Source: Gemmatirosa kalamazoonensis (GTDB lineage Bacteria > Gemmatimonadota > Gemmatimonadetes > Gemmatimonadales > Gemmatimonadaceae). From it: a DNA stretch of 64,000 nt. A model generated the notes under the pieces. The model had not been told where the DNA came from. It saw only the letters and a list, made by a program, of their open reading frames with translations, and searched no databases. Positions 1-64,000 of the stretch are shown here, piece by piece; the stretch's first letter is position 1, and every line of letters begins with the position of its first letter. The translations under genes and the position numbers were made by a program. The stretch is taken from assembly GCF_000522985.1 (NCBI RefSeq), contig NZ_CP007128.1, positions 1,162,220 through 1,226,219 on the forward strand, given 5' to 3'.

Positions 1-747
1 ACCGTCAGCTCGACGCTCGTCCTCCGTCGGCACGAGCCGACCGAGATCACGGTCGTCAACCGCTCGCACGCGATGGCGGGCATCCACTGGCACGGGCTCG
101 AGATCGAGAGCTACTACGACGGCGTCGTCGGCTGGAGCGGGTGGCAGCAGCGCGTCGCGCCGGCGATCGCGCCGAACGACTCGTTCGTCGTCCGCGTCAC
201 GCCGCCGCGGGCCGGCACGTTCATGTACCACACGCACATGAGCGAGGCGGGACAGCTCACGTCGGGCCAGTCCGGCGCACTGCTCGTCACGCCGGAGCGC
301 GCGCGCCTGGACACGACCGACCGCGTCTTCCTCATGACCTACGGCGGGCCGAACGCCGATTCGCCGGCGACGGTGAATGGTCTGGAGACGCCGCCGCCCG
401 TGGAGCTGCGCGCCGGTGTGGCGTACCGCTTCCGGTTCATCAACATCTCGCCGATCGAGTACCGCCTCGTGCAGCTCCTCCGCGACAGCACGGTGCAGAC
501 GTGGCGCGCGGTCGCGAAGGACGGCGCCGACCTCCCGCCGCAGCAGGCGGCCGTCCGGCGCGCGGTGCTCAGCTTCCGCCCGGGGGAGACGTACGACTTC
601 GAGGTGCGGCGCGACCGCCCCGACTCGCTCACGCTCGTGATCACCGCGCCGCGCACGCTCTCGGTGCCGCTCGAGACCGTGCGGCGCGGCGTGACCGCCG
701 CGACGATCCCGCTCCAGGTCACGCGCATCCCGGTCGTCGTGCGTTAG
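1..747 (+). CDS. Multicopper oxidase, C-terminal part (5' end outside window)
   Basis: The frame is open from base 1, so the gene starts before the window; 248 residues are visible. An HWHG motif near visible residue 29 and a YHTH motif near 76-79 are the paired copper-binding His motifs of cupredoxin domains. They are followed by a second cupredoxin-like stretch with GETYDFEV. Text between the motifs (ESYYDGVxGWSG, PPRAGTFMYHTH) resembles the secreted two-part multicopper oxidases common in Gemmatimonadota, where this half is the C-terminal one; that assignment is from memory of the family. The role would be oxidation of metal ions or phenolics in the envelope. The stop TAG lies inside a CGTTAGGC word. 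A cupin lipoprotein gene follows 23 nt later. Confidence 0.85.
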   Translation, partial: TVSSTLVLRRHEPTEITVVNRSHAMAGIHWHGLEIESYYDGVVGWSGWQQRVAPAIAPNDSFVVRVTPPRAGTFMYHTHMSEAGQLTSGQSGALLVTPERARLDTTDRVFLMTYGGPNADSPATVNGLETPPPVELRAGVAYRFRFINISPIEYRLVQLLRDSTVQTWRAVAKDGADLPPQQAAVRRAVLSFRPGETYDFEVRRDRPDSLTLVITAPRTLSVPLETVRRGVTAATIPLQVTRIPVVVR

Positions 748-770
748 GCACCCTCATGCCCGGAGGATTG

Positions 771-1367
771 ATGTCCGCACCGACGGCACACCGCCGCGCG
801 CTGCTCGCGCTCGCGCTCGTCGCCTGCGGGCGCGCGCCGAGCGCCATGCCGAACGAGGGGGCGAGCGTGAGCCCGGCGCGGAGCGGCCCGTTCGGCACCC
901 CGCTCGTCCTCGCCGTCGACGAGGGCGAGCGCCGCGTCCGGCGCGCCGCGACGGCGGGCGGCGCGCCGTTCATCATCAAGGTCGACCGGCGGAACGGCGG
1001 CGCGCCGAACTTCATGATGGGCTACGAGGAGATCCGCCCGGGCGCCTCGATCTCGCCGCACGTCCACCCGGACGCGGACGAGATCATCTTCGTGCACAAG
1101 GGCGCCGGCGCAGCCGACGCCGGCGATCACACGGGCACGATCGGGCCCGGCTCGACGATCTACATCCCGCGCCGCACGCGCATCACGCTGCGCAACACCG
1201 GCGGCGAGCCGCTCGCGATCGCCTTCTTCTTCGATCACCCCGGGTTCGAGGAGTATCTGCGCGACACGTCCACGCCGGAGCGGCAGCCGGCGTCGCCGCT
1301 CTCGCCGGCGGAGCTCGCGGCGATCCGCGTCAGGCACCATGCGCACGTCGTGTACGAGCGGCCGTAG
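771..1367 (+). CDS. Cupin-domain lipoprotein
   Basis: A 198-residue protein. The N-terminus has a short basic stretch, a hydrophobic run and a lipobox-like LVAC, so it is probably a lipoprotein. The core is a single cupin barrel: SPHVHPDADEIIFVHKG carries the first motif (H-x-H, E), and GPGSTIYIPRRTRITLRN is the second. Start ATG 771 is preceded by GGAGGA at 762-767; an in-frame ATG at 756 lacks such a site. It follows the multicopper oxidase closely and may be co-transcribed, with a metal-dependent envelope role possible but unproven. Substrate unknown. Confidence 0.8.
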   Translation: MSAPTAHRRALLALALVACGRAPSAMPNEGASVSPARSGPFGTPLVLAVDEGERRVRRAATAGGAPFIIKVDRRNGGAPNFMMGYEEIRPGASISPHVHPDADEIIFVHKGAGAADAGDHTGTIGPGSTIYIPRRTRITLRNTGGEPLAIAFFFDHPGFEEYLRDTSTPERQPASPLSPAELAAIRVRHHAHVVYERP

Positions 1368-1397
1368 CGCGGTGGCACACGTCCAACGATACCGCCC

Positions 1398-2357
1398 ATG
1401 ACGCACAGGACATGGGCCGCGAGGCTCGCTCTTCTCGCTGCCCTCTGCGCGGCCGGTGCGCGCGCCGCGGCGCAGGCGCGCGTGACGCTCACCTACCTCG
1501 GCACCGCCGGCTGGGAGATCAGCGACGGCCGGATCGTCGTCCTCGTCGACCCGTACCTCTCGCGGCTGCGCAGCGTCGCGCCGAACGACGACACGCTGCC
1601 GGGCGACTCGCGGCGGTTCTTCGCGCGTGAGGACACGGCACGGTCCGACACGGCCGTCATCGACGCGCACGTCCGGCGCGCCGATTTCATCCTCGTCACG
1701 CACTCGCACGTCGACCACGTGCTCGACGTGCCGTACATCGCGCGCCGGACCGGCGCGACGATCATCGGGACGGAGACCACGCGCAGCATCGCGCGCGCGT
1801 ACGGCGTGCCGGGGCGCCAGATCCTCGCCGTGCGCGGCGGCGAGGACTACCAGCTCGGCGCGCTGTCCGTGCGCGTGATCCCGAGCCTGCACGGCGTGCT
1901 CCGCAACGCGCCGTACGTCCGACCGAACCTCGACGGGCCGCCGCCCACGCCGATCGGGAGCGACGCCCGGGCGCCGCTCCGCGTCGCCGACTTCCGCGCC
2001 GACGGCGGCACGCTCGCGTTTCTGATCCGGCTCGGCGGCCGCGAGATCCTCGCGTTCGGCTCGATGAACTACGTGGAGCGCGAGGTCGACGGCCTCCGCC
2101 CCGACGTCGCGCTCGTCGGCGCGATGCCGGAGCGCGCCGCCATTCACGACTACACGCCGCGGCTGCTGCGCGCGCTCGGCCACCCGCCGCTCGTGCTGCC
2201 GACGCACTGGGACGCGTTCAACGTCCCGTACGACGCGAGTCAGGCGTCCGCCGTGGCGCGCGTGCAGTCGTTCGTCGCCGAGGTGCGGGCCGCATCGCCG
2301 CGCACGCGGGTGATCGTGCCGACGTACTTCGTGCCGATCGCTTTGCCGCCCGACTGA
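1398..2357 (+). CDS. Exported MBL-fold metallo-hydrolase (UlaG-like)
   Basis: A 319-residue protein with a signal peptide ending near residue 25 (cleavage after AAAQA is likely). The core begins RVTLTYLGTAGWEIS and carries the zinc motif HSHVDH near residue 100. A second conserved His is in IPSLHGVL, and LPTHWDAF near the end supplies another ligand. This pattern fits the Lactamase_B_3/UlaG-like branch of the metallo-beta-lactamase fold rather than true beta-lactamases. The substrate cannot be read from sequence. It lies 30 nt after the cupin gene on the same strand. Confidence 0.8.
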   Translation: MTHRTWAARLALLAALCAAGARAAAQARVTLTYLGTAGWEISDGRIVVLVDPYLSRLRSVAPNDDTLPGDSRRFFAREDTARSDTAVIDAHVRRADFILVTHSHVDHVLDVPYIARRTGATIIGTETTRSIARAYGVPGRQILAVRGGEDYQLGALSVRVIPSLHGVLRNAPYVRPNLDGPPPTPIGSDARAPLRVADFRADGGTLAFLIRLGGREILAFGSMNYVEREVDGLRPDVALVGAMPERAAIHDYTPRLLRALGHPPLVLPTHWDAFNVPYDASQASAVARVQSFVAEVRAASPRTRVIVPTYFVPIALPPD

Positions 2358-2412
2358 TCACGGCACCATCGCGCGCGGGCCCGCGGGCCGCGCCTAACGG
2401 AGGAGGACCGAC

Positions 2413-3162
2413 ATGCCAGGGCTGGACGCCGTACGCAGCAAGCAGTCGCCGACGAAGCTGTATCGCGGCATCGACATGTACAATCCGTCGAACCTCTCGG
2501 CACCGCTCCGCGGGAAGGTCACCGGGAAGCTGGAGTACGTCACCGAGCGCGAGGGCGGCACACCGGCGTTCGTCGGCCGCTACATCAAGAACCCCGCGAG
2601 CGCCGCGCAGGTGACCGACAAGGAGATCGAGTTCATTCGCGGGCAGGGCTGCAGCCTGCTGCCGATCTACTGCCCGACGCAGGCACACACGGGCATGAAG
2701 GGGCCGGACGGCCAGAAGTGGGGACGCGAGGCCGCGAAGAACGCCGTCGGCCTCGCGCGCGGGCTGCACATCCCCGACGACGTGTTCGTCTACGCCAACA
2801 TCGAGCCGCACTGGGTCCTCACGCCCGACTGGGTGGTGGGCTGGTGCGAGGGCTACGACGCGCTGACGCGCCAGGGCTTCGGGGGACTGTACTGCGGCCA
2901 GCTCCACATCGCCCCCGGCGGACCGATCGTGCAGGCGATGAAGACGCTCGGCGGGCGCGCGCCGGCGGTGTGGCTCACCCGCGCCATGGGCGACGGGCGG
3001 GACCCCGGCCTGCTCCCGGCGGCCGCGCAGGAGATCGGCGACGTCGACATCTGGCAGTACGCCGTCGGGGTCGTCGGGCAGGGGCTCGACTCGCGGGCCT
3101 GGGGCTACGACCGCGACCTCGCGAGCAGCTACGCGTTCGACCACATGTGGGCGCCCGACTGA
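2413..3162 (+). CDS. DUF1906 (glycoside hydrolase-like) protein
   Basis: A 249-residue protein with no signal peptide that I can see. It opens with YRGIDMYNPSN and has FVGRYIKN, IEFIRGQGCSLLPIYCPTQ and DVDIWQYAV. These fit the DUF1906/Rv2525c-like TIM-barrel family related to GH25 lysozymes. The barrel acidic residue may be the Asp of GIDMY. Start ATG 2413 has a strong AGGAGGA site at 2400-2406. Family members act on or bind cell-wall glycans; activity here is inferred only. A GCCTAACG word overlaps the leader at 2392. Confidence 0.75.
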   Translation: MPGLDAVRSKQSPTKLYRGIDMYNPSNLSAPLRGKVTGKLEYVTEREGGTPAFVGRYIKNPASAAQVTDKEIEFIRGQGCSLLPIYCPTQAHTGMKGPDGQKWGREAAKNAVGLARGLHIPDDVFVYANIEPHWVLTPDWVVGWCEGYDALTRQGFGGLYCGQLHIAPGGPIVQAMKTLGGRAPAVWLTRAMGDGRDPGLLPAAAQEIGDVDIWQYAVGVVGQGLDSRAWGYDRDLASSYAFDHMWAPD

Positions 3163-3175
3163 CAGGCTAGCGAGC

Positions 3176-3233
3176 GGCGTGGGACGGATGGCATATACCG
3201 GCAGCACGCACCATCCGCCCTCCGTCCCACGCC
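3176..3233. other. 13-bp inverted repeat in the leader of the aminotransferase gene
   Basis: GGCGTGGGACGGA (3176-3188) is repeated in inverse orientation at 3221-3233, 4 nt before the ATG at 3238. The 32-nt loop contains GCATATACC. The position suggests either a terminator for the upstream gene or a regulatory stem covering the ribosome-binding region. No T-tract follows. Function is inferred. Confidence 0.4.
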
Positions 3234-3237
3234 ATCG

Positions 3238-4587
3238 ATGACCGAGATCCTCACCGAGCCGCTGGCCGAACAGGTCGCGCTCGACGCGCTGTGGATGCCG
3301 TTCACGGCGAACCGCGCGTTCAAGCAGGCGCCGCGGCTGCTCGCCGCCGCGAAGGACATGCACTACACCACCGACGACGGCCGCCGGATCCTCGACGGCA
3401 CGGCGGGGCTGTGGTGCGTGAACGCGGGCCACTGCCGCGAGCCGATCGTGCACGCGATCGCCGCCGAGGCCGGACGGCTCGACTACGCCCCCGCGTTCCA
3501 GATGGGGCACCCGCTCCAGTTCCGGCTGGCCGAGCGCCTAACGGAGATCACGCCGGCGGGGCTCGACCGCGTGTTCTTCACGAACTCCGGCTCCGAGGCC
3601 GTCGACACCGCGCTGAAGATCGCGCTCGCCTACCACCGCGCGCGCGGCGAGCCCGATCGCGCGCGCTTCGTGGGGCGCGCGCGCGGCTACCACGGCGTCG
3701 GCTTCGGCGGCATCTCCGTCGGCGGCATCGAGACGAACCGCCGCGCGTTCGCCGCGCAGCTCCTGCCGCAAGTGGACCACCTGCCGCACACGCACGACCT
3801 CGCGCGCAACGCGTTCTCGCGCGGCCAGCCCACCCACGGCGCCGAGCTGGCGGAGGAGCTCGAGCGCGTGGTGCACGAGCGCGGCGCGGAGACGATCGCC
3901 GCGGTGATCGTCGAGCCGATGGCGGGGTCCACCGGCGTGCTGCTCCCGCCGGCGGGCTACCTCGAGCGGCTGCGCGCGATCTGCGACCAGCACGACATCC
4001 TCCTCATCTTCGACGAGGTGATCACGGGCTTCGGTCGACTCGGGGCGCCGTTCGCCGCGCAGCGGTTCGGCGTCACGCCCGACGTGCTCACGGTGGCGAA
4101 GGGGATCACGAACGGCGCGGTGCCGATGGGCGCCGCCGTCGTGAAGCGCGAGATCCACGACGCGATCATGGACGCCGCGCAGCAGGCGGGCGGCGGCATC
4201 GAGCTGTTCCACGGCTACACGTACTCCGGTCATCCGCTCGCCTGCGCCGCGGGGCTGGCGACGCTGGAGCTGTACGAGCGCGAGGATCTGTTCGCGCGCG
4301 CCGCGTCGCTCGAGGGCGCGTGGTCCGACGCGGTGCACGCGCTGCGCGGGCTGCCGCACGTCATCGACCTGCGCGCGATGGGCCTCGTCGCCGGCATCGA
4401 GCTCGACCCGCGCGACGGCAAGCCGGGCGCGCGCGCGTTCGACGTGTTCATGGAGTGCTTCCGCCGCGGCCTGCTGATCCGCGTGACGGGCGACATCATC
4501 GCGCTGTCGCCGCCGCTCATCGTCGAGCGCGGGCAGATCGACGAGATCTTCTCGACGCTGTCCGACGCGCTCGAGAAGGTCTCCTGA
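3238..4587 (+). CDS. Class III omega-aminotransferase, beta-alanine:pyruvate type
   Basis: A 449-residue cytoplasmic PLP enzyme of normal family length. It opens with LWMPFTANRAFK, typical of beta-alanine-pyruvate transaminases. Fold-type I signs are TNSGSEAVDTALK (phosphate binding), an aromatic-Gly pair in RGYHG, LIFDEVITGFGR with the cofactor Asp, and the Schiff-base Lys in TVAKGITNGAVPMG near residue 287. It would move the amino group from a beta- or omega-amino acid to pyruvate. The next gene starts 27 nt downstream and encodes a beta-aminopeptidase, which supports a beta-amino-acid substrate. Exact substrate is inferred. Confidence 0.88.
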   Translation: MTEILTEPLAEQVALDALWMPFTANRAFKQAPRLLAAAKDMHYTTDDGRRILDGTAGLWCVNAGHCREPIVHAIAAEAGRLDYAPAFQMGHPLQFRLAERLTEITPAGLDRVFFTNSGSEAVDTALKIALAYHRARGEPDRARFVGRARGYHGVGFGGISVGGIETNRRAFAAQLLPQVDHLPHTHDLARNAFSRGQPTHGAELAEELERVVHERGAETIAAVIVEPMAGSTGVLLPPAGYLERLRAICDQHDILLIFDEVITGFGRLGAPFAAQRFGVTPDVLTVAKGITNGAVPMGAAVVKREIHDAIMDAAQQAGGGIELFHGYTYSGHPLACAAGLATLELYEREDLFARAASLEGAWSDAVHALRGLPHVIDLRAMGLVAGIELDPRDGKPGARAFDVFMECFRRGLLIRVTGDIIALSPPLIVERGQIDEIFSTLSDALEKVS

Positions 4588-4614
4588 GCGCCTCTGCAAC
4601 GGCCGAGGTGGCGT

Positions 4615-5772
4615 GTGCGTCGTTTCGTTAGGCACTCTCTCTTTCTCGCCATGAGCGTGAGCGCGGTGGGCGCGCAGGAGCGGGCGCGCGAGCTCGGGCT
4701 GAGCGCGGCGATCGGCGGCACGCCGGGCGCGCTCGACGCGATCACCGACGTCGCCGGCGTCGAGGTCGGGCACACGACGCTCATCGCCGGCGATGGAAAG
4801 CTCGTCGTCGGCACGGGGCCCGTGCGCACCGGCGTCACCGTCATCCACCCGCGCGGCCGGGCGAGCGCGGATCCGGTGTTCGGCGCGTGGTTCACGCTGA
4901 ACGGCAACGGCGAGATGACCGGCACGACGTGGCTCCAGGAGAGCGGCTTCCTCGAGGGTCCGATCGCGATCACCAACACGCACAGCGTCGGCGTCGTGCG
5001 CGACGCGATCCTGCGCTGGCGCGTGGGGAAGCCGGGCATGCAGCCGTGGGGCCTCCCCGTGGTGGCCGAGACGTGGGACGGCCGGCTGAACGACATCAAC
5101 GGCTTCCACGTCACCGCCGCGCACACGATCGCGGCGCTCGATGGGGCGCGCGGCGGTCCCGTCGCCGAGGGGAACGTCGGTGGCGGCACGGGGATGGTCT
5201 GCCACGGCTTCAAGGGCGGCATCGGCACCGCGTCGCGGAAGCTCGACACCGCCGCCGGCGGCTACACGGTCGGCGTCCTGGTGCAGTGCAACTACGGCGC
5301 GCGGCGCGAGCTGCGCATCGCCGGCGTGCCGGTGGGCGAGGAGATCCCCGACCTGCTCCCCGGCCGGCCTAACGGCACCGATGCCGACGACGCCGGCGCC
5401 GGCTCCATCATCGTCGTCGTCGCCACCGATGCGCCGCTGCTCCCGCACCAGCTCAAGCGCGTCGCCACGCGCGTGTCGTTAGGCGTCGGCCGCACGGGCG
5501 GGCGCGGCGAGAACTCCTCGGGCGACATCTTCGTCGCGTTCTCCACCGCGAACCCCAACTCGGCCGGCGATGCCGATGTGGCGCGCGTCGAGATGCTGCC
5601 GAACGCGCGCATGAACGCGATCTTCGGCGCCACCGTGCAGGCGACCGAGGAGGCGATCCTGAACGCGCTGCTCGCGGCGAGGACGATGACCGGCGCCGAC
5701 GACGTCACGGTGCACGCGCTGCCCCACGATCGATTGATGGCGGCGATGCGGAAGTACGGGCGAGTGCGTTAG
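4615..5772 (+). CDS. P1-family beta-aminopeptidase (DmpA/BapA-like)
   Basis: A 385-residue Ntn-type hydrolase. The GTG start at 4615 gives a good signal peptide (RRFVRHSLFLAMSVSAVGA, cut before QE); an ATG at 4651 would lose it. Family marks are GVEVGHTT, GGGTGMVCHGFKGGIGTASR, and GAGSIIVVVATDAPL near residues 261-275. By position, the Gly-Ser bond at about 263/264 matches the autocleavage site of DmpA, with the Ser becoming the N-terminal nucleophile. The family removes N-terminal beta-amino acids or D-Ala from peptides. It is probably co-transcribed with the preceding aminotransferase. The stop TAG sits in CGTTAGGC. Confidence 0.88.
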   Translation: MRRFVRHSLFLAMSVSAVGAQERARELGLSAAIGGTPGALDAITDVAGVEVGHTTLIAGDGKLVVGTGPVRTGVTVIHPRGRASADPVFGAWFTLNGNGEMTGTTWLQESGFLEGPIAITNTHSVGVVRDAILRWRVGKPGMQPWGLPVVAETWDGRLNDINGFHVTAAHTIAALDGARGGPVAEGNVGGGTGMVCHGFKGGIGTASRKLDTAAGGYTVGVLVQCNYGARRELRIAGVPVGEEIPDLLPGRPNGTDADDAGAGSIIVVVATDAPLLPHQLKRVATRVSLGVGRTGGRGENSSGDIFVAFSTANPNSAGDADVARVEMLPNARMNAIFGATVQATEEAILNALLAARTMTGADDVTVHALPHDRLMAAMRKYGRVR

Positions 5773-5802
5773 GCTCTCGCGCCGGCGCGGACCCCGGGCG
5801 CG

Positions 5803-6474
5803 TCACGGCTCCGGACTCTTGCCGGCCTGCCACGTGATCCCGGTGCACGGGGGAAGATCCAGCGTCCCGACCGCGTAGCCCGACATGACGATGCGTCCCG
5901 TGACGGAGACGCCGTCCGCGCCGCGGTAGGAGAACGCGCCGTCGCGCACCGCCGGCGGCGTCGCGAACCTCAACGTCGCGCGGTCGACGCAGGAGACGCT
6001 GACGAGCGCGTCGTGCTCGATCCTGAACGTCACCACGAGCTCCTCCTGCCAGTCGGCGAAGCCCCCCCACGTCCCGTTGAAGTCGAACGACGTGGGCGGC
6101 ACGTACGTGTACGCCGCGACCAGCGTGTCGGCACCGCCGCCCGGCTCCGTCACCACCAGGTCGACCACGCCGGCGGCGTGGGCCGGGGTCGTGATGTACG
6201 CCGCGGTGCCGCTCGGCACCCCGAGATCGTACCGCACGCCGACCACGCGGACGCCCCCCAGTGTCACGCTCGCGCCGGGCGGGATCTCGGTGCCGCGAAT
6301 CGTTGCGTACGCCCCGCCGCCCGTCGAGCCCAGGTTCGGCGAGATCGAGGTGAGCTTGGGGGGCGGCGTGTACGCCCGCGGCGCCGACGGCCACGAGGTC
6401 GGGTACGATTCTCCGCAGCCCGCCGCGGCCAGGAAGAGTGCCGGCAGAGCCGATCGCGTCAGGCGTGGTCGCAT
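5803..6474 (-). CDS. IPT/TIG-domain lipoprotein
   Basis: A 223-residue protein with an N-terminal hydrophobic stretch and lipobox (AAAGC). An Ig-like IPT/TIG domain follows: LTSISPNLGSTGGGAYATIRGTEI, then ASVTLGGV and VDLVVTEPGGG. The C-terminal half starts at FDFNGTWGG and is of unknown type; it resembles the short beta-rich modules found in other Gemmatimonadota surface lipoproteins. It is the last gene of a four-gene minus-strand operon of exported proteins. It converges on the P1 peptidase gene with a 30-nt spacer containing CGCGCCGGCGCG. Confidence 0.7.
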   Translation of the reverse strand: MRPRLTRSALPALFLAAAGCGESYPTSWPSAPRAYTPPPKLTSISPNLGSTGGGAYATIRGTEIPPGASVTLGGVRVVGVRYDLGVPSGTAAYITTPAHAAGVVDLVVTEPGGGADTLVAAYTYVPPTSFDFNGTWGGFADWQEELVVTFRIEHDALVSVSCVDRATLRFATPPAVRDGAFSYRGADGVSVTGRIVMSGYAVGTLDLPPCTGITWQAGKSPEP

Positions 6475-6521
6475 GTCATGGCTCCTCTCGACGTCGTGGC
6501 GTTAGGCAGGAAGCGATCGGG

Positions 6522-7829
6522 TCACCGGCGTCCGTTCACGAGCGCGCTGACCGACCGGGCGTGCTCCGCGCAGGGGCCGCCTGACGCCGCCTCGTTCGCG
6601 CCGGTCGCGTGCAGCCCCCACCACACCGTGCTGTCCGGCGGCGGCAGGAAGGCGCTGCGCCATCCCGTCACCCGCGCGAGGTCGGGGACCGCCAGCGTCA
6701 CGCTCGGCCCGCCGAGCCAGGCCGACGACGCGGTCACGATGGTGTACCCGCGGCCGCCGCCCATCCACAGCTCCACCACGCCGTTGCGGTACTCCGGCGG
6801 AAGCGTGAACGCCACCTGGATGCGCTTGTGTCCGCCCGCCGGCGCCGTGGCGGTGATCGTTGGAAGCGCGGCGGGAAGCGCGACGACGCGATCGGTGAGC
6901 GTGTGAAACGACTCGTACGCGTAGCGGGCGAACGTCCCCTCGACCCCGGAGACGCCGACCTGATGGAAGTCGGTCTCCCGCTGCCGCGCGGCGGGAATGC
7001 CGCGCATCGTGACGGCCGCGCTGCTCTGGAGCTGGTCGTACAGGTCGTAGAGCGCGCACGCCGCGCCCGTGCGGTACGACATGCCGTGGCCGACCTGATC
7101 GAACGGGCGCACACCGGTGATCGTCAGCGCGGCCGTCGCGGGCGCGAACGCGTCCGCACCGGTGAAGTCGATCGTGCCTAACGATCCGCGGTCCGGGAGA
7201 TCCTGATCGCGCCGGATCAGCGCGCGCTCGGTGGGGCCGAAGCCCGACGGGTCGGAGCGGTACGCGATGAGATCGCGACCGCCCGCCGCGATGCCGGTCA
7301 GCGTGAAGGGATTCGTCTCGATCGGGCCCCACCCTTCTCGGCCCGGGTTCGGTCCGCCGAGGCCGACGTAGACGACGTCGGAGGTGCCCACAGGGGAAGG
7401 CGCGAGCGTGCCGGAGATCGACTTCAGCCCGGTCGGCGTCGGTGCGCACCGCACGTGCGCCGCGCGCGTGAGCTCGGCGCGTGTCGCGAGCTGCACGATG
7501 GCGCCGCCCGACTTGGCCGCCACGAACGCGTAGCCGCCTCGGTCGGCCGTGACGTCGAATCGATAGACGCCGGCCGAGTCGAGGATCGGCGTCCACGCGC
7601 CGTCGCCGTCCTGATGGGCGAACCAGATCGGCCGGTCGTCGGCCGCGCAGGTCGCGAAGTCGACGGCGACGTTGCCGGTGACGCCGCGCGCGACGGTGAC
7701 CGTGAGCGTCGTGTCACTCGCGCCGCCCCGCACCACGGGCGGGGTCGCCGCCGCCGGGAGCGTGACGGAGGCGGCGTCGGTGCACCCGAGCACGAACATG
7801 ACGAGCGCGAAGCGGATGAGGGTTCGCAT
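6522..7829 (-). CDS. Putative lipoprotein of unknown function
   Basis: A 435-residue protein that I do not recognise. The N-terminus MRTLIRFALVMFVLGCT has a clear lipobox (LGC). The body is Ala/Gly/Thr-rich, apparently beta-rich, with no catalytic motif I can name. A GGGRGYTIV stretch and repeated short strands at the C-terminus suggest an extracellular domain. It lies 47 nt before the IPT/TIG gene and 8 nt after the gene upstream, so it is very likely in the same transcript. A binding or structural role at the outer surface is a guess from context. Confidence 0.65.
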   Translation of the reverse strand: MRTLIRFALVMFVLGCTDAASVTLPAAATPPVVRGGASDTTLTVTVARGVTGNVAVDFATCAADDRPIWFAHQDGDGAWTPILDSAGVYRFDVTADRGGYAFVAAKSGGAIVQLATRAELTRAAHVRCAPTPTGLKSISGTLAPSPVGTSDVVYVGLGGPNPGREGWGPIETNPFTLTGIAAGGRDLIAYRSDPSGFGPTERALIRRDQDLPDRGSLGTIDFTGADAFAPATAALTITGVRPFDQVGHGMSYRTGAACALYDLYDQLQSSAAVTMRGIPAARQRETDFHQVGVSGVEGTFARYAYESFHTLTDRVVALPAALPTITATAPAGGHKRIQVAFTLPPEYRNGVVELWMGGGRGYTIVTASSAWLGGPSVTLAVPDLARVTGWRSAFLPPPDSTVWWGLHATGANEAASGGPCAEHARSVSALVNGRR

Positions 7830-7837
7830 GGCGCCGC

Positions 7838-8623
7838 CTAACGCTGCACGAGCCCGAAGAGCGCGACGCGGTACTCCTTTGTCGCGGCGTCCCAGCCGAC
7901 CGTGTACGTCGTCGCCTGATAGCCGCGTACCGAGTACTGCGCGGGGAGCTTGATGGGCTTCACGACCGCCGTCGGCTTCGTCTCGAGGTACGACTTCGCG
8001 ATCATCGGCTCGACGAACGAGACGGCGCCGTCGTACGAGCCGTAGATGAGCGTCGACGTGAACGGCTGCCCGTTGAACTCGGGCCCCGACGGATCGCGCC
8101 AGTGCTGGCCCATGCGCGCGCTGGCCATGCCGAGGATGTACCCGGCCGGGATGAACTCGGCCGCGGGGAGCCGCGCGATCTTCGCGGCGACCTGCGGATC
8201 CGTGAGGACGATGGCCTCCCGCTCCGCCGGCGCGATCGTGTAGAAGTGGAAGTCGAAGTGCGGCACGGCGTACGCCGGCGGCATGTGGCCCGACGGCTCC
8301 CAGTTGATCACGGCGTGCGTGTACGGCGTGGCGGACGCCTGCGCCGGGAGCACGAAGACGTACTCCGTCGACGCGTTAGGCAGGCCGGCGAGCGCCCCCT
8401 CGGCCAGCGCCACGCCGAGCTCAGTGGGCGCGCCGGCGTGGTCGAGCGTGATGTAGGCGCGGCCGCTGCCGCCGGCCATCTGCGTGACCGGACCGAAGAA
8501 CGTGCCGGCCTTGTAGGGCGCCGTCGAGGGCGTCGAGTCGGAGCAGGCGAAGGCGACGGCGCCGGCGGTGCAGAGAAAGGCGGCCGTCAAGCAGTGAGCG
8601 CGGGCGCGCGGTGCGCGCCTCAT
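7838..8623 (-). CDS. DUF5602/TTHB210-like exported protein
   Basis: A 261-residue protein with an N-terminal hydrophobic segment ending in AFACS, so probably a lipoprotein. The body contains NWEPSGHMPPAYAVPHFDFHFY, with a His-rich H-x-D-x-H pattern, and IPAGYILGMASARMGQHWRDP. These recall the TTHB210-like/DUF5602 group, whose function is unknown; the His clusters suggest metal binding. The start is ATG (complement of 8621-8623); a longer in-frame start upstream has no signal sequence. The stop TAG is inside CGTTAGGC. It sits between a PAP2 enzyme and a lipoprotein in one operon. Confidence 0.6.
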   Translation of the reverse strand: MRRAPRARAHCLTAAFLCTAGAVAFACSDSTPSTAPYKAGTFFGPVTQMAGGSGRAYITLDHAGAPTELGVALAEGALAGLPNASTEYVFVLPAQASATPYTHAVINWEPSGHMPPAYAVPHFDFHFYTIAPAEREAIVLTDPQVAAKIARLPAAEFIPAGYILGMASARMGQHWRDPSGPEFNGQPFTSTLIYGSYDGAVSFVEPMIAKSYLETKPTAVVKPIKLPAQYSVRGYQATTYTVGWDAATKEYRVALFGLVQR

Positions 8624-8676
8624 GGGAGTACAGTCGGCGCGCGCGCAAGGATTCCGGTTTCGCATGGGAGCGCGCC

Positions 8677-9852
8677 TCAACGCAGCCGGATCGCCGAGCG
8701 GCTCGTGCCCATCACGCGCAGCACGTTCTCCGCGACCTGCCGTCCGAGGGCCTGGCCCGCCGCACAGTCGAAGCGGTAGTGCAGCCCGGCGTACATCCGC
8801 GACAGCCCTGCCTCCTCCACCATCGCCGTTAGGCGCGCGCTCTGTGTCGGGAACTCGCTCGCGAGCACCGTCGCGTATGACGCGGTGAAGCACGAGTGGC
8901 CGCTCGGGTACGACGGATGGTTGGGCAGCCCGATCGGGAGCTTGATCAGCGAATCGGCCTGCGACGGCCGGATGAAGTAGTACGCGAGCTTCGCGTCGAA
9001 GCACGCGTTCGCGACGTCGAACGCGGCCATGTTCGCGAGCGCGAGGATGCGCGCAGCGTCGCGATCGGAGCGGTGGTCGTCGACGATCATGCCGGCGGCC
9101 ACGCCGTTCATGTAAGCGCCGGTCCTCGGCGCCCAGTCCTGCGCGATCGTGAGCTGCGCGGGTGTGAGGCTGTCGGACAACGCGCGGATCTCCGCGAGCG
9201 CGGCGTTGAACGTCGCGGAGCCGAACGCCGGCGGCGCGGCCGGACGGAACTCATCGCCCGACGTGAGCGCGAACGTCCGCGCGCCGATGAAGCCGCGCAG
9301 CGAGTTCACGCCCGTCCACGTGCCCGGACCACCCGGATTCGCCGGCCGCGTCGTGAGGTCCGTCTTGTCGGTCGCCGCCTCCGCGAGGACGGCGGCGCCG
9401 GTCGCGCGCCCGATCGCCTCGCCGGCGGAAAGGTCCCGGGTGCCTTCGGGCCACGGCGTCGAGGCCTTCTGCGCCCGCAGCTTTTCGTCGAGCAGCGCCG
9501 AGTCCAGCGGGAAGAAGCTCTTCAGCACGACGAGCGATGCGCCGGCCGCCGCGGCGGCCGCGGAGGCGGCGGGGCCACTGCCCTGCTTCGCGTCTTCGGC
9601 GGCGACGATCGCGTTGTACTGCGCGACGGAGAGATACGTGAGAATGCGGATCTGCGTCGTCGGCGAGGCGACGGCGCGCGACGTGATGAGGTCGCGCGCC
9701 GTCGCGTTCCACGAGAGACTCGGCCCCGCCGCGGCGGACAGCTCGGGGTCGGGCGTCGGCGTCGACGTCGGGTCGCCGCACGCGGTCAGCGCGAGCGCCA
9801 GGAAGGGGAGAAGCAACGGCATGCGCGCGCTGTCTTTCACGGTGGTCCGCAT
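8677..9852 (-). CDS. Vanadium haloperoxidase-like / PAP2-family phosphatase
   Basis: A 391-residue protein with a lipobox-type leader (ALTACG). The C-terminal third has the PAP2/vanadium-haloperoxidase signature: PSYPSGHSCFTASYATVL, which contains the catalytic SGH, then AGLHYRFDCAAGQALG, which supplies the distal His and Arg. The all-helical N-terminal part (SWNATARDLI, QYNAIVAAEDA) matches the vanadium-haloperoxidase-like branch rather than small lipid phosphatases. It would act on a phosphate ester or halide in the periplasm or at the surface. It is the first gene of the four-gene minus operon and is divergent from the sigma factor gene. Confidence 0.82.
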   Translation of the reverse strand: MRTTVKDSARMPLLLPFLALALTACGDPTSTPTPDPELSAAAGPSLSWNATARDLITSRAVASPTTQIRILTYLSVAQYNAIVAAEDAKQGSGPAASAAAAAAGASLVVLKSFFPLDSALLDEKLRAQKASTPWPEGTRDLSAGEAIGRATGAAVLAEAATDKTDLTTRPANPGGPGTWTGVNSLRGFIGARTFALTSGDEFRPAAPPAFGSATFNAALAEIRALSDSLTPAQLTIAQDWAPRTGAYMNGVAAGMIVDDHRSDRDAARILALANMAAFDVANACFDAKLAYYFIRPSQADSLIKLPIGLPNHPSYPSGHSCFTASYATVLASEFPTQSARLTAMVEEAGLSRMYAGLHYRFDCAAGQALGRQVAENVLRVMGTSRSAIRLR

Positions 9853-10032
9853 CGGTGCGCCAGTGGCGTGGGTGAGGCAGCGCGGCCACGCGTGTGTTGC
9901 CTACCGCACACATCGCCCGTACCTTGGGCCGCACGGCGTCTCGACGCCGCACGAGCTGACGCGGGGGATCCGCGCGAAAGACGCCATGTCGATGTCGGCG
10001 TGGTGGCTCGCGACTCTGGTCGCCCCGCGCGC

Positions 10033-10629
10033 ATGCCCGAGCAACACGAGCAGGAGATCACGGAGGCGCTGGCCGCGCTGAGCCGCGGCGCCCCGGAGGC
10101 GATGGACCGCCTCATGCCCCTGGTCTACCGCGAGCTCAAGCGCATCGCGCATCGACAGCTCGGCGCCGAATCGCGCGGCCACACGCTGTCGACGACGGCC
10201 GTGGTGCACGAGGCCTACCTGCGACTCGCCGAGCAGACGCACGTCGAGTGGGCGAGCCCCGGCCAGTTCTTCGCGCTCGCGGCGCGCGCGATGCGCCGCG
10301 TGCTGATCGACTACGCCAGGCAGCATCGGGCCGCGCGCCGCGGCGGACCGGACCGCACCGTGGTGCCGCTCGACCTGCTCGAGCACGGCGACTCGGCGGC
10401 GATCTCGATCGACGACCGCGCCGACTCGCTGCTCGCGCTCGACGAGGCGCTCGAGGGGCTTCGCCGGATGGACGAGCGGCTGGCCCGCGTCGTGGAGTGC
10501 CGCTTCTTCGCCGGCCTAACGGAAGTGGAGACGTCGGAGGCGCTCGGCGTGTCGCAGCGGACCGTATCTCGCGACTGGCAGATGGCGCGCGCGTGGCTGC
10601 ACGAGGCGTTGCGCCGTGAAACCGCCTAA
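10033..10629 (+). CDS. ECF-like sigma factor, TIGR02999 type
   Basis: A 198-residue RNA polymerase sigma factor. Region 2 includes LMPLVYRELKRIAHRQL and TTAVVHEAYLRL; region 4 is VECRFFAGLTEVETSEALGVSQRTVSRDW, a helix-turn-helix. The wording STTAVVHEAYLRL and RVLIDYARQHRAARRGG is typical of the TIGR02999 group of Acidobacteria, Planctomycetes and Gemmatimonadota. Start ATG 10033 gives MPEQHEQEITEAL, the normal beginning. Its last 14 nt overlap the GTG start of the kinase gene, so translation is probably coupled. The partner kinase replaces an ordinary anti-sigma gene in this arrangement. Confidence 0.9.
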   Translation: MPEQHEQEITEALAALSRGAPEAMDRLMPLVYRELKRIAHRQLGAESRGHTLSTTAVVHEAYLRLAEQTHVEWASPGQFFALAARAMRRVLIDYARQHRAARRGGPDRTVVPLDLLEHGDSAAISIDDRADSLLALDEALEGLRRMDERLARVVECRFFAGLTEVETSEALGVSQRTVSRDWQMARAWLHEALRRETA

Positions 10630-13615
10630 CGCACCGCGCGGAGACGCCGCGCCGCTGTCGCCCGAGCGGTGGGCGCGCGTGCGCGCGCTCGTCGAGGAGG
10701 CGCTCGCGCTGCCGTCCGACGCGCGGCCCGCGTTTCTCGATGCGTCGTGCGGAGGCGACGACGCGTTGCGCGATCTCGTCGCGCGCCTAACGGTGTCGGG
10801 CGAGCGCACGGGCGCGAGCTGGGCGTTCCTGGCGCGGCCGGCCGGCGAGCTCGCCGCCCCGCTGCTCGCCGACGCCGACCTGTCCGACGACCGGTACGCG
10901 TTAGGCGCGGGTCTCCCGCTCCGGCGCGCGCGCGCCGAGTCGAACGACCTGCTCGCCCGCCTGCGCCCCGCCATCGGCGAGCGCTACCGCGTCGAGCGGG
11001 AGCTGGCCGAGGGGGGCATGGCCACCGTCTACCTCGCGCACGACGTCAAGCACGAGCGACGCGTTGCCATCAAGGTGCTCCACCCCGAGCTCTCCGCCGT
11101 GTTGGGCGCCGAGCGGTTCCTCGCCGAGATCCGGACGACGGCGGCGCTGCAGCACCCGAACATCCTGCCGCTGTTCGACTCGGGAGAGGCGGTGGACCCA
11201 CACGGGGTCCGCCTACTCTTCTACGTGATGCCGGTCGTCGAGGGGGAGACGCTGCGCGCGCGGATCCAGCGCGAGCAGCAGCTCCCGGTGGACGACGCGG
11301 TGCGCATCGTGACCGAGGTGGCGCTCGCGCTCGACTACGCGCACCGCCGCGGCGTCGTCCACCGCGACGTCAAACCCGAGAACATCCTGCTGCACGAGGG
11401 GCGGCCGCTCGTCGCCGACTTCGGCATCGCGCTCGCCGTCGAGGTCGCGCAGGCCGCCGGCGCCGAGCGCATCACGCGGCCCGGCAGCTCGTTAGGCACC
11501 CCGCCGTACATGAGCCCCGAGCAGGCCGCGGGCGCCGCCGCGCTCGACGGACGGAGCGACGTCTACTCGCTGGCGTGCGTGCTCTACGAGCTGCTGGTGG
11601 GCGACCCGCCGTTCACCGGCCGCACCGCGCAGGTGGTGATCGCGAGAGTGCTCGCGGAGCCCGCGCCCCATGTGCGCACGGTGCGCCCGAGCGTCCCGCC
11701 GCACGTCGATGCGGCGCTCGCCCGCGCGCTGTCGAAGCTCCCCGCCGACCGTCACGCGACGGCGCACGAGTTCGCCGACGCGCTCGGCCGCGAGTCGCTC
11801 ACGCACGCGCCAGCGGCGGCGCGGTGGCGCACCGCGCGCGTCGCGTTAGGCGCCGTCGCCGCGGCCGCGCTCACGACGGCCGCGTGGACCGCGCTGCGCC
11901 CACCCGCCGCGCCCGCGGAGGTCATGCGCAGCTCGTACCCCGGTCTCGTCGACCAGACGATCTTCGGCGACGTCACCATCACGCCGAACGGCCGCGCGCT
12001 GGTGTACACCGGCACCGTCGAGACGGACCGGCCGCTCATGCTGCAGCCGCTCGACCAGTCGGCGCCCCGCGCGCTCCCGGGCACCGCCGGCGCGAGCGCC
12101 CCGTTCGTCGCCCCCGACGGCCGGCGCCTCTCGTTCATGCTGATCTCCCGCGCGCGCCGGATGGTGTCCATCACGACCGCCGCCGGCGACGGGAGGCGCG
12201 CGAGGCGCGCGAGCCGCGCGTGGCGCTACGGCAACGGCGGGTGGGACGGCGACAGCGCCATCGTCACGGAAGACCAGACGTCGCGCGGGCTGGCGCGGCA
12301 GGCGCCTAACGGAGCCGCCGTCGGCACGCTGCTCACGCGGCCGGACTCCGCGCGCGGCGAGTCGAGGCACGAGTCGCCGCTCGTCCTTCCGGTCGGGCAT
12401 GCGGTGGTCTTCACCATCGGCCTGCACGGGGGCCGGGGGCGCATCGTCGGTCCGCTCGCCATCGCGTCGCTCGCGCGCGGCCCGTCCGCGCGTGGCCCGT
12501 CCGAGCGCGCGACGTCGGTCTCGCCGCACGTGTGGCTCGGGGTGACCGCCCGCCACGCGATCGCGTTCGTCGACGGGTGGCTGCTCTACTCGAGCGCCGA
12601 CGGCCTGGCCATCATGGCGGTGCGGCTCGATGTGAGGCATCAGCGGATCGTCGGACAGCCGGTCCGCGTGCTGGAGGAAAGTGCGGGGAGCGTGGAGACG
12701 GGCGCGCTCGCCGATGACGGCACCCTGCTCTACGTGCGAAAGCCGCGGACCAACTCGCTCGTGCTCGTGGACTCCGCCGGCGCCGTGCACGCGCTGCTCC
12801 CGGGCACCCGCGGCTCGTTCATGTATCCGCGCTTCTCGCCCGACGGCAAGCGCGTCGCGGTGCAGGCGGTCACCGGCGACGGCGGCAACGACGTGTGGGT
12901 CTACGACGTCGCGACGCAGACCCCGGCACAGCTCACGACCACGGGGCGCGCGCTCCATCCGACCTGGACCCCGGACGGACGGCGCATCGTCTTCATGGTG
13001 CCATTGCGTGGGCTCATGTCGCAGCGGGTCGACGGCAGCGCCGCGGCAACGCCGATCGTGGGGACGCAGGGTGCGTTCGGGCCGAGCGTGGCACCCGACG
13101 GCAAGACCGTCGTGTACCATAAGAACCACTCGTCGCCCGACGGTGTGAGCGTCTGGTTCGCGTCCATGAACGGCGCCGGTCCGCCTCGCGGCCTGCGGGA
13201 GGATCGGTTCATCGAGTACATGCCCGCGCTGTCGCCCGACGGACACTGGCTGGCCGACGTGTCGGACGCGACGGGGGAGAAGGAAGTGTACGTGCGGCCG
13301 GTCCCGGGCCCCGGAGCTGCCGTGCGGATCTCCGACGGCGGCGGCAGCGAGCCCGCCTGGTCGCCCGACGGGCACCGGGTCTACTACCGCAACAAGGGCG
13401 CGTTCATGGCGGTGGACATCACGACGCCGGCGCTCGCGGTCACGTCGCGCCGCCGGCTCTTCAAGGATTCCTTCGACGGCGCGATGCCGCACCGCAACTA
13501 CGACGTCGCGCCCGACGGCTCGGGCTTCCTCATGATCACCGGCGGAAGCTCGGAGGCGGTGCTCGTCGTCAACTGGCTGAGCCGACTCCGGGAGCAGCTC
13601 GCCCGCGAACGTTAG
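10616..13615 (+). CDS. Membrane Ser/Thr protein kinase with C-terminal TolB/WD40-like propeller
   Basis: A 999-residue protein. Residues about 1-100 form the N-terminal region usual for kinases linked to this sigma type. The kinase domain spans about 123-390: Gly loop ELAEGGMATVYLA, Lys in VAIKVL, catalytic HRDVKPEN near 248, DFGIA, and activation-segment GTPPYMSPEQA. A single transmembrane helix lies near 407-428. The remaining 570 residues are PD40/TolB-like propeller blades (FSPDGKRVAV, WTPDGRRIVF, LSPDGHWLAD, WSPDGHRVYY), placed outside the membrane as a likely sensor. The GTG start overlaps the sigma gene by 14 nt. The stop TAG is in CGTTAGGC. Target and signal are unknown. Confidence 0.92.
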   Translation: MKPPNAPRGDAAPLSPERWARVRALVEEALALPSDARPAFLDASCGGDDALRDLVARLTVSGERTGASWAFLARPAGELAAPLLADADLSDDRYALGAGLPLRRARAESNDLLARLRPAIGERYRVERELAEGGMATVYLAHDVKHERRVAIKVLHPELSAVLGAERFLAEIRTTAALQHPNILPLFDSGEAVDPHGVRLLFYVMPVVEGETLRARIQREQQLPVDDAVRIVTEVALALDYAHRRGVVHRDVKPENILLHEGRPLVADFGIALAVEVAQAAGAERITRPGSSLGTPPYMSPEQAAGAAALDGRSDVYSLACVLYELLVGDPPFTGRTAQVVIARVLAEPAPHVRTVRPSVPPHVDAALARALSKLPADRHATAHEFADALGRESLTHAPAAARWRTARVALGAVAAAALTTAAWTALRPPAAPAEVMRSSYPGLVDQTIFGDVTITPNGRALVYTGTVETDRPLMLQPLDQSAPRALPGTAGASAPFVAPDGRRLSFMLISRARRMVSITTAAGDGRRARRASRAWRYGNGGWDGDSAIVTEDQTSRGLARQAPNGAAVGTLLTRPDSARGESRHESPLVLPVGHAVVFTIGLHGGRGRIVGPLAIASLARGPSARGPSERATSVSPHVWLGVTARHAIAFVDGWLLYSSADGLAIMAVRLDVRHQRIVGQPVRVLEESAGSVETGALADDGTLLYVRKPRTNSLVLVDSAGAVHALLPGTRGSFMYPRFSPDGKRVAVQAVTGDGGNDVWVYDVATQTPAQLTTTGRALHPTWTPDGRRIVFMVPLRGLMSQRVDGSAAATPIVGTQGAFGPSVAPDGKTVVYHKNHSSPDGVSVWFASMNGAGPPRGLREDRFIEYMPALSPDGHWLADVSDATGEKEVYVRPVPGPGAAVRISDGGGSEPAWSPDGHRVYYRNKGAFMAVDITTPALAVTSRRRLFKDSFDGAMPHRNYDVAPDGSGFLMITGGSSEAVLVVNWLSRLREQLARER

Positions 13616-13714
13616 GCCCGCGTTAGGCACGTCGACGCAGACGCCCGCCGCGGCAGCACGGTACGGCCGATCTCCAGGAGGCGACCGTGTGGACGCAATC
13701 GGCACGCGTTAGGC
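13610..13714. repeat. Cluster of three GTTAGGC words
   Basis: Three same-orientation copies of the window-wide word lie within 105 bp, at about 13610, 13622 and 13708. The first supplies the kinase stop codon, the second is intergenic, and the third lies in the signal-peptide region of the SusC-like gene. This is the densest local cluster I found. See the finding on the word itself. Confidence 0.6.
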
Positions 13715-16683
13715 ATCCGGCACTTCCGGCGCGCGCGGCACTCGCCGCGCTCGCGCTCGCCGCGCGTGCGGCGGCCGCGCAGACCGGCACCGTAGTCGGG
13801 CGCGTGACCGACGCGGCCACAGGGGCGCCGGTGGCCGCGGCCCAGGTGACCCTCACCGGCACGCAGCGTGTCACGTCGGTGGACGCCGACGGACGCTTCC
13901 GCCTGACGAACGTCCCCGCCGGTGCCGGCGAGCTGCGCGCACGCGCCCTCGGCCACACGCCGGCGTCGGCCGCGTTCTCGCTGGTGCCTAACGGTATCGA
14001 CACGGTCGCGCTGTCGATGGCCGCGAGCGGTGTCGAGCTCGACGCGGTCGTCGTCACCGGCTCGCTCGGCGACACGCGCCGGCGCGCGGTGGGCCACTCG
14101 GTCGCCGTGGTCGACGCGCGCGCGATCGTGGGCGCGTCCGCGGTCGCCAACCTCACCGAGGTGCTCCAGGCGAAGGCCCCCGGGCTCACGGTGTTCCCGC
14201 CTTCCGGCACGGTGGGCACCGCGGCCGCGTTCCGTCTGCGCGGTGCCGGCTCCCTGAGCGCCTCCAACAACCCGACGATCTACGTCGACGGTGTGCGCGT
14301 GAGCACGCGCGACCAGGGCAACTACGACGTCTTCGGGCAGGCCACGACGGCGCTCGACGCCATCAACCCCGCGGACATCGCGTCCGTCGAGGTGATCAAG
14401 GGACCGGCGGCGTCCACGCTCTACGGCGCCGAAGCGGCGGCCGGGGTGATCCAGATCTTCACGCAGCGCGGGCGCCCCGGCCGCGTCGCGTGGGAGGCGC
14501 GCGTCGACGTCGGGCGGTCCGACTGGGACACGCGCCTGCGACCGGTGAACTTCGCGATCGCGACCGCCGAGCGCCTCGCCGACACGGTGACCTGGCCCGG
14601 CTTCGAGGGCAAGGCGCTCGGCGACGTCATCTCGTTCCGCCCCCTCAGCGACGGCCGCGCGCTGCGCACCGGGGGGCTCTCCAAGGTGTTGCTCTCCGCG
14701 AGCGGCGGCGCGGACCGGTACACGTTCTACGTCTCGGCCGGCACGTCGAGCGAGGACGGCGTGTTCCACAACAACGCCGCCGAGCGCCGCTCCCTCCGCA
14801 GCAACGTCACGCTCGCGCCGTCGCGCGCGATGACCTTCACGACCGACGTCGCGCTCGCCAAGGCTCACATCCGGCTGCCGCTCAACGACGACGCCGGGCC
14901 GTTAGGCCTGATCTTCAGCAGCTACCTCGCGGCGCCGGGCCGGGCGTACACGTTCCCCGGCGGACGCGACTACTCGTCGATCACGCCGGAGGTGGCCGAC
15001 GTCTACGACAACCAGACGTGGGCCGACCGGCTCACGGTCGCGTCGACGATGGACTACGCGCCGACGTCCTGGCTCGCGAACGTGATCCGGGTGGGGCTCG
15101 ACGCCAACGTGGGGCGCGCGGAGCTCTACTTCGCGCCCGACCCGCTCGGCCGGCGCCCTTTCGTGGCCCGCGGGAGCCTCGGCCTCGACAACACGAAGGG
15201 GCTCATCGCCGAGGGCCGCCCCGAGAGCCAGGACGTCACGCTGAGCTACGACGCGACCGCGACGCGACGGTGGTCCCGCGCGCTCGTCTCGCACACGTCG
15301 TTAGGCATGCAGTACCTGGCGGACGTGTTCCGGCGGACCGACGCGATCGGCACCGACGTCGGCAGCGGCGCGCTGCGGTCGGTCGCCGCGGCCGCGGTCA
15401 CGCACGGCACCGCGTCGTCGTCCGAGCAGAAGTCGCTGGGCGTGTACGCGCAGCAGCAGCTCTCGCTCGCCGACCGACTCTTCGTCACCCTCGCCGCGCG
15501 CGTGGACAACAACTCCGCGTTCGGCTCCCGGCTGAAGGCGGTGGTCTACCCGAAGGCGTCCGTCTCGTACGTGGTCTCCGACGCGCGGCACGTCACGGTG
15601 CCCGGCGTCGACGCGCTGCGGCTGCGGGCGGCGTGGGGCCAGGCCGGCAACGCCCCACGTCCGTTCGACGCGGAGCGCTCCTACACCGCGTCGGTGGTCA
15701 CCTTCGCGAACGGCACGCAGTCCGCGCTGCACTACGCGTCGACCGGTAACCCGAACCTCCGCCCGGAGCGGGGATCCGAGATCGAGGTCGGCTTCGAGAG
15801 TGCGCTCCTCGGCGACCGCGTGGACGTGGACGTGAGCTACTACGACAAGACCACGCGTGACGCGCTCATCGGCGTGCCCGTTCCGCCGTCCACCGGATTC
15901 GCGGACCAGTTGCTCACCAACCTCGGCGAGATCTCGAACCGCGGGGTCGAGGTGCTCGTGCGCGCCGTTCCCGTGCGGCGGAAGTCGCTGACCGTCGACG
16001 CGGCGCTCTCGCTGGCGACCAACCGCAACCGGCTGGTCTCGTTCGGCGACGGCCGCGCGCCGGTCGTCTTCGGCTTCAACGCGCCGTCGCAGCGCTACCA
16101 GGAGGGCTTCCCGCTCGGCGCGATGTGGGCGCAGCGGGTGCGGTACAACGCGGACGGCACGCTGCTCAAGGTCGGCGGCCGGCCGGTGCTCGACACGGCG
16201 AGCGTGTACATGGGACCGTCCGCGCCCACGCGCGATCTGTCGCTCACCGGCGGGGCGCTGTTGTTAGGCAGGCTGCGCGTGCGCGCGCTCGCCGACTACA
16301 AGGGCGGCCACTATCAGTTCAACGTGAAGGACAGCCGGCGCGACCGCGACGGCGTGTCGTGGGAGACGGTGAACCCCGCGGCGGACCCCGACGAGGTCCT
16401 CGCCCGCCAGTTCCAGTTCCAGACGTTCCTCCACATCCAGCGGGCCGACTTCGTCAAGCTGCGTGACGTGTCGATCGGCTACGACGTGCCGCTCGGCGGC
16501 GTGCACGGCGCGGCGCGGCGCGCGACGCTCACGCTCGCGGGCCACAACCTGAAGATCTGGACCCGGTACGGCGGCGCCGACCCCGAGGTGAACTACAGCG
16601 GCGCGGCCCGGTTCAACCGCGACGACGCGTGGGTCGTGCCGCAGACGCGCCGGTACTCCGCGACCGTCGCGGTCGCGTTCTGA
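13687..16683 (+). CDS. SusC/RagA-like TonB-dependent outer-membrane receptor
   Basis: A 998-residue protein. GTG start 13687 follows AGGAGG at 13677-13682. It has a signal peptide to about residue 34 (ARAAAAQT), a carboxypeptidase-regulatory-like beta sandwich (GRVTDAATGAPVAAAQVTL) at about 35-115, and a plug domain (LTEVLQAKAPGLTV, GSLSASNNPTIYVDGVR, IEVIKGPAASTLYGAEAAAG) at about 150-265. A long beta barrel follows, ending in an aromatic residue (VAVAF). It would import a ligand, possibly glycan or peptide breakdown products, together with the SusD partner whose ATG overlaps its stop (TGATG). The substrate is not evident. Confidence 0.92.
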   Translation: MWTQSARVRHPALPARAALAALALAARAAAAQTGTVVGRVTDAATGAPVAAAQVTLTGTQRVTSVDADGRFRLTNVPAGAGELRARALGHTPASAAFSLVPNGIDTVALSMAASGVELDAVVVTGSLGDTRRRAVGHSVAVVDARAIVGASAVANLTEVLQAKAPGLTVFPPSGTVGTAAAFRLRGAGSLSASNNPTIYVDGVRVSTRDQGNYDVFGQATTALDAINPADIASVEVIKGPAASTLYGAEAAAGVIQIFTQRGRPGRVAWEARVDVGRSDWDTRLRPVNFAIATAERLADTVTWPGFEGKALGDVISFRPLSDGRALRTGGLSKVLLSASGGADRYTFYVSAGTSSEDGVFHNNAAERRSLRSNVTLAPSRAMTFTTDVALAKAHIRLPLNDDAGPLGLIFSSYLAAPGRAYTFPGGRDYSSITPEVADVYDNQTWADRLTVASTMDYAPTSWLANVIRVGLDANVGRAELYFAPDPLGRRPFVARGSLGLDNTKGLIAEGRPESQDVTLSYDATATRRWSRALVSHTSLGMQYLADVFRRTDAIGTDVGSGALRSVAAAAVTHGTASSSEQKSLGVYAQQQLSLADRLFVTLAARVDNNSAFGSRLKAVVYPKASVSYVVSDARHVTVPGVDALRLRAAWGQAGNAPRPFDAERSYTASVVTFANGTQSALHYASTGNPNLRPERGSEIEVGFESALLGDRVDVDVSYYDKTTRDALIGVPVPPSTGFADQLLTNLGEISNRGVEVLVRAVPVRRKSLTVDAALSLATNRNRLVSFGDGRAPVVFGFNAPSQRYQEGFPLGAMWAQRVRYNADGTLLKVGGRPVLDTASVYMGPSAPTRDLSLTGGALLLGRLRVRALADYKGGHYQFNVKDSRRDRDGVSWETVNPAADPDEVLARQFQFQTFLHIQRADFVKLRDVSIGYDVPLGGVHGAARRATLTLAGHNLKIWTRYGGADPEVNYSGAARFNRDDAWVVPQTRRYSATVAVAF

Positions 16684-17960
16684 TGGCCGCCCGATCCGCC
16701 CGGACGGCGCGCGGCGCGATCGCGCTGGGCCTAACGGTGTTAGGTCTGACCGCGTGCGACGACGTGCTCAAGGTGAGCGACCCGGGTTCGGTCCACGAGC
16801 CGCAGCTCTCCGACCCCGCGCTCGTACCGTTCATCGTCAACGGCGTGGTCGGCGAGTTCCAGTTCGCGTACGGGAGCTACGCGCTCTGGTCGGGGGTGCT
16901 CGCCGACGAGCTGTTCACGGACCACCCCAACCAGAGCTACCGCGATCTCTCGCTGCACAGCTTCGACGACGGCAACGCCGCCGACTCGCTCGTCTACGCG
17001 AGCCTGCAGCGGGCCCGCCAGTCCGCCGACGATGCCGTCGACCGGCTGCGCACGTTCCTCGGCCCGCGCGCCGCATCGAGCCTCGACGTCGCGCGCGCGC
17101 TCGTCTACGGCGGCTACGCGTTCACGCTGCTGGGCGAGGGATTCTGCGAGGCCCCGGTCCGCCTGAGCGCTCCACTGCCGTCCGACGAGCTGCTCGCGCG
17201 GGCCGTCGCGCGCTTCGACGAGGGGATCGCGGTCGCGACGGCCGCCGCGACGGCGCCTAACGCCGCGGACGCGCACGATCTGATCTCCCTGGCTCGCGTC
17301 GGCGCCGCGCGCGCGTCGCTCAAGCGGGGCGACCTCGCCAGGGCCCGCGCGTACGCCGTGCTCGTCACCGACGCCGCGTACGAGCGCTGGGCCTACTACT
17401 CCGCGAACTCCGCGCGCGAGAACAACGCGGTGCAGATGGGGGTGCGGGCGGGGCAGCCCTACATCGGCATGTCGCCGGCGTTCCAGAACCTCGGCGACGT
17501 GCGCGTCCCGCAGCCGACGGCGCCGCGCCCGTCCCTGCGGTCGAACCCGATCCTGCCGCCGCTCAAGCCCGCGATGTACAGCGGCTGGAGCGCGACGGCG
17601 CCGGCACCGATCGACGTCGCGACGCACATCCGATTCGCGAGTGGCCTCGAGGCGCGCTACATCGCCGTGGAGGCGGACGGCCCGGGCCCCGCGATGCTGG
17701 CATTCGTCAACGCCCGGCGCGCCGTCGCCGGCAAGCTGCCGGTGAACTCCGATGGATCGGCGCTGCTCGCGGAGTTCCGCGTGCAGCGCGCGCTCGACTT
17801 CTACCTGACGGGCCAGCGGCTCGGCGACTTGCGGCGGTACGCGAGGGCGGGCACGGATCTGTTCCCCACCGGCAAGTTCCCGACGTCCCCCGATCGCTAC
17901 GGGGCCATGCACTGCTTCGTCGTGCCGCGGACGGAGAAAGCGGGCAATCCGAGCTACTGA
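16683..17960 (+). CDS. SusD/RagB-like surface lipoprotein
   Basis: A 425-residue protein starting at ATG 16683, which shares one base with the SusC stop. The N-terminus has a lipobox (GLTACDD). The helical repeat body (YGGYAFTLLGEGFCEAPV, RARAYAVLVTDAAYERW) and the C-terminal QRALDFYLTGQRLGDLRRYAR are standard SusD/RagB features. It caps the SusC-like barrel and binds the ligand at the cell surface. Overlap with the receptor gene implies one transcript and a fixed stoichiometry. An amidohydrolase gene 72 nt downstream may process the imported ligand; that link is inference. Confidence 0.9.
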   Translation: MAARSARTARGAIALGLTVLGLTACDDVLKVSDPGSVHEPQLSDPALVPFIVNGVVGEFQFAYGSYALWSGVLADELFTDHPNQSYRDLSLHSFDDGNAADSLVYASLQRARQSADDAVDRLRTFLGPRAASSLDVARALVYGGYAFTLLGEGFCEAPVRLSAPLPSDELLARAVARFDEGIAVATAAATAPNAADAHDLISLARVGAARASLKRGDLARARAYAVLVTDAAYERWAYYSANSARENNAVQMGVRAGQPYIGMSPAFQNLGDVRVPQPTAPRPSLRSNPILPPLKPAMYSGWSATAPAPIDVATHIRFASGLEARYIAVEADGPGPAMLAFVNARRAVAGKLPVNSDGSALLAEFRVQRALDFYLTGQRLGDLRRYARAGTDLFPTGKFPTSPDRYGAMHCFVVPRTEKAGNPSY

Positions 17961-18032
17961 TGGGCTCTCGCGCCGGCGCGGCGCTCCGTGTACATCACGG
18001 CTCACCACGGGAGCTTCGCAGAACGAGGAGTC

Positions 18033-19271
18033 ATGAGACACCACGTCATGCTTCGCAGCCTTCTCCTTCCTCTCGCCGTAGCGCTCATGTCCAGCGCCGC
18101 CGGAGCGCAGAACCCCGAGATCGTCGTCCGCGCCGGCCGCCTCCTCGACGGCGGCGGCGGATCCCAGACGAACGTCGACGTCACCGTGCGCGACGGAAAG
18201 ATCGCGAGCATCCGACCCGCGTCCGGCGCGCTGCCGCCTAACGGCATCGATCTGAGCCGACGCACGCTGCTCCCCGGCCTGATCGACACGCACGTGCACC
18301 TCGGCTGGTATCTGAACGACAAGGACCGCCTGCACACCGACGACGACGGCGATCCGCCGGGGAAGCAGGCGCTCGCCCACGCCGGCAACGCGTGGGCGAC
18401 GCTGCGCGCGGGCTTCACCACGGTGCAGAGCGTCGGGGAGCCGGACAACAAGCCGCTCCGCGACGCCATCGCGGCCGGCCGCATCCCGGGGCCGCGCGTC
18501 CTCACGTCGTTAGGCTCGCTGAACGAGCGTACGCGCGGCGGATCGCCCGACTCGCTGCGCGCCGCGGTGCGGCGCTTCAAGGACCAGGGCGCGGACCTCA
18601 TCAAGGTCTTCGCGAGCAAGAGCATCCGCGACGGCGGCGAGGCGACGATGACCGACGAGCAGCTCGCCGCCGCGTGCGGCGAGGCGAAGGCGGTGGGCCT
18701 CCGCACGCTCGTCCACGCCCACTCCGCCGAGTCGATCAAGCGCGCGGTGCGCGCCGGCTGCACGCAGATCGAGCACGGCGTGTTCGTCGACGCCGAGGCG
18801 CTGAAGATGATGGCCGACCGCGGCGTGTGGTTCGACCCGCAGTGTGGGCTCGTCTTCCACAACTACCTCGACAACCGCGCGAAGTTCGAGGGGATCGGCA
18901 ACTACAACGCGGCCGGCTTCGCGGCCATGGAGCAGGCGATCCCGCTCGCCGAGCAGGGGATCCGCAACGCGCTCGCGACGCCCGGTCTCAAGCTCGTCTT
19001 CGGCACCGACGCGGTGGCCGGCGCGCACGGCCGCAACGCCGAGGAGCTGATCTGCCGCGTGCGTCGCGCCGGTCAGTCGCCGATGGACGCGATTGCCAGC
19101 GCCACCTCGCGCGCCGCCGAGTCGCTCGGCCTCGGCACGCTGCTGGGGCGCGTCGCCGCGGGCTACGCCGCCGACCTCGTCGCCACCGACGGCGACCCGT
19201 CGCACGACATCGAGGCGCTGCGTCGCGTGCGGTTCGTCATGCGCGCGGGGAAGATCTACGTGAACGAATAG
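18033..19271 (+). CDS. Exported amidohydrolase
   Basis: A 412-residue protein. Start ATG 18033 follows GAGGAG at 18025 and gives a clean signal peptide (LRSLLLPLAVALMSSAAGA, then QN). The metal site is shown by LPGLIDTHVHLGW (H-x-H near residue 86), a Lys in DLIKVFASKS, His in LVHAHSAES and QIEHGVF, and the final Asp in VFGTDAVAGAHG. The overall order matches the imidazolonepropionase/Xaa-Pro dipeptidase-like branch of the amidohydrolase superfamily. It probably hydrolyses a C-N or peptide-like bond in the periplasm. The stop TAG lies in the left arm of a long repeat hairpin. Confidence 0.85.
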   Translation: MRHHVMLRSLLLPLAVALMSSAAGAQNPEIVVRAGRLLDGGGGSQTNVDVTVRDGKIASIRPASGALPPNGIDLSRRTLLPGLIDTHVHLGWYLNDKDRLHTDDDGDPPGKQALAHAGNAWATLRAGFTTVQSVGEPDNKPLRDAIAAGRIPGPRVLTSLGSLNERTRGGSPDSLRAAVRRFKDQGADLIKVFASKSIRDGGEATMTDEQLAAACGEAKAVGLRTLVHAHSAESIKRAVRAGCTQIEHGVFVDAEALKMMADRGVWFDPQCGLVFHNYLDNRAKFEGIGNYNAAGFAAMEQAIPLAEQGIRNALATPGLKLVFGTDAVAGAHGRNAEELICRVRRAGQSPMDAIASATSRAAESLGLGTLLGRVAAGYAADLVATDGDPSHDIEALRRVRFVMRAGKIYVNE

Positions 19272-19363
19272 GGCAGGAGGGCAGGAGGGCAGGAGGGCAG
19301 GAGACCTTTTGGCCCTCCTGCCCTCGCGCGTTTCGCGCGCGCCCTCCTGCCCTCCTGCCCTAT
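19268..19363. terminator. Repeat-armed hairpin (GGGCAGGA units) spanning two convergent stops
   Basis: Four tandem GGGCAGGA units on the left are matched by complementary units on the right. At least 23 bp at 19268-19290 pair perfectly with 19341-19363, and a small CGCGCG-TTT-CGCGCG hairpin lies in the distal part. The left arm includes the TAG of the amidohydrolase and the right arm includes the stop of the possible minus-strand small gene. There is no T-tract, so the terminator role is inferred from position and stem strength. Confidence 0.7.
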
Positions 19364-19608
19364 CGGATCAGCGCCTCGATCCCCACCGTGCGCCGGCTGC
19401 CGTCCGGCGCGGTCACGGAGCGGCGCTTCACGGTGATGCTGCCGCCGTCGGCGAAGACGCGCAGCGAGAGCTCCACGTCGGCCGCCGACGCGGGCTCGTC
19501 GACGCGGCGGACCAGACGCAGCGCCGTCGACCCGACCGGCGCGGGGTCGCGTCGGCTCGACGGGAGCGGACGGGAGTACGGGGTCGTGCCGCCTTGGATC
19601 GGTCGCAC
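19360..19608 (-). CDS. Possible small protein, unknown
   Basis: An 82-residue reading frame from a GTG. Its C-terminus (VELSLRVFADGGSITVKRRSVTAPDG) reads like a genuine beta-rich protein, unlike the Arg/Ala-rich text of shadow frames. The stop lies in the right arm of the hairpin, exactly as at other convergent gene pairs in this window, which supports it. No strong ribosome-binding site is seen and the frame stays open upstream to about 19956, so the start is uncertain. I recognise no family. Confidence 0.4.
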   Translation of the reverse strand: MRPIQGGTTPYSRPLPSSRRDPAPVGSTALRLVRRVDEPASAADVELSLRVFADGGSITVKRRSVTAPDGSRRTVGIEALIR

Positions 19609-19931
19609 GCGCGCGGCGGATGGTGAGGAGCATGAGGGACGGCGTGCTCCGCGGTGTGGCACGAAGCGCGCCCGATGCCGCGCGCCGCGCCAGCCGCAGC
19701 GCGTAGACGGCGCGTAGAGGGCGCGGCGCGACGCACGCCCCGCACCGAGACGCTCCGGTGCCGCGACCGCGCCGCAGCGGCGTGGCGTGCGCGCCACACG
19801 TGGACGGGCCGTGGACGCGGTGCGACACTCCGCCCGTGTGGCCGGTGCCGCCCCACGCTCCCACGCAGTAAATCTGTCCGAGCCCGTCCCGCCGACGATT
19901 CTCGTCCCCCCCCACGCCGCCCGCCTTCCGG
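19609..19931. other. Intergenic region before the M28 peptidase gene
   Basis: About 320 nt that would hold the divergent promoters of the small minus gene and the M28 peptidase. Long frames exist on the minus strand but their text is Arg/Ala-rich and unconvincing. I see no clear promoter, repeat or RNA gene. Confidence 0.35.
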
Positions 19932-21551
19932 ATGCCCTCCCGCCGCTTCGTCGCACCGCTGTCGGCCGCGCTGCTCGCGGCGGGCGCGGCGCGTGCGCAG
20001 CCCGCGGCTGCGCAGCCCGCGGCGCCGGGCGGGGACGACGCAGCGGTGATCGCGCGGCTGCGCGACGCCGGCGCGGCCGGGTCGCAGGTGCTGCGCACGG
20101 CGACGATCCTCTCCGACGTGTTCGGCCCGCGGCTCGCCGGATCCCCGAACTACCGCGCGGCGGCCGAGTGGGCGCGCAGGGAGCTCGCGAGCTACGGCCT
20201 CGCCGCGCATCTCGAGGCGTGGGGCACGCGCGCGGGACGCTCGTGGGCGCCGACGCATCACTCGGTGGAGCTGGTCGCGCCGTACTACGCGCGACTCGTC
20301 GCGTACCCCAAGGCGTGGAGCCCGCCCACCGCGGGCATCGTGCGCGGCACCCCGGTGCTCGTCACCGACGTGCGCGCGGACACCGACGTGGCGCGCTACG
20401 GCGACCGGCTGCGCGGCAGGATTGTGCTGTTAGGCGCGCCGCCCGGCCCGGACACGAGCGCGCTCCGGCCGCTCGCCCACCGGTGGGACGCGCGCGAGCT
20501 CGACTCCCTCGCGCGGCTCTCCGACCCCGGCTCGCCACGCGACTACTGGGAGGACGCGGGCGGGTACGCCGAGGGAGTCCGGCGGCGGAACGCCGTCTCC
20601 ATCGCGTTAGGCCGCGCCGGCGTCGCCGCCGTGCTGGAGCCGAGCGCGAGCCCGTATGCGGTGCTCGTCGGCTCGTTCCAGGCATACGACAGCGACGTCT
20701 CCGGCGCGCCGCCGTCGTTCCGCGTCGCGCGCGGCGACTACACGCGCGTCGTCAACCTGCTGCGCCTCGCCGCCGCCGCGGGCCAGCCGGCACCGGTGGT
20801 CGCGCTCGACCTCGCGACGGCGTCGGTCGCGCCGCGCACGCGCGCCGATTCCACCGGCTACGACGTCATCGCCGAGCTGCCGGGGAGCGACCCGGCGACG
20901 AGCGGCGAGGTGGTGATGGTCGGCGCCCACTTCGACTCGTGGACCGCGGGCACCGGCGCGACCGACAACGCCGCCGGTGCCGCGGTCGCGATGGAGGCGC
21001 TGCGGCTGCTGCACGTCGCCGGCGCGCGGCCGCGACGCACGATCCGCGTCGCGCTGTGGGACGGCGAGGAGCACGAGGACTACTTCGGATCGCTCGGCTA
21101 CGTGCGGCGCCACTTCGGCGACCCGGAGACGATGCAGCTCCGCCCCGAGCACGGATCCATCTCCGCGTACTTCAACTTCGACCACGGCACGGGACGGGTG
21201 CGCGGCGTGCGGCTGCAGGGGAACGCCGCCGCGCGCCCGTTCCTCGAGCGCATGCTCGCGCCGCTCGCCGACCTCGGCGCGACGACGGTGACGCTCGCGA
21301 ACGCGGGGAGCACCGACCACATGCCGTTCGCGGCGGTCGGCGTCCCCGCGTTCACGTTCGTGCAGGACCCGCTGCACTACGAGGCGCTGACGCACCACAC
21401 GAACGCCGACGTCGCCGCGAACCTGCTCCCCGCGGACCTGCAGCAGGCCGCGCTCGTGACCGCCGCGGTCCTGTATCAGACCGCGAACCTGCCGGGGAAG
21501 CTGCCGCGCCTCCCGCTTCCGCCGCCGCACGCGCCTAACGCTTCCCGATGA
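19932..21551 (+). CDS. Secreted M28-family zinc peptidase (carboxypeptidase Q-like)
   Basis: A 539-residue protein with a signal peptide (FVAPLSAALLAAGAARA, cut before QP). An inserted PA-like domain occupies roughly residues 110-290. The peptidase core has MVGAHFDSWTAGTGATDNAAG near 330 (His and Asp ligands), LWDGEEHEDYFGSLGYV (Glu base and ligand), and the final His in LTHHTNAD. The arrangement matches the M28B/PGCP group, which trims peptides or dipeptides outside the cytoplasm. Its stop overlaps the start of the GNAT gene (ATGA). Confidence 0.88.
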   Translation: MPSRRFVAPLSAALLAAGAARAQPAAAQPAAPGGDDAAVIARLRDAGAAGSQVLRTATILSDVFGPRLAGSPNYRAAAEWARRELASYGLAAHLEAWGTRAGRSWAPTHHSVELVAPYYARLVAYPKAWSPPTAGIVRGTPVLVTDVRADTDVARYGDRLRGRIVLLGAPPGPDTSALRPLAHRWDARELDSLARLSDPGSPRDYWEDAGGYAEGVRRRNAVSIALGRAGVAAVLEPSASPYAVLVGSFQAYDSDVSGAPPSFRVARGDYTRVVNLLRLAAAAGQPAPVVALDLATASVAPRTRADSTGYDVIAELPGSDPATSGEVVMVGAHFDSWTAGTGATDNAAGAAVAMEALRLLHVAGARPRRTIRVALWDGEEHEDYFGSLGYVRRHFGDPETMQLRPEHGSISAYFNFDHGTGRVRGVRLQGNAAARPFLERMLAPLADLGATTVTLANAGSTDHMPFAAVGVPAFTFVQDPLHYEALTHHTNADVAANLLPADLQQAALVTAAVLYQTANLPGKLPRLPLPPPHAPNASR

Positions 21552-22009
21552 CGATTCCGATCGAGCCCGCGCGATGGGACGACGCGCCGGCGATCGCCGC
21601 GCTGAACAACCTCTTCGCGCCCGACGGCCTCACGCTGTCGCGCACGCCCACGTTCGTGGCGGAGCGGATCGACGGCTATCGGGTGGCGCGCGACGAGAGC
21701 GGCATCGTCGCCTGCGTGGCGGTCGACGACTACTCGCCGTCGCTCGGTGAGCTCATCTCGCTCGCCGTCGCGCCGGAAGCGCAGGGGCGCGGGCTCGGGC
21801 GACGGCTCGTCACCGAGGCGGAACGCGTGGCGCGGCAGCGCGGCTACGGCGAGCTGTTCGCCGTGTCGCTCGCCGACGGGCTGTTCCTCGGGCTCGGCTG
21901 GGAGGAGACGAGCATCGTGTGCTACCCCGAGAAGCAGGCGCGCTACCGCCTCGTGTCGCGCTCCGAGCTCGCCATCGGGCGGAAGTTCTGCTTCGCGGTG
22001 AGGCCGTGA
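21548..22009 (+). CDS. GNAT-family N-acetyltransferase
   Basis: A 153-residue protein. The acetyl-CoA site is ISLAVAPEAQGRGLGRRLVTEAERVA (the Q-x-x-G-x-G pattern), preceded by strands VACVAVDDYSPSLGEL. The C-terminal SLADGLFLGLGWEE fits the last GNAT motif. It would acetylate an amine on a small molecule or a protein; the acceptor cannot be told. The ATG overlaps the M28 stop by 4 nt, so the two are coupled. The gene ends just before a repeat-armed hairpin. Confidence 0.85.
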   Translation: MTIPIEPARWDDAPAIAALNNLFAPDGLTLSRTPTFVAERIDGYRVARDESGIVACVAVDDYSPSLGELISLAVAPEAQGRGLGRRLVTEAERVARQRGYGELFAVSLADGLFLGLGWEETSIVCYPEKQARYRLVSRSELAIGRKFCFAVRP

Positions 22010-22017
22010 CGACTACC

Positions 22018-22093
22018 AGGGCAGGAGGGCAGGAGCGCAGGAGGGCAGGAGCCGCCCCTCTCCTGCCCTCCTGCGCTCCTGCTCTCGTGCCCT
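22018..22093. terminator. Repeat-armed hairpin (GGGCAGGA units) between tandem genes
   Basis: Left arm 22018-22050 and right arm 22061-22093 are complementary over 33 bp with two mismatches. Both arms consist of GGGCAGGA/GCGCAGGA units like the hairpin at 19268. It separates the GNAT stop from the epimerase GTG at 22104, so it could end transcription between tandem genes. No T-tract is present. Confidence 0.65.
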
Positions 22094-22103
22094 CGGGGGT
22101 CTC

Positions 22104-23141
22104 GTGATCGCCGTCGTCACCGGCTCGTCGGGCTTCATCGGCTCGCGGCTCGTCGATGCGCTCGTGTGGCGCGGATGGACCGTGCGGCGGCTCGCGCGCG
22201 CCGGCACGCGGCTCGCCGCGGCGCCGGGCCCCGAGCCGCCGCCGCCGCCCGGACAGCCGGCGCCGTTAGGCAGGCGCGAGACCCACGTCGTGGACTACGC
22301 GCGGCCGGAGACGCTCGAGACGTCGCCGGCGTTCGACGGCGCGGACGTCGTGTTCCACCTCGCGGCGGTGACGAAGGCGCGCGGCGACGACGCGTTCCGC
22401 GCCGCGAACGTCGCGCCCACACGCGCGCTGCTCGACGCGCTCGCGGCGCGCGCGGCACGCGGGCTGCCGCCGCCGCGCCGCTTCCTGTTCGTCTCCTCGC
22501 AGGCCGCGGCGGGCCCCGCGCTCACCCCCGAGCGACCCGTCACCGAGGACGATCCGCCGCAGCCGTTCGAGCCGTACGGCAAGAGCAAGCTCGAGGCGGA
22601 ACGCGTCGTGCGCGAGCAGCGCGCGGTGCCGTGGACGATCGTTAGGCCGAGCGCGGTGTACGGGCCCGGCGACACCGACTTCCTCGCGCTGTTCCGTCAG
22701 GCGGCGCACGGGGTCGGCGTGTACCCCGGCTCGCGCGAGGCGCGGCTGTCGATCGTGTACGTGGACGACCTCGTCGACGCGGTGCTGCGCGCGGGCACGA
22801 TGCCGGCGGCGGCGGGACACGTCTACTTCGTCGAGTCGGAAGCGGTGTCGTGGCGCGACGTGTACAAGGCCGCCGCGTCGGCCGCGCACTTCTCGCTGCG
22901 CTTCGAGCTCGACGTGCCGACGTGGGTGCTCGGCGTCGCCGGACGCGCGGGCGACGTCGCGTCGCGGCTGTTGCGGCGGCCCACGCTCGTCAGCTCGCAG
23001 AAGGTGACGCTCGGCAAGCCGCGATGGTGGCTGTGCGACGGCACGCGCGCGCGCGAGGAGCTCGGCGTGGTCGCACGCGTGTCGCTCGCCGACGGCGCGA
23101 AGCGAACGATGCGCTGGTACCGCTCGCAGGGGTGGATCTGA
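22104..23141 (+). CDS. NAD-dependent epimerase/dehydratase (extended SDR)
   Basis: A 345-residue protein starting with GTG at 22104, only 11 nt after the hairpin. The Rossmann motif is VVTGSSGFIGSRL near residues 4-16. DVVFHLAAVTK marks the SDR NNAG-equivalent strand, and YGKSK carries the catalytic Tyr and Lys, preceded by VSSQAA with the Ser. SIVYVDDLVDAVL is the conserved C-terminal feature of extended SDRs that modify nucleotide sugars or sterols. The real substrate is unknown. No ribosome-binding site stands out. Confidence 0.85.
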   Translation: MIAVVTGSSGFIGSRLVDALVWRGWTVRRLARAGTRLAAAPGPEPPPPPGQPAPLGRRETHVVDYARPETLETSPAFDGADVVFHLAAVTKARGDDAFRAANVAPTRALLDALAARAARGLPPPRRFLFVSSQAAAGPALTPERPVTEDDPPQPFEPYGKSKLEAERVVREQRAVPWTIVRPSAVYGPGDTDFLALFRQAAHGVGVYPGSREARLSIVYVDDLVDAVLRAGTMPAAAGHVYFVESEAVSWRDVYKAAASAAHFSLRFELDVPTWVLGVAGRAGDVASRLLRRPTLVSSQKVTLGKPRWWLCDGTRAREELGVVARVSLADGAKRTMRWYRSQGWI

Positions 23142-23222
23142 CGAGCGTGCGACCGCTCCTGCCCGGGCCGTCGCCGTGCTAGCTTCCTGCACGCCGCACG
23201 CGCCACCAGCTTCGTCGTCGCC

Positions 23223-24746
23223 ATGTCGAACAGTCCGGACACGACCGCGTACACGCGCGCCAGCACGGGCGTCGCGGGCCTCGACGAGATCCTCGGCGGT
23301 GGGCTTCCGGTCGATCACCTCTATCTGCTCGACGGCGAGCCGGGCACCGGCAAGACGACGCTCGCGCTCCAGTTCCTCCTCGCCGGCGCCGCGCGCGGCG
23401 CGCGTGGGCTCTACGTCACGCTCTCGGAGAGCCGCGCCGAGCTCCTCGGGGTCGCGTCGTCGCACGGATGGTCGCTGGAGCACGTCGACGTGTTCGAGCT
23501 CGCGAGCGAGACGGGCGTCGGGATGGAGGAGAGCTACACCATCTTCCACCCCGCCGAGGTCGAGCTCCAGCAGACCATCGACGCGGTGCTCGCCGCCGTG
23601 GAGCGACACGACCCGTCGCTCGTCGTGTTCGACTCGCTGTCGGAGATGCGGCTCCTCGCGCGCGACCCGCTGCGCTTCCGCCGTCAGATCCTCACGCTGA
23701 AGCAGTTCTTCGCCGGGCGGCGGTGCACCGTGCTGCTGCTCGACGACAAGACGGCGCCCGAGGGCGACCTGCAGCTCCACAGCCTCGCGCACGGCGTCAT
23801 CGTGCTCGAGCACATCGCGCTGGAGTACGGCGCCGAGCGGCGACGGCTGCAGGTCACGAAGCTGCGCGGGCTCCGCTTCCGCGGCGGCTATCACGACTTC
23901 CGCATCCGGACCGGCGGCATCGCGGTGTACCCGCGCATCCATCAGGTGCCGCCGAGCGACCGGTTGAACGGCGACCTGTTAGGCAGCGGCTCTCCGGAGC
24001 TCGACACGCTACTCGGCGGCGGCATCCAGAGCGGCACGAGCCTGCTCGTCACCGGGCCGGCGGGCACCGGCAAGTCGGTGCTCGTGACGCAGTACGCGTG
24101 CGCCGCCGTGGAGCGCGGGGAGCACGTGCGCTTCTTCATGTTCGACGAGCGGCTCAGCACCTTCCGCCTCCGCAGCGAGGGGCTCGGCATGAACCTCCGC
24201 GAGCCGATCGACGACGGGCGGCTGTGCCTCCAGCAGGTCGAGCCGACCGAGCTGTCCCCCGGCGAGTTCGCGAACCAGGTCGTGCGGGCGGTCGAGGAGG
24301 ACGGCGTGCGCATGATCGTCATCGACTCGATCAACGGCTACCTGCAGTCGATGCCCGAGGAGCGCCTGCTGCCGATCCAGGTGCACGAGCTGCTGAGTTA
24401 TCTCGCGAACGCCGGTGTCACCACGCTGCTCACGCTCGTGCAGCACGGCATCTTCGGCAGCCCGGTCGACGAGGCGGCCGAGGTGAGCTACCTCGCCGAC
24501 GCCGTGATTCTCCTCCGCTACTTCGAGGTGCACGGCGCGGTGAAGCAGGCGGTCTCGGTGGTGAAGAAGCGCACCGGCGATCACGAACGGACCATTCGAG
24601 AGTGTCGCGTGGAGCGTAACGGGCTGCGCGTGGGCGAGCCGCTGCGCGAGTTCCAGGGCGTGCTCACCGGCGTGCCGCACTACACGGGCACGATGGAGCC
24701 GCTGCTGCGCGACGCCGACGGAAGCCGGACGCGTCCACAGCCGTGA
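23223..24746 (+). CDS. Double-domain KaiC-like ATPase
   Basis: A 507-residue protein with two RecA/KaiC domains. The first has FVDEIL-type text ([11 protein letters not shown]) and Walker [10 protein letters not shown] near residue 38; the second repeats this as [12 protein letters not shown] with GPAGTGKSV near 278. Walker B-like strands are [11 protein letters not shown] and [10 protein letters not shown]. The C-terminus ([33 protein letters not shown]) is standard for the broad bacterial KaiC-like family rather than cyanobacterial clock KaiC. Its stop overlaps the GTG start of a histidine kinase, so the pair probably acts as a signalling module. No kaiA or kaiB is present here. Confidence 0.9.
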
Positions 24747-26407
24747 CGACGGCGGTGAGCGCCGCAGGGGTGGCCGGCGCCGCATCCGTGGAGCGCGTGG
24801 AGCGCGTGGAGCGCGTGGAGCGCGTCGAGCGCGTGGGGCGGGTGGCGATCCTCGCGCCGACGGGGCGCGACGCGCGCATGGCCGCGTCCGTGCTCGAGCG
24901 CGTGGGGTTGGAGCCGCTCGTCTGCGCCGACGTGCCGGCGGTGCGGGCCGCGCTCGCCGCGCTCGACGAGCCGCTCGGCGTGCTGCTCGTCGCCGAGGAG
25001 GCGCTGTACGCCGCGCCGCGCGCGGAGCTGCTCGCGGCGCTCGACGCGCAGCCGTCGTGGTCCGACGTACCGATCGTCGTGCTCACCGGCGAGGAGGCGC
25101 TCGCGCGCGCCGTCCCGCGCGGCCTCGCGCCCCTCGTCGCGCGCGGCAACGTCACGCTGCTCGAGCGTCCGGTACGCGTGGCGACGCTCGTCACGACGCT
25201 GCGCGCCGCGCTCCACGCCCGCCGCCGGCAGCTCGACCTGCGCGACCATCTCGAGCAGCGGCGGCGCGCCGAGCAGACGCTCCGCGAGAGCGAGTCGCGG
25301 CTGCGCGACGCCGTGTCGTCGGCGCCGTACCCGCTCATGCTGCACGCGGAGGACGGCGAGATCCTGCAGCTCAGTCGCGCGTGGACCGCGACGACCGGCT
25401 ACGCCGCGGAGGAGCTGCGCACGACGCAGGAGTGGCGGCTGCGCGCCCACGTCGGCGACGCGCCCGCGTTCGGCGACGACGCACCGGGGACGGCGCGCGC
25501 CGCGGGCGAGTGGCTGGTGCGCACCGCGGACGGCGTGGAGCGCACGTGGGACGTGCACACCGTGGCGCTCGCGCCGCTCCCCGACGGGCGTCGGCTGCGC
25601 CTCACCGCGGCCGCCGACGTCACCGCGTACCGCGAGCTCGTGGAGCGCGAGCGCGACGCGCGCGAGCAGGCCGAGGCGGCGAACCGCGCGAAGAGCGAGT
25701 TCCTCGCGATGATGAGCCACGAGCTGCGCACGCCGCTGAACGCGATCGCCGGTTACGCGCAGCTCCTCACGCTCGGCGTGCGCGGGCCGGTGACCGAGGC
25801 GCAGCGGCAGGATCTCGAGCGCATCGACCGCAGCCAGCGGCACCTGCTGTCGCTCATCAACGACATCCTCAACTTCGCGAAGATCGAGGCCGGGCACGTG
25901 GCGCTCGAGGTGCGCGACGTGCCCGTGCGCGACGTGCTGCGCGGCGTCGAGCCGCTCGTCGCGCCGCAGCTGCGCGCGAAGTCGCTGCGCTTCGTGGACG
26001 GCGTGGCGGGGTGCGAGCTGGTGCTGCGCGCGGATCCGGAGAAGACGCAGCAGATCCTGCTGAACCTCATCTCGAACGCGATCAAGTTCACCGAGCCGGG
26101 CGGGGCGATCACGATCGAGTGCACGGCCGACGGCGACGCCGCGCACGTGGCGGTGAGGGACACGGGGAGCGGCATCCCGGCGGACAAGCTGGCGGCGATC
26201 TTCGAGCCGTTCGTGCAGGTCGAGCGGCACTTCGCGTCGGCGCACGAGGGCACCGGACTCGGGCTGGCGATCAGCCGCGATCTCGCGCGGCGGATGGGCG
26301 GCGAGCTCACCGCGCGCAGCACGCTGGGCGAGGGGGCGGTGTTCACGCTGACGCTGCCGTTGGCGCCGTCGGCGCCGCCATCAGCGGGGCCGCTGGAGCA
26401 CGCCTAA
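24743..26407 (+). CDS. Sensor histidine kinase with N-terminal degenerate receiver and PAS domain
   Basis: A 554-residue protein, GTG start overlapping the KaiC-like stop (GTGA). Residues about 16-32 are tandem V-E-R repeats. About 33-155 form a receiver-like fold, but the strand where the phospho-acceptor Asp should be reads [10 protein letters not shown], and the usual KP is ERP, so it looks like a pseudo-receiver. A PAS domain ([20 protein letters not shown]) follows at about 190-290. The kinase core has H box [10 protein letters not shown] (His near 326), N box [16 protein letters not shown], and G boxes [10 protein letters not shown] and [18 protein letters not shown]. It is cytoplasmic, with no membrane helix. 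The stop TAA is in GCCTAACG. Confidence 0.9.
24788..24832 (+). repeat. Five tandem copies of GTGGAGCGC at the start of the kinase gene
   Basis: Five head-to-tail 9-bp units, the last with one mismatch, encode Val-Glu-Arg repeats between the coupled start and the receiver-like domain. The units keep the frame, so copy-number change would lengthen the N-terminus without breaking the gene. Confidence 0.85.
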
Positions 26408-26515
26408 CGATTTCGTGTCGTGGCATCGCGCGTGCAGCCCTTGATTTCGACGCTCGCTCCGGCGATCGTCCTCGCTGCCCGCCCTGCTCGACGACCGAGA
26501 CGCCGGAGTCTCCGC

Positions 26516-26728
26516 ATGCGCCCACGTCGCCTTCGCAAGACGGTGAAGCAGACGATTCTGCGCCGCCGTAGCGCGTTCTACACGCTCGTGCAGGCGCACG
26601 AGCCGGCCGAGGACGACCTCGTCGATCCGTTCTCGGACCGACACGACGAGACGCTGGCCGCGCTGCTGCGCCCGCACGCCGGGCGCCGGTGGCTCGACCC
26701 GGACCAGCTCGAGCTCTGGGCGGGGTGA
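26516..26728 (+). CDS. Small basic protein of unknown function
   Basis: A 70-residue frame starting at ATG 26516 (GGAG 12 nt upstream). The first half is basic (MRPRRLRKTVKQTILRRRS) and the second acidic and Leu-rich (EDDLVDPFSDRHDETLAALL). It ends RWLDPDQLELWAG. Composition is unlike a shadow frame. The 96-nt gap after the kinase gene and the hairpin immediately downstream suggest it ends this transcription unit. I recognise no family. Confidence 0.5.
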   Translation: MRPRRLRKTVKQTILRRRSAFYTLVQAHEPAEDDLVDPFSDRHDETLAALLRPHAGRRWLDPDQLELWAG

Positions 26729-26763
26729 GCCGTTAGACCCGGCTCGGCACAGCGCGATGTGGC

Positions 26764-26795
26764 ACGCCCCGGGATCCGCGAGGGTCCCGGGGCGT
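26764..26795. terminator. G+C-rich hairpin terminator
   Basis: CGCCCCGGGATCC and GGTCCCGGGGCG pair around a 5-nt loop, 36 nt after the small basic gene. It lies between that gene and the convergent histone-like gene, so it may serve both directions. No T-tract follows. Confidence 0.65.
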
Positions 26796-26953
26796 GATGG
26801 TGAGGGGAGAGGGCACCGCCTTCGTCGAACCACCGGGTGCGGGTTCTCCGTCAATGGCTGCACGCGCCGCGCGCACGAAGGCAAGGCGGCGCGTGCCGCA
26901 CGATGAGTGCCGCGCCGCGCGGCCGCGCCCCGAATGCCGTTCGGTGGCCGGGC

Positions 26954-27340
26954 TCAGCTGGAGCGCTTGCGCGTCGACTTGCGGCCGCTCGACTTGCGTG
27001 CGGTCGACTTCCGCGCCGTCGACTTCCGCGCCGTCGACTTCCGCGACGAGGAGCGCTTGCTCGACGACTTCTTCGCCGTCGAGCGCTTCGACGTGGAGCG
27101 CTTCGACGTCGACTTCTTGCTCGACGCGCGCTTCGTGCTCCGCTTGCGCGGCACCTTCGCGCCCTTCTCGCGCGCCTCGGAGAGGCCGATCGCGATCGCC
27201 TGCTTGCGGCTCGTGACCTTGCCGCCGTGCCCCGACTTGCCGCGCTTCAGCGTGCCTTTCTTGCGCCGGTGCATCGCGCTCTTCACCGACTTGCCGGCCG
27301 ACTTGCCGTACTTGCGACCCCCGCTCTTCTTCGCCGCCAT
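26954..27340 (-). CDS. DUF6496-like protein with histone H1-like Lys/Ser tail
   Basis: A 128-residue protein. The start is set by AGGAGGCGAC directly before the ATG at 27340. The N-terminal 60 residues (AAKKSGGRKYGKSAGKSVKSAMHRR, GGKVTSRKQAIAIGLSEAR) match the DUF6496 pattern, also found in plant-type KGG-like stress proteins. From about residue 70 it becomes a tail of K-S-T-A-R-K-S-T repeats, like the C-terminal tails of bacterial histone H1-like proteins. Such tails bind DNA without specificity; a nucleoid role is inferred. The repeats create open but meaningless frames on the opposite strand. Confidence 0.75.
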   Translation of the reverse strand: MAAKKSGGRKYGKSAGKSVKSAMHRRKKGTLKRGKSGHGGKVTSRKQAIAIGLSEAREKGAKVPRKRSTKRASSKKSTSKRSTSKRSTAKKSSSKRSSSRKSTARKSTARKSTARKSSGRKSTRKRSS

Positions 27341-27433
27341 GTCGCCTCCTCGTGAAGGGAGAATTGACGCATGTCGCGCCGAATTCCCAAGCGGCGGCAA
27401 GTCTGATACCAACTCGACATTAATTCTCGGGCG

Positions 27434-30256
<2,823 letters not shown>

Positions 30257-30460
30257 GGCGAGACCCGGGTGGTCGACGGAACTGCGACAGCGCGGCCCTG
30301 CGAATCGTTGGCCGTCGCGCCGGGTCGTACGCCGGTTCTGACGAGAGGTTTACCGGGTCGTCACGCGGTACGGACGTGTCGACCCGCCGGCCGAGAAAAA
30401 GGATCCGGCGCGCGTCGGTTTGGTACCGTCCGCGCGCCGCAGCCGAGCGATCCTGGGCGA

Positions 30461-30479
30461 AGGGGGGGGAGCCCCCCCT
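30461..30479. terminator. G-run/C-run hairpin after the SDR gene
   Basis: A block of eight G, then AG, then seven C forms an 8-bp stem with a 3-nt loop six bases beyond the SDR stop (minus strand). It could end the AAA-PEBP-SDR transcript. Homopolymer length here may be unreliable in the assembly. Confidence 0.45.
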
Positions 30480-30484
30480 GGGAC

Positions 30485-31270
30485 CTAGGTCCGCGCCCGC
30501 CGCATCGGCACCCGCGTCTCCACCCACGTCAGCATGCGCATCGGTAGGTGCCGGAACAGCGACACCATCGCGCGATACCGGAGGTCGGGCACCACCACCA
30601 CCGGCCCGCCGCGGTCGAGCGCGCGCAGCGACGCGGCCACGACGTCGTCGGCCGACAGCCACGCCCAGTCGGGGATGCCCGTCCCGCCGGCGCCCATGCG
30701 CTGGTGGAACTCCGTGCGCGTGAAGCCCGGGCAGAGCGCCTGCACCCGCACCCCGGTGCCCGCCACCTCCGCCGCGAGCCCCTCGGACAGCACACGGAGG
30801 AACGCCTTCGCCGCCGAGTAGGTGACCGTGCCCGGCACCGTCACGAAGGACGCCACCGACGCGACGTTGACGATCGCGCCGCGCCGCCGCGCGACCATGC
30901 CCGGCAGCACCGCCTGCACCAGCCGCAGCGGCGCGAGACAGTGCACGCGCACCATCCGCTGCTGCGCCGCGGGGTCGGTGCGGGCGAGCGTCCCCGTCGT
31001 CCCGAACCCCGCGTTGTTCACCAGCACGTCGACCGCTTCGGTGCCTAACGACTCGGCCAGCGCGCCGGTCGCCGCCTCGTCCGACAGGTCCGCCGCGTGC
31101 ACCCGTGCCGCCACGCCGTGCCGCGCGCGCAGCTCGCCGGCGGTCGCCTCGAGCCGCGCCACGTCGCGCGCCACGAGCAGCAGGTCGTGTCCGCGCTCGG
31201 CGAGCCGGTCGCAGAAGACGCGGCCGATGCCGGCGGTGGCGCCGGTCACGACGGCGAGAGGGCGCGTCAC
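30485..31270 (-). CDS. Short-chain dehydrogenase/reductase
   Basis: A 261-residue classical SDR. The cofactor motif is VVTGATAGIGRVF near residues 7-19; ADLSD follows the third strand and VNNAGFG is the NNAG motif. The catalytic set is Ser in NVASVASF and Tyr/Lys in YSAAK. The C-terminus (RAMVSLFRHLPMRMLTWVE) is hydrophobic and may sit at the membrane, as in SDRs acting on lipids. The Arg in VARDVARLE suggests NADP preference. It begins 7 nt after the PEBP gene, so the two are co-transcribed. Confidence 0.88.
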   Translation of the reverse strand: MTRPLAVVTGATAGIGRVFCDRLAERGHDLLLVARDVARLEATAGELRARHGVAARVHAADLSDEAATGALAESLGTEAVDVLVNNAGFGTTGTLARTDPAAQQRMVRVHCLAPLRLVQAVLPGMVARRRGAIVNVASVASFVTVPGTVTYSAAKAFLRVLSEGLAAEVAGTGVRVQALCPGFTRTEFHQRMGAGGTGIPDWAWLSADDVVAASLRALDRGGPVVVVPDLRYRAMVSLFRHLPMRMLTWVETRVPMRRART

Positions 31271-31277
31271 GCGCCGC

Positions 31278-31805
31278 TCAACGCCCGTAGCGTGCGGTCA
31301 GCGTCGCCTTCGCGAGCTGGTTCGCGTGCAGGTTGAATCCCACCATCGCCGCGGTCGCGTTCGCGGGCACGTCGATCTTGTCGGTCTTCAGCGCGTAGAC
31401 CGTGAACACGTAGCGGTGCGGCCGGTCCCCCGGCGGCGGGCACGGGCCGCCGTAGCCCTTCGTGCCGAAGTCCGTGTTCCCCTGCGTGCCGACGTTCGTC
31501 GCGCCCGCGGCGAGCGACGTGACGTTCGCCGGGATGTTGTAGAGCACCCAGTGCCACCATCCGCTGCCCGTCGGCGCGTCGGGGTCGTACACCGTGACGG
31601 CGAAACTCTTCGTCCCCGCCGGCGCGCCGCTCCATCGCAGCGCGGGCGACACGTTCTGGCCGCCGCACCCCATGGCGTTCAGCACGTGGCGCGCCGGGAT
31701 CGTCGCGCCGGACTTGACGTCCGGGCTGGTGAGCGCGAGATGGCCCTGCGCGTGCGCGGGCGTGGCGAGCAACACGACGGCGGCGAGCGAGACGAGTCTG
31801 CGCAT
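31278..31805 (-). CDS. PEBP/Raf kinase inhibitor-like protein (YbhB/YbcL family), exported
   Basis: A 175-residue protein with a signal peptide (LVSLAAVVLLATPAHA, then QG). The ligand pocket is marked by NVSPALRWSGAPAGTKSFAVTVYDPDAP and GWWHWVLYNIP, then YGGPCPPPGDRPHRYVFTVYAL, all hallmarks of bacterial PEBP proteins. A GAGGAG site precedes the ATG at 31805. The biochemical role of exported members is unknown. It lies between an AAA ATPase gene (56 nt) and the SDR gene (7 nt) on the minus strand. Confidence 0.88.
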   Translation of the reverse strand: MRRLVSLAAVVLLATPAHAQGHLALTSPDVKSGATIPARHVLNAMGCGGQNVSPALRWSGAPAGTKSFAVTVYDPDAPTGSGWWHWVLYNIPANVTSLAAGATNVGTQGNTDFGTKGYGGPCPPPGDRPHRYVFTVYALKTDKIDVPANATAAMVGFNLHANQLAKATLTARYGR

Positions 31806-31861
31806 GTCGAAGCTCCTCGTTGTCTTGGGGATCGCGTCCGCTGGAAACTTAGCGGGTCGCA

Positions 31862-32680
31862 TCACCCCATCCCGAGCGCCCGCAGGTATCGCCCCGGATC
31901 GCCGAGGAAGTCGCGCGTGAGCCACACGTGCTCCAGCGTCTCGTACGCCACGCGCTCCGGCGGCGCCGTGTCGAACGTGTAGAGTCGCGCGCCGGGTAGC
32001 GCGAGCAGGATCGGCGAGTGTGTCGCGATCACGAACTGCGCGCCCTGCCCCACCATGTCGATGAGCATCGCGAGCAGCGCGAGCTGGCTCTGCGGCGACA
32101 GCGCGGCCTCCGGCTCGTCGAGCAGGTAGAGGCCCTCCGGCACGAGCCGGTCGCCGAACACGCGGAGGAACGCTTGCCCGTGCGAGTTGGCGTCGAGATC
32201 CACGCCGTAGCGCCGCTCCATGTCGGCGAGCGAGGCGCGCAGCGGCCCCTGCGCCCTGCCTAACGCGTCCGGCGCCCGTCGGGCTGCGGCGTACTCGCGC
32301 GCCGTCTCGTCGAGCTGCCGCAGCATGTCGGCGCGCTCGCGCGCGAGCCGCTTCGCGAAGCCGAAGAAGTCCTCCGCCCGTAGGAAGAAGCCGCGCGGCG
32401 TGCGGTGCGTCCACGACAGCGTGAGCGCCGCGGCGAGCGCGCCCGCCGCCTCGAGCGACGGGTCGCGCGCGAGATCATCGGTCCCGATCGCGGGCAGCCC
32501 CGCCGCCACCGCGATCCCCTCGAGCAGCGTCGATTTCCCGGATCCGTTGTCGCCGACGAAGCACGTCACCGGCGCGTCGAGCGCGAGCGTCGTCATCGCG
32601 TGCACCGCCGGCACGGTGAACGGGTATGCGCGCTCGGCCCCGGCGGGCACGCGGAGCCGCAGCTCGGCGAGGTGGATCAT
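31862..32680 (-). CDS. AAA/ABC-type ATPase, stand-alone
   Basis: A 272-residue soluble ATPase. Walker A is [14 protein letters not shown] near residues 42-50. Walker B with the catalytic Glu is [12 protein letters not shown] near 190-200, and [15 protein letters not shown] holds the switch His. The SxxSxG region is replaced by NSHGQAF, typical of stand-alone AAA_21/AAA_23 ATPases of the DUF2813/OLD-like superfamily rather than transporters. No permease is next to it. These proteins occur in many defence and repair settings, but nothing else in this locus supports such a role. Confidence 0.8.
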
Positions 32681-32736
32681 GCCCGAAAGCTATCCCACGC
32701 TCCGACCCGCGCTGCGGCCCGCGCTCCCGAGAGCGA

Positions 32737-33060
32737 TCAGTGCCGGTCGCTCCGCAGCTCGCGCCGGTCGCGCCGCACCTCGCGGCGGTCGCGCACGACC
32801 TCCCGCGCGTCGCCGCGCAGCTCGCGGCGGTCGGCGTGCACCTCGGCGACGTCACCCGCGCGACGGTCCGCGCGCAGATCGCGGCGGTCGGTGCGGATCT
32901 CGCGCCGGTCGTCGACCAGATCGCGGCGGTCGCGCCGCAGGTCGCGCGCGTCGGTGCGGATCTCGTGGCGCGAGACGGGCTGCGCGTGTGCCGCGCTCGC
33001 CGCCGCGGTGAGGCCGATCGTCGTCGCCGCGATCCATGCGGCCGTTCTGCTGCGCGTCAT
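32737..33060 (-). CDS. Secreted Arg/Asp-rich heptad-repeat protein
   Basis: A 107-residue protein with a signal peptide ([20 protein letters not shown], then QP). The mature part is almost only Arg, Asp, Glu, Leu and Val in about ten 7-residue units of the form D-R-R-D/E-L-R-x, for example RRDRRDL, RTDRRDL and RRDRREL. Each unit corresponds to a 21-bp imperfect DNA repeat. A long, charged single helix is the likely fold. I know no function. It is the first of four minus-strand genes and is divergent from ridA. Confidence 0.7.
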
Positions 33061-33202
33061 GTGTGCCTCCTGGTCTGCGTCTCGTGCGTCGGTCGTCCTG
33101 CGTCGTACTCGGGAGGACGCGGCCCGCATGGCGGCGTTAAGCGTCCGCTCCGCGACTGGTCCGGTGCTGGCGCGACGCGACGGCGTGCGATATCCGTCCA
33201 TC

Positions 33203-33595
33203 ATGCCACGTCAACTCGTCTCCTCCGGCACACCTTGGGAGCCCGTCGTGGGCTACTCGCGCGCGGTGCGCGCGGGCCGGCACGTGTTCGTCTCCGGCAC
33301 GACCGCCACCGGCGACGACGGCGCGATCGTCGGCCGCGGCGACGCCTACGCGCAGGCCCGCCAGGCCATCGCGAACCTCGAGCGCGCGCTCGCGAAGGCC
33401 GGCGCGTCGCTCGCCGACGTCGTGCGCACGCGCATGTTCGTCACCGACATCTCGCGCTGGCAGGAGTACGCGCGCGCGCACGGCGAGGCGTTCGGCGACG
33501 TGCGTCCGGCGACGGCGATGGTGGAGGTCAGGCGGCTCATCGACCCCGAGATGCTGTTCGAGATCGAGGCCGACGCGCTGCTCGACGACGCCTGA
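33203..33595 (+). CDS. RidA-family enamine/imine deaminase
   Basis: A 130-residue protein of normal RidA length. Start ATG 33203 gives [25 protein letters not shown]. Family features are [47 protein letters not shown] and RPATAMVEV followed by [15 protein letters not shown], which includes the Arg and Glu of the active site. It is most like the YjgH/TdcF-type subgroup with the GTT motif. It hydrolyses reactive enamines from PLP enzymes. It stands alone between two minus-strand units, and converges on the transglycosylase gene with a 16-nt spacer. Confidence 0.88.
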
Positions 33596-33611
33596 CGCCG
33601 CCCGACGCGGC

Positions 33612-36121
33612 CTAACGAGCGTACAGCGCCGAGTAGAACGCGCGGTTGCGGCTCACGATGCGCACGTAGTCGCGCGTCTCGTCGTACGGGATCCGCTCCA
33701 CGAACAGCTCCGGGTCCGCGGTCCCCGCGCGGCGGCGCCACCGCGCGACGGGCGTGCCGCCGGCGTTGTACGCGGCGAGCGCGTACGCGACGTCGGGGTA
33801 CGCGGCGAGCGACGACGCGAGATGCCGCGTGCCGAGGGCCACGCTCACGTCGGGCTGCCGCAGCAGCGCCGGCGCCCACGGCACGCCGGCGCGCGCCGTG
33901 CCTAACGCATCCCACAGCGATCGCCCGACGGGCGGCATGATCTGCATGAGCCCCACCGCGCCCACGGCCGACGTCGCGCCCGGCGTGAAGCTCGACTCCT
34001 GACGGATCACCGCCGCGACGAGCGCCGGGTCCATGTCGCGCGCGCGCGCCGACTCGCGCACGAGCGGCTGCCACGGCCACGGGTACAGCGCGCGATAGGC
34101 CGATGCCGACGCCGGGGCGCCCCGCTCCATCGCGCGGCGCGTGAGCCGCATCCCGCTCGATGTCGCGCCCGCGTCGCTCAGCGCGCGCGCGGCGGCGAGC
34201 AGTCGCGCTGCCGACGTGTCCGCCCACCGCGCGAGGCCGTCGCGCTCCCACCCCAGCTCCGGGTCGAAGCCGATGCGCTGGAGCAGCGCCAGCCGCCTGA
34301 CGGTCGCGCCCACCTCCTCGGGCGGCGCGCCGGCCGCGTCGCTGCCCTCGGGTGCCCACGGCGGGCGGCCGAGTCGGCGGGCGGCGAGCATCGCGTAGTA
34401 CGACGCGGGAACGCGCGCCGCCGCCTCGCGCCACCGCGCGCGCGCACCCGCCGAGTCCCCGACGCCGCGGCGGCGCGCCCGGCCCAGTACGTCGCCGCGA
34501 GCGTCTCCTCGCTCGGCGTCGTGTCGGCGCCGGCGCGCGGCGTGACACGCGTCGCGCGCAGTGCGTCGAGCTCGCGCAGCGCGGTCGCGGCGTCGCCGCC
34601 GGCGAGCGCGATGATCGCCGCGTCGAATCGCGCGCGCGGTGCGCGCACGCTCCCCGGGTGCTCGCGCGCGAGCCGCAGGAGCACGGCACGCGCATCCGCG
34701 TCGCGGCCCTCGTCCACCGCGAGGTCGGCGAGCAGGTAGAGCGCGCTCGCCGCCGCCTCGGTGTCGCCGGAGAACGTGCGCGCCACCTCCTCGAGCGCGG
34801 CACGCGCGCCGGTCCCGCGGGCCCGCAGCGACAGCCGCGCGCGCTGGTACGCCGCGTCGCCGGCGAGCGGGCCGCCCGCGGCGCGCACGCGCGCGAGCTC
34901 GGCCATCGCGTCGGCCGTGCGGCCCGCGCGGGCGAGCAGCGTCGCGTACGTGTAGCGGTCGCGCGTCGTGCCCTGCCCCGCCGCGAGCGCGCGCGCGTAA
35001 CCCGTCACCGCGCGCGCCGCGGGCCCCGACGCCGCCGCGCTGCGCGCCACCGCGAGCTCCTCCGCCGGCGTGAGGCGGCCGAACGCCGCGTCGAGCAGCT
35101 CCACCGCGTCGCGCGCCTCGGTCGTGCCGCTCCGCGCGGCGACGAGCCGCACGAGCGAGTCGCGCAGCGGCGCGCGGCGCGGGTCGTTAGGCGCGAGCGC
35201 CGCGAGGCGGAGCGACAGCGCCTTCGCCGGCCGTCCCGCGGCGGCCCACGCCGCCGCGGCGCCTAACGTGTCGGCGGCGCGCTCGCGCGCCGTGGCCTCC
35301 GACGCGGGGGCGCGGTCGCGCGCGGCAGCGAGCGACAGCCGCGCGTAGGCGCGCGCACGCTCGGCGGAGTCGCGCGTCAGCTCGGCGCCGCGCAGCGCGA
35401 GCCAGTCGGCGATCTGCGGCAGCAGCGACGCGGCGGCGGCGTACGCGGCGCGCGCGCTGTCGGCGAGCGCGCGGGAACGGTCGGCCGGTGCGTTCGGGCC
35501 GGCTCGCTCGTCCTCGGCGACGCCGGCGAGTCGGTCGAGCGCGCGGGCGACGAGCGCGAGGCGCACGCCGCGCTCCGTCGCGTCGCCCGCGCGGGCCGCC
35601 GCGCGCCGTGCCGCGTCGAGCGCATCGCGGGCGAGCGACTCGCGCGACGCCGCCGGCGCGCCGACGCCGCGCGCGAGTGCCGCGCGCGCGACGAGCAGCG
35701 GCCCGAACCCGCGCAGCGCCGAATCGGGAACTTCCGCGGCGAGCTTCGCCGTCGTCGTCCACTCCTCGCGCTCCGCCGCCGCGGCCGCGGCGAGCAGGAG
35801 GATCGTCGGCGTGCGGCGCGCGGGGTCGGCGAGCGCCGGCGCGAGGGCAGCGGTCGCGCGCCATCCGGCGTCCATCGCGAGCGCGTCGCGCGCGCTCCGC
35901 GCCGCGGCGTCGATATCGGCCGGGAGCGTCGCGATGATCGCCTCCGCGTCGCTGCGCGGCGGCGTGTCGTGCGCGTTCGGCGTGGCCGCGACGTCGCCGT
36001 CGTCGGCGTGGGTGTTCGTGGCGTCGCACGCGAGCAGCGCGACGAGCGCGAGCAGGGCGAGCGGCGCCACGCGCGCGCGTGTGGTCGTGGCGCGGCGGGC
36101 GTCGGTCGAGCGGTGTGTCAT
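33612..36121 (-). pseudogene. Soluble lytic transglycosylase (Slt-like) with TPR region, frameshifted at a G4 run
   Basis: An 836-residue protein if repaired. Residues about 1-45 contain a lipobox (LVALLACD). A long helical TPR-like superhelix follows to about 640. The catalytic domain is near the C-terminus: IRQESSFTPGATSAVGAVGLMQIMP (catalytic Glu) and ALAAYNAGGTPVARW. The frame breaks at the G4 run (complement of 34457-34460). Upstream the text runs to YWAGRAAAASG; adding one G continues DSAGARARWREAAARVPASY into the catalytic frame, which is otherwise intact. It is either a recent mutation or an assembly error. The enzyme would cut peptidoglycan in the periplasm. The stop TAG is in CGTTAGGC. 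Confidence 0.88.
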
Positions 36122-36229
36122 CGCCCGTCCGACGTTTCAAGGGCGGGACCAGCCGCGCGCACGTTACGCGAAACGGCGAGCCACCACGCAACGTCGGGCT
36201 CGCCGTGTCGATCGAGGGTGACGATTCCG

Positions 36230-36406
36230 TCAGCCTTCGGGAAGCACTTCGCGCGAGAACACGACGGTGAGTCGCTGGCCGTCCTGCGCCATCATTGCGG
36301 GTTCCCATCCGCCCCGGCTCCGCTCGTTCAGCAGATCGGTCAGGGCATCTTCGTCGTCGCGCAGATGGCGCGAGAGGCGTATCACGACGGCCTGGTATTC
36401 TTTCAC
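36230..36406 (-). CDS. DUF4177-like small protein
   Basis: A 58-residue protein from a GTG start: MKEYQAVVIRLSRHL, then ALTDLLNERSRGGWEPAMMA and RLTVVFSREV. The layout Y-x-x-V-V, L-x-x-x-L-N, G-G-W-E and a final hydrophobic strand is that of DUF4177, a tiny one-domain family of unknown function. It is short and GTG-started, so automated calls could miss it. The start is the only usable one after an upstream stop. It lies about 110 nt upstream of the transglycosylase start on the same strand. Confidence 0.6.
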   Translation of the reverse strand: MKEYQAVVIRLSRHLRDDEDALTDLLNERSRGGWEPAMMAQDGQRLTVVFSREVLPEG

Positions 36407-36524
36407 GCGAGTGCCGACGGAAATTTGGGACGCAATAGACCTATGTCCGACAAGAGCTTAGAGCACCATGCATGCCAACACAAGGGGCCGCCAATGTCAC
36501 GATCGCACGCGCGCGCGCAGGTGA

Positions 36525-36559
36525 GCGCGATACGCGCGCGTGTCGCGCGCGTATCGCGC
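36525..36559. repeat. Perfect 16-bp inverted repeat with 3-nt loop
   Basis: GCGCGATACGCGCGCG at 36525-36540 is followed by TGT and its exact reverse complement at 36544-36559. It sits in a stretch without genes between the DUF4177-like gene and a plus-strand small gene, within alternating CG runs that could also adopt Z-form. It may be a terminator or a protein-binding site. Confidence 0.7.
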
Positions 36560-36670
36560 GTGCTGTGACGAGAACGTGAGCGTCGTCACGCGCGCGGGTA
36601 TTCAACATGCACTCATGAGATGCCCCGCCTCTCGATTCACCATAGCGGGAATGGGCTTCACCCTCGGTAG

Positions 36671-36957
36671 ATGACGTCACTGCTTCGGTTCACGGATGCA
36701 CGCGGAATAGAGTGGGAGGTGTGGGAGGTCGGTGCGCGTCCCCAGCCGGTCGATCGCGCGCCGGGGCCCCGATGCCGCGCTGGCTCTGCTTCGAGTCGGC
36801 GACGGAGCGCCGGCGGCTCGCGCAGTACCCGGAGCGCTGGCACGTCATGACGCCGCAGGAGCTCGATACGCTCTGCCAGTCGGCGCGGCCCGCGCGGCCC
36901 AGCCCCACCGACCACAAGGCCGTACCCGCCGAGCCCCGACGCTCCGAGCGTCGCTGA
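36671..36957 (+). pseudogene. Small protein of the W-x-V/F-x-S family, frameshifted at GGGGCCCC
   Basis: The first 32 codons from ATG 36671 read MTSLLRFTDARGIEWEVWEV and end at RAPG. The text then jumps frame at 36763-36770 (GGGGCCCC). One extra G restores PMPRWLCFESATERRRLAQY, then YPERWHVMTPQELDTLC, giving about 95 residues. The joined protein shares W-x-V-x-x-V, L-x-F-x-S, R-R and P-x-x-W with its two neighbours. I do not know the family's function. The gene converges on the next, 12 nt away. Confidence 0.6.
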
Positions 36958-36969
36958 CCGCCGCGGCGC

Positions 36970-37350
36970 TCAGAGGGCCGCGGTGGCGCGGTCGCCGGGC
37001 GTGTCGTTAGGCGGGATCGGCGGCAGGGGCGCGGCGGCGCGGGGTGCGGAGGCGCGGGGTCCGGCGGCGCGGGGTGCCGTCGCGACGGCGCGCTGCAGGA
37101 TGGCGGCGATCGCCGAGTCCTCCAGCTCCTCCCAGCCGTCCGGGACGGGCCCCCAGCGTCGGCGTTCGCCGGTGGCCGACTCGAACGCGAGCCATCCGCT
37201 CGCGAAATCCGGGGGCAGCGGGAGCCGCTCGCGCCCCGTGGCAGGATCCACGAGGCGATGGCGCTCGAGCCACACCGGGAGCACCGCCCAGACCTGCCAG
37301 ACGACGCCGTAGTCGTCGCTGATGCTGCGTAGCACGTCGGTTCGCCCCAT
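36970..37350 (-). CDS. Small protein of the W-x-V/F-x-S family
   Basis: A 126-residue frame using the ATG at 37350 (MGRTDVLRSISDDYGVVWQVW); a longer start at 37392 adds 14 residues. The core is VVWQVWAVLP, then SGWLAFESATGERRRWGPVP and DGWEELEDSAIAAIL. It shares spaced residues with the genes on either side. The last 40 residues are a low-complexity Ala/Pro tail. Function unknown. Confidence 0.6.
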   Translation of the reverse strand: MGRTDVLRSISDDYGVVWQVWAVLPVWLERHRLVDPATGRERLPLPPDFASGWLAFESATGERRRWGPVPDGWEELEDSAIAAILQRAVATAPRAAGPRASAPRAAAPLPPIPPNDTPGDRATAAL

Positions 37351-37507
37351 CGCGCGCCGGGAACTCGGCGCACGACCGAAGCTCGCAAGCATCAGGCCGC
37401 GTTGTGACGCGGATCACGCTCTTTCGGGTGGTCGGCTTTCCCCGTGATGGGGGTCACCGCGGCCCGACTCTCGCTAGGCCAGCCGCTCTGACCCTTCACC
37501 GGACTTC

Positions 37508-37753
37508 ATGCTCGCCGCCCACGACGACTCCGGCGGCTCGCCCTCGGGCGGGCTGCCGTCGCACGATCCGGTGTACTTCCAGGCGCCGGACTACACCCAC
37601 TGGACCGTGCACGAGGTCCACGATCCGGTGACGCCAGGGGGCCGTGCGCTGCTGTTCGTCTCCTCGGCGGGCTTCCGCCGCGTGCGCAGCTTTCCCACCG
37701 ATTGGCGCCGGCTCTCTCCCGCCGACCTCTGGAAGCTCTCCTGGCAGCGGTGA
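37508..37753 (+). CDS. Small protein of the W-x-V/F-x-S family
   Basis: An 81-residue protein: HWTVHEVHDP, then GGRALLFVSSAGFRRVRSFP and TDWRRLSPADLWKLS. The order W-x-V-x-E-V, L-x-F-x-S, R-R and P-x-x-W repeats that of the two genes before it, which suggests local paralogues. It may be a small regulatory or structural protein; no motif is known to me. The TGA lies in the first unit of a tandem repeat. Confidence 0.6.
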   Translation: MLAAHDDSGGSPSGGLPSHDPVYFQAPDYTHWTVHEVHDPVTPGGRALLFVSSAGFRRVRSFPTDWRRLSPADLWKLSWQR

Positions 37754-37792
37754 ACGCGCGGTGAACGCGCGGTGAAACGCGCGGTGAGCCGC
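37747..37792 (+). repeat. Tandem GCGGTGAACGC repeat at a gene end
   Basis: Four head-to-tail 11-12 bp units (two exact, two variants) begin within the last codons of the preceding small gene and run into the spacer. The first unit supplies its stop codon. Confidence 0.75.
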
Positions 37793-37881
37793 TGATCGCT
37801 GTCCGACGACGGCGCCACGTCGATGAGGCGCCCCGCAGATCCGTTAGGCGGCGCCGTCGCCCGAGTCGTTGGAGTCCCATC

Positions 37882-38025
37882 ATGCCGCGCATGCCGCGCA
37901 TGCCGCGCACGCCGCGCGACCGTCGGTCCGTCACTGCCCGCGATCTCGTCGCGCTCGTCCTCGCCGCGCTGTGGTGCGCCGCGGAGATCGCCCACGCCTA
38001 CGCCGCCTACGTCAGGAGCGGATAG
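37882..38025 (+). CDS. 47-residue single-span membrane protein
   Basis: Starts at ATG 37882 and reads MPRMPRMPRTPRDRRSVTA, then a hydrophobic helix (DLVALVLAALWCAAEIAHAY) and a short tail ending VRSG. The N-terminus is a 9-bp tandem repeat. GGAG lies 10 nt upstream. The stop is 9 nt before the upp start, so it may be co-translated with upp. I recognise no family. Confidence 0.5.
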   Translation: MPRMPRMPRTPRDRRSVTARDLVALVLAALWCAAEIAHAYAAYVRSG

Positions 38026-38034
38026 ATTGTCGCC

Positions 38035-38694
38035 ATGACCACGCCCCCCGACGCGGCCGAGCGCTTTCCGTCGCTCGTCGTCATCCGTCACCCGCTCGTG
38101 CAGCACAAGCTCACGATCCTGCGCGACCGCCGGACGCAGACGAAGATCTTCAAGGAGCTCGTCGACGAGATCGCGATGCTGATGGCGTACGAGGCGACGG
38201 CGGATCTGCCGCTCGACAACCTCGCGGTCGACACGCCGCTCGAGCAGACGATGGGGAAGCAGGTGAGCGGCAAGAAGCTCACGCTCGTGCCGATCCTGCG
38301 TGCGGGGCTCGGCATGGTGGAGGGGATCCTACGCCTCGTCCCGTCGGCGCGCGTGGGGCACATCGGGCTGTACCGCGACCACGACACGCTCGAGCCGGTG
38401 GACTACTACTTCAAGGTTCCGAGCGACGCGGCCGAGCGGGATTTCTTCGTCCTCGACCCGATGCTCGCCACGGGAGGGAGCGCGGTCTCCGCGGTGGCGT
38501 CGCTGAAGCGCGCCGGCGCGACGCGCATCCGGTTCCTCTGCCTCGTCGCCGCCCCCGAGGGCGTCCGCCGCCTGAGCGCGGCCCACCCCGACGTCACGAT
38601 CTACTGCGCGTCGCTCGACCGGGAGCTGAACGCGCAGGGCTACATCCTCCCGGGGCTGGGGGATGCGGGGGACCGATTGTTCGGAACGCGCTAG
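38035..38694 (+). CDS. upp: Uracil phosphoribosyltransferase
   Basis: A 219-residue cytoplasmic enzyme of normal length that joins uracil to PRPP to make UMP (pyrimidine salvage). Recognisable text: [37 protein letters not shown], the PRPP-binding loop [18 protein letters not shown], and the uracil-binding C-terminus [17 protein letters not shown]. The start ATG gives the usual short leader. It ends inside a repeat-armed hairpin that separates it from the convergent DUF2225 gene. Confidence 0.95.
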
Positions 38695-38770
38695 TCTCTA
38701 CGCTCTGCGCTCCACGCTCGCTCGGCCGAACGACGGAGCGAGCGTGGAGCGTGGAGCCTAGAGCGTGGCA
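38691..38770. terminator. Repeat-armed hairpin (GCGTGGA units) between upp and the DUF2225 gene
   Basis: CGCTCCACGCTCGCTC pairs with GAGCGAGCGTGGAGCG around a short loop, and imperfect GCGTGGA/TCTACGC units extend both arms. It includes the upp stop codon and lies between convergent genes, so a two-way terminator is likely. The unit is the same as in the hairpin at 44017. Confidence 0.7.
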
Positions 38771-38783
38771 GGGAGGTCGGTGG

Positions 38784-39437
38784 TCAGCCGAACCACTCCC
38801 GCGGGCAGTCGCGCTGCTGCCGGGCGGCGTCGAGCACCCACTGCTGGGTCGCCTGCTCGACGATCTCGGCCGGCACCTTGTCGAACCAGTCGCGCGCCGA
38901 CTTCGCGTCGCCCACGCGCCGCCACAGCTCGCCGACGAGGTAGGTCAGCACCGCGCGCTCCTCGCGCGCCACGCCGTCCCAGCTCTCCAGCGCCTTCTCG
39001 AACGCCCACGCCGCCTTGCGACGGAAGAAGCGCTCCGCCTCGATGTCGCCCTCGTCGACGCAGCACCACGCGGCGCGCAGCAGCAGATCGGCGACGTGGC
39101 GCGGCTCGAGGCCCTGCCACTCGGCCACCTTCGCGGCCGCCTCGTACTTCTCCGACCCGGTGATCGGCGCCTTCCCGATCACGGGCGCGAGCTCGCTCCA
39201 CACGTGCTCGCGCAGGATCGGCGTCACCTCGGCTTCCTCGGTGAAGTCCCGCTCGGCGCCGGTGTAGCCGCACCGGTTGCACGTGTGCACGAGATAGGGC
39301 AGCGGCTGCGTGCCGGCGGCGCGCTCATGGAAATCGGTGCGCTTGCCGCCGAAGGAGTTCGTCGAAACCACAGCCTGCGAGCGGAAGCGCGTCTCGCACA
39401 CCGGGCACTGGAGTTCGATCTGTTGCAGCGTAGTCAT
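38784..39437 (-). CDS. DUF2225 protein with zinc-binding Cys motifs
   Basis: A 217-residue soluble protein. The N-terminus has a CPVC pair and a second CNRC pair in YLVHTCNRCGYTGAERDF, making a likely zinc ribbon. The rest is helical, TPR-like (LLLRAAWCCVDEGDIEAERFFRRKAAWAFEKAL), as usual in DUF2225. The function is unknown. It is read from ATG at 39437 and converges on upp. Confidence 0.85.
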   Translation of the reverse strand: MTTLQQIELQCPVCETRFRSQAVVSTNSFGGKRTDFHERAAGTQPLPYLVHTCNRCGYTGAERDFTEEAEVTPILREHVWSELAPVIGKAPITGSEKYEAAAKVAEWQGLEPRHVADLLLRAAWCCVDEGDIEAERFFRRKAAWAFEKALESWDGVAREERAVLTYLVGELWRRVGDAKSARDWFDKVPAEIVEQATQQWVLDAARQQRDCPREWFG

Positions 39438-39761
39438 CGGTCCTGCTCCTTGCTTCCTTCGACTCGGGGTTCGACGCTAAGTGCGGTGTCGGCTTGGTGT
39501 TGTCGGCGATCGTCGGGGCTTGCGTGCCCTCCGCATTAAGGAACTTCCATGCCACACCCCGTCCGCGTCGGCCTTGTACGCCCTTTGGACCCGGACTATC
39601 TTCTCGCGTCCTGTCCGCCCGCCGCCCGTTGAGGCGTCACTGGCCGTAATCCCAATCACGAGCGGTTGGTGCTTCGCGCATTGCACATGCAGTTCTCGGT
39701 GCGCGTGCACGGCGCGAAACGCGCCGAACGCTTCGCTCGCGACGGTCGCCTCCGGTCGTAG
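39438..39761. other. Intergenic region between DUF2225 and HExxH genes
   Basis: About 320 nt between divergent genes. The base composition is a little lower in G+C than its neighbours. Open frames here have no plausible protein text. It should hold two divergent promoters, but I cannot point to convincing hexamers, and I see no RNA gene. Confidence 0.35.
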
Positions 39762-40703
39762 ATGCTCCGCAACCTGTTGCCCGACTTCCTCGCCGTGCTC
39801 GACAGCGAGGACCGCGTCGCGGCCTATCGACGCTACTTCGAAGCGCACCGGCCGCTGCTCGCCGCGTACTGGGACAACTACGTCGTCGACCCCGACGGCG
39901 CGCACTTCGAGGAGGTCGTGCGCGCGACCGTGGGCGCCGACCGTGACGATCTGCGCGCGATGCTCGAGCGCACCGACGTCCTCCGCCTCGCCGCCGACGC
40001 GCACGACCGCACCGCCGCGATCCTCCAGAGCGACGCCGAGGTGGACGTCGTCGTGATGGTCGGCGTCGGCGCGGCGAACGCGGGAGAGCTCGTCGTCGAC
40101 GGGCGCGGTACCGCCTTCGTCTGCCTCGAGCACTTCACGAGCGTCGCGAACCCGAGCACGCAGGGCCTCGGCCTGGAGCCCGATCTCATCCCGCTGTGGA
40201 TCGCGCACGAGATCACGCACGCCGTGCGCTACACGTCGCCGACGAGCCGCAGCGCGATGCGCTCGCTCGTCGCCGAGGCCGGGGGCTACTACTCGTACTG
40301 GGAGACGGGACGGCGTATTCCCCTGCGTGAGCACCTCGTGAACGAGGGCCTCGCCGTCGAGATCTCGCGGCTCGTGAGCCCGGGGCACGCCGCGTGGGAG
40401 TACTTCGGCTACGGCCGCCGGCAGTACGCGCGCGTGCGCGAGCTCGAGCCGGCCATCGCGCGCGCCGTCGCCGCCGACATCGACAGCGCGGGGCTCGGCC
40501 TGCGCCTGCGGTGGCTCTCGGGCGGCATGAGCGACGAGGCGCGGATGGCGGAGCGCCACATCCTGCCGGAGCGCAGCGGCTACTACGTCGGCTCGCGGCT
40601 CGTCGAGCCGGCCCTCGCCGCGCGCGGCGCCGCGTGGGCGGTGCGCGCGTCGGCCGAGGAGCTCTCCGCCACGGGGCGGCCCACCGCGGTGGCGACCGCC
40701 TAA
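39762..40703 (+). CDS. Putative HExxH zinc protease (DUF2268-like)
   Basis: A 313-residue soluble protein. LIPLWIAHEITHAVRY carries HExxH near residue 150, and NEGLAVEISR about 45 residues later supplies the third ligand Glu, the arrangement of gluzincin peptidases and DUF2268/DUF5700-type proteins. FVCLEHFTSV and VVVMVGVGAANAGELVV precede the site, as in those families. No signal peptide is seen. Substrate unknown. The stop TAA is in GCCTAACG, at the edge of a long inverted repeat. Confidence 0.7.
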   Translation: MLRNLLPDFLAVLDSEDRVAAYRRYFEAHRPLLAAYWDNYVVDPDGAHFEEVVRATVGADRDDLRAMLERTDVLRLAADAHDRTAAILQSDAEVDVVVMVGVGAANAGELVVDGRGTAFVCLEHFTSVANPSTQGLGLEPDLIPLWIAHEITHAVRYTSPTSRSAMRSLVAEAGGYYSYWETGRRIPLREHLVNEGLAVEISRLVSPGHAAWEYFGYGRRQYARVRELEPAIARAVAADIDSAGLGLRLRWLSGGMSDEARMAERHILPERSGYYVGSRLVEPALAARGAAWAVRASAEELSATGRPTAVATA

Positions 40704-40710
40704 CGGCTGG

Positions 40711-40833
40711 TGAGGCGGCGCTGATGAATCGGCGCTGGTGAGGCGGCTCTGATACGCCGGCGCTGACACCACGCGTGATCAGCGCCGCCGTTCCAGCGCC
40801 GAGGTATCGGCGCCGAAGCATCAGCGCCGCCCC
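40711..40833. terminator. Long imperfect inverted repeat of CGGCGCTGAT units
   Basis: Both arms are built from variants of CGGCGCTGAT: at least four on the left and four complementary ones on the right, around ACACCACGCG. It fills the spacer between the convergent protease and mnmE genes. Pairing is strong but imperfect, and units can pair in several registers. Confidence 0.6.
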
Positions 40834-40838
40834 ATCGA

Positions 40839-42313
40839 TCACTTCCCGACGCAGAACGTCGAGAACAGGCGCCCGAGCACGTCCTCGACGTCCACGGCGC
40901 CGATGATCTCCTCGAGCGCGCCCACCGCCGCGCGGAGGTGCACCGCGGCCACCGGCGCCGGCAGCGCGTCGGCCTCCCACGCCTCGACGAAGCGCGCGAG
41001 CTCGTCGTGCGCCTGCGCCAGCGCCGCACGGTGCCGCGCGCGCGTCACCAGCGGCGTGTCCGCGGCCGGCACCCCGCCGTGGCGCGCCGCCACCGCGCCG
41101 ACCGCCGCCGCCACCAGCGCGCGCAGCCCGCGCCCGGTCACCGCGCTCACGGCGATCGGCGGCGCGTCGGAATGGTTAGGCACCGTGGCCGGCGCGGCGC
41201 CATCGTGATCTCGGGGGGGGGCCCCAGCGCCCCACCGCCGCGCGCGTCACGCGAATCGCGCGAATCGCGCTTCGTCCACACCCGCACCACCGGCGCGTCG
41301 GTCAGCTCGCCCACCCGCGCCGCGGTGCGCGCGACGTCCTCCGACGTCTCGCCGCACGCGAGCACCACGTGCGCGCGCCGCACCCACCGCTCCGACAGCT
41401 CGATCCCCGCGCGTTCCACGACGTCGCTCGCCTCGCGCAGCCCGGCGGTGTCGACGAGCCGCAAAGGCCACGACCCGGACACGGCACCCGCTTCCGCAGT
41501 CTCGAGCTGCACGTCGATCAATACCTCCAGCGCGTCGCGTGTGGTTCCCGGCACGTCGGTGACGATCGCCCGCGCCTCGCCGGCGAGCGCGTTGAACAGC
41601 GACGACTTCCCGGCGTTCGGGGGACCCGCGATGACGACGAGCGCACCGTCGCGCACGATGTCGCCGGCGCTCGACGTGGCGAGCAGCGCGTCCACCGCGG
41701 CGAGGGCATCGCGCGCCGCGCCGCGCACGCGCGCGCGCGGCACCGGGCCGTCGTCCTCCTCGGGGAAGTCGATGTCGTACGCGATGAGCGCTTCGACGTC
41801 CAGCACCCGCTCGCGCAGCTCGGCGACGCGGCGCGACAGCCCGCCGTCGAGCTGCGCGAGCGCGGCGCGGCGCATGGCCTGCGTGCGCGCGTCGATGAGG
41901 TCCGCGACGGCCTCGGCCTGCGCGAGATCGAGCTTGCCGGCGAGCACCGCGCGACGCGTGAACTCCCCGGGCAGCGCCTCGCGCGCCCCCGCCGCGACGA
42001 GCGCCGCGAGCACCGCCGTCGGCGCCGTCGCGCCCCCATGCGTCGACAGCTCCACGACGTCCTCGCCCGTGTACGAGCGCGGCGCCGGGAAGGCGGTCAC
42101 GAGCGGGCGCTCCACGAGCTCCCCCGTGTGCGGATCGCGCGCCTTGCACAGCGTCGCCGTGCGCGGCGCGAGCGGCCACGGCGCGAGCACCCGCGCGGCG
42201 ACGTCGAACGCGTTAGGCCCGCTCAAGCGCACGAGCGCGATCGCGCCGCGCCCCGGTGCGGTGGAGATCGCGGCGATCGTGTCGTCGGAGCCGGGGACGA
42301 GCGACGCGGACAT
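40839..42313 (-). pseudogene. mnmE: tRNA modification GTPase MnmE, frameshifted at a C9/G9 run
   Basis: MnmE with MnmG adds the carboxymethylaminomethyl group to U34 of certain tRNAs. About 491 residues if repaired, versus about 450 typical. N-terminal folate-binding part: DTIAAISTAPGRGAIALVRLSG. GTPase part: G1 GPPNAGKSS near 230, G2 TDVPGTTRD, G3 DTAG, G4 WTKRD near 347. The C-terminus is LFSTFCVGK, with the conserved Cys. After G4 there is a low-complexity insertion (SRDSRDARGGGALG). The frame breaks at nine G/C (41213-41221); a run of ten or seven restores DHDGAAPATVPNHSD and the remaining 110 residues. Such a core gene is expected to be intact, so an assembly error is likely. Confidence 0.9.
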
Positions 42314-42325
42314 GGGAAGAACGTA

Positions 42326-42402
42326 AATGCGTGATGCGTATTGCGTAGCCGAGTCCTGTTTTCTGTGGACAGGACTCAGCTACGCGATGCGCATTACGCA
42401 TT
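42326..42402. terminator. Hairpin with ATGCGTA-like units between mnmE and the MBL gene
   Basis: Left arm 42326-42359 and right arm 42369-42402 are complementary over 34 bp; three of four mismatches are G-T wobbles in one strand. Both arms contain repeated ATGCGT/ATGCGC units, and the inner part is GAGTCCTGT/ACAGGACTC. The right arm contains the last codons and TAA stop of the MBL gene. Confidence 0.7.
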
Positions 42403-43206
42403 CGCCGTTTCCACGTCGAGCGACTGCCCCGGCTCGATGATGCGCACGTCCTTCGCGCGCGCGTGGTTAGGCAGGTGCGCGCGCAGCCGCTCGATCGCGT
42501 CGTGCGCGCCGGAGGTGAAGTGGTTGAACGTCCCCCAGTGGTACGGCACGAGCAGACGCGCCTGGAGTCGCTCGAACAGCTCCAGCGCGTCCTCGTACGT
42601 GAGGTGGCCGGCGCGGAACGATTTGCGCTTCCACTCCGGCGGGTGGCCGATCGGCAGCAGCGCGACGTCGAGCGGGCGGTTTCCCCCAGCGGCCGCGCGC
42701 ACGCGCTCGGCCAGGTGGTGCGTCGTCTCGGTGAGCGCGGTGTCGCCGGCGAAGAACACCGTCCCCTCGTCCGACTCGAGCAGGTACATGTTCGCCTCGT
42801 CGCGCCACCGGTCGAAGCCGTAGCGCGCCGCCGCGTGCGTCGCCGCGGCGGCGTGGAGCTTCACGGCGGCGGCGATCGGCACCGTCGCCCCCGCCTCGAC
42901 GCCGCGCGCCTGCTCGAATCCCTTCGCCACGAGCCACCGCGCGATCGCCGGCGGCGCCCATATGGGCACCTCCTGCGGCAGCGCACGGAGCGAGTCGAAC
43001 GACAGGTGGTCGACGTGTGCATGCGTGACGAGCACGCCGTCGAGCCGCGGCAGGTCGGCGAGCGCGATCCCGGGCGGCGCCACGCGGCGCAGCCGCCAGC
43101 CGATCGCGAAGCGGCCGAGCGCCGCGTCGAAGTTCGGGTCGGTGAGCAGCGTGGCGCCGCCAAGCTGCAGGAGAAGCGTCGCGTGGCCGATGTAAGTGAT
43201 GCGCAT
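42394..43206 (-). CDS. MBL-fold hydrolase, NAPE-PLD/UlaG-like
   Basis: A 270-residue cytoplasmic protein starting at ATG 43206 (MRITYIGHATLLLQLGG). Zinc motif THAHVDHLSFDSLRALP near residue 75, then a bridging Asp in FFAGDTALT, and a final His in LLVPYHWGTFNHF. DVALLPIGHPPEW and HLTYEDALELFERL match the group that includes NAPE-phospholipase D and related bacterial enzymes. The substrate is unknown. It is downstream of mnmE on the minus strand. Confidence 0.85.
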   Translation of the reverse strand: MRITYIGHATLLLQLGGATLLTDPNFDAALGRFAIGWRLRRVAPPGIALADLPRLDGVLVTHAHVDHLSFDSLRALPQEVPIWAPPAIARWLVAKGFEQARGVEAGATVPIAAAVKLHAAAATHAAARYGFDRWRDEANMYLLESDEGTVFFAGDTALTETTHHLAERVRAAAGGNRPLDVALLPIGHPPEWKRKSFRAGHLTYEDALELFERLQARLLVPYHWGTFNHFTSGAHDAIERLRAHLPNHARAKDVRIIEPGQSLDVETANA

Positions 43207-43357
43207 CGTCGATCGGGCTCGGGGTTTCGCCCCGCTTCTGCGCATCGCATGCCTGATTGCCTTATCTGCCGAGGCTGCCTAGCCTGAGGGCCCGGCACCG
43301 GCGGCGGCGATGCGGCCGCGGCGGTGCCGCGCATCTCAGATGATGGACGGAAACCGC

Positions 43358-44023
43358 ATGAACAATCGATCGATCGCCGCCGCGTGCCTCGCGCTCGCCG
43401 CCTCGGGCACCAGCGTCGCCGCCCAGACCGCGCCCGCCCCGCGCGGCCCCACCCGGATCGGGGTGCTGGCGGGTGTGAACATCGCCACCATCCACGGCAG
43501 CGACGACGAAGGGGTGAGCAGCCACGTCGGGTTCGTCGGCGGTGCGTACGTCTCGCTCGGCCTCACCCCGGTGCTGTCGCTGCGACCGGAGCTGCTCTAC
43601 TCGCAGAAGGGCGCCGAGACCAGGCTCTCGGAGGAGGGCGTCACGGCCGAGGCCAAGGTGAAGCTGGCGTACGTCGAGCTGCCGGTGCTGCTCGTCGCCG
43701 ACCTGCCGGTGTCGGGGAACATCAAGCCGCAGCTCTACGCCGGCCCGTCGTTCGCGTTCAGGGCGAGCTGCACCGTCGAGGCGTCGGCGGAGGGGTTCAG
43801 CTTCAGCGGCAGCTGCGACGACACGGCCGACGGTGCCTCGAACGTGAAGTCGTTCGACCTCGGCGCCATGGTGGGCGGCGCGCTCAAGTTCGACCTGAAG
43901 AACGGCGGCGCGTTCGCCGTCGGCGCGCGCTACACGCTCGGCCTCACCGACATCGGCGAGGGCGCGGACGCGAAGAACCGCGCGCTCGGGATCGTGGCGA
44001 GCTACGAGTTCGCACTGAGATAG
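43358..44023 (+). CDS. Outer-membrane beta-barrel protein (porin-family/PorT-like)
   Basis: A 221-residue protein. ATG 43358 has a purine-rich GGACGGA upstream and gives a clean signal peptide (SIAAACLALAASGTSVAA, then QT); two earlier in-frame ATGs lack this fit. Alternating strands (IGVLAGVNIATI, PVLSLRPELLYSQKGAE, KLAYVELPVLLVADLP, KPQLYAGPSFAFRA) match the small 8-strand barrel domain common in Bacteroidetes-like outer membranes (OMP_b-brl_2). Two Cys in loops may pair. The stop TAG lies in the left arm of a repeat hairpin shared with yidC. Confidence 0.85.
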   Translation: MNNRSIAAACLALAASGTSVAAQTAPAPRGPTRIGVLAGVNIATIHGSDDEGVSSHVGFVGGAYVSLGLTPVLSLRPELLYSQKGAETRLSEEGVTAEAKVKLAYVELPVLLVADLPVSGNIKPQLYAGPSFAFRASCTVEASAEGFSFSGSCDDTADGASNVKSFDLGAMVGGALKFDLKNGGAFAVGARYTLGLTDIGEGADAKNRALGIVASYEFALR

Positions 44024-44110
44024 CGTGGAGCGTGGAGCGTGGAGCGTGGAGAGGGCCCCCGGTGTACGCGACCGAGGGCCCTCTCCACGCTCCACGCTCC
44101 ACGCTATCTC
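44017..44110. terminator. Repeat-armed hairpin (GCGTGGA units) spanning the stops of two convergent genes
   Basis: The left arm has four GCGTGGA units and the right arm has three complementary ones, flanked by GAGATA/TATCTC outside and AGAGGGCCC/GGGCCCTCT inside. Without the extra unit the arms are exact inverse copies over about 35 bp. TAG of the barrel gene (44021-44023) and TAG of yidC (complement of 44104-44106) both lie in the arms. Confidence 0.8.
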
Positions 44111-45855
44111 CTCATCGGCGACCCGGCCCGCACCGGCGTCCCCTGCACCACGGGCTTCCCCTGCGCCTTCTGCCGCTCGCGGGCGAGGAGCCACTGCTGC
44201 GGCAGCATGATGAGGTTCTGCGTGAGGTAGTACAGGTTCAGGCCCGACGCGACGTTGATGAAGAAGAACAGGAACATCGCCGGCATCGCGTACGTCAGCA
44301 TCTGCGCCTGCGGGTTCGGCGGCGCGCCGCGCATGCCGATCCACGACATCAGGAACTGCGTCACCGCGACGAGGATCGGCAGGACGTAGTACGGATCCTT
44401 CAGCGAGATGTCGTGCAGCCAGAGGAACGGCACGCCGCGGAACTCGATCGTGTTCTGGAACACGAAGAACAGCGCGAAGAAGATCGGCAGCGGGATCAGC
44501 ATCGGCAGACAGCCGGAGAGCGCGCTGAACGGGCTCATGCCGTGCGCCGCGTACACCTTCATCATCTCCTGCTGCAGCTTCTGCGGGTCGCTCTTGTAGC
44601 GCTCCTGCACCGCCTGCAGCTCCGGCTGCACGCGCTGCATCTTCAGCTGCGAGCGCATCGCCCCCTGCTGCAGCGGCCACAGGATGAGTCGCACGGTGAC
44701 GCCGAACAGGATGAGCACCCAGCCGTAGCTCAGCTTGAACGAGTCGTGCATCCACAGCAGCGCGCGGATGACGAGCGTCGCGAACGGCTGCACGATCCCC
44801 TGCGTCCAGCCGCCGTAGGGGTTCGCGTTCTCGAAGTCGCGCCCCATCGCGTGCAGGTGCCGCCACTCCTGCGGGCCGGCGTACAGGTCGAACGCGAAGC
44901 CGCCGTTGTCGAGCTGCTGCACGAGCGTCGCCGCGGCGCGCGTGGCGAGCTTCGTCGTGCGCACGCCGCCGGTGAGGTCGAGCTCCGTGAACTGTCCGCG
45001 CGTCCCGGCCCCGTTCGGCGCGAGCGCGCCGACGAGGAAGTACTTGCTCTTCGCGACCGCCCACGTGAGCGGACCGGCGACGATCTGCCGCTCGCCCGGA
45101 TCGATGCGCGAGAACGCGACGCTCTTCGCGTCCTTCGTCGCCGGCTTGTAGGCGTAGGCGAGATGCGTGAAGTGCTCGAGCGTGTCGGGCTCGGTGATGC
45201 GGAGCGTCGACGGCAGATCGGTCAGCAGGTAGGCGGGACCGGTCACGCCCTGCACCGTGCCGCGCACGTGCGCCACGAAGCTGTCGGGCACGAACGAGTA
45301 CACGATCGACACCGCCACCGGCGCGCCGGCGCGCGTCGTCGTCGTGCCGTCGAGCTGCACGGCGGTGGCCGACGGGCGCGAGACGCGGAACGGGACGCGC
45401 GACAGCGGCAGCGTGTCGCCGGGCACGACCAGCCGGTACGAGAGGATCGGCTCCCCCGTCGGCGTGAGCTGCACGGGCGCGCCCCCGCCGAGCCGCGCCG
45501 GCGCCAGGCTGTTGTAGCCGAGCATCCGCGCCGTCGTGAGCGACGCGCCGACCGAGCTGACGTCGTACGCCGCGCTCGTGCCGGAGACGGTGATCGTCTC
45601 GGCCGGCGGGAGCGGCTCGGCCGTCCCGGCGGGGCTCGGCGTGGTCGTGCCGGCGGGCGCAGCGACGGTGGGGCTCGCGGTGGCGGCGGCAGCGGTGGGG
45701 GCCGTCGTCGCAGCGGGTCCGCCGGCCGGCGCGCCGGCCGGGGTGCGGGCGGTAACCGGGACGGGCGCACGGCGCTGCGGGAAGAGGAACTGCGTGAGCA
45801 GCACCACGATCACGACGAGCGCGAGGGCGAGCGCCAACCGTCTATTGTTTTCCAT
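44104..45855 (-). CDS. yidC: Membrane protein insertase YidC
   Basis: A 583-residue inner-membrane protein that inserts and folds membrane proteins with or without Sec. It has an N-terminal membrane helix (LALALALVVIVVLLTQFLF), a Pro/Ala/Thr linker, a periplasmic beta-sandwich domain, and the conserved C-terminal insertase domain: ILFGVTVRLILWPLQQGAMRS, KMQRVQPELQAVQERYKSDPQ, SGCLPMLIPLPIFFALFFVF and LNLYYLTQNLIMLPQQWLL. The length with a periplasmic domain is that of Gram-negative YidC. It follows yidD, rnpA and rpmH, the standard order. Confidence 0.96.
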   Translation of the reverse strand: MENNRRLALALALVVIVVLLTQFLFPQRRAPVPVTARTPAGAPAGGPAATTAPTAAAATASPTVAAPAGTTTPSPAGTAEPLPPAETITVSGTSAAYDVSSVGASLTTARMLGYNSLAPARLGGGAPVQLTPTGEPILSYRLVVPGDTLPLSRVPFRVSRPSATAVQLDGTTTTRAGAPVAVSIVYSFVPDSFVAHVRGTVQGVTGPAYLLTDLPSTLRITEPDTLEHFTHLAYAYKPATKDAKSVAFSRIDPGERQIVAGPLTWAVAKSKYFLVGALAPNGAGTRGQFTELDLTGGVRTTKLATRAAATLVQQLDNGGFAFDLYAGPQEWRHLHAMGRDFENANPYGGWTQGIVQPFATLVIRALLWMHDSFKLSYGWVLILFGVTVRLILWPLQQGAMRSQLKMQRVQPELQAVQERYKSDPQKLQQEMMKVYAAHGMSPFSALSGCLPMLIPLPIFFALFFVFQNTIEFRGVPFLWLHDISLKDPYYVLPILVAVTQFLMSWIGMRGAPPNPQAQMLTYAMPAMFLFFFINVASGLNLYYLTQNLIMLPQQWLLARERQKAQGKPVVQGTPVRAGSPMRR

Positions 45856-45933
45856 GAACCGGTGAAGCGGTGGACTTCGTAGCGAACCGCCCGGCTGCGC
45901 GCTCGCGTGGTGCGAGCGGCTCGCCGGGCGGCG

Positions 45934-46143
45934 TCACGGGACCGGGTCGAAGCCGCCCGGCCGGAAGGGGTGGCAGCGTCCGATCCGGCGCACTGCCAGC
46001 CAGCTGCCGCGCAGCGCGCCGTGCTTCTGGAGCGCCTCGATCGCGTACGCGGAGCACGAAGGATAATAGCGGCACTGACCGCCGAGCAGCGGCGACAGGG
46101 CCACCTGATAGCCGCGGACGAACAGGATCAGAAGCTTCGACAT
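45934..46143 (-). CDS. yidD: Membrane protein insertion efficiency factor YidD
   Basis: A 69-residue protein that reads [40 protein letters not shown] and [18 protein letters not shown], the full YidD pattern with all three Cys. It is thought to help YidC-dependent insertion at the inner membrane, via its amphipathic N-terminus. It lies 11 nt after rnpA and 78 nt before yidC in the conserved operon. Confidence 0.96.
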
Positions 46144-46154
46144 CGGGCTGTCAC

Positions 46155-46595
46155 TTACGCGGCCGACCCGCCGGCAGGATTCAGCAGCCGCCCGATGTCG
46201 CGCGCCGCGCGCTCGATCTGCCGCGCCAGGGCGTCGAACGAGTCGCCGTACGCCTCGACGCGGGCGCGGATGACGACGTCGCTCGGCGGGAGCGTCGGGA
46301 GCAGCCGGGTGCGGACGAGCTCGCGCAGGCGGCGCTTGAGGCGGTTCCGGTCCACGGCGGTGTGCTTGTGGCGGGGAACGATGATCCCCACCCGCGGGAC
46401 GGCCGCCGCGCGCACGCGGACGTCGAGGTGGTCGAGGCGGACGCGCTTCCCCCGCTGCCGCACGGCGTCGAAGTCGGCCGGGCGGGTGAGGCGCCGCTCG
46501 CGCGGAAACGCGAACGGCCGGCGAGCGGCCGGCGTGATGCCGAGCGGCTCGCCGGCCGATGGCGGTGCGCCGACTCCCGGGAGGGGCGCCGGCAC
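46155..46595 (-). CDS. rnpA: Ribonuclease P protein component
   Basis: The protein subunit of RNase P, which binds the catalytic RNA and helps remove 5' leaders of tRNA precursors. The frame is 146 residues. The core begins [24 protein letters not shown] near residue 28 and holds the RNA-binding RNR motif [20 protein letters not shown]. The first 27 residues are a non-conserved extension, so translation could start later. The order rpmH-rnpA-yidD-yidC is conserved. Confidence 0.95.
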
Positions 46596-46611
46596 GGAGC
46601 CCGAAGGCTCG

Positions 46612-46779
46612 TCAGGCGCCGGCGGCGTACTTCGACGGCAGCTGAACGGTCAGGCGCTTCCGCCCCTTCTTGCGGCGGCGGCTGAGGACTTCACGCCCCC
46701 ACTTGTCGGCCATCCGGGTGCGGAAGCCGTGCGTCCGGATACGACGCTTGTTGCGGGGACGATACGTGGGCTTGCCCAT
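46612..46779 (-). CDS. rpmH: Ribosomal protein L34
   Basis: A 55-residue basic protein of the large ribosomal subunit, shorter than most automatic length cut-offs. It reads [20 protein letters not shown], then [20 protein letters not shown] and a short Leu/Ala tail; this is the L34 signature. Start ATG is the complement of 46777-46779. It is the first gene of the minus-strand operon facing dnaA. A promoter match lies 50-80 nt upstream. Confidence 0.96.
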
Positions 46780-46829
46780 GGGAAAACGCTCCGGCAGGTA
46801 CTGGTCGAACTTTACGGCGCAGACCGCTA

Positions 46830-46858
46830 AACGTAGTCGGGGGTTGGAGTTGCGTCAA
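46830..46858 (-). promoter_or_regulatory. Likely sigma-70 promoter of the rpmH operon
   Basis: On the minus strand TTGACG (complement of 46853-46858) is followed after 17 nt by TACGTT (complement of 46830-46835). It points to rpmH, whose start is about 50 nt downstream. The same TACGTT hexamer is found in the dnaA promoter match. Confidence 0.55.
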
Positions 46859-46924
46859 CCGGTGGAGCAGCGGTCGGCGAGCGCGCGGGGGGGAACATCG
46901 CACGGGTTCGTGACTCCGGGCAAG

Positions 46925-46985
46925 TTTCCCACAGGATCGGGGTACTTGTCCACGGATCGGGCGCGATCGCGTTGACTTTTCCACA
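46925..46985 (+). promoter_or_regulatory. Three DnaA-box-like sites upstream of dnaA
   Basis: TTTCCCACA (46925-46933), TTGTCCACG (46946-46954) and TTTTCCACA (46977-46985) have the same orientation and resemble the DnaA box TTATCCACA and its high-G+C form TTGTCCACA. The third overlaps the -35 region of a dnaA promoter match, which suggests autoregulation, or part of the origin. Confidence 0.65.
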
Positions 46986-47001
46986 TGGGCGGGGCTACGT
47001 T
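46972..47001 (+). promoter_or_regulatory. Likely dnaA promoter
   Basis: TTGACT (46972-46977) and TACGTT (46996-47001) are separated by 18 nt and lie 40 nt before the dnaA ATG. A DnaA-box-like site starts at the last base of the -35 hexamer. Confidence 0.5.
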
Positions 47002-47040
47002 CGCGGCCCCTTTCCCGTCTGCCTCACCCGTTCCGCCCGC

Positions 47041-48567
47041 ATGTCGCTGTCGGCCGCCGAAGTCTGGGAGCGCCTGCTCCTCCGCGCCCGCGCAGAGCTC
47101 CCCGAGTCCACGTACCGGACCTGGCTCGAGCCGACGGAAGCACTCGCGCTGGACGGGGACACGATCGTGATCGGCGCGCCGGACCAGTTCGCGGCCGACT
47201 GGAACGAGTCGAAGCACGCGGCGCTCCTCGCCTCGTTCGGCCCGGTCGCCCTCGGCCATCCCGTGGCGGTGACGTTCAAGGTGCACGAGGACCGGAAGAA
47301 GCGGGCGCAGATGGATTTCCTCGTCGAGCCGCCGCCGGCGCCAGCGCGGGACTCGGGACTCGGGACTCGGGACTCGGGTGCCGGACGAGTCGCGAGTCCC
47401 GAGTCCCGAGTCCCGACCCAGCAGCGCGTCGTGTCGGCGCCCCTGAATCCGCGCTACACGTTCGACCACTTCGTGATCGGCAAGTCGAACGACGTCGCGG
47501 CGGCGGCGGCGTTAGGCGCGGCGCAGGCGCCGGGGAAGGTCTACAACCCGCTGTTCATCTACGGCGACACGGGGCTCGGCAAGACGCACCTCATCCAGGC
47601 CGTCGCGCACGCGCTGCTCGAGCGCAACCCGCACACCCGGGTCACCTACGTGAACACCGAGCAGTTCACGAACGAGTTCGTCGCTGCGATCCAGGGACGC
47701 ACGACGCTCGACTTCCGCCGCCGCTACCGCGAGACCGACCTGCTGCTCGTCGACGACGTGCAGTTCCTGCGCGGCAAGGAGACGACGCAGGAGGAGTTCT
47801 TCCACACGTTCAACGCGATCTACGAGGCCGGGCGGCAGATCTGTCTCACGAGCGACCGCCCGCCGAAGGAGATCCCGGGGCTCGAGGGGCGCCTCGTGTC
47901 GCGCTTCGAGTGGGGGATGGTGACGAACGTCGACCTTCCGGAGTTCGAGCACCGCGTCGCGATCCTGCGGAAGAAGGCGGAGCTGGACCACCTGGAGAGC
48001 TCCATCCCCGACGAGGTGATCGAGTTCATCGCCGAGCACGTGACGTCGAGCGTGCGCGAGCTGGAGGGGTCGATCATCAAGCTGCTGGCGTTCGCGAGCC
48101 TGAAGCACAAGGACATCACGATCGAGCTCGCGCGCGAGGCGCTGCGCGACAAGATCCGCTCGGAGGACGCGATCGGGATCGGGACTCGGGACTCGGGACT
48201 CGGGACTCGGGGGGGACTCGGGAGTCGGGTGTACACGGCGTCGCCGACGACGAAGTTCGCGCAGCACGCCGCGCTGTCGGTGATGACGATCCAGCAGATG
48301 GTGGCCGCGGAGTGGGGCGTGACGCCGGAGGGGCTGCAGTCGAAGACGCGCACGAAGACGCTGACGACGCCGCGGCAGGTGGCGATGCTGCTGTGCCGCG
48401 AGCTGCTCGGCCTCCAGCTCGTGGAGATCGGCAACGCGTTCGGCGGGCGCGACCACTCGACGGTGATCCACTCGCTGGAGCGCGCGGCGGAGATGATCGG
48501 CGAGGACGAGCGGTTCCGGGCGCGTGTGGAGAAGGTCCGCGGGATGTTGGAAACGCTGCGCACCTGA
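47041..48567 (+). CDS. dnaA: Chromosomal replication initiator DnaA
   Basis: A 508-residue AAA+ initiator that binds origin DNA boxes and opens the duplex. ATG 47041 starts domain I (LSAAEVWERLLLRARAELPE). Domain III has Walker A GDTGLGKTHL near 175, Walker B LLLVDDVQF near 235, and sensor and Arg-finger text (LTSDRPPKEIPGLEGRLVSRF). Domain IV has the box-recognition signature GGRDHSTVIHSL near 468. Two low-complexity insertions built on GGGACTC DNA repeats lie in the domain II linker (about residues 103-126) and between domains III and IV (about 380-396). A TTG 69 nt upstream is less likely as start. Confidence 0.97.
   Translation: MSLSAAEVWERLLLRARAELPESTYRTWLEPTEALALDGDTIVIGAPDQFAADWNESKHAALLASFGPVALGHPVAVTFKVHEDRKKRAQMDFLVEPPPAPARDSGLGTRDSGAGRVASPESRVPTQQRVVSAPLNPRYTFDHFVIGKSNDVAAAAALGAAQAPGKVYNPLFIYGDTGLGKTHLIQAVAHALLERNPHTRVTYVNTEQFTNEFVAAIQGRTTLDFRRRYRETDLLLVDDVQFLRGKETTQEEFFHTFNAIYEAGRQICLTSDRPPKEIPGLEGRLVSRFEWGMVTNVDLPEFEHRVAILRKKAELDHLESSIPDEVIEFIAEHVTSSVRELEGSIIKLLAFASLKHKDITIELAREALRDKIRSEDAIGIGTRDSGLGTRGGLGSRVYTASPTTKFAQHAALSVMTIQQMVAAEWGVTPEGLQSKTRTKTLTTPRQVAMLLCRELLGLQLVEIGNAFGGRDHSTVIHSLERAAEMIGEDERFRARVEKVRGMLETLRT
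47347..47416 (+). repeat. Translated inverted repeat of GGGACTC units in the dnaA linker
   Basis: Four GGGACTC units (47347-47378) are followed after a short loop by at least three GAGTCCC units (47387-47416), so the arms pair. The segment keeps the frame and encodes RDSGLGTRDSGAGRVASPES in the poorly conserved domain II linker. Confidence 0.85.
48178..48230 (+). repeat. Second GGGACTC repeat array in dnaA
   Basis: Four GGGACTC units, a seven-G variant and one GGGAGTC unit, without the complementary arm. It encodes IGIGTRDSGLGTRGGLGSRV at the junction of domains III and IV. The same heptamer as at 47347. Confidence 0.85.
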
Positions 48568-48967
48568 CGGTCGTTCTCCACAGCACTCCGCGGATCTCCA
48601 CGCGCGGCCGATCGGTGGGGGCGTCGGCGCCCGGGTTTCTCCCCGCGGCGGCGGTTCTCCACGCCGGAGTCCACACCGGTTCCCACGGCGGAAGTCGGTA
48701 CGCCGACGGGAGTTCCGGGATCTGTCGACGAGTCCACAGACTCTACTGCTGTTGCTGGTCTTTCTATATCAAGAACAGCATTACAGCAGAACGACGTTGT
48801 CGACAGGATGAACGGGACGGACAGGATGGAAAGACGACGAAGCGCACTCTGTTGTTGGGGTCCATCCTGGCCGTCCGGCTCATCCTGTCCAAACCGCCCC
48901 GGCGGCGCTTAGTATTCGCCCCGGACGACCCCGGTCCTCCCCAGAAACCCGTCCTGTCCCAGTCTCG
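48568..48967. other. dnaA-dnaN spacer, candidate oriC
   Basis: A 400-nt non-coding region. It holds several box-like sites: TTCTCCACA (48574-48582), ATCTCCACG (48594), TTCTCCACG (48655), and GTCCACA near 48669 and 48732. About 48745-48800 is A+T-rich for this genome (TCTTTCTATATCAAGAA) and flanked by CTGCTGT and ACAGCAG, a possible unwinding element. A long hairpin follows at 48802-48890. Position beside dnaA and dnaN, and divergent gene direction, fit an origin. Confidence 0.65.
48802..48890. repeat. Hairpin with GGACAGGATGA units in the dnaA-dnaN spacer
   Basis: Left arm 48802-48830 and right arm 48861-48890 are complementary at about 26 of 29 positions. Each arm contains two variants of GACAGGATG. 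It lies between the A+T-rich stretch and dnaN, and may end dnaA transcription or shape origin DNA. Confidence 0.65.
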
Positions 48968-50080
48968 ATGCGCTTCACGATCTCACGGGAGAAGTTGCAG
49001 GAAGGCCTCGGCGCCGTCGCGGCGAGCATCCCGGCCAAGACGACGCTCCCGGTGCTCTCCAACATCCTCCTCGAGACCACCGAGCGGGGGATCCGCCTGT
49101 CCGGGACGGACCTCGACATCGCCGTGAGCACGGAGGTGGCGGCCGACGTGGAGACGGCGGGCGCGATCACGATCCCGGCGAAGAAGCTGAGCGAGATCGC
49201 GCGCGAGCTGCCGCCGTCGCCGGTGAAGGTGGCGGCCGCCGGCGAGCAGCGGGTGACGCTCGAGTGCGGCCGGTCGCGGTTCAAGCTGTTAGGCCTGCCG
49301 AAGGACGAGTTTCCGGCGTTCCCCGGCGTGAAGTTCGATCAGAGCTGGCGGGTGAAGAGCGGCGAGCTGCAGCAGCTCATCACGCACACGGCGTTCGCGG
49401 TGAGCACGGAGGAGAGCCGCCCGATCCTGAACGGCGTGCTCTGGGAGCTGCGCCCGGATCGCATGCGCATGGTGGCGACGAACGGGCACCGGCTGGCGAA
49501 GATGGAGGTGCCGATCGCGTCGGCCGGCGCGCCGAGCGGCGATCTCATCGTGCCGCCGAAGGCGCTGGAGCAGATCCGCCGGCTCTTCCCCGCCGACGAG
49601 GACCTCGAGATCGCGCGCGGCGACAACCACCTCGGCTTCCGCTCGCCGCTGACGAGCGTGTTCACGCGCCTGATCGAGGGGCCGTATCCCCCGTACGAGC
49701 AGGTGATCCCGAAGGACAACGACAAGGTCGCCGTCGCGGACAAGGGATCGCTGACGTCGGCGCTGAAGCGCATGTCGGTGATCGCCTCGGACCAGACGCA
49801 CCGCATCCGGCTGTCGTTCAACGCGGGGATGCTGAAGTTCTCGGTGCAGACGCCGGACCTCGGCGAGGCGCAGGACGAGCTGCCGATCCGCTACGATGGC
49901 GATCCGCTCGACATCGGGTTCAACGCGGCGTACCTGCTCGAGATCCTGCGCTACATGCCGTCGGAGGAAGTGAAGCTGACGTTCAAGGCGCCGGAGCGCG
50001 CGGCCACGGTGGAGCCGGAGGGGTGGGACAATCCGGCGAAGTATCTGTGCCTCGTGATGCCGCTGCGCCTGATGGACTGA
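48968..50080 (+). CDS. dnaN: DNA polymerase III beta subunit (sliding clamp)
   Basis: A 370-residue ring-forming clamp that tethers the replicative polymerase to DNA. It begins MRFTISREKLQEGLGAVAAS, and has IPAKTTLPVLSNILLETTE, the domain 2 text AFAVSTEESRPILNGVLWEL and NGHRLAKME, and ends with YLCLVMPLRLMD, the clamp C-terminus with the conserved M-P-M/L-R motif. It is of normal length. It follows dnaA across the putative origin spacer. Confidence 0.97.
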   Translation: MRFTISREKLQEGLGAVAASIPAKTTLPVLSNILLETTERGIRLSGTDLDIAVSTEVAADVETAGAITIPAKKLSEIARELPPSPVKVAAAGEQRVTLECGRSRFKLLGLPKDEFPAFPGVKFDQSWRVKSGELQQLITHTAFAVSTEESRPILNGVLWELRPDRMRMVATNGHRLAKMEVPIASAGAPSGDLIVPPKALEQIRRLFPADEDLEIARGDNHLGFRSPLTSVFTRLIEGPYPPYEQVIPKDNDKVAVADKGSLTSALKRMSVIASDQTHRIRLSFNAGMLKFSVQTPDLGEAQDELPIRYDGDPLDIGFNAAYLLEILRYMPSEEVKLTFKAPERAATVEPEGWDNPAKYLCLVMPLRLMD

Positions 50081-50104
50081 CGGTGCCCGCGCGTTAGGCG
50101 CGCG

Positions 50105-50656
50105 GTGAGCGCCACCTCCGCACCGGAGCCGCCCGCGATTCTGGTCGTCACCGGCGCGTCGGGTGCGGGCAAGTCGACGCTGGTCCGCGGCCTCGCCGCG
50201 CTCGGGCTGCGGGGGGTGGGCTGCTACGAGCTCGACACGATGGGCATCCCGTCCGAGGCGGAGATCGCTGCACGCTTCGGCGGCGGCGAGGGATTCCAGG
50301 CGTGGGCGCTCGACACGTGGATCGAGCGCCTCGCGCGCAACGACGACCGCGTCGCGGTGGCGGTGCTCGACGGGTCGGTGCGCCCGCGGGCGGCGCGGGA
50401 CACGCTCGCGCGGCACGGGATCGTACGCGGGGCGGTGGTGCTCGTCGACTGCGCGTACGCCGAGCGTAACGCGCGCCTGCGGGGATCGCGCGGGCAGCCG
50501 GAGCTCGCCACGGCGCAGATGGACGCGTGGGCAGCGTACCTGCGCGGCCAGGCCGACGCGCTGGACGTGCCGGTGCTGGACACGACGGCCACGGAGCCCG
50601 CCGTCGGTGTCGCGGCGCTCGAAGGGCACGTCGCTCGTCTGCGCGACGCCGGCTGA
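50105..50656 (+). CDS. P-loop nucleotide-binding protein (kinase-like)
   Basis: A 183-residue protein from a GTG start. Walker A is LVVTGASGAGKSTLVRGL near residues 13-24. Later text (GCYELDTMGIPSEAEIA, VAVLDGSVRPRAARDTL, GAVVLVDCAYAERNARLRG) resembles small-molecule or nucleoside kinases of the AAA_17/AAA_33 type, with an Arg-rich lid. The substrate is unknown. It starts 24 nt after dnaN, with a CGTTAGGC word between. Confidence 0.7.
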   Translation: MSATSAPEPPAILVVTGASGAGKSTLVRGLAALGLRGVGCYELDTMGIPSEAEIAARFGGGEGFQAWALDTWIERLARNDDRVAVAVLDGSVRPRAARDTLARHGIVRGAVVLVDCAYAERNARLRGSRGQPELATAQMDAWAAYLRGQADALDVPVLDTTATEPAVGVAALEGHVARLRDAG

Positions 50657-50683
50657 GGAGTCGTTAGGCACTCACCTGCCGAG

Positions 50684-50901
50684 GTGCGATGCTTCACTCG
50701 AGAGCAGCCAGCAACTGGGTGGACCGCGGCGCGCCGCCGACGCCCGGCAGCGCTCGACGACGAGGTAGCCTTCTTCCGGGTGCGGATGCCGCGGTCGCTG
50801 CTGCTCGCCAAGGCGCTGGAGCATCACGCGCATCACCGGGGCAGGTGGCCGTCCACCTGCGATTGGCCGGCATCACGCCGCCTAGCCAGCGGCTGTTCTG
50901 A
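50684..50901 (+). pseudogene. DinB-family C-terminal remnant, frameshifted at a G4 run
   Basis: Codons read DDEVAFFRVRMPRSLLLAKA, then ALEHHAHHRG. At GGGG (50838-50841) one extra G gives GQVAVHLRLAGITPPSQRLF and a stop. HHxHHRGQ-x-x-x-x-L-R-L-x-G is the end of DinB/DUF664 four-helix proteins, with the last metal-binding His. Only about 70 residues remain of the usual 150, so the N-terminal half is missing as well. A decayed gene is likely, though the single-base break repeats a pattern seen elsewhere in this window. Confidence 0.6.
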
Positions 50902-50912
50902 GGGTCGCACAC

Positions 50913-51893
50913 ATGTCCGCCTCCGACGCGAGCGGTCGAATCGGTCGACGGGAGTTCCTGACACGCTCGGCGTTAGGCGCCGCGGCGCTCGCGCTGCCGC
51001 GCGCGCCCGCTGCCGCGATGTTCGTATCGCTCCCGCCGTGGGCAGTGGCCCGCGGCGTCGTGTGGCCCGAGCAGGCCCGGCTCGCGGCGCGCGTCGGATA
51101 CGCAGGCATCGACTGGGCGTTCGGACCGGCGAAGACCGCCGGCGTCGAGGCCACGCGGGCGCTGCTGGCCGAGCTGGCGATCGTGCCCACCATCACCAAC
51201 CTGCCGATGCAGGGCACGCTCGGCCCCGACGAGGCGGCGTTCGCGGCGCAGCTACCGACGCTGGACCAGGACGCGGCGTTCTGCCGCGCGATCGGGTGCA
51301 GTCGCTTTCAGCTCGTGCTGGGCGCCACGACGCCTAACGGACAGCCGAAGGCCGAGCACTGGGCGCGCGTGCGGCGCCGCCTGTCGGCGGTGGCCGCGGT
51401 GCTCGCGCCGCACGACGTGCGGCTGGGCCTCGAGTTCCTCGGACCGCGCGTGTTCCGCCGGCGCCGCGAAGGTACGCCGCCCGACGCCCCGCCGCCGGTG
51501 CCCTTCGTGTGGACGCTGCCCGAGACGCTCGCGCTCTGCGAGGCGTCGGGGCCCAACGTCGGCGTGACGCTCGACGCGTGGCACTGGCATCACGCGGGCG
51601 GCACGACGACTGACATCCGCGCGGCGAGCGCGTCGCGCATCGTCCATGTCCACGTTTCGGATGCCCGAGCGATGCCGCCCGACGACGTGCGCGACGACAT
51701 GCGGCTGCTCCCGGGCGAGGGCGTGATCGATCTGGTCGGTTTCTTCCAGGCGCTCGCGGCGATCGGGTATCGGGGCGGCGTGGCGCCCGAGACGATCGGC
51801 CCGCGCATTCCCGATGGGATGTCGCCCGAGGACAGCGCCCGCCTGGCCCTCGAGGCCACCATGGCGGTCCTGAGGAGGGCGGGCGTGACATGA
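50913..51893 (+). CDS. Tat-exported sugar phosphate isomerase/epimerase-like TIM barrel
   Basis: A 326-residue protein. The N-terminus has a twin-arginine signal (GRREFLTRSALGAAALALPR). The barrel has AARVGYAGIDWAFG at strand 1, LGLEFLGPRVF with a metal Glu, VGVTLDAWHWHHAG with Asp/His ligands, RIVHVHVSDAR, and GYRGGVAPETIGP at the end. It belongs to the AP endonuclease 2/xylose isomerase-like superfamily. Likely role: isomerisation or epimerisation of a sugar acid outside the cytoplasm. Its stop overlaps the nitrilase start (ATGA). Confidence 0.85.
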   Translation: MSASDASGRIGRREFLTRSALGAAALALPRAPAAAMFVSLPPWAVARGVVWPEQARLAARVGYAGIDWAFGPAKTAGVEATRALLAELAIVPTITNLPMQGTLGPDEAAFAAQLPTLDQDAAFCRAIGCSRFQLVLGATTPNGQPKAEHWARVRRRLSAVAAVLAPHDVRLGLEFLGPRVFRRRREGTPPDAPPPVPFVWTLPETLALCEASGPNVGVTLDAWHWHHAGGTTTDIRAASASRIVHVHVSDARAMPPDDVRDDMRLLPGEGVIDLVGFFQALAAIGYRGGVAPETIGPRIPDGMSPEDSARLALEATMAVLRRAGVT

Positions 51894-52678
51894 GCACCGT
51901 TCGCGTTGCGCTCGCCAACATCCACCCCGCGACCACCCGCGACGAATCGGTCACCCTGGCGCGCGCGGCCATCGAGCGCGCCTCTGCCGCGCGGGCCGAC
52001 ATCGTCTGCTTCCCGGAGTGCTACGTGCCCGGCTACCGCACACCCGGTAGCACGCTCCCGCCGCCCGACGAGGCGTTCCTCGCGCGCGCGTGGTCGAGCA
52101 TCGCGGAGTCGGCCGCCGCCGCGAACGTGGCGGTGGTGTTAGGCACCGAGCGGCTCGTCGACGGCGCGCCTCGTATCACGGCGCTCGTCGTCGACCGGGA
52201 CGGCACGCTCCTCGGCTTCCAGGACAAGGTGCAGCTCGACCCGTCGGAGGAGAGCCTCTTCTCGCCGGGGAGCGAGCGGCGGTGCTTCACGATCGGCGTG
52301 CTGACGTTCGGCATCGCGATCTGCCACGAAGGGTGGCGCTACCCGGAGACGGTACGCTGGGCGGCGCGGCGCGGTGCGCAGGTGGTGTTCCACCCGCACT
52401 TCCACGAGGCGGAGCCGGGCAGCTTCCGTCCGACGTCGTTCGACGACCCGCGCAACACGTTCCACGAGAAGGCGATGCTCTGCCGCGCGGCGGAGAACGG
52501 CTGCTGGTTCGCCAGCGTGAACGTCGCGAGCGATGGATCGCCGACGACGTCGGCGATCGTCAGACCGGACGGGACGCTGCTGGCGTGGCAGCCGTACGGC
52601 ACGGACGGGCTGCTCGTGGCGGACCTCGACCTCGACGCGGCGACGGGGCTGCTCGCGTCGCGCTGTCGTTCGGCGTGA
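51890..52678 (+). CDS. Carbon-nitrogen hydrolase (nitrilase superfamily)
   Basis: A 262-residue cytoplasmic enzyme. The Glu-Lys-Cys triad is clear: E43 in VCFPECYVPGY, K113 in GFQDKVQLD and C145 in GIAICHEGWRYPE. ARRGAQVVFHPHFHEAEPG and ENGCWFASVNVAS follow, as in amidase-type members. It would hydrolyse an amide or nitrile; the substrate is unknown. ATG overlaps the preceding stop by 4 nt, so it is translated with the isomerase-like gene. A second nitrilase-superfamily gene lies 1.5 kb downstream. Confidence 0.9.
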   Translation: MSTVRVALANIHPATTRDESVTLARAAIERASAARADIVCFPECYVPGYRTPGSTLPPPDEAFLARAWSSIAESAAAANVAVVLGTERLVDGAPRITALVVDRDGTLLGFQDKVQLDPSEESLFSPGSERRCFTIGVLTFGIAICHEGWRYPETVRWAARRGAQVVFHPHFHEAEPGSFRPTSFDDPRNTFHEKAMLCRAAENGCWFASVNVASDGSPTTSAIVRPDGTLLAWQPYGTDGLLVADLDLDAATGLLASRCRSA

Positions 52679-52790
52679 CCGCTCGGCCGTTAGGACACGG
52701 CGCGCTCGTGGGTCGATCGACCCGGTCGCGCGGCGTGCGCGCGTCGCATCGTTCGGCGCTCCTCATCGATCCGAGTCCACCGAGCGACCC

Positions 52791-53348
52791 ATGTCCCGCT
52801 ACACCTACCCGCACACGATCGACAACGGCGCCGGCGAGCGCCTGACGTTCCTCCGCCGAGTGCCCGGCGCCCGCGGCGACCGCCTGGAGGTGGAGAACGT
52901 GGTCACGCCCGGCGTCGGCCCGATCATGCACGTGCACCATCGTCAGGTCGAGGCGCTCACCGTCGTCGAGGGACGGATCGGGTACCAGCGGCTCGGCGGC
53001 CCGGAGGAGTTCGCGGGGCCGGGCGAGGAGGTCGTCTTCGAGGCCGGCGACGCGCACCGCTTCTGGAACGCCGGCGAGCGCGACCTGCGGTGCGTGGGAT
53101 ACGTCGAGCCGGCCGACAACGTGGAGTACTTCCTGTCCGCGATCTTCGCGTCGCAGAAGCGCACGGGGAGCCTGCGCCCGCATCCGCTCGACGCGGCGTT
53201 CCTGGCGCGGCGCTATCGCAGCGAGTTCGCGATGGTCGAGGTTCCCGCGCTCGTGCAGCGCCTCGTCTTCCCCGTGCTCGTCGTCGTGGGACGTGTGCTC
53301 GGTCGGTACGCGAAGTACGCGGACGCGCCGGAGCCGGTGGGCGGGTGA
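52791..53348 (+). CDS. Cupin-domain protein with C-terminal hydrophobic segment
   Basis: A 185-residue protein starting at ATG 52791. The cupin motifs are VGPIMHVHHRQVEALTVVEG (His and Glu ligands) and GPGEEVVFEAGDAHRFWNAG. After the barrel, FAMVEVPALVQRLVFPVLVV and VVGRVLGRYAKY form a helix that may touch the membrane. Similar proteins are common near small catabolic enzymes; no activity can be named. It is 112 nt after the nitrilase gene. Confidence 0.8.
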   Translation: MSRYTYPHTIDNGAGERLTFLRRVPGARGDRLEVENVVTPGVGPIMHVHHRQVEALTVVEGRIGYQRLGGPEEFAGPGEEVVFEAGDAHRFWNAGERDLRCVGYVEPADNVEYFLSAIFASQKRTGSLRPHPLDAAFLARRYRSEFAMVEVPALVQRLVFPVLVVVGRVLGRYAKYADAPEPVGG

Positions 53349-53431
53349 GGCGCGCGGCCGTGCGCCCGTCGTCCGTTGACGGCGGAGCGCGGCACTCGTA
53401 GCGTCGTCGTCGACTCGCGCGGGTCGACGAC

Positions 53432-53640
53432 ATGCTCCAGGGATCGACGCCGGACTTCTGGCAGGTGTGGCAGTGGCGCGTCGCGGTGCTGGCCGGGCTC
53501 ACGACGGCGGCACTCGGCGTGTGGGGCGCGTTCGCGTCGCTGCGGCAGCGTCGGATCGAGCATCGCTGGAAGCAGGCGGAGCTCGGCAAGACGATCCTCG
53601 GCGAGCTGTTCGCCGGCGCGTTCGCGGGGGCTTGCCGGAC
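53432..53640 (+). pseudogene. Possible truncated membrane-protein fragment
   Basis: ATG 53432 opens MLQGSTPDFWQVWQWRVAVL, then a transmembrane helix (AVLAGLTTAALGVWGAFASL) and a basic amphipathic stretch (RQRRIEHRWKQAELGKTILG). After about 70 residues the text becomes Arg/Thr-rich and runs into the next gene in another frame, so the natural C-terminus seems lost. It may be a remnant or a frameshifted gene. Confidence 0.4.
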
Positions 53641-53700
53641 GAGTGGCCGACGCGTTCCGTTAGGCGACGCCGCACGGCGACGGCTCACCCGAGGGATGGC

Positions 53701-54162
53701 ATGGCCGACGACGCGATCGATCTCTACACGCGGCTGCTCGACGCGTGGAACCGCCGCGACGCCCGCGCGTTCGGCGCGCTGTTCGTCGACGACGGCCGCT
53801 CGATCGGCTTCGACGGCTCGCTCATGGAAGGGCGGGCCGCAATCACGGATACGCTCGCCGGCATCTTCGCGGACCACCCGACAGCGACGTACGTGGCACG
53901 CGTGCGCGCGGTGACCTCGATCGACGCGCACACGGTGCTGCTGCACGCGGTGGTGGGCATGGTGCCGCGCGGCGGCACCGCGCTGAACCCGGCGGTGCAC
54001 GCGGTGCAGACGGTCGTCATCACGACACGCGACGGCACGCCGCGGCTCGTGCAGCTGCAGAACACGCCCGCCGCGTACCACGGCCGACCCGAGGCGAGCG
54101 AGGCGCTCACGCGCGAGCTGGACGAGGTGCGGCGCTCGGGATCGATCGTGGTCGGCCCCTGA
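53701..54162 (+). CDS. SnoaL/SgcJ-like NTF2-fold protein
   Basis: A 153-residue protein: AIDLYTRLLDAWNRRDARAF, ALFVDDGRSIGFDGSLMEGR and HPTATYVARVRAV, then VLLHAVVGMVPRG and VQTVVITTRDGTPRLVQLQN. This is the SgcJ/EcaC or SnoaL-like branch of the NTF2 fold: a small cone-shaped ligand pocket. Such proteins are isomerases, hydrolases or binders; the ligand is unknown. It lies 17 nt before the second nitrilase-type gene. Confidence 0.82.
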   Translation: MADDAIDLYTRLLDAWNRRDARAFGALFVDDGRSIGFDGSLMEGRAAITDTLAGIFADHPTATYVARVRAVTSIDAHTVLLHAVVGMVPRGGTALNPAVHAVQTVVITTRDGTPRLVQLQNTPAAYHGRPEASEALTRELDEVRRSGSIVVGP

Positions 54163-54179
54163 ACCACTGGAGGACCCGC

Positions 54180-55133
54180 ATGCGCGACATCCGCGTGGCG
54201 ACGGTGCAGTTCCAGCACGCACCGGGCGACAAGGCGTACAACATGGGGCGCGTCCGGCACTACGTCGCGGAGGCCGCGCGGTCGGGCGTCGAGATCATCG
54301 CGTTCCCGGAGATGTGCCTCACGGGCTACTGGCACGTGCGCAAGCTCTCGCGCGAGGACTTCGAGGCGCTCGCCGAGCCGGTGCCCGACGGACCGAGCGC
54401 GCGGGAGCTGCTGGAGCTGTCGCGCGAGCATGGTCTGACGATCGGCGCGGGACTGCTGGAGAGCGACGGCGGCAAGGTGTACAACAGCTACGTCGTCGCG
54501 ATGCCCGACGGCGGGCACGCGGTACACCGCAAGCTGCACGTGTTCGAGCACACGCACATCTCGGCCGGCGACCACTACACGGTGTTCGACACGCCGCACG
54601 GCTGCCGCCTGGGGGTGCTGATCTGCTACGACAACAACATCGTGGAGAACGCGCGCGCGACCGCGCTGCTCGGCGCGGAGATCCTGCTCGCGCCGCACCA
54701 GACGGGCGGTTGCAACTCGGTGAGCCCGCGCGGCATGAAGCCGGTGGACGCGGCGATCTGGGCGCGCCGCGCGGAAGATCCCGCGGCGTGCGAGGCGGAG
54801 CTGTGCGGACCGAAGGGGCGCGGGTGGCTCATGCGGTGGCTGCCGAGCCGCGCGCACGACAACGGGATGTTCCTGCTGTTCGCGAACGGCGTGGGGCCCG
54901 ACGACGACGAGATCCGTACGGGCAACGCGATGATCCTCGACCCGTACGGTGAGATCGTCGTGGAGTCGCGCGCGCTCGGCGACGACATGGTGATCGCCGA
55001 CCTCGACGCGTCGCTGCTGCCGACGTCGTCGGGCCGCCGCTGGATGCGCGCGCGGCGGCCGGAGCTCTACGAGTTGCTCACGCGCTCCACGGGGCAGGAG
55101 ATGGAGACGCGGCGGGTGCGGTTCGGGGAGTGA
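54180..55133 (+). CDS. Carbon-nitrogen hydrolase (nitrilase superfamily), amidase-like
   Basis: A 317-residue enzyme with GGAGG 11 nt before the ATG. The triad is E44 in IIAFPEMCLTGY, K118 in VHRKLHVFEHTH and C149 in LGVLICYDNNIVEN. Extra text around 170-210 (GMKPVDAAIWARRAEDPAAC) is longer than in the first nitrilase gene, as in aliphatic amidase/N-carbamoyl hydrolase groups. It probably acts on a small amide. It ends 13 nt before a perfect palindrome and converges on the GH31 gene. Confidence 0.9.
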   Translation: MRDIRVATVQFQHAPGDKAYNMGRVRHYVAEAARSGVEIIAFPEMCLTGYWHVRKLSREDFEALAEPVPDGPSARELLELSREHGLTIGAGLLESDGGKVYNSYVVAMPDGGHAVHRKLHVFEHTHISAGDHYTVFDTPHGCRLGVLICYDNNIVENARATALLGAEILLAPHQTGGCNSVSPRGMKPVDAAIWARRAEDPAACEAELCGPKGRGWLMRWLPSRAHDNGMFLLFANGVGPDDDEIRTGNAMILDPYGEIVVESRALGDDMVIADLDASLLPTSSGRRWMRARRPELYELLTRSTGQEMETRRVRFGE

Positions 55134-55145
55134 GGTGCGCCGTGG

Positions 55146-55169
55146 ACGGCTCCACGTACGTGGAGCCGT
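55146..55169. terminator. Perfect 24-bp palindrome between convergent genes
   Basis: The half-site ACGGCTCCACGT is followed directly by its reverse complement, centred at 55157/55158. It lies between the stops of the nitrilase-type and GH31 genes, 12 nt from each. It can fold as a stem from either strand, or bind a dimeric protein. Confidence 0.65.
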
Positions 55170-55181
55170 GACAGGCGCACG

Positions 55182-57332
55182 TCAAGCGATCGGTGTCCAC
55201 GACACCACGCGATACCCCGGCGCCCGCTCGGGGCCCGCACGCCTGACGGATCCAGCTCGCCCGTCCCACGACAGCGTCACCTCGGTGAGCCCCGCCGGGT
55301 GTGCGCCGTCGTCCTCGTAGAGCGTGCACGTCGCGCGAGCGGCGCCGAACGCGAGCACGGTGAGCTCGCCGCTCCGCGGGTCGTCGGTGTGGAGCGTGGG
55401 CTGCGCGAGCGGGAGCAGGGCGCCGGCGCGCACGAACAGCGGCACGCGCTCGAGCGGCGGCGCGACGTCGATGCGGCGGCCGCCGGCGATGCGTTCGTGG
55501 GTCCAGTAGTCGTACCAGTCGCCCGCCGGCAGGTACACGGTGCGCGTCGACTCGCCGGCGACGACGGGCGCGGCGAGCAGCGCGTCGCCGATCAGGTACG
55601 CATCGTCGACGGGCCACGCGTGCACGTCGTCGGGGTGATCGAGCACGAGCGGGCGGAACGGCGGCAGCCCCTCGCGGCGGTAGCGCACGAACGCGGCGTG
55701 CAGGTACGGCACGAGCCGCATGCGCAGCTCGAGCGCCGCGCGGCACGTCGCCTCCACCGCCTCCCACCCCTCGGCGAAGCGCCCCGCGTTGTTCGCCTCG
55801 CGGTCCACCTGCTTCCACGGCGGGTTCCTGATGTACCACGCATTCACGAGCGCCATCGGCGACAGCACGGCGGCCTGCAGCCGGCGCACGAGCTCCTCGG
55901 GCGTGCGCGCGTCGCGCACCTCGGGGGTCCACAGCAGCCCCGTGAGGCCGGCCTTCGCGACGGCGCGCACGAACGTGGCGTGGTCGTACAGGTCGCTGTA
56001 CAGCACGTACGGGTACGGCGCGGCGAGCGCGCCGCTGTTGCGCGCGAGCCCGTAGGTGCGCATGCCGCGCCGCTCGAAGATCGACTGCACGGTGTCCTGG
56101 TAGCGCAGGCCGAACAGCGCGTGCATCTGCTCGCCGTCGGCACCCGACGGGAAGCGCGCGAGCTCGGGAAACGACCAGTTGCGCGTGAAGTCGGAGTTGT
56201 CGCACTCGTCGAGCTTGTAGCCCGACACGCCTAACGCTATGTGCTCGCGCTCGTGGAAGTCGGCGAAGACGCGGCGGGCCTCCGCGTCGAGGAAGTCGGG
56301 GACGAGGCCGTCCCACACGAGATAGTCGCCGGCGTGCGGCGTCGTCGCGGCGTGAATCGGCGACGAGGGGTGCACGAACGCGTGCTCCCAGAGGTTCACG
56401 CGATAGTGCGAGCGCGCGAGACCGGCGAGCATCGCTCGCGGATCCGGAAACCGATCGCTCCACGCGTAGCTGCACGAGTACGCGTGCGTCTGCCAGCCGG
56501 GCTCGAGGCCGAGCACGTCGCACGGCATCGCGCGCTCGCGGAACTCGGCGGCGAGCCGCTCCACGTCGCGCTGGGCGAAGTCGCGCTCGCACCGGTACCA
56601 CACGCCGAGCCCCCACCGCGGCGGGAGCGCGCCGCCGCCAGCGAACAGGTTGTAGCGCTGCACGGCGAGTCGCATGGTCGGTCCGCCGAACAGGTACACG
56701 TCGACGCCCGCGGCGCGTGGGATCTCGACGATCACCTCGCTCGGATCCTGGAAGCGGTAGCGCGCGTAGGCCGACGGGAGCGCGTCGGCGGTGAGGTCGG
56801 TACCCGCGTCGCCGGTCGGCGGGTCGCCCTTCCGCCGCTTGTTGCCCGCGTAGACGGTCGCGTAGCGCGCCGTGTCGAGCAGCACGCCGTAGCCGCGCGT
56901 GGTGACGTAGAACGGCACCGGCGCGTGCGAGTCGCCGGAGTCGACGACGGGGTCGGCGTTCACGCGCAGCATCTTCTTCAGCCCGCGCTGGATGAACGAC
57001 TGGAACTGCAGGCCGAGCCCGTACACCAATTCGTTAGGCGCGAGCGGGAGGCGCACGACGTAGCCGCGCGGCGTCGCCTCGCCCACCGCGGTCACGGGCG
57101 GCGCGCCGGCGGCGGGCAGTGTGCCTAACGCGCCGGCCGCGGGCGGGACGCGCCGTGTCGAGACGGGCGTGATCCGCTCCGGCGTGCCGAGCGTGAGCCG
57201 CCAGACGCCGGGGTGGACGAGCTCGGGCGCGGCCGCCGTCGCGCTCGTGACGCGCGGCACATGCGTGGCGTGCGGCAGGCCCGGGAGCGCGACGGAGCCG
57301 GCGGCGAGGGAGAGGAAGCGGCGGCGTTCCAT
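55182..57332 (-). CDS. Glycoside hydrolase family 31 (alpha-glucosidase/xylosidase-like)
   Basis: A 716-residue exported enzyme. ATG at 57332 starts MERRRFLSLAAGSVALPGLP, a Tat-like leader. The N-terminal domain has PLAPNELVYGLGLQFQSF; the barrel has LPPRWGLGVWYRCERDF, GLEPGWQTHAYSCSYAWSD, and GYKLDECDNSD near 372-382, where the catalytic Asp nucleophile is expected. Then WTPEVRDARTPEELVRRL and FRPLVLDHPDD, and a C-terminal beta domain (PVVAGESTRTVYLPAGDWYDY, RVPLFVRAGALLPL). It would release alpha-linked glucose or xylose from glycans. It is divergent from the YciI gene. Confidence 0.9.
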   Translation of the reverse strand: MERRRFLSLAAGSVALPGLPHATHVPRVTSATAAAPELVHPGVWRLTLGTPERITPVSTRRVPPAAGALGTLPAAGAPPVTAVGEATPRGYVVRLPLAPNELVYGLGLQFQSFIQRGLKKMLRVNADPVVDSGDSHAPVPFYVTTRGYGVLLDTARYATVYAGNKRRKGDPPTGDAGTDLTADALPSAYARYRFQDPSEVIVEIPRAAGVDVYLFGGPTMRLAVQRYNLFAGGGALPPRWGLGVWYRCERDFAQRDVERLAAEFRERAMPCDVLGLEPGWQTHAYSCSYAWSDRFPDPRAMLAGLARSHYRVNLWEHAFVHPSSPIHAATTPHAGDYLVWDGLVPDFLDAEARRVFADFHEREHIALGVSGYKLDECDNSDFTRNWSFPELARFPSGADGEQMHALFGLRYQDTVQSIFERRGMRTYGLARNSGALAAPYPYVLYSDLYDHATFVRAVAKAGLTGLLWTPEVRDARTPEELVRRLQAAVLSPMALVNAWYIRNPPWKQVDREANNAGRFAEGWEAVEATCRAALELRMRLVPYLHAAFVRYRREGLPPFRPLVLDHPDDVHAWPVDDAYLIGDALLAAPVVAGESTRTVYLPAGDWYDYWTHERIAGGRRIDVAPPLERVPLFVRAGALLPLAQPTLHTDDPRSGELTVLAFGAARATCTLYEDDGAHPAGLTEVTLSWDGRAGSVRRAGPERAPGYRVVSWTPIA

Positions 57333-57443
57333 GGGGCGCGAAGCTACGGGCCCGTCGCGGGGCGGGCCACTCGCCGCCGGGGCGCCGTCCGCCCATATTC
57401 GCGGTAGTCCCCCGCGTTCTCTCTCCCGCCTCGCGAGACCGCC

Positions 57444-57848
57444 ATGCCGAAGTTCGTCCTGCTCGTCTACACCGACAGCGCGCTCATGGGCGCGCTTCCC
57501 GAAGGTCAGTTCGACTCCATGATGCGCGACTGTCTCGCGCACGCCGACGATCTGACGCAGGACGGCACGCTGCTCGGGTTCCAGCAGCTCGAGGGGCCGG
57601 AGACGGCGCGCTCGGTGCGCATCCGCAACGGCCGCGTGAGCGCGCTCGACGGCCCGTTCGCCGAGGCGAAGGAGGTGCTCGGCGGCTTCAACCTCATCGA
57701 GGCGGAGGACATCGACGAGGCGGTGCGGCTCGCGGCGGAGATCCCGTGGGCGCGCACGGGGTGCATCGAGGTGCGCCCGGTGCGCGACATCGCGGTCGTG
57801 CGGCGCCAGGTCGGCGCGCCCGAGGCCCCGGAGGCGCTGCCGAGATGA
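57444..57848 (+). CDS. YciI-family (DGPF-domain) protein
   Basis: A 134-residue protein starting MPKFVLLVYTDSAL. It has the family's DGPF motif in ALDGPFAEAKEVLGGFNLIE, then DIDEAVRLAAEIPWARTGCI and IEVRPVR. YciI-like proteins are ferredoxin-fold proteins of mostly unknown activity; in high-G+C bacteria DGPF members often sit beside ECF sigma factors, but none is here. Its stop overlaps the TM2 gene start (ATGA). Confidence 0.9.
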   Translation: MPKFVLLVYTDSALMGALPEGQFDSMMRDCLAHADDLTQDGTLLGFQQLEGPETARSVRIRNGRVSALDGPFAEAKEVLGGFNLIEAEDIDEAVRLAAEIPWARTGCIEVRPVRDIAVVRRQVGAPEAPEALPR

Positions 57849-58177
57849 CGGCGATCACGCGCCCGACGAAGTTCTGCTACGCGTGCGGCGCCGTGATCGA
57901 CGCCGCGGCCGTCGCCTGCCCGACGTGCGGCGCGAAGCAGCCGAGCACCACCGCGCTCGCGGTGCGCTCGGAGAAGCGCATCCTGCCGGCGGCGCTGCTC
58001 TGCTTCTTCCTCGGCGTGTTCGGTGCCCACCGGTTCTACGTCGGCAAGGTGGGCACCGGGATCCTTCAGCTCTGCACGCTCGGCGGGTTCGGGATCTGGT
58101 GGCTGGTGGACATGATCATGATCGTGGTCGGGAGCTTCAAGGACGCCGACGGGGAGAAGATCACGGCGTGGACGTGA
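57845..58177 (+). CDS. TM2-domain membrane protein with zinc ribbon
   Basis: A 110-residue protein. ATG 57845 overlaps the YciI stop. The N-terminus is a zinc ribbon (FCYACG, then CPTCGAKQ). The TM2 domain has two helices: LPAALLCFFLGVFGAHRFYV, with the conserved G-x-H-R-F-Y turn, and GFGIWWLVDMIMIVVGSF. It lies in the inner membrane; function unknown. The stop TGA is in the left arm of a repeat hairpin. Confidence 0.9.
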   Translation: MTAITRPTKFCYACGAVIDAAAVACPTCGAKQPSTTALAVRSEKRILPAALLCFFLGVFGAHRFYVGKVGTGILQLCTLGGFGIWWLVDMIMIVVGSFKDADGEKITAWT

Positions 58178-58250
58178 GTGGCTGCGTGGCTGCGTGGCTG
58201 CGTGAGCCGTTAGGCAGCCACGCAGCCACGCAGCGACGCAGCCAGCCTCA
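58174..58250. terminator. Repeat-armed hairpin (GGCTGCGT units) with a GTTAGGC word in its loop
   Basis: Three GGCTGCGT units on the left face three to four complementary GCAGCCAC/GACGCAGCC units on the right. GTGAG and CTCAC close the base, and the loop is AGCCGTTAGGC. The arms contain the stops of the TM2 gene (58175-58177) and of the convergent permease gene (complement of 58248-58250). Confidence 0.75.
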
Positions 58251-60971
58251 CCGTAGCGCCTCGACGGGATCCACCCGCGTCGCCCGCCGCACGGGCACGA
58301 GCAGCGCCGCCGCGCCGCACGCGAGCAGCACGAGCGTCGCGCCGACGAGCGTCACCGGGTCGAACGGCTGCACGCCGAACAGCAGCTCGCGGAGGAACCG
58401 CGAGATCGCGAGCACGCCGAGCGTGCCGCCGGCGAGGCCGAGCGCCATCCAGATGCCGCCCTGACGCAGCACCAAGCCGGCGATGCGGCCGCGGCTGGAG
58501 CCTAACGCGACGCGCACGCCGAACTCGCGCTCGCGTGCCGCCGTCATCGCCGCGAACATCGCGTACACGCCGACCGACGCGAGCACGAGCGCGAGGGCGC
58601 CGAACGCGCTCATGAGCACCACCGGCAGCCGGCGCGCGGTGAGGCGGTCGGAGAGGAACGCGGTGAGCGCGGCCGCGTCGCGCGACGGGACGCCGGGGTC
58701 GAGCGCGGCGAGCTCGCGCTGGAACGGCCGCACGAGCGCGGTCGGGTCGCCGCTCGTGCGGATCACGACGAAGCGCGTCGGCCGGATGTCGACGTGCGAC
58801 GACAGATATGCCATCGGCTCGGCGTCGGCGCGCGCGGGGTCGTTGCGCACGTCGCCCACGATGCCGACGACGGTGTACGGGATCGAGTTCGGGTTCGGGC
58901 CCATGCGGAGCTGGCCGCCCAACGCGTTGCCGTTAGGCCAGAACTTCCTCGCCATCGCCTCGCTGACGACCATCACCGCGGGCGACTCGGGGCGGTCCTG
59001 CGGGCCGAACGTGCGCCCCTTCCGGAGCGGGATGCCGAGCGTCTTGAAGTAGTCGTCCGACGCGTTCGCGTAGAGCACGAACGGGATCTGGTCGTCCGGC
59101 GGCGGCGGCGCGCCGAGCACGCGGATGCCGTTGTGCTGCGGGATGTTCGTCGGCAGCGCGCTCACGTCGCCGACCGCGGTCACGCCGGGGAGCCCGCGCA
59201 GCCGCTCCTCGAGCTGGTCGAAGAAGCGCGCCGCCGACTCGGGCGTGCGATAGGCGGCCGCCGGGAGCTGCACCGCCACCGTGAGCACGCCCTCCGGGCG
59301 GAAGCCGAGCGGCGTCGACGTCATGGCGAGGAGGCTGCGCGTGAGGAGCCCGGCGCCCGTGAGCAGACTCACGCACAGCGCGATCTGGCCGGCGACGAGC
59401 AGCCCGCGCAGCCGACGCGAGCGCGCGCTCTCGCTCGTGCCGCGCGTCTCGTCGCGCAGCGTGCTCTGGGCGTTCGCGCGGCGCACCGACAGCGCCGGCG
59501 CGAGGCCGAACGCGAGCCCCGTCACGAGCGCGAGCAGCGACGTGAAGACGAGCGCGCCCGGGTCGAGCGAGAGGTCCGCGTACGGCGGCAGCGCCTGCGC
59601 GGCGATTCCGCGGAGCAGCGCGAGCCCGGCCACGGCGAGCAGCACGCCGGCCGCGCCGCCGGCGAGCGAGAGCAGCACGCTCTCGGTCAGCAGCTGTCGG
59701 ATGATGCGCGCGCGCCCCGCGCCCAACGCGGTGCGGACCGCGAACTCCTTGCGGCGCGAGATCGTACGCGAGAGCAGCGCGCCCGCCAGGTTCGCGCAGG
59801 TGATCAGGAGCACGAGCCCCGCGCTCGCCATGAGCACGAGCAGCGGCGTGCGCGTGTCGCCGACCATCGCGTCGCGCACCGAGACCGTCCTCATCTCCAC
59901 GCTCGCGTTGTGCTGCGGGTACTCGCGCGCGAGCTGGTCGGCGATCGCGCTCATGTCGCGCTGGGCCGCGTCGACGGTCACGCCGGGCTTGAGGCGCCCC
60001 ACGAGCCCGAGCCAGCTCGACCCGCGCGCACCGATCGGGTCGCGCAGGTACGGGCGCAGATCGAGCGGGTAATAGAAGTCGGCCTCGGCGTCGGTGCCGG
60101 CCGCGGGCCCAACGAACGTGCGCGGCAGCACGCCGACGACGGTACGCGTGATCCCGTTGACGCGCACCTCGCGTCCGACGACCTGCGGATCGCCACCCAG
60201 CAGCCGCTGCCAGCCGCGATGCGACAGCATCACCATGCGCACCGTGTCGGCCTTGTCGTCGTCGCGCAGCGCGCGTCCCATCGCGGGCTGCACGCCGAGC
60301 ACGCGGAAGAACTCCGGCTCGACCCACTCCACCTGCACCACGCTCGGCTGGTCGCCGGCGCGGCCGGAGGAGAACACGCCCTCGCGCGGCCCGTTCATGA
60401 ACGCGGCGAGCTGCGCGAACGACCGCTGCCGCTGCTCGATGTCGACGACGTTGCCGGGCGCGAGCGCGCCGCGCTCGATGGAGCCGTCGCGGAAGCGCGT
60501 GTAGACGCGCGCGACGCGGTCGGCGTCGCGATAGGGCAGCGCGTCGAGCAGCACCGACTTCACGACGCCGAACACGGCGGCGTTCGCGCCGATGCCCAAC
60601 GCCAGCGTGACGATGGCGAGCAGCGAGAACAGCGGCGCGCGCAGCGCCGAACGCACGCCGTAGCGCAGGTCCTGCTGCAGGTCGCCGAGCCACTCCACGC
60701 GCGCGGCGCTCGCCGCGCGCTGCTGATCCTCTGCCGTCATGGCCTTGCTCCAGTGGTTGGTGTCTCCGAACCGACGCTGGGCCTCGGCGCGGGCCGCGTC
60801 GGGGGTGAGTCCGCGCTCGACGAGCTCCGCGGCGCGCATCTCGAGATGGAACGCCACCTCCGCGCTCACCTCCTGCTCGATCGACGGACGGCGCCGCGCG
60901 AGCCGGAACGCGCGCCGGATGCCGTGGGGCAGTGTCGGACTCACTGTCGAGGTGTCTCGAGGTGTCTCCAT
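58248..60971 (-). CDS. ADOP-type FtsX-like permease (first copy)
   Basis: A 907-residue inner-membrane protein. The N-terminal permease-prefix region (HGIRRAFRLARRRPSIEQEV, LTPDAARAEAQRRFGD) is followed by a first helix (LFSLLAIVTLALGIGANAAVF), a MacB-like periplasmic domain, and FtsX helices (LLVLMASAGLVLLITCANLA, FAVRTALGAGRARIIRQLL). The second half repeats this and ends LVLLACGAAALLVPVRRATRVDP-VEALR. Such ABC permeases lack a linked ATPase gene; transport or efflux substrate is unknown. METPRD at 60971 is the chosen start. It is about 190 nt downstream of a close paralogue. Confidence 0.9.
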   Translation of the reverse strand: METPRDTSTVSPTLPHGIRRAFRLARRRPSIEQEVSAEVAFHLEMRAAELVERGLTPDAARAEAQRRFGDTNHWSKAMTAEDQQRAASAARVEWLGDLQQDLRYGVRSALRAPLFSLLAIVTLALGIGANAAVFGVVKSVLLDALPYRDADRVARVYTRFRDGSIERGALAPGNVVDIEQRQRSFAQLAAFMNGPREGVFSSGRAGDQPSVVQVEWVEPEFFRVLGVQPAMGRALRDDDKADTVRMVMLSHRGWQRLLGGDPQVVGREVRVNGITRTVVGVLPRTFVGPAAGTDAEADFYYPLDLRPYLRDPIGARGSSWLGLVGRLKPGVTVDAAQRDMSAIADQLAREYPQHNASVEMRTVSVRDAMVGDTRTPLLVLMASAGLVLLITCANLAGALLSRTISRRKEFAVRTALGAGRARIIRQLLTESVLLSLAGGAAGVLLAVAGLALLRGIAAQALPPYADLSLDPGALVFTSLLALVTGLAFGLAPALSVRRANAQSTLRDETRGTSESARSRRLRGLLVAGQIALCVSLLTGAGLLTRSLLAMTSTPLGFRPEGVLTVAVQLPAAAYRTPESAARFFDQLEERLRGLPGVTAVGDVSALPTNIPQHNGIRVLGAPPPPDDQIPFVLYANASDDYFKTLGIPLRKGRTFGPQDRPESPAVMVVSEAMARKFWPNGNALGGQLRMGPNPNSIPYTVVGIVGDVRNDPARADAEPMAYLSSHVDIRPTRFVVIRTSGDPTALVRPFQRELAALDPGVPSRDAAALTAFLSDRLTARRLPVVLMSAFGALALVLASVGVYAMFAAMTAAREREFGVRVALGSSRGRIAGLVLRQGGIWMALGLAGGTLGVLAISRFLRELLFGVQPFDPVTLVGATLVLLACGAAALLVPVRRATRVDPVEALR

Positions 60972-61037
60972 GTGGCGGTGCATTCTCACGCGGAGGCGCG
61001 GAGAACGCGCTGCCTCTTCGAACAGCAAGAGATCCGG

Positions 61038-61077
61038 GGATGAAAGGATCCTCAGGGATCCTGGGATCCTTTCATCT
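61038..61077. terminator. Hairpin with GGATCC units between the two ADOP genes
   Basis: GATGAAAGGATCC and GGATCCTTTCATC form a 13-bp stem. The loop contains another GGATCC, so the element has three such sites in 25 bp. It lies downstream of the second permease stop and upstream of the first permease start on the minus strand. Confidence 0.6.
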
Positions 61078-61160
61078 CCAGGTATTTGCTGTTGATGTTC
61101 TCTGCGGTCCCCCGCGTCCTCTGCGGTTCATATGTCTTCTCGGCGTGAGAACGAAGCGGC

Positions 61161-63830
61161 CTAACGGAGCGCGCTGATCGGATCCGCCCGCGTCGCGCGC
61201 CGCACCGGCACGAGCAGCGCCGCGGCGCCGCAGGCGAGCAGCACGAGCGCCGCACCGGCGAGCGTCGCGGGGTCGAACGGGCTCACGCCGTAGAGCAGCT
61301 GGCGCACGGCGCGCGACACGGCCACGACACCGACCGCGCCGCCGGCGAGGCCGAGCACCATCCACACGCCGCCCTGACGGAGCACGAGCGTCGCGATGCG
61401 CGCGCGGCTGGAGCCCAGCGCGACGCGCACGCCGAACTCCTTCTCGCGCGCCGCCGTCATCGCGGCGAACATCGCGTACACGCCGACCGACGCGAGCAGC
61501 AGCGCCAGCGCGCCGAACGCGGTGATGAGCACCACCGGCAGCCGCTTGCCGGAGAGCGAGTCGGCGAGCCGCGTGCGCAGCGTGATGGGATCGTGCAGCG
61601 GGAGCCGGGGGTCGATGTCGGCGAGCGCGCGCCGGGCGGGCGTCAGCAGCGCGAGCGGGTCGCCGGCGGTGCGCATCAGGAACACGGGGCCGTTCCACGG
61701 CATCTGGCGGACGCTCATGTACAGGATCCCCTCGGGCTCCGGCTGCGCGGGGTCGTTGCGCACGTCGCCGACGACGCCCACCACCGTGCCGCGCGGCGCG
61801 TCCGGCTCGGGGCCGAGTCGCACGCTCGCGCCGGCGGCGCCTCCGTTAGGCCAGTACTGCCGCGCGATGCGCTCGCTGACGATGATCGAGATCGTCGCCC
61901 CGTCGGGGCGGTCCTCCGGCCCGAACGTGCGCCCCGCGATCAGCGGCACGCGCAGGGTGCGGAAGTAGTCGTCGGAGACCTCGGAGAGCAGGAACACGGA
62001 CTGCTCGTTCGCGGGGCGCACGCCGTCCACCCAGATCCCCGTGCGCCCCTGGATGCCGGTCGGCACCTGCCCCGACGCCGCCGCCGCGACGACGCCGGGG
62101 AGCGCCCGCAGCCGCTCCTCGTACTGCTGGAAGAACCGCGCACGCGCATCGAGCGACGCGAAGCCGGCGCGCGGGAGCTGCACCGCCACCGCGAGCACGC
62201 GGTCGGGGTCGAGGCCCAACGGTCGGGTCGTGATCGCCCACAGCGTGCGGGCGAGCAGCCCGGCGCCAGTGAGCAGGCTGACGCAGAGCGCGATCTGCCC
62301 CGCGACGAGCAGCCCACGCAGCGTGCGCGTGCGCCGGCTCTCGGACGTGCCGCGCGTCTCGTCGCGCAGCGTGCCCTGCACGTTCGACCGCCCCGCGGCG
62401 ACCGCCGGCGCGATGCCGAACGCGAGCCCCACGGCGACGGCGACGGCGGCCGTCACCATCACCGCGCCCGGATCGAGCGACAGCTCGGCGTACGCGGGGA
62501 GCACGTGCGGCGCGATGCGGCGCAGCAGCGCGAGCCCGGCCGACGCGAGCGCGAGTCCCGCGGCGCCGCCGGCGAGCGAGAGCAGGGTGCTCTCGGTGAA
62601 CAGCTGCCTGACGAGCCGTCCACGGCCCGCGCCCAACGCGGTGCGGACGGCGAACTCCTTGCGGCGCGAGATCGTACGCGAGAGGAGCGCGCCGGCGAGG
62701 TTCGCGCAGGTGATGAGGAGCACGAGGCCGGCGCTCGCCATGAGCACGAGCAGCGGCGTGCGCGTGTCGCCGACCATGTCGTCGCGCAGCGGCGTGGACC
62801 ACACGGCGACCTTCGAGTGGAACTGCGGGTACTCGCGTGCGAGCGCGGCGCCGATCGCCGCGACGTCGCGGTTCGCCGCGTCCGCGGTGACGCCCGGCTT
62901 CAGGCGTCCCACCAGACCGTGGTTCATGCGGCGGCGCGCGTCCATCGGCGTGCGCATGTACGCGTCGAGCCGCATCGGGAAGTAGACGTCCGCCTCCGCC
63001 ACCGGCCCGACGAAGCCGCGCGGGAGCACGCCGACGACGGTGCGCGGGATGCCGTTGATGCGCACCGGCCGCTCGAGGATGCGCGGGTCGCCGCCGAACA
63101 GCCGCTGCCACGCCGCGTGCGTGAGCACGACGTTGAACGCGGTGTCCGGGGCGGCGTCCTCGTCGCGCAGCACGCGGCCGCGCGCGACGTTCACGCCGAG
63201 CGTCGGGAACAGCGCGGGCTCGGTGTAGTTCATCTTCATCACGACGGGCCCCGTCTCTCCCTCGAGGATCACGTCGCGCGTCTGCGACTCGAACGACGCG
63301 ACGCGGGAGAACGACCGCTGTCGCTCGCGGAGGTCGGTGATCTCGCCCGCGCTGATCGGCGCGTGGTCCATCGAGCCGTCGAGCATCCGGGCGTAGACGC
63401 GCACCAGGCGGCCGGCGTCGGCGTACGGGAGCGCGTCGAGCAGCACCGACTTCAGCACGCCGAACACCGCCGCGTTGGCCCCGATGCCCAGCGCGAGCGT
63501 CACGACGGCGAGGAGGGAGAACAGCGGCGTGCGGCGCAGCGCGCGCACGCCGTACCGCAGATCCTGCCGGAGGTCGGTGAGCCATTCCGTGCGCCCGCGC
63601 TCCGCCACGCGCTCCCGATCGACCGCGCTCATCGCCACGCTCCAGTGATGGGTGTCGCCGAACCGGCGCCGCGCCTCGGCGAGCGCGTCGTCGGGGGTGA
63701 GGCCGCGCGCCGCGAGCTCCGCGGCGCGCATCTCGAGGTGGAACGCCACCTCGTCGTCGATCTCCTGCTCGATGGGCGGCCGCCGCCGAGCGAGGCGGAA
63801 GGCGCGCCGGACCCCGTGCGGGAGGGGCAT
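61161..63830 (-). CDS. ADOP-type FtsX-like permease (second copy)
   Basis: An 889-residue paralogue of the neighbouring permease, with nearly the same text at the key points: PHGVRRAFRLARRRPPIEQE, TPLFSLLAVVTLALGIGANA, FAVRTALGAGRGRLVRQLF and a C-terminal VLLACGAAALLVPVRRATRADP. The periplasmic parts differ more, which suggests different ligands. ATG at 63830 is preceded by TAAGGAGC, where TAA is the padR stop, so regulator and permease form one unit. The stop TAG is in CGTTAGGC. Confidence 0.9.
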   Translation of the reverse strand: MPLPHGVRRAFRLARRRPPIEQEIDDEVAFHLEMRAAELAARGLTPDDALAEARRRFGDTHHWSVAMSAVDRERVAERGRTEWLTDLRQDLRYGVRALRRTPLFSLLAVVTLALGIGANAAVFGVLKSVLLDALPYADAGRLVRVYARMLDGSMDHAPISAGEITDLRERQRSFSRVASFESQTRDVILEGETGPVVMKMNYTEPALFPTLGVNVARGRVLRDEDAAPDTAFNVVLTHAAWQRLFGGDPRILERPVRINGIPRTVVGVLPRGFVGPVAEADVYFPMRLDAYMRTPMDARRRMNHGLVGRLKPGVTADAANRDVAAIGAALAREYPQFHSKVAVWSTPLRDDMVGDTRTPLLVLMASAGLVLLITCANLAGALLSRTISRRKEFAVRTALGAGRGRLVRQLFTESTLLSLAGGAAGLALASAGLALLRRIAPHVLPAYAELSLDPGAVMVTAAVAVAVGLAFGIAPAVAAGRSNVQGTLRDETRGTSESRRTRTLRGLLVAGQIALCVSLLTGAGLLARTLWAITTRPLGLDPDRVLAVAVQLPRAGFASLDARARFFQQYEERLRALPGVVAAAASGQVPTGIQGRTGIWVDGVRPANEQSVFLLSEVSDDYFRTLRVPLIAGRTFGPEDRPDGATISIIVSERIARQYWPNGGAAGASVRLGPEPDAPRGTVVGVVGDVRNDPAQPEPEGILYMSVRQMPWNGPVFLMRTAGDPLALLTPARRALADIDPRLPLHDPITLRTRLADSLSGKRLPVVLITAFGALALLLASVGVYAMFAAMTAAREKEFGVRVALGSSRARIATLVLRQGGVWMVLGLAGGAVGVVAVSRAVRQLLYGVSPFDPATLAGAALVLLACGAAALLVPVRRATRADPISALR

Positions 63831-63841
63831 GGCGGCGCTCC

Positions 63842-64000
63842 TTAGGCGAGGCGCAGGGCGGCGAACACCGCTTCGGCGTAGCGCGTCCAGGTCGCGGTCT
63901 GCTGGACGAGCTGCTGCCGGCCGGCGGGGGAGAGCGTGTAGTACTTGGCGCGGCGGTTCGTCTCGGAGACGCCCCACTCGCTCGCCAGCCAGGCGCGCTT
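63842..64000 (-). CDS. PadR-family transcriptional regulator, C-terminal part
   Basis: Only the last 52 residues are inside the window; the start is beyond base 64000. The text KRAWLASEWGVSETNRRAKY, then YYTLSPAGRQQLVQQTATWT, is the wing of the PadR winged helix and the start of its dimerisation helix. In this phylum PadR genes usually precede ADOP permease genes and likely control them. The stop codon is followed at once by the permease ribosome-binding site. Confidence 0.9.
   Translation of the reverse strand, partial: KRAWLASEWGVSETNRRAKYYTLSPAGRQQLVQQTATWTRYAEAVFAALRLA

Follow-up and report, generated by a model that had tools for sequence, protein, structure and literature searches.

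A previously undescribed family of small, duplicated and diverged domains in Gemmatirosa kalamazoonensis and other Gemmatimonadota

Three neighbouring small genes of Gemmatirosa kalamazoonensis, located at positions 36671-37753 of the window (the whole 64,000-nucleotide stretch of DNA that was analysed), are duplicated and diverged members of a previously undescribed small-domain family, of which no published description was found in a literature search. The family is strongly expanded in some lineages, with local duplication, and has so far been found in Gemmatimonadota alone; members elsewhere could exist. With a probability of about 0.3, the products are read as binding modules that stand on their own, probably act as dimers and most likely hold single-stranded nucleic acid.

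The genes of the window were examined with a test profile that was built from 59 domains, exclusively from other genomes, and run on the 861 six-frame open reading frames (ORFs) of the window. The highest score (56.7 bits, E 6.3e-17) was that of gene 2 (36970-37350, minus strand), a long-type member (WLAFES...ERRR) of 126 aa with MGRTD as its likely start. This was followed by the C-terminal half of gene 1 (36671-36957, plus strand; 49.5 bits, E 1.1e-14), by gene 3 (37508-37753, plus strand; 47.6 bits, E 4.2e-14), a short-type member (ALLFVS..FRRVRSFPTDWRRLSPADLWKLSW) of 81 aa that has a close relative in genome G009 (L102:7941-8144), and by the N-terminal half of gene 1 (20.6 bits, E 1.2e-5). 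With the same profile no further family member was detected among the window ORFs at E <= 10, and 18 of 20 Markov-shuffled windows gave no match, the top score in this control being 13.6 bits. The restriction of the matches to genes 1-3, together with the shuffle control, therefore indicates that their common pattern reflects homology. A sequence-only reading of the region had proposed one unnamed family on the basis of W-x-V-x-x-V, L-x-F-x-S, R-R and P-x-x-W at similar spacing. All four motifs are indeed present in gene 1 (WEVWEV, LCFES, RRR and PERW), gene 2 (WQVWAV, LAFES, RRR and PDGW) and gene 3 (WTVHEV, LLFVS, RR and PTDW), and a single profile built without their own genome picks out all three. 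The low overall identity that it had reported was confirmed, since pairwise BLASTP alone is weak: the C-terminal half of gene 1 matched gene 2 with E 1.5e-7 and gene 3 with E 1.9e-4, and gene 2 matched gene 3 with E 0.5-0.8. The ORF coordinates also bear out the +, -, + order inside 1.1 kb, in which the divergent genes 2 and 3 have an upstream region of 157 bp in common (37351-37507).

One correction concerns gene 1, which has no single open frame. The N-terminal half of gene 1 (MTSLLRFTDARGIEWEVWEV, with W-x-V-x-x-V) is read in the frame used by ORF 36671-36850, and the C-terminal half (RWLCFESATERRRLAQYPERWH, with L-x-F-x-S, RR and P-x-x-W) in the frame used by ORF 36712-36957. The variable linker that connects strands 2 and 3 contains the break. 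An intact paralogue is present at G000:C2:1643960-1644187, of which the DNA is 73% identical over a matched stretch of unequal lengths. The assembly of G. kalamazoonensis KBS708 was made from PacBio reads only (PMC3974934). Because of this, both a residual indel error and a real pseudogene are possible explanations of the broken frame. A second probable frame break was observed 0.5-3 kb away, at 33612-36121 on the minus strand, where what looks by its motif like one lytic transglycosylase gene is spread over ORFs 33612-34391 and 34178-36121, whose frames overlap, in a stretch of 81% G+C.

The genome-wide count that the sequence-only reading had suggested as a check was carried out with an alignment of ten domains from the own genome (A1), which found 12 places corresponding to 11 genes, seven on the chromosome, three on C4 and one on C3. 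Ten of these had supplied the rows of A1, and the search added one gene, C2:4991633 (E 1.1e-13). When 40 relatives were searched with A1 at a threshold of E <= 0.01, matches were obtained in 14 genomes; G019 had 41 places, G014 18 and G009 13. Local iteration yielded 106 distinct domains, 67 diverse ones of which form alignment A2. In these 67 rows W14 and W63 are invariant and L45, F47, R54, R55, P60 and L71 are conserved in at least 90%; the signature reads R-x-F-x-D-x-x-G-x-x-W-x-V-x-E ... W/S-L-x-F-E-S-x4-R-R-L/V-x-x-Y-P-x-x-W-x-x-L-S-x-x-x-L. A search with A2 gave matches in 72 of the 179 genomes of the taxonomic family, the other 107 being without a match, and in 75 of 395 genomes of the phylum; copy numbers from both searches are lower bounds, because fewer candidates were scored per genome than in the A1 search. 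The matches in the phylum were distributed over families f1 (54), f6 (11), f2 (6), f5 (2), f4 (1) and f7 (1), those in f2, f4, f5 and f7 being single and weak (E 2.5e-8 to 6.8e-4). Outside the phylum the search consisted of one short-type pattern, not the full profile, and among 84,980 species it returned 14 stretches, 11 of which were confirmed, all from Gemmatimonadota by title. A search of viral contigs with alignment A4 gave four stretches, none of which was confirmed.

Across 124 pairs aligned without gaps, which were 55-97% identical, substitutions at the first, second and third codon positions numbered 1939, 1660 and 4242. The dN/dS ratio was 0.04-0.51 in all 117 of these pairs with a defined dS, a count that exceeds the number of independent pairs as some are the same loci fetched twice. 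The coding sequence of the family is thus under purifying selection. These values largely refute the proposal that the genes are duplicated small ORFs that drift, with little function under selection, with which the broken frame of gene 1 and a stop in 8 of the 116 places found in the relatives would agree, and which is considered highly improbable.

Duplication was analysed in 91 domains from the loci retrieved for six genomes. Neighbouring domains within 1.5 kb of each other formed 22 pairs, 4 of them inside one two-domain protein; the 18 intergenic pairs were tandem (8), convergent (6) or divergent (4). In G019 11 gene pairs were counted, against about 0.4 expected for 38 genes placed randomly in 6 Mb. 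The best BLASTP partner was found in the own genome for 31 of the 38 domains of G019, for 3 of 12 in G000, 1 of 13 in G009, 5 of 17 in G014, 0 of 6 in G013 and 2 of 5 in G015. These counts imply both old diversity and recent local expansion. Two genes on C4, at 762482 and 215095, share 70% DNA identity over 828 columns.

Several loci showed further arrangements. Arrays in which four to seven diverged domains lie in a few kb were present at L163:1670-6162, L061:10264-13876 and L064:8487-10042, in which several long-type members end in RRLIE. A helix-turn-helix gene was located among the array domains of L163 (HTH_19, E 5.5e-6), with a BLAST relative in L061. At L163:5312-5554 the array has an 81-residue neighbour (ARWRVIPI ... 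GLLFTSDDAEMRF) without a Pfam match, which is perhaps very distantly related to the family. Two contigs of G019 contain the same convergent pair of short-type genes 23 bases apart (L067:7238-7595 and L077:8195-8579, 75% identical over 399 bases), and L062:7335-7617 resembles one half of this pair.

A separate feature of the window is the octamer CGTTAGGC, which occurs at 60 sites (e.g. 742, 37005 and 37842; shuffle mean 0.99). The own genome contains 4469 copies, evenly on both strands, compared with 133 of the reversed-pattern control. Among the relatives, 3411 copies were counted in G019, 3754 in G020, 858 in G005 and 834 in G011; of the other 35 genomes searched, 34 had at most 62 and G029 had 168. 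Conservation does not extend to the flanks of the octamer, which resembles a DNA uptake sequence or another genome-wide signal; a literature search for a DNA uptake sequence in Gemmatimonadota found nothing. The DNA upstream of 38 domain copies in G019 revealed no private motif, its top word being this same genome-wide octamer, and a link between octamer and family copy number was rejected, as G020 with its 3754 octamers has no family gene. In contigs C95, C43 and C80 of G024 the octamer is arranged in same-strand runs with a spacing of mostly some 400-800 bases, which resemble integron attC cassette arrays.

The profile search that the sequence-only reading had also called for delineated one family without a usable match in Pfam, NCBIfam, PADLOC or the PDB sequences, and with one weak match in PHROGs. 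The first four of these collections gave isolated weak matches at most. One of these, in Pfam, of the C-terminal half of gene 1 to DUF7047 (PF23088; E 0.03, 14.9 bits against a curated cut-off of 27 bits), was attributed to chance, as none of ten own-genome domains matched at E <= 1 and none of the 67 members at E <= 0.1. A tblastn match of the consensus in five Klebsiella phages (best E 0.05, in an endonuclease VII-like gene) was likewise rejected as chance, the family profile scoring -0.2 bits there. These searches bear on the possibility that the genes serve in genetic conflict, as antitoxin-like, immunity or defence elements whose copies multiply and diverge in an arms race. Such a role would be in line with the patchy spread, in which the 107 matchless genomes contrast with the one that has 41 places, with the clustering of diverged copies and with the presence of a split copy, gene 1, in the window. 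However, PADLOC matched only 1 of the 67 members (E 0.037) and PHROGs also 1 of the 67 (an unnamed family, E 0.0033), phage and plasmid sequences yielded no credible tblastn match, no toxin gene was seen to recur among the neighbours, and dN/dS is low. Conflict elements are therefore regarded as unlikely.

The structures of genes 2 and 3 were predicted by AlphaFold2 from small alignments (A6, 19 rows; A7, 18 rows) that combined window sequences with those of related loci. For gene 3 the mean pLDDT was 87.2 (92-96 in the core blocks), with strands at 22-25, 31-39, 45-51 and 56-59 and a helix at 71-78. For gene 2 it was 82.7 (85-95 in the core blocks), with strands at 8-11, 17-23, 53-58 and 63-66, a helix at 78-91, a small helix at 27-30 and a Pro/Ala-rich tail of low confidence. 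The elements coincide, and the aligned residues of genes 3 and 2 are W32/W18, F50/F56, R57/R64, P63/P70 and W66/W73. Both genes thus have the same predicted beta-beta-beta-beta-alpha fold with high core confidence, so that differing folds, which would have spoken against a single family, were not seen in the two of the three genes that were modelled. The long and short types differ in the insert between strands 2 and 3.

Foldseek searches with the gene models gave no match at E <= 0.001 in the PDB and none in BFVD. With VIA-align, run separately for each model, Mycobacterium tuberculosis topoisomerase I 636-704 was found for gene 2 at ranks 1, 2, 4 and 5 (Z 4.4, 4.2, 3.9 and 3.8; rmsd 3.5-4.1; 57-59 residues aligned), M. 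smegmatis topoisomerase I 771-838 for gene 3 at rank 3 (Z 4.0, rmsd 5.1, 63 aligned), and human, fly and Borrelia PUR repeats at Z 2.8-3.4 across both lists; all these matches are weak, with Z below 5, values that according to the tool may reflect a common arrangement alone. Beta-propeller pieces, GH43 and Lgl2 score equally high, and because many unrelated structures score alike the likeness to topoisomerase I and PUR is a lead only. What the family has in common with Topo_C_Rpt (Toprim_C_rpt, PF13368), to which the C-terminal repeats of mycobacterial topoisomerase I belong, is a predicted four-stranded sheet with a C-terminal helix in about 65 residues, a short first strand, and aromatic and Arg residues on the sheet. 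The element order agrees with the four-stranded antiparallel sheet and crossing helix of Topo_C_Rpt, although the VIA-align Z is just 3.8-4.4. In contrast to the tandem repeats of topoisomerase, the family genes are free-standing, and the glycine-flanked R + Y/F in the strand 2-3 turn of Topo_C_Rpt is absent as a feature of the family; D-R-R is found there in 8 of the 15 short-type rows of A4, directly preceded by Y or F in 7 of the 8. None of the 67 members matched the Topo_C_Rpt profile at E <= 0.1. With PUR proteins (Pur-alpha, Borrelia Bpur), whose repeats likewise bind single-stranded DNA, the family shares the beta-beta-beta-beta-alpha order and the existence of single- and two-repeat proteins, whereas it has no sequence match to them (none of the 67 members to the Pfam PUR families at E <= 0.1) and has many diverged paralogues per genome. 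Borrelia Pur-alpha is reported to have the beta4-alpha order and to form an intertwined dimer (PMC2954813); in the fly protein, the dimer of PUR repeats I and II is reported to be intramolecular.

The sequence-only reading had suggested no function for the family. The mechanism proposed on the basis of these models is that each domain would act as a free-standing binding module. The helix would cover one face of the four-stranded sheet, with L48, F50, V34, W32 and V59 of gene 3 facing it, and the opposite face would expose an aromatic residue at 35, W at 47 and R58 (gene 3 numbering), an assignment made by strand alternation and not from coordinates. Residue 35 in strand 2 is W, Y or F in 72 of 105 domains, residue 47 in strand 3 is W in 51 of 106 (the W of the long types), and the Arg pair of strand 4 is R in 94 and, at R58, in 91 of 105. 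A face with aromatic residues and Arg would be suited to contact with a dimer partner or with single-stranded nucleic acid. A homo- or heterodimer is probable, because two-domain proteins and the 18 intergenic neighbour pairs within 1.5 kb exist. In the two-domain proteins the second copy keeps W, L-x-F and P-x-x-W and loses the Arg pair, which would suit an asymmetric pseudo-dimer. Single-stranded DNA or RNA would most likely be held on the aromatic/Arg face, as in the C-terminal repeats of mycobacterial topoisomerase I, which are reported to bind single-stranded DNA by stacking on an aromatic residue of strand 3 and one of the strand 2-3 turn. Expression or DNA handling might be modulated in this way, with a different target for each paralogue. 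The invariant Trp and near-invariant Arg could in principle be catalytic in a small enzyme. This has little probability, as the domain, of about 65 residues, conserves no set of Cys, His, Ser or acidic residues and no enzyme-like sequence match was found; the absence of a conserved Cys/His/Asp catalytic set also speaks for a binding module.

Against the binding of nucleic acid it must be said that the domains lack a basic character, with a mean net charge of -0.2 and 38% of 91 above 0, and that the neighbour genes at 72 loci showed no consistent functional link. For this neighbourhood analysis three duplicate loci were dropped before the counts, and genes were called with a crude script of our own, not a published gene finder. 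The charge-neutral domains would fit protein-protein adaptors or inhibitors, in which the sheet face binds a different partner for each paralogue, e.g. a signalling protein or regulator. Also compatible with adaptors is a helical module (A8) that was fused to the domain, at either end, at all four places where it was found in 40 genomes, as is typical of protein-interaction parts; a Pfam scan of the proteins with this module gave no credible match. Response-regulator-like genes were present within 600 bp at 11 loci, but this proximity is not an enrichment (11 near, 36 far; Fisher p 0.22), and none of the neighbours is shared by many loci as a partner gene; the top-ranking neighbour family occurred at 3 loci (p 0.006 before correction). 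Adaptors are tentatively considered nearly as likely as a nucleic-acid binding module. The complete form of the nucleic-acid reading, in which phylum-private, expanded, free-standing and dimerising beta4-alpha modules would bind single-stranded DNA or RNA with a fold convergent with the topoisomerase I and PUR repeats, is more doubtful than either.

The occurrence of up to 41 places per genome without an entry in Pfam, NCBIfam or the PDB represents a large blind spot in the annotation of Gemmatimonadota, which rank among the ten soil phyla of highest abundance (PMC8547001). With a confident predicted fold and few invariant residues, the function of the family is directly testable in one cultured strain. 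If the binding of single-stranded nucleic acid by these modules is true, they would make up a class of small regulators that is new, in a soil phylum that is abundant and hardly studied.
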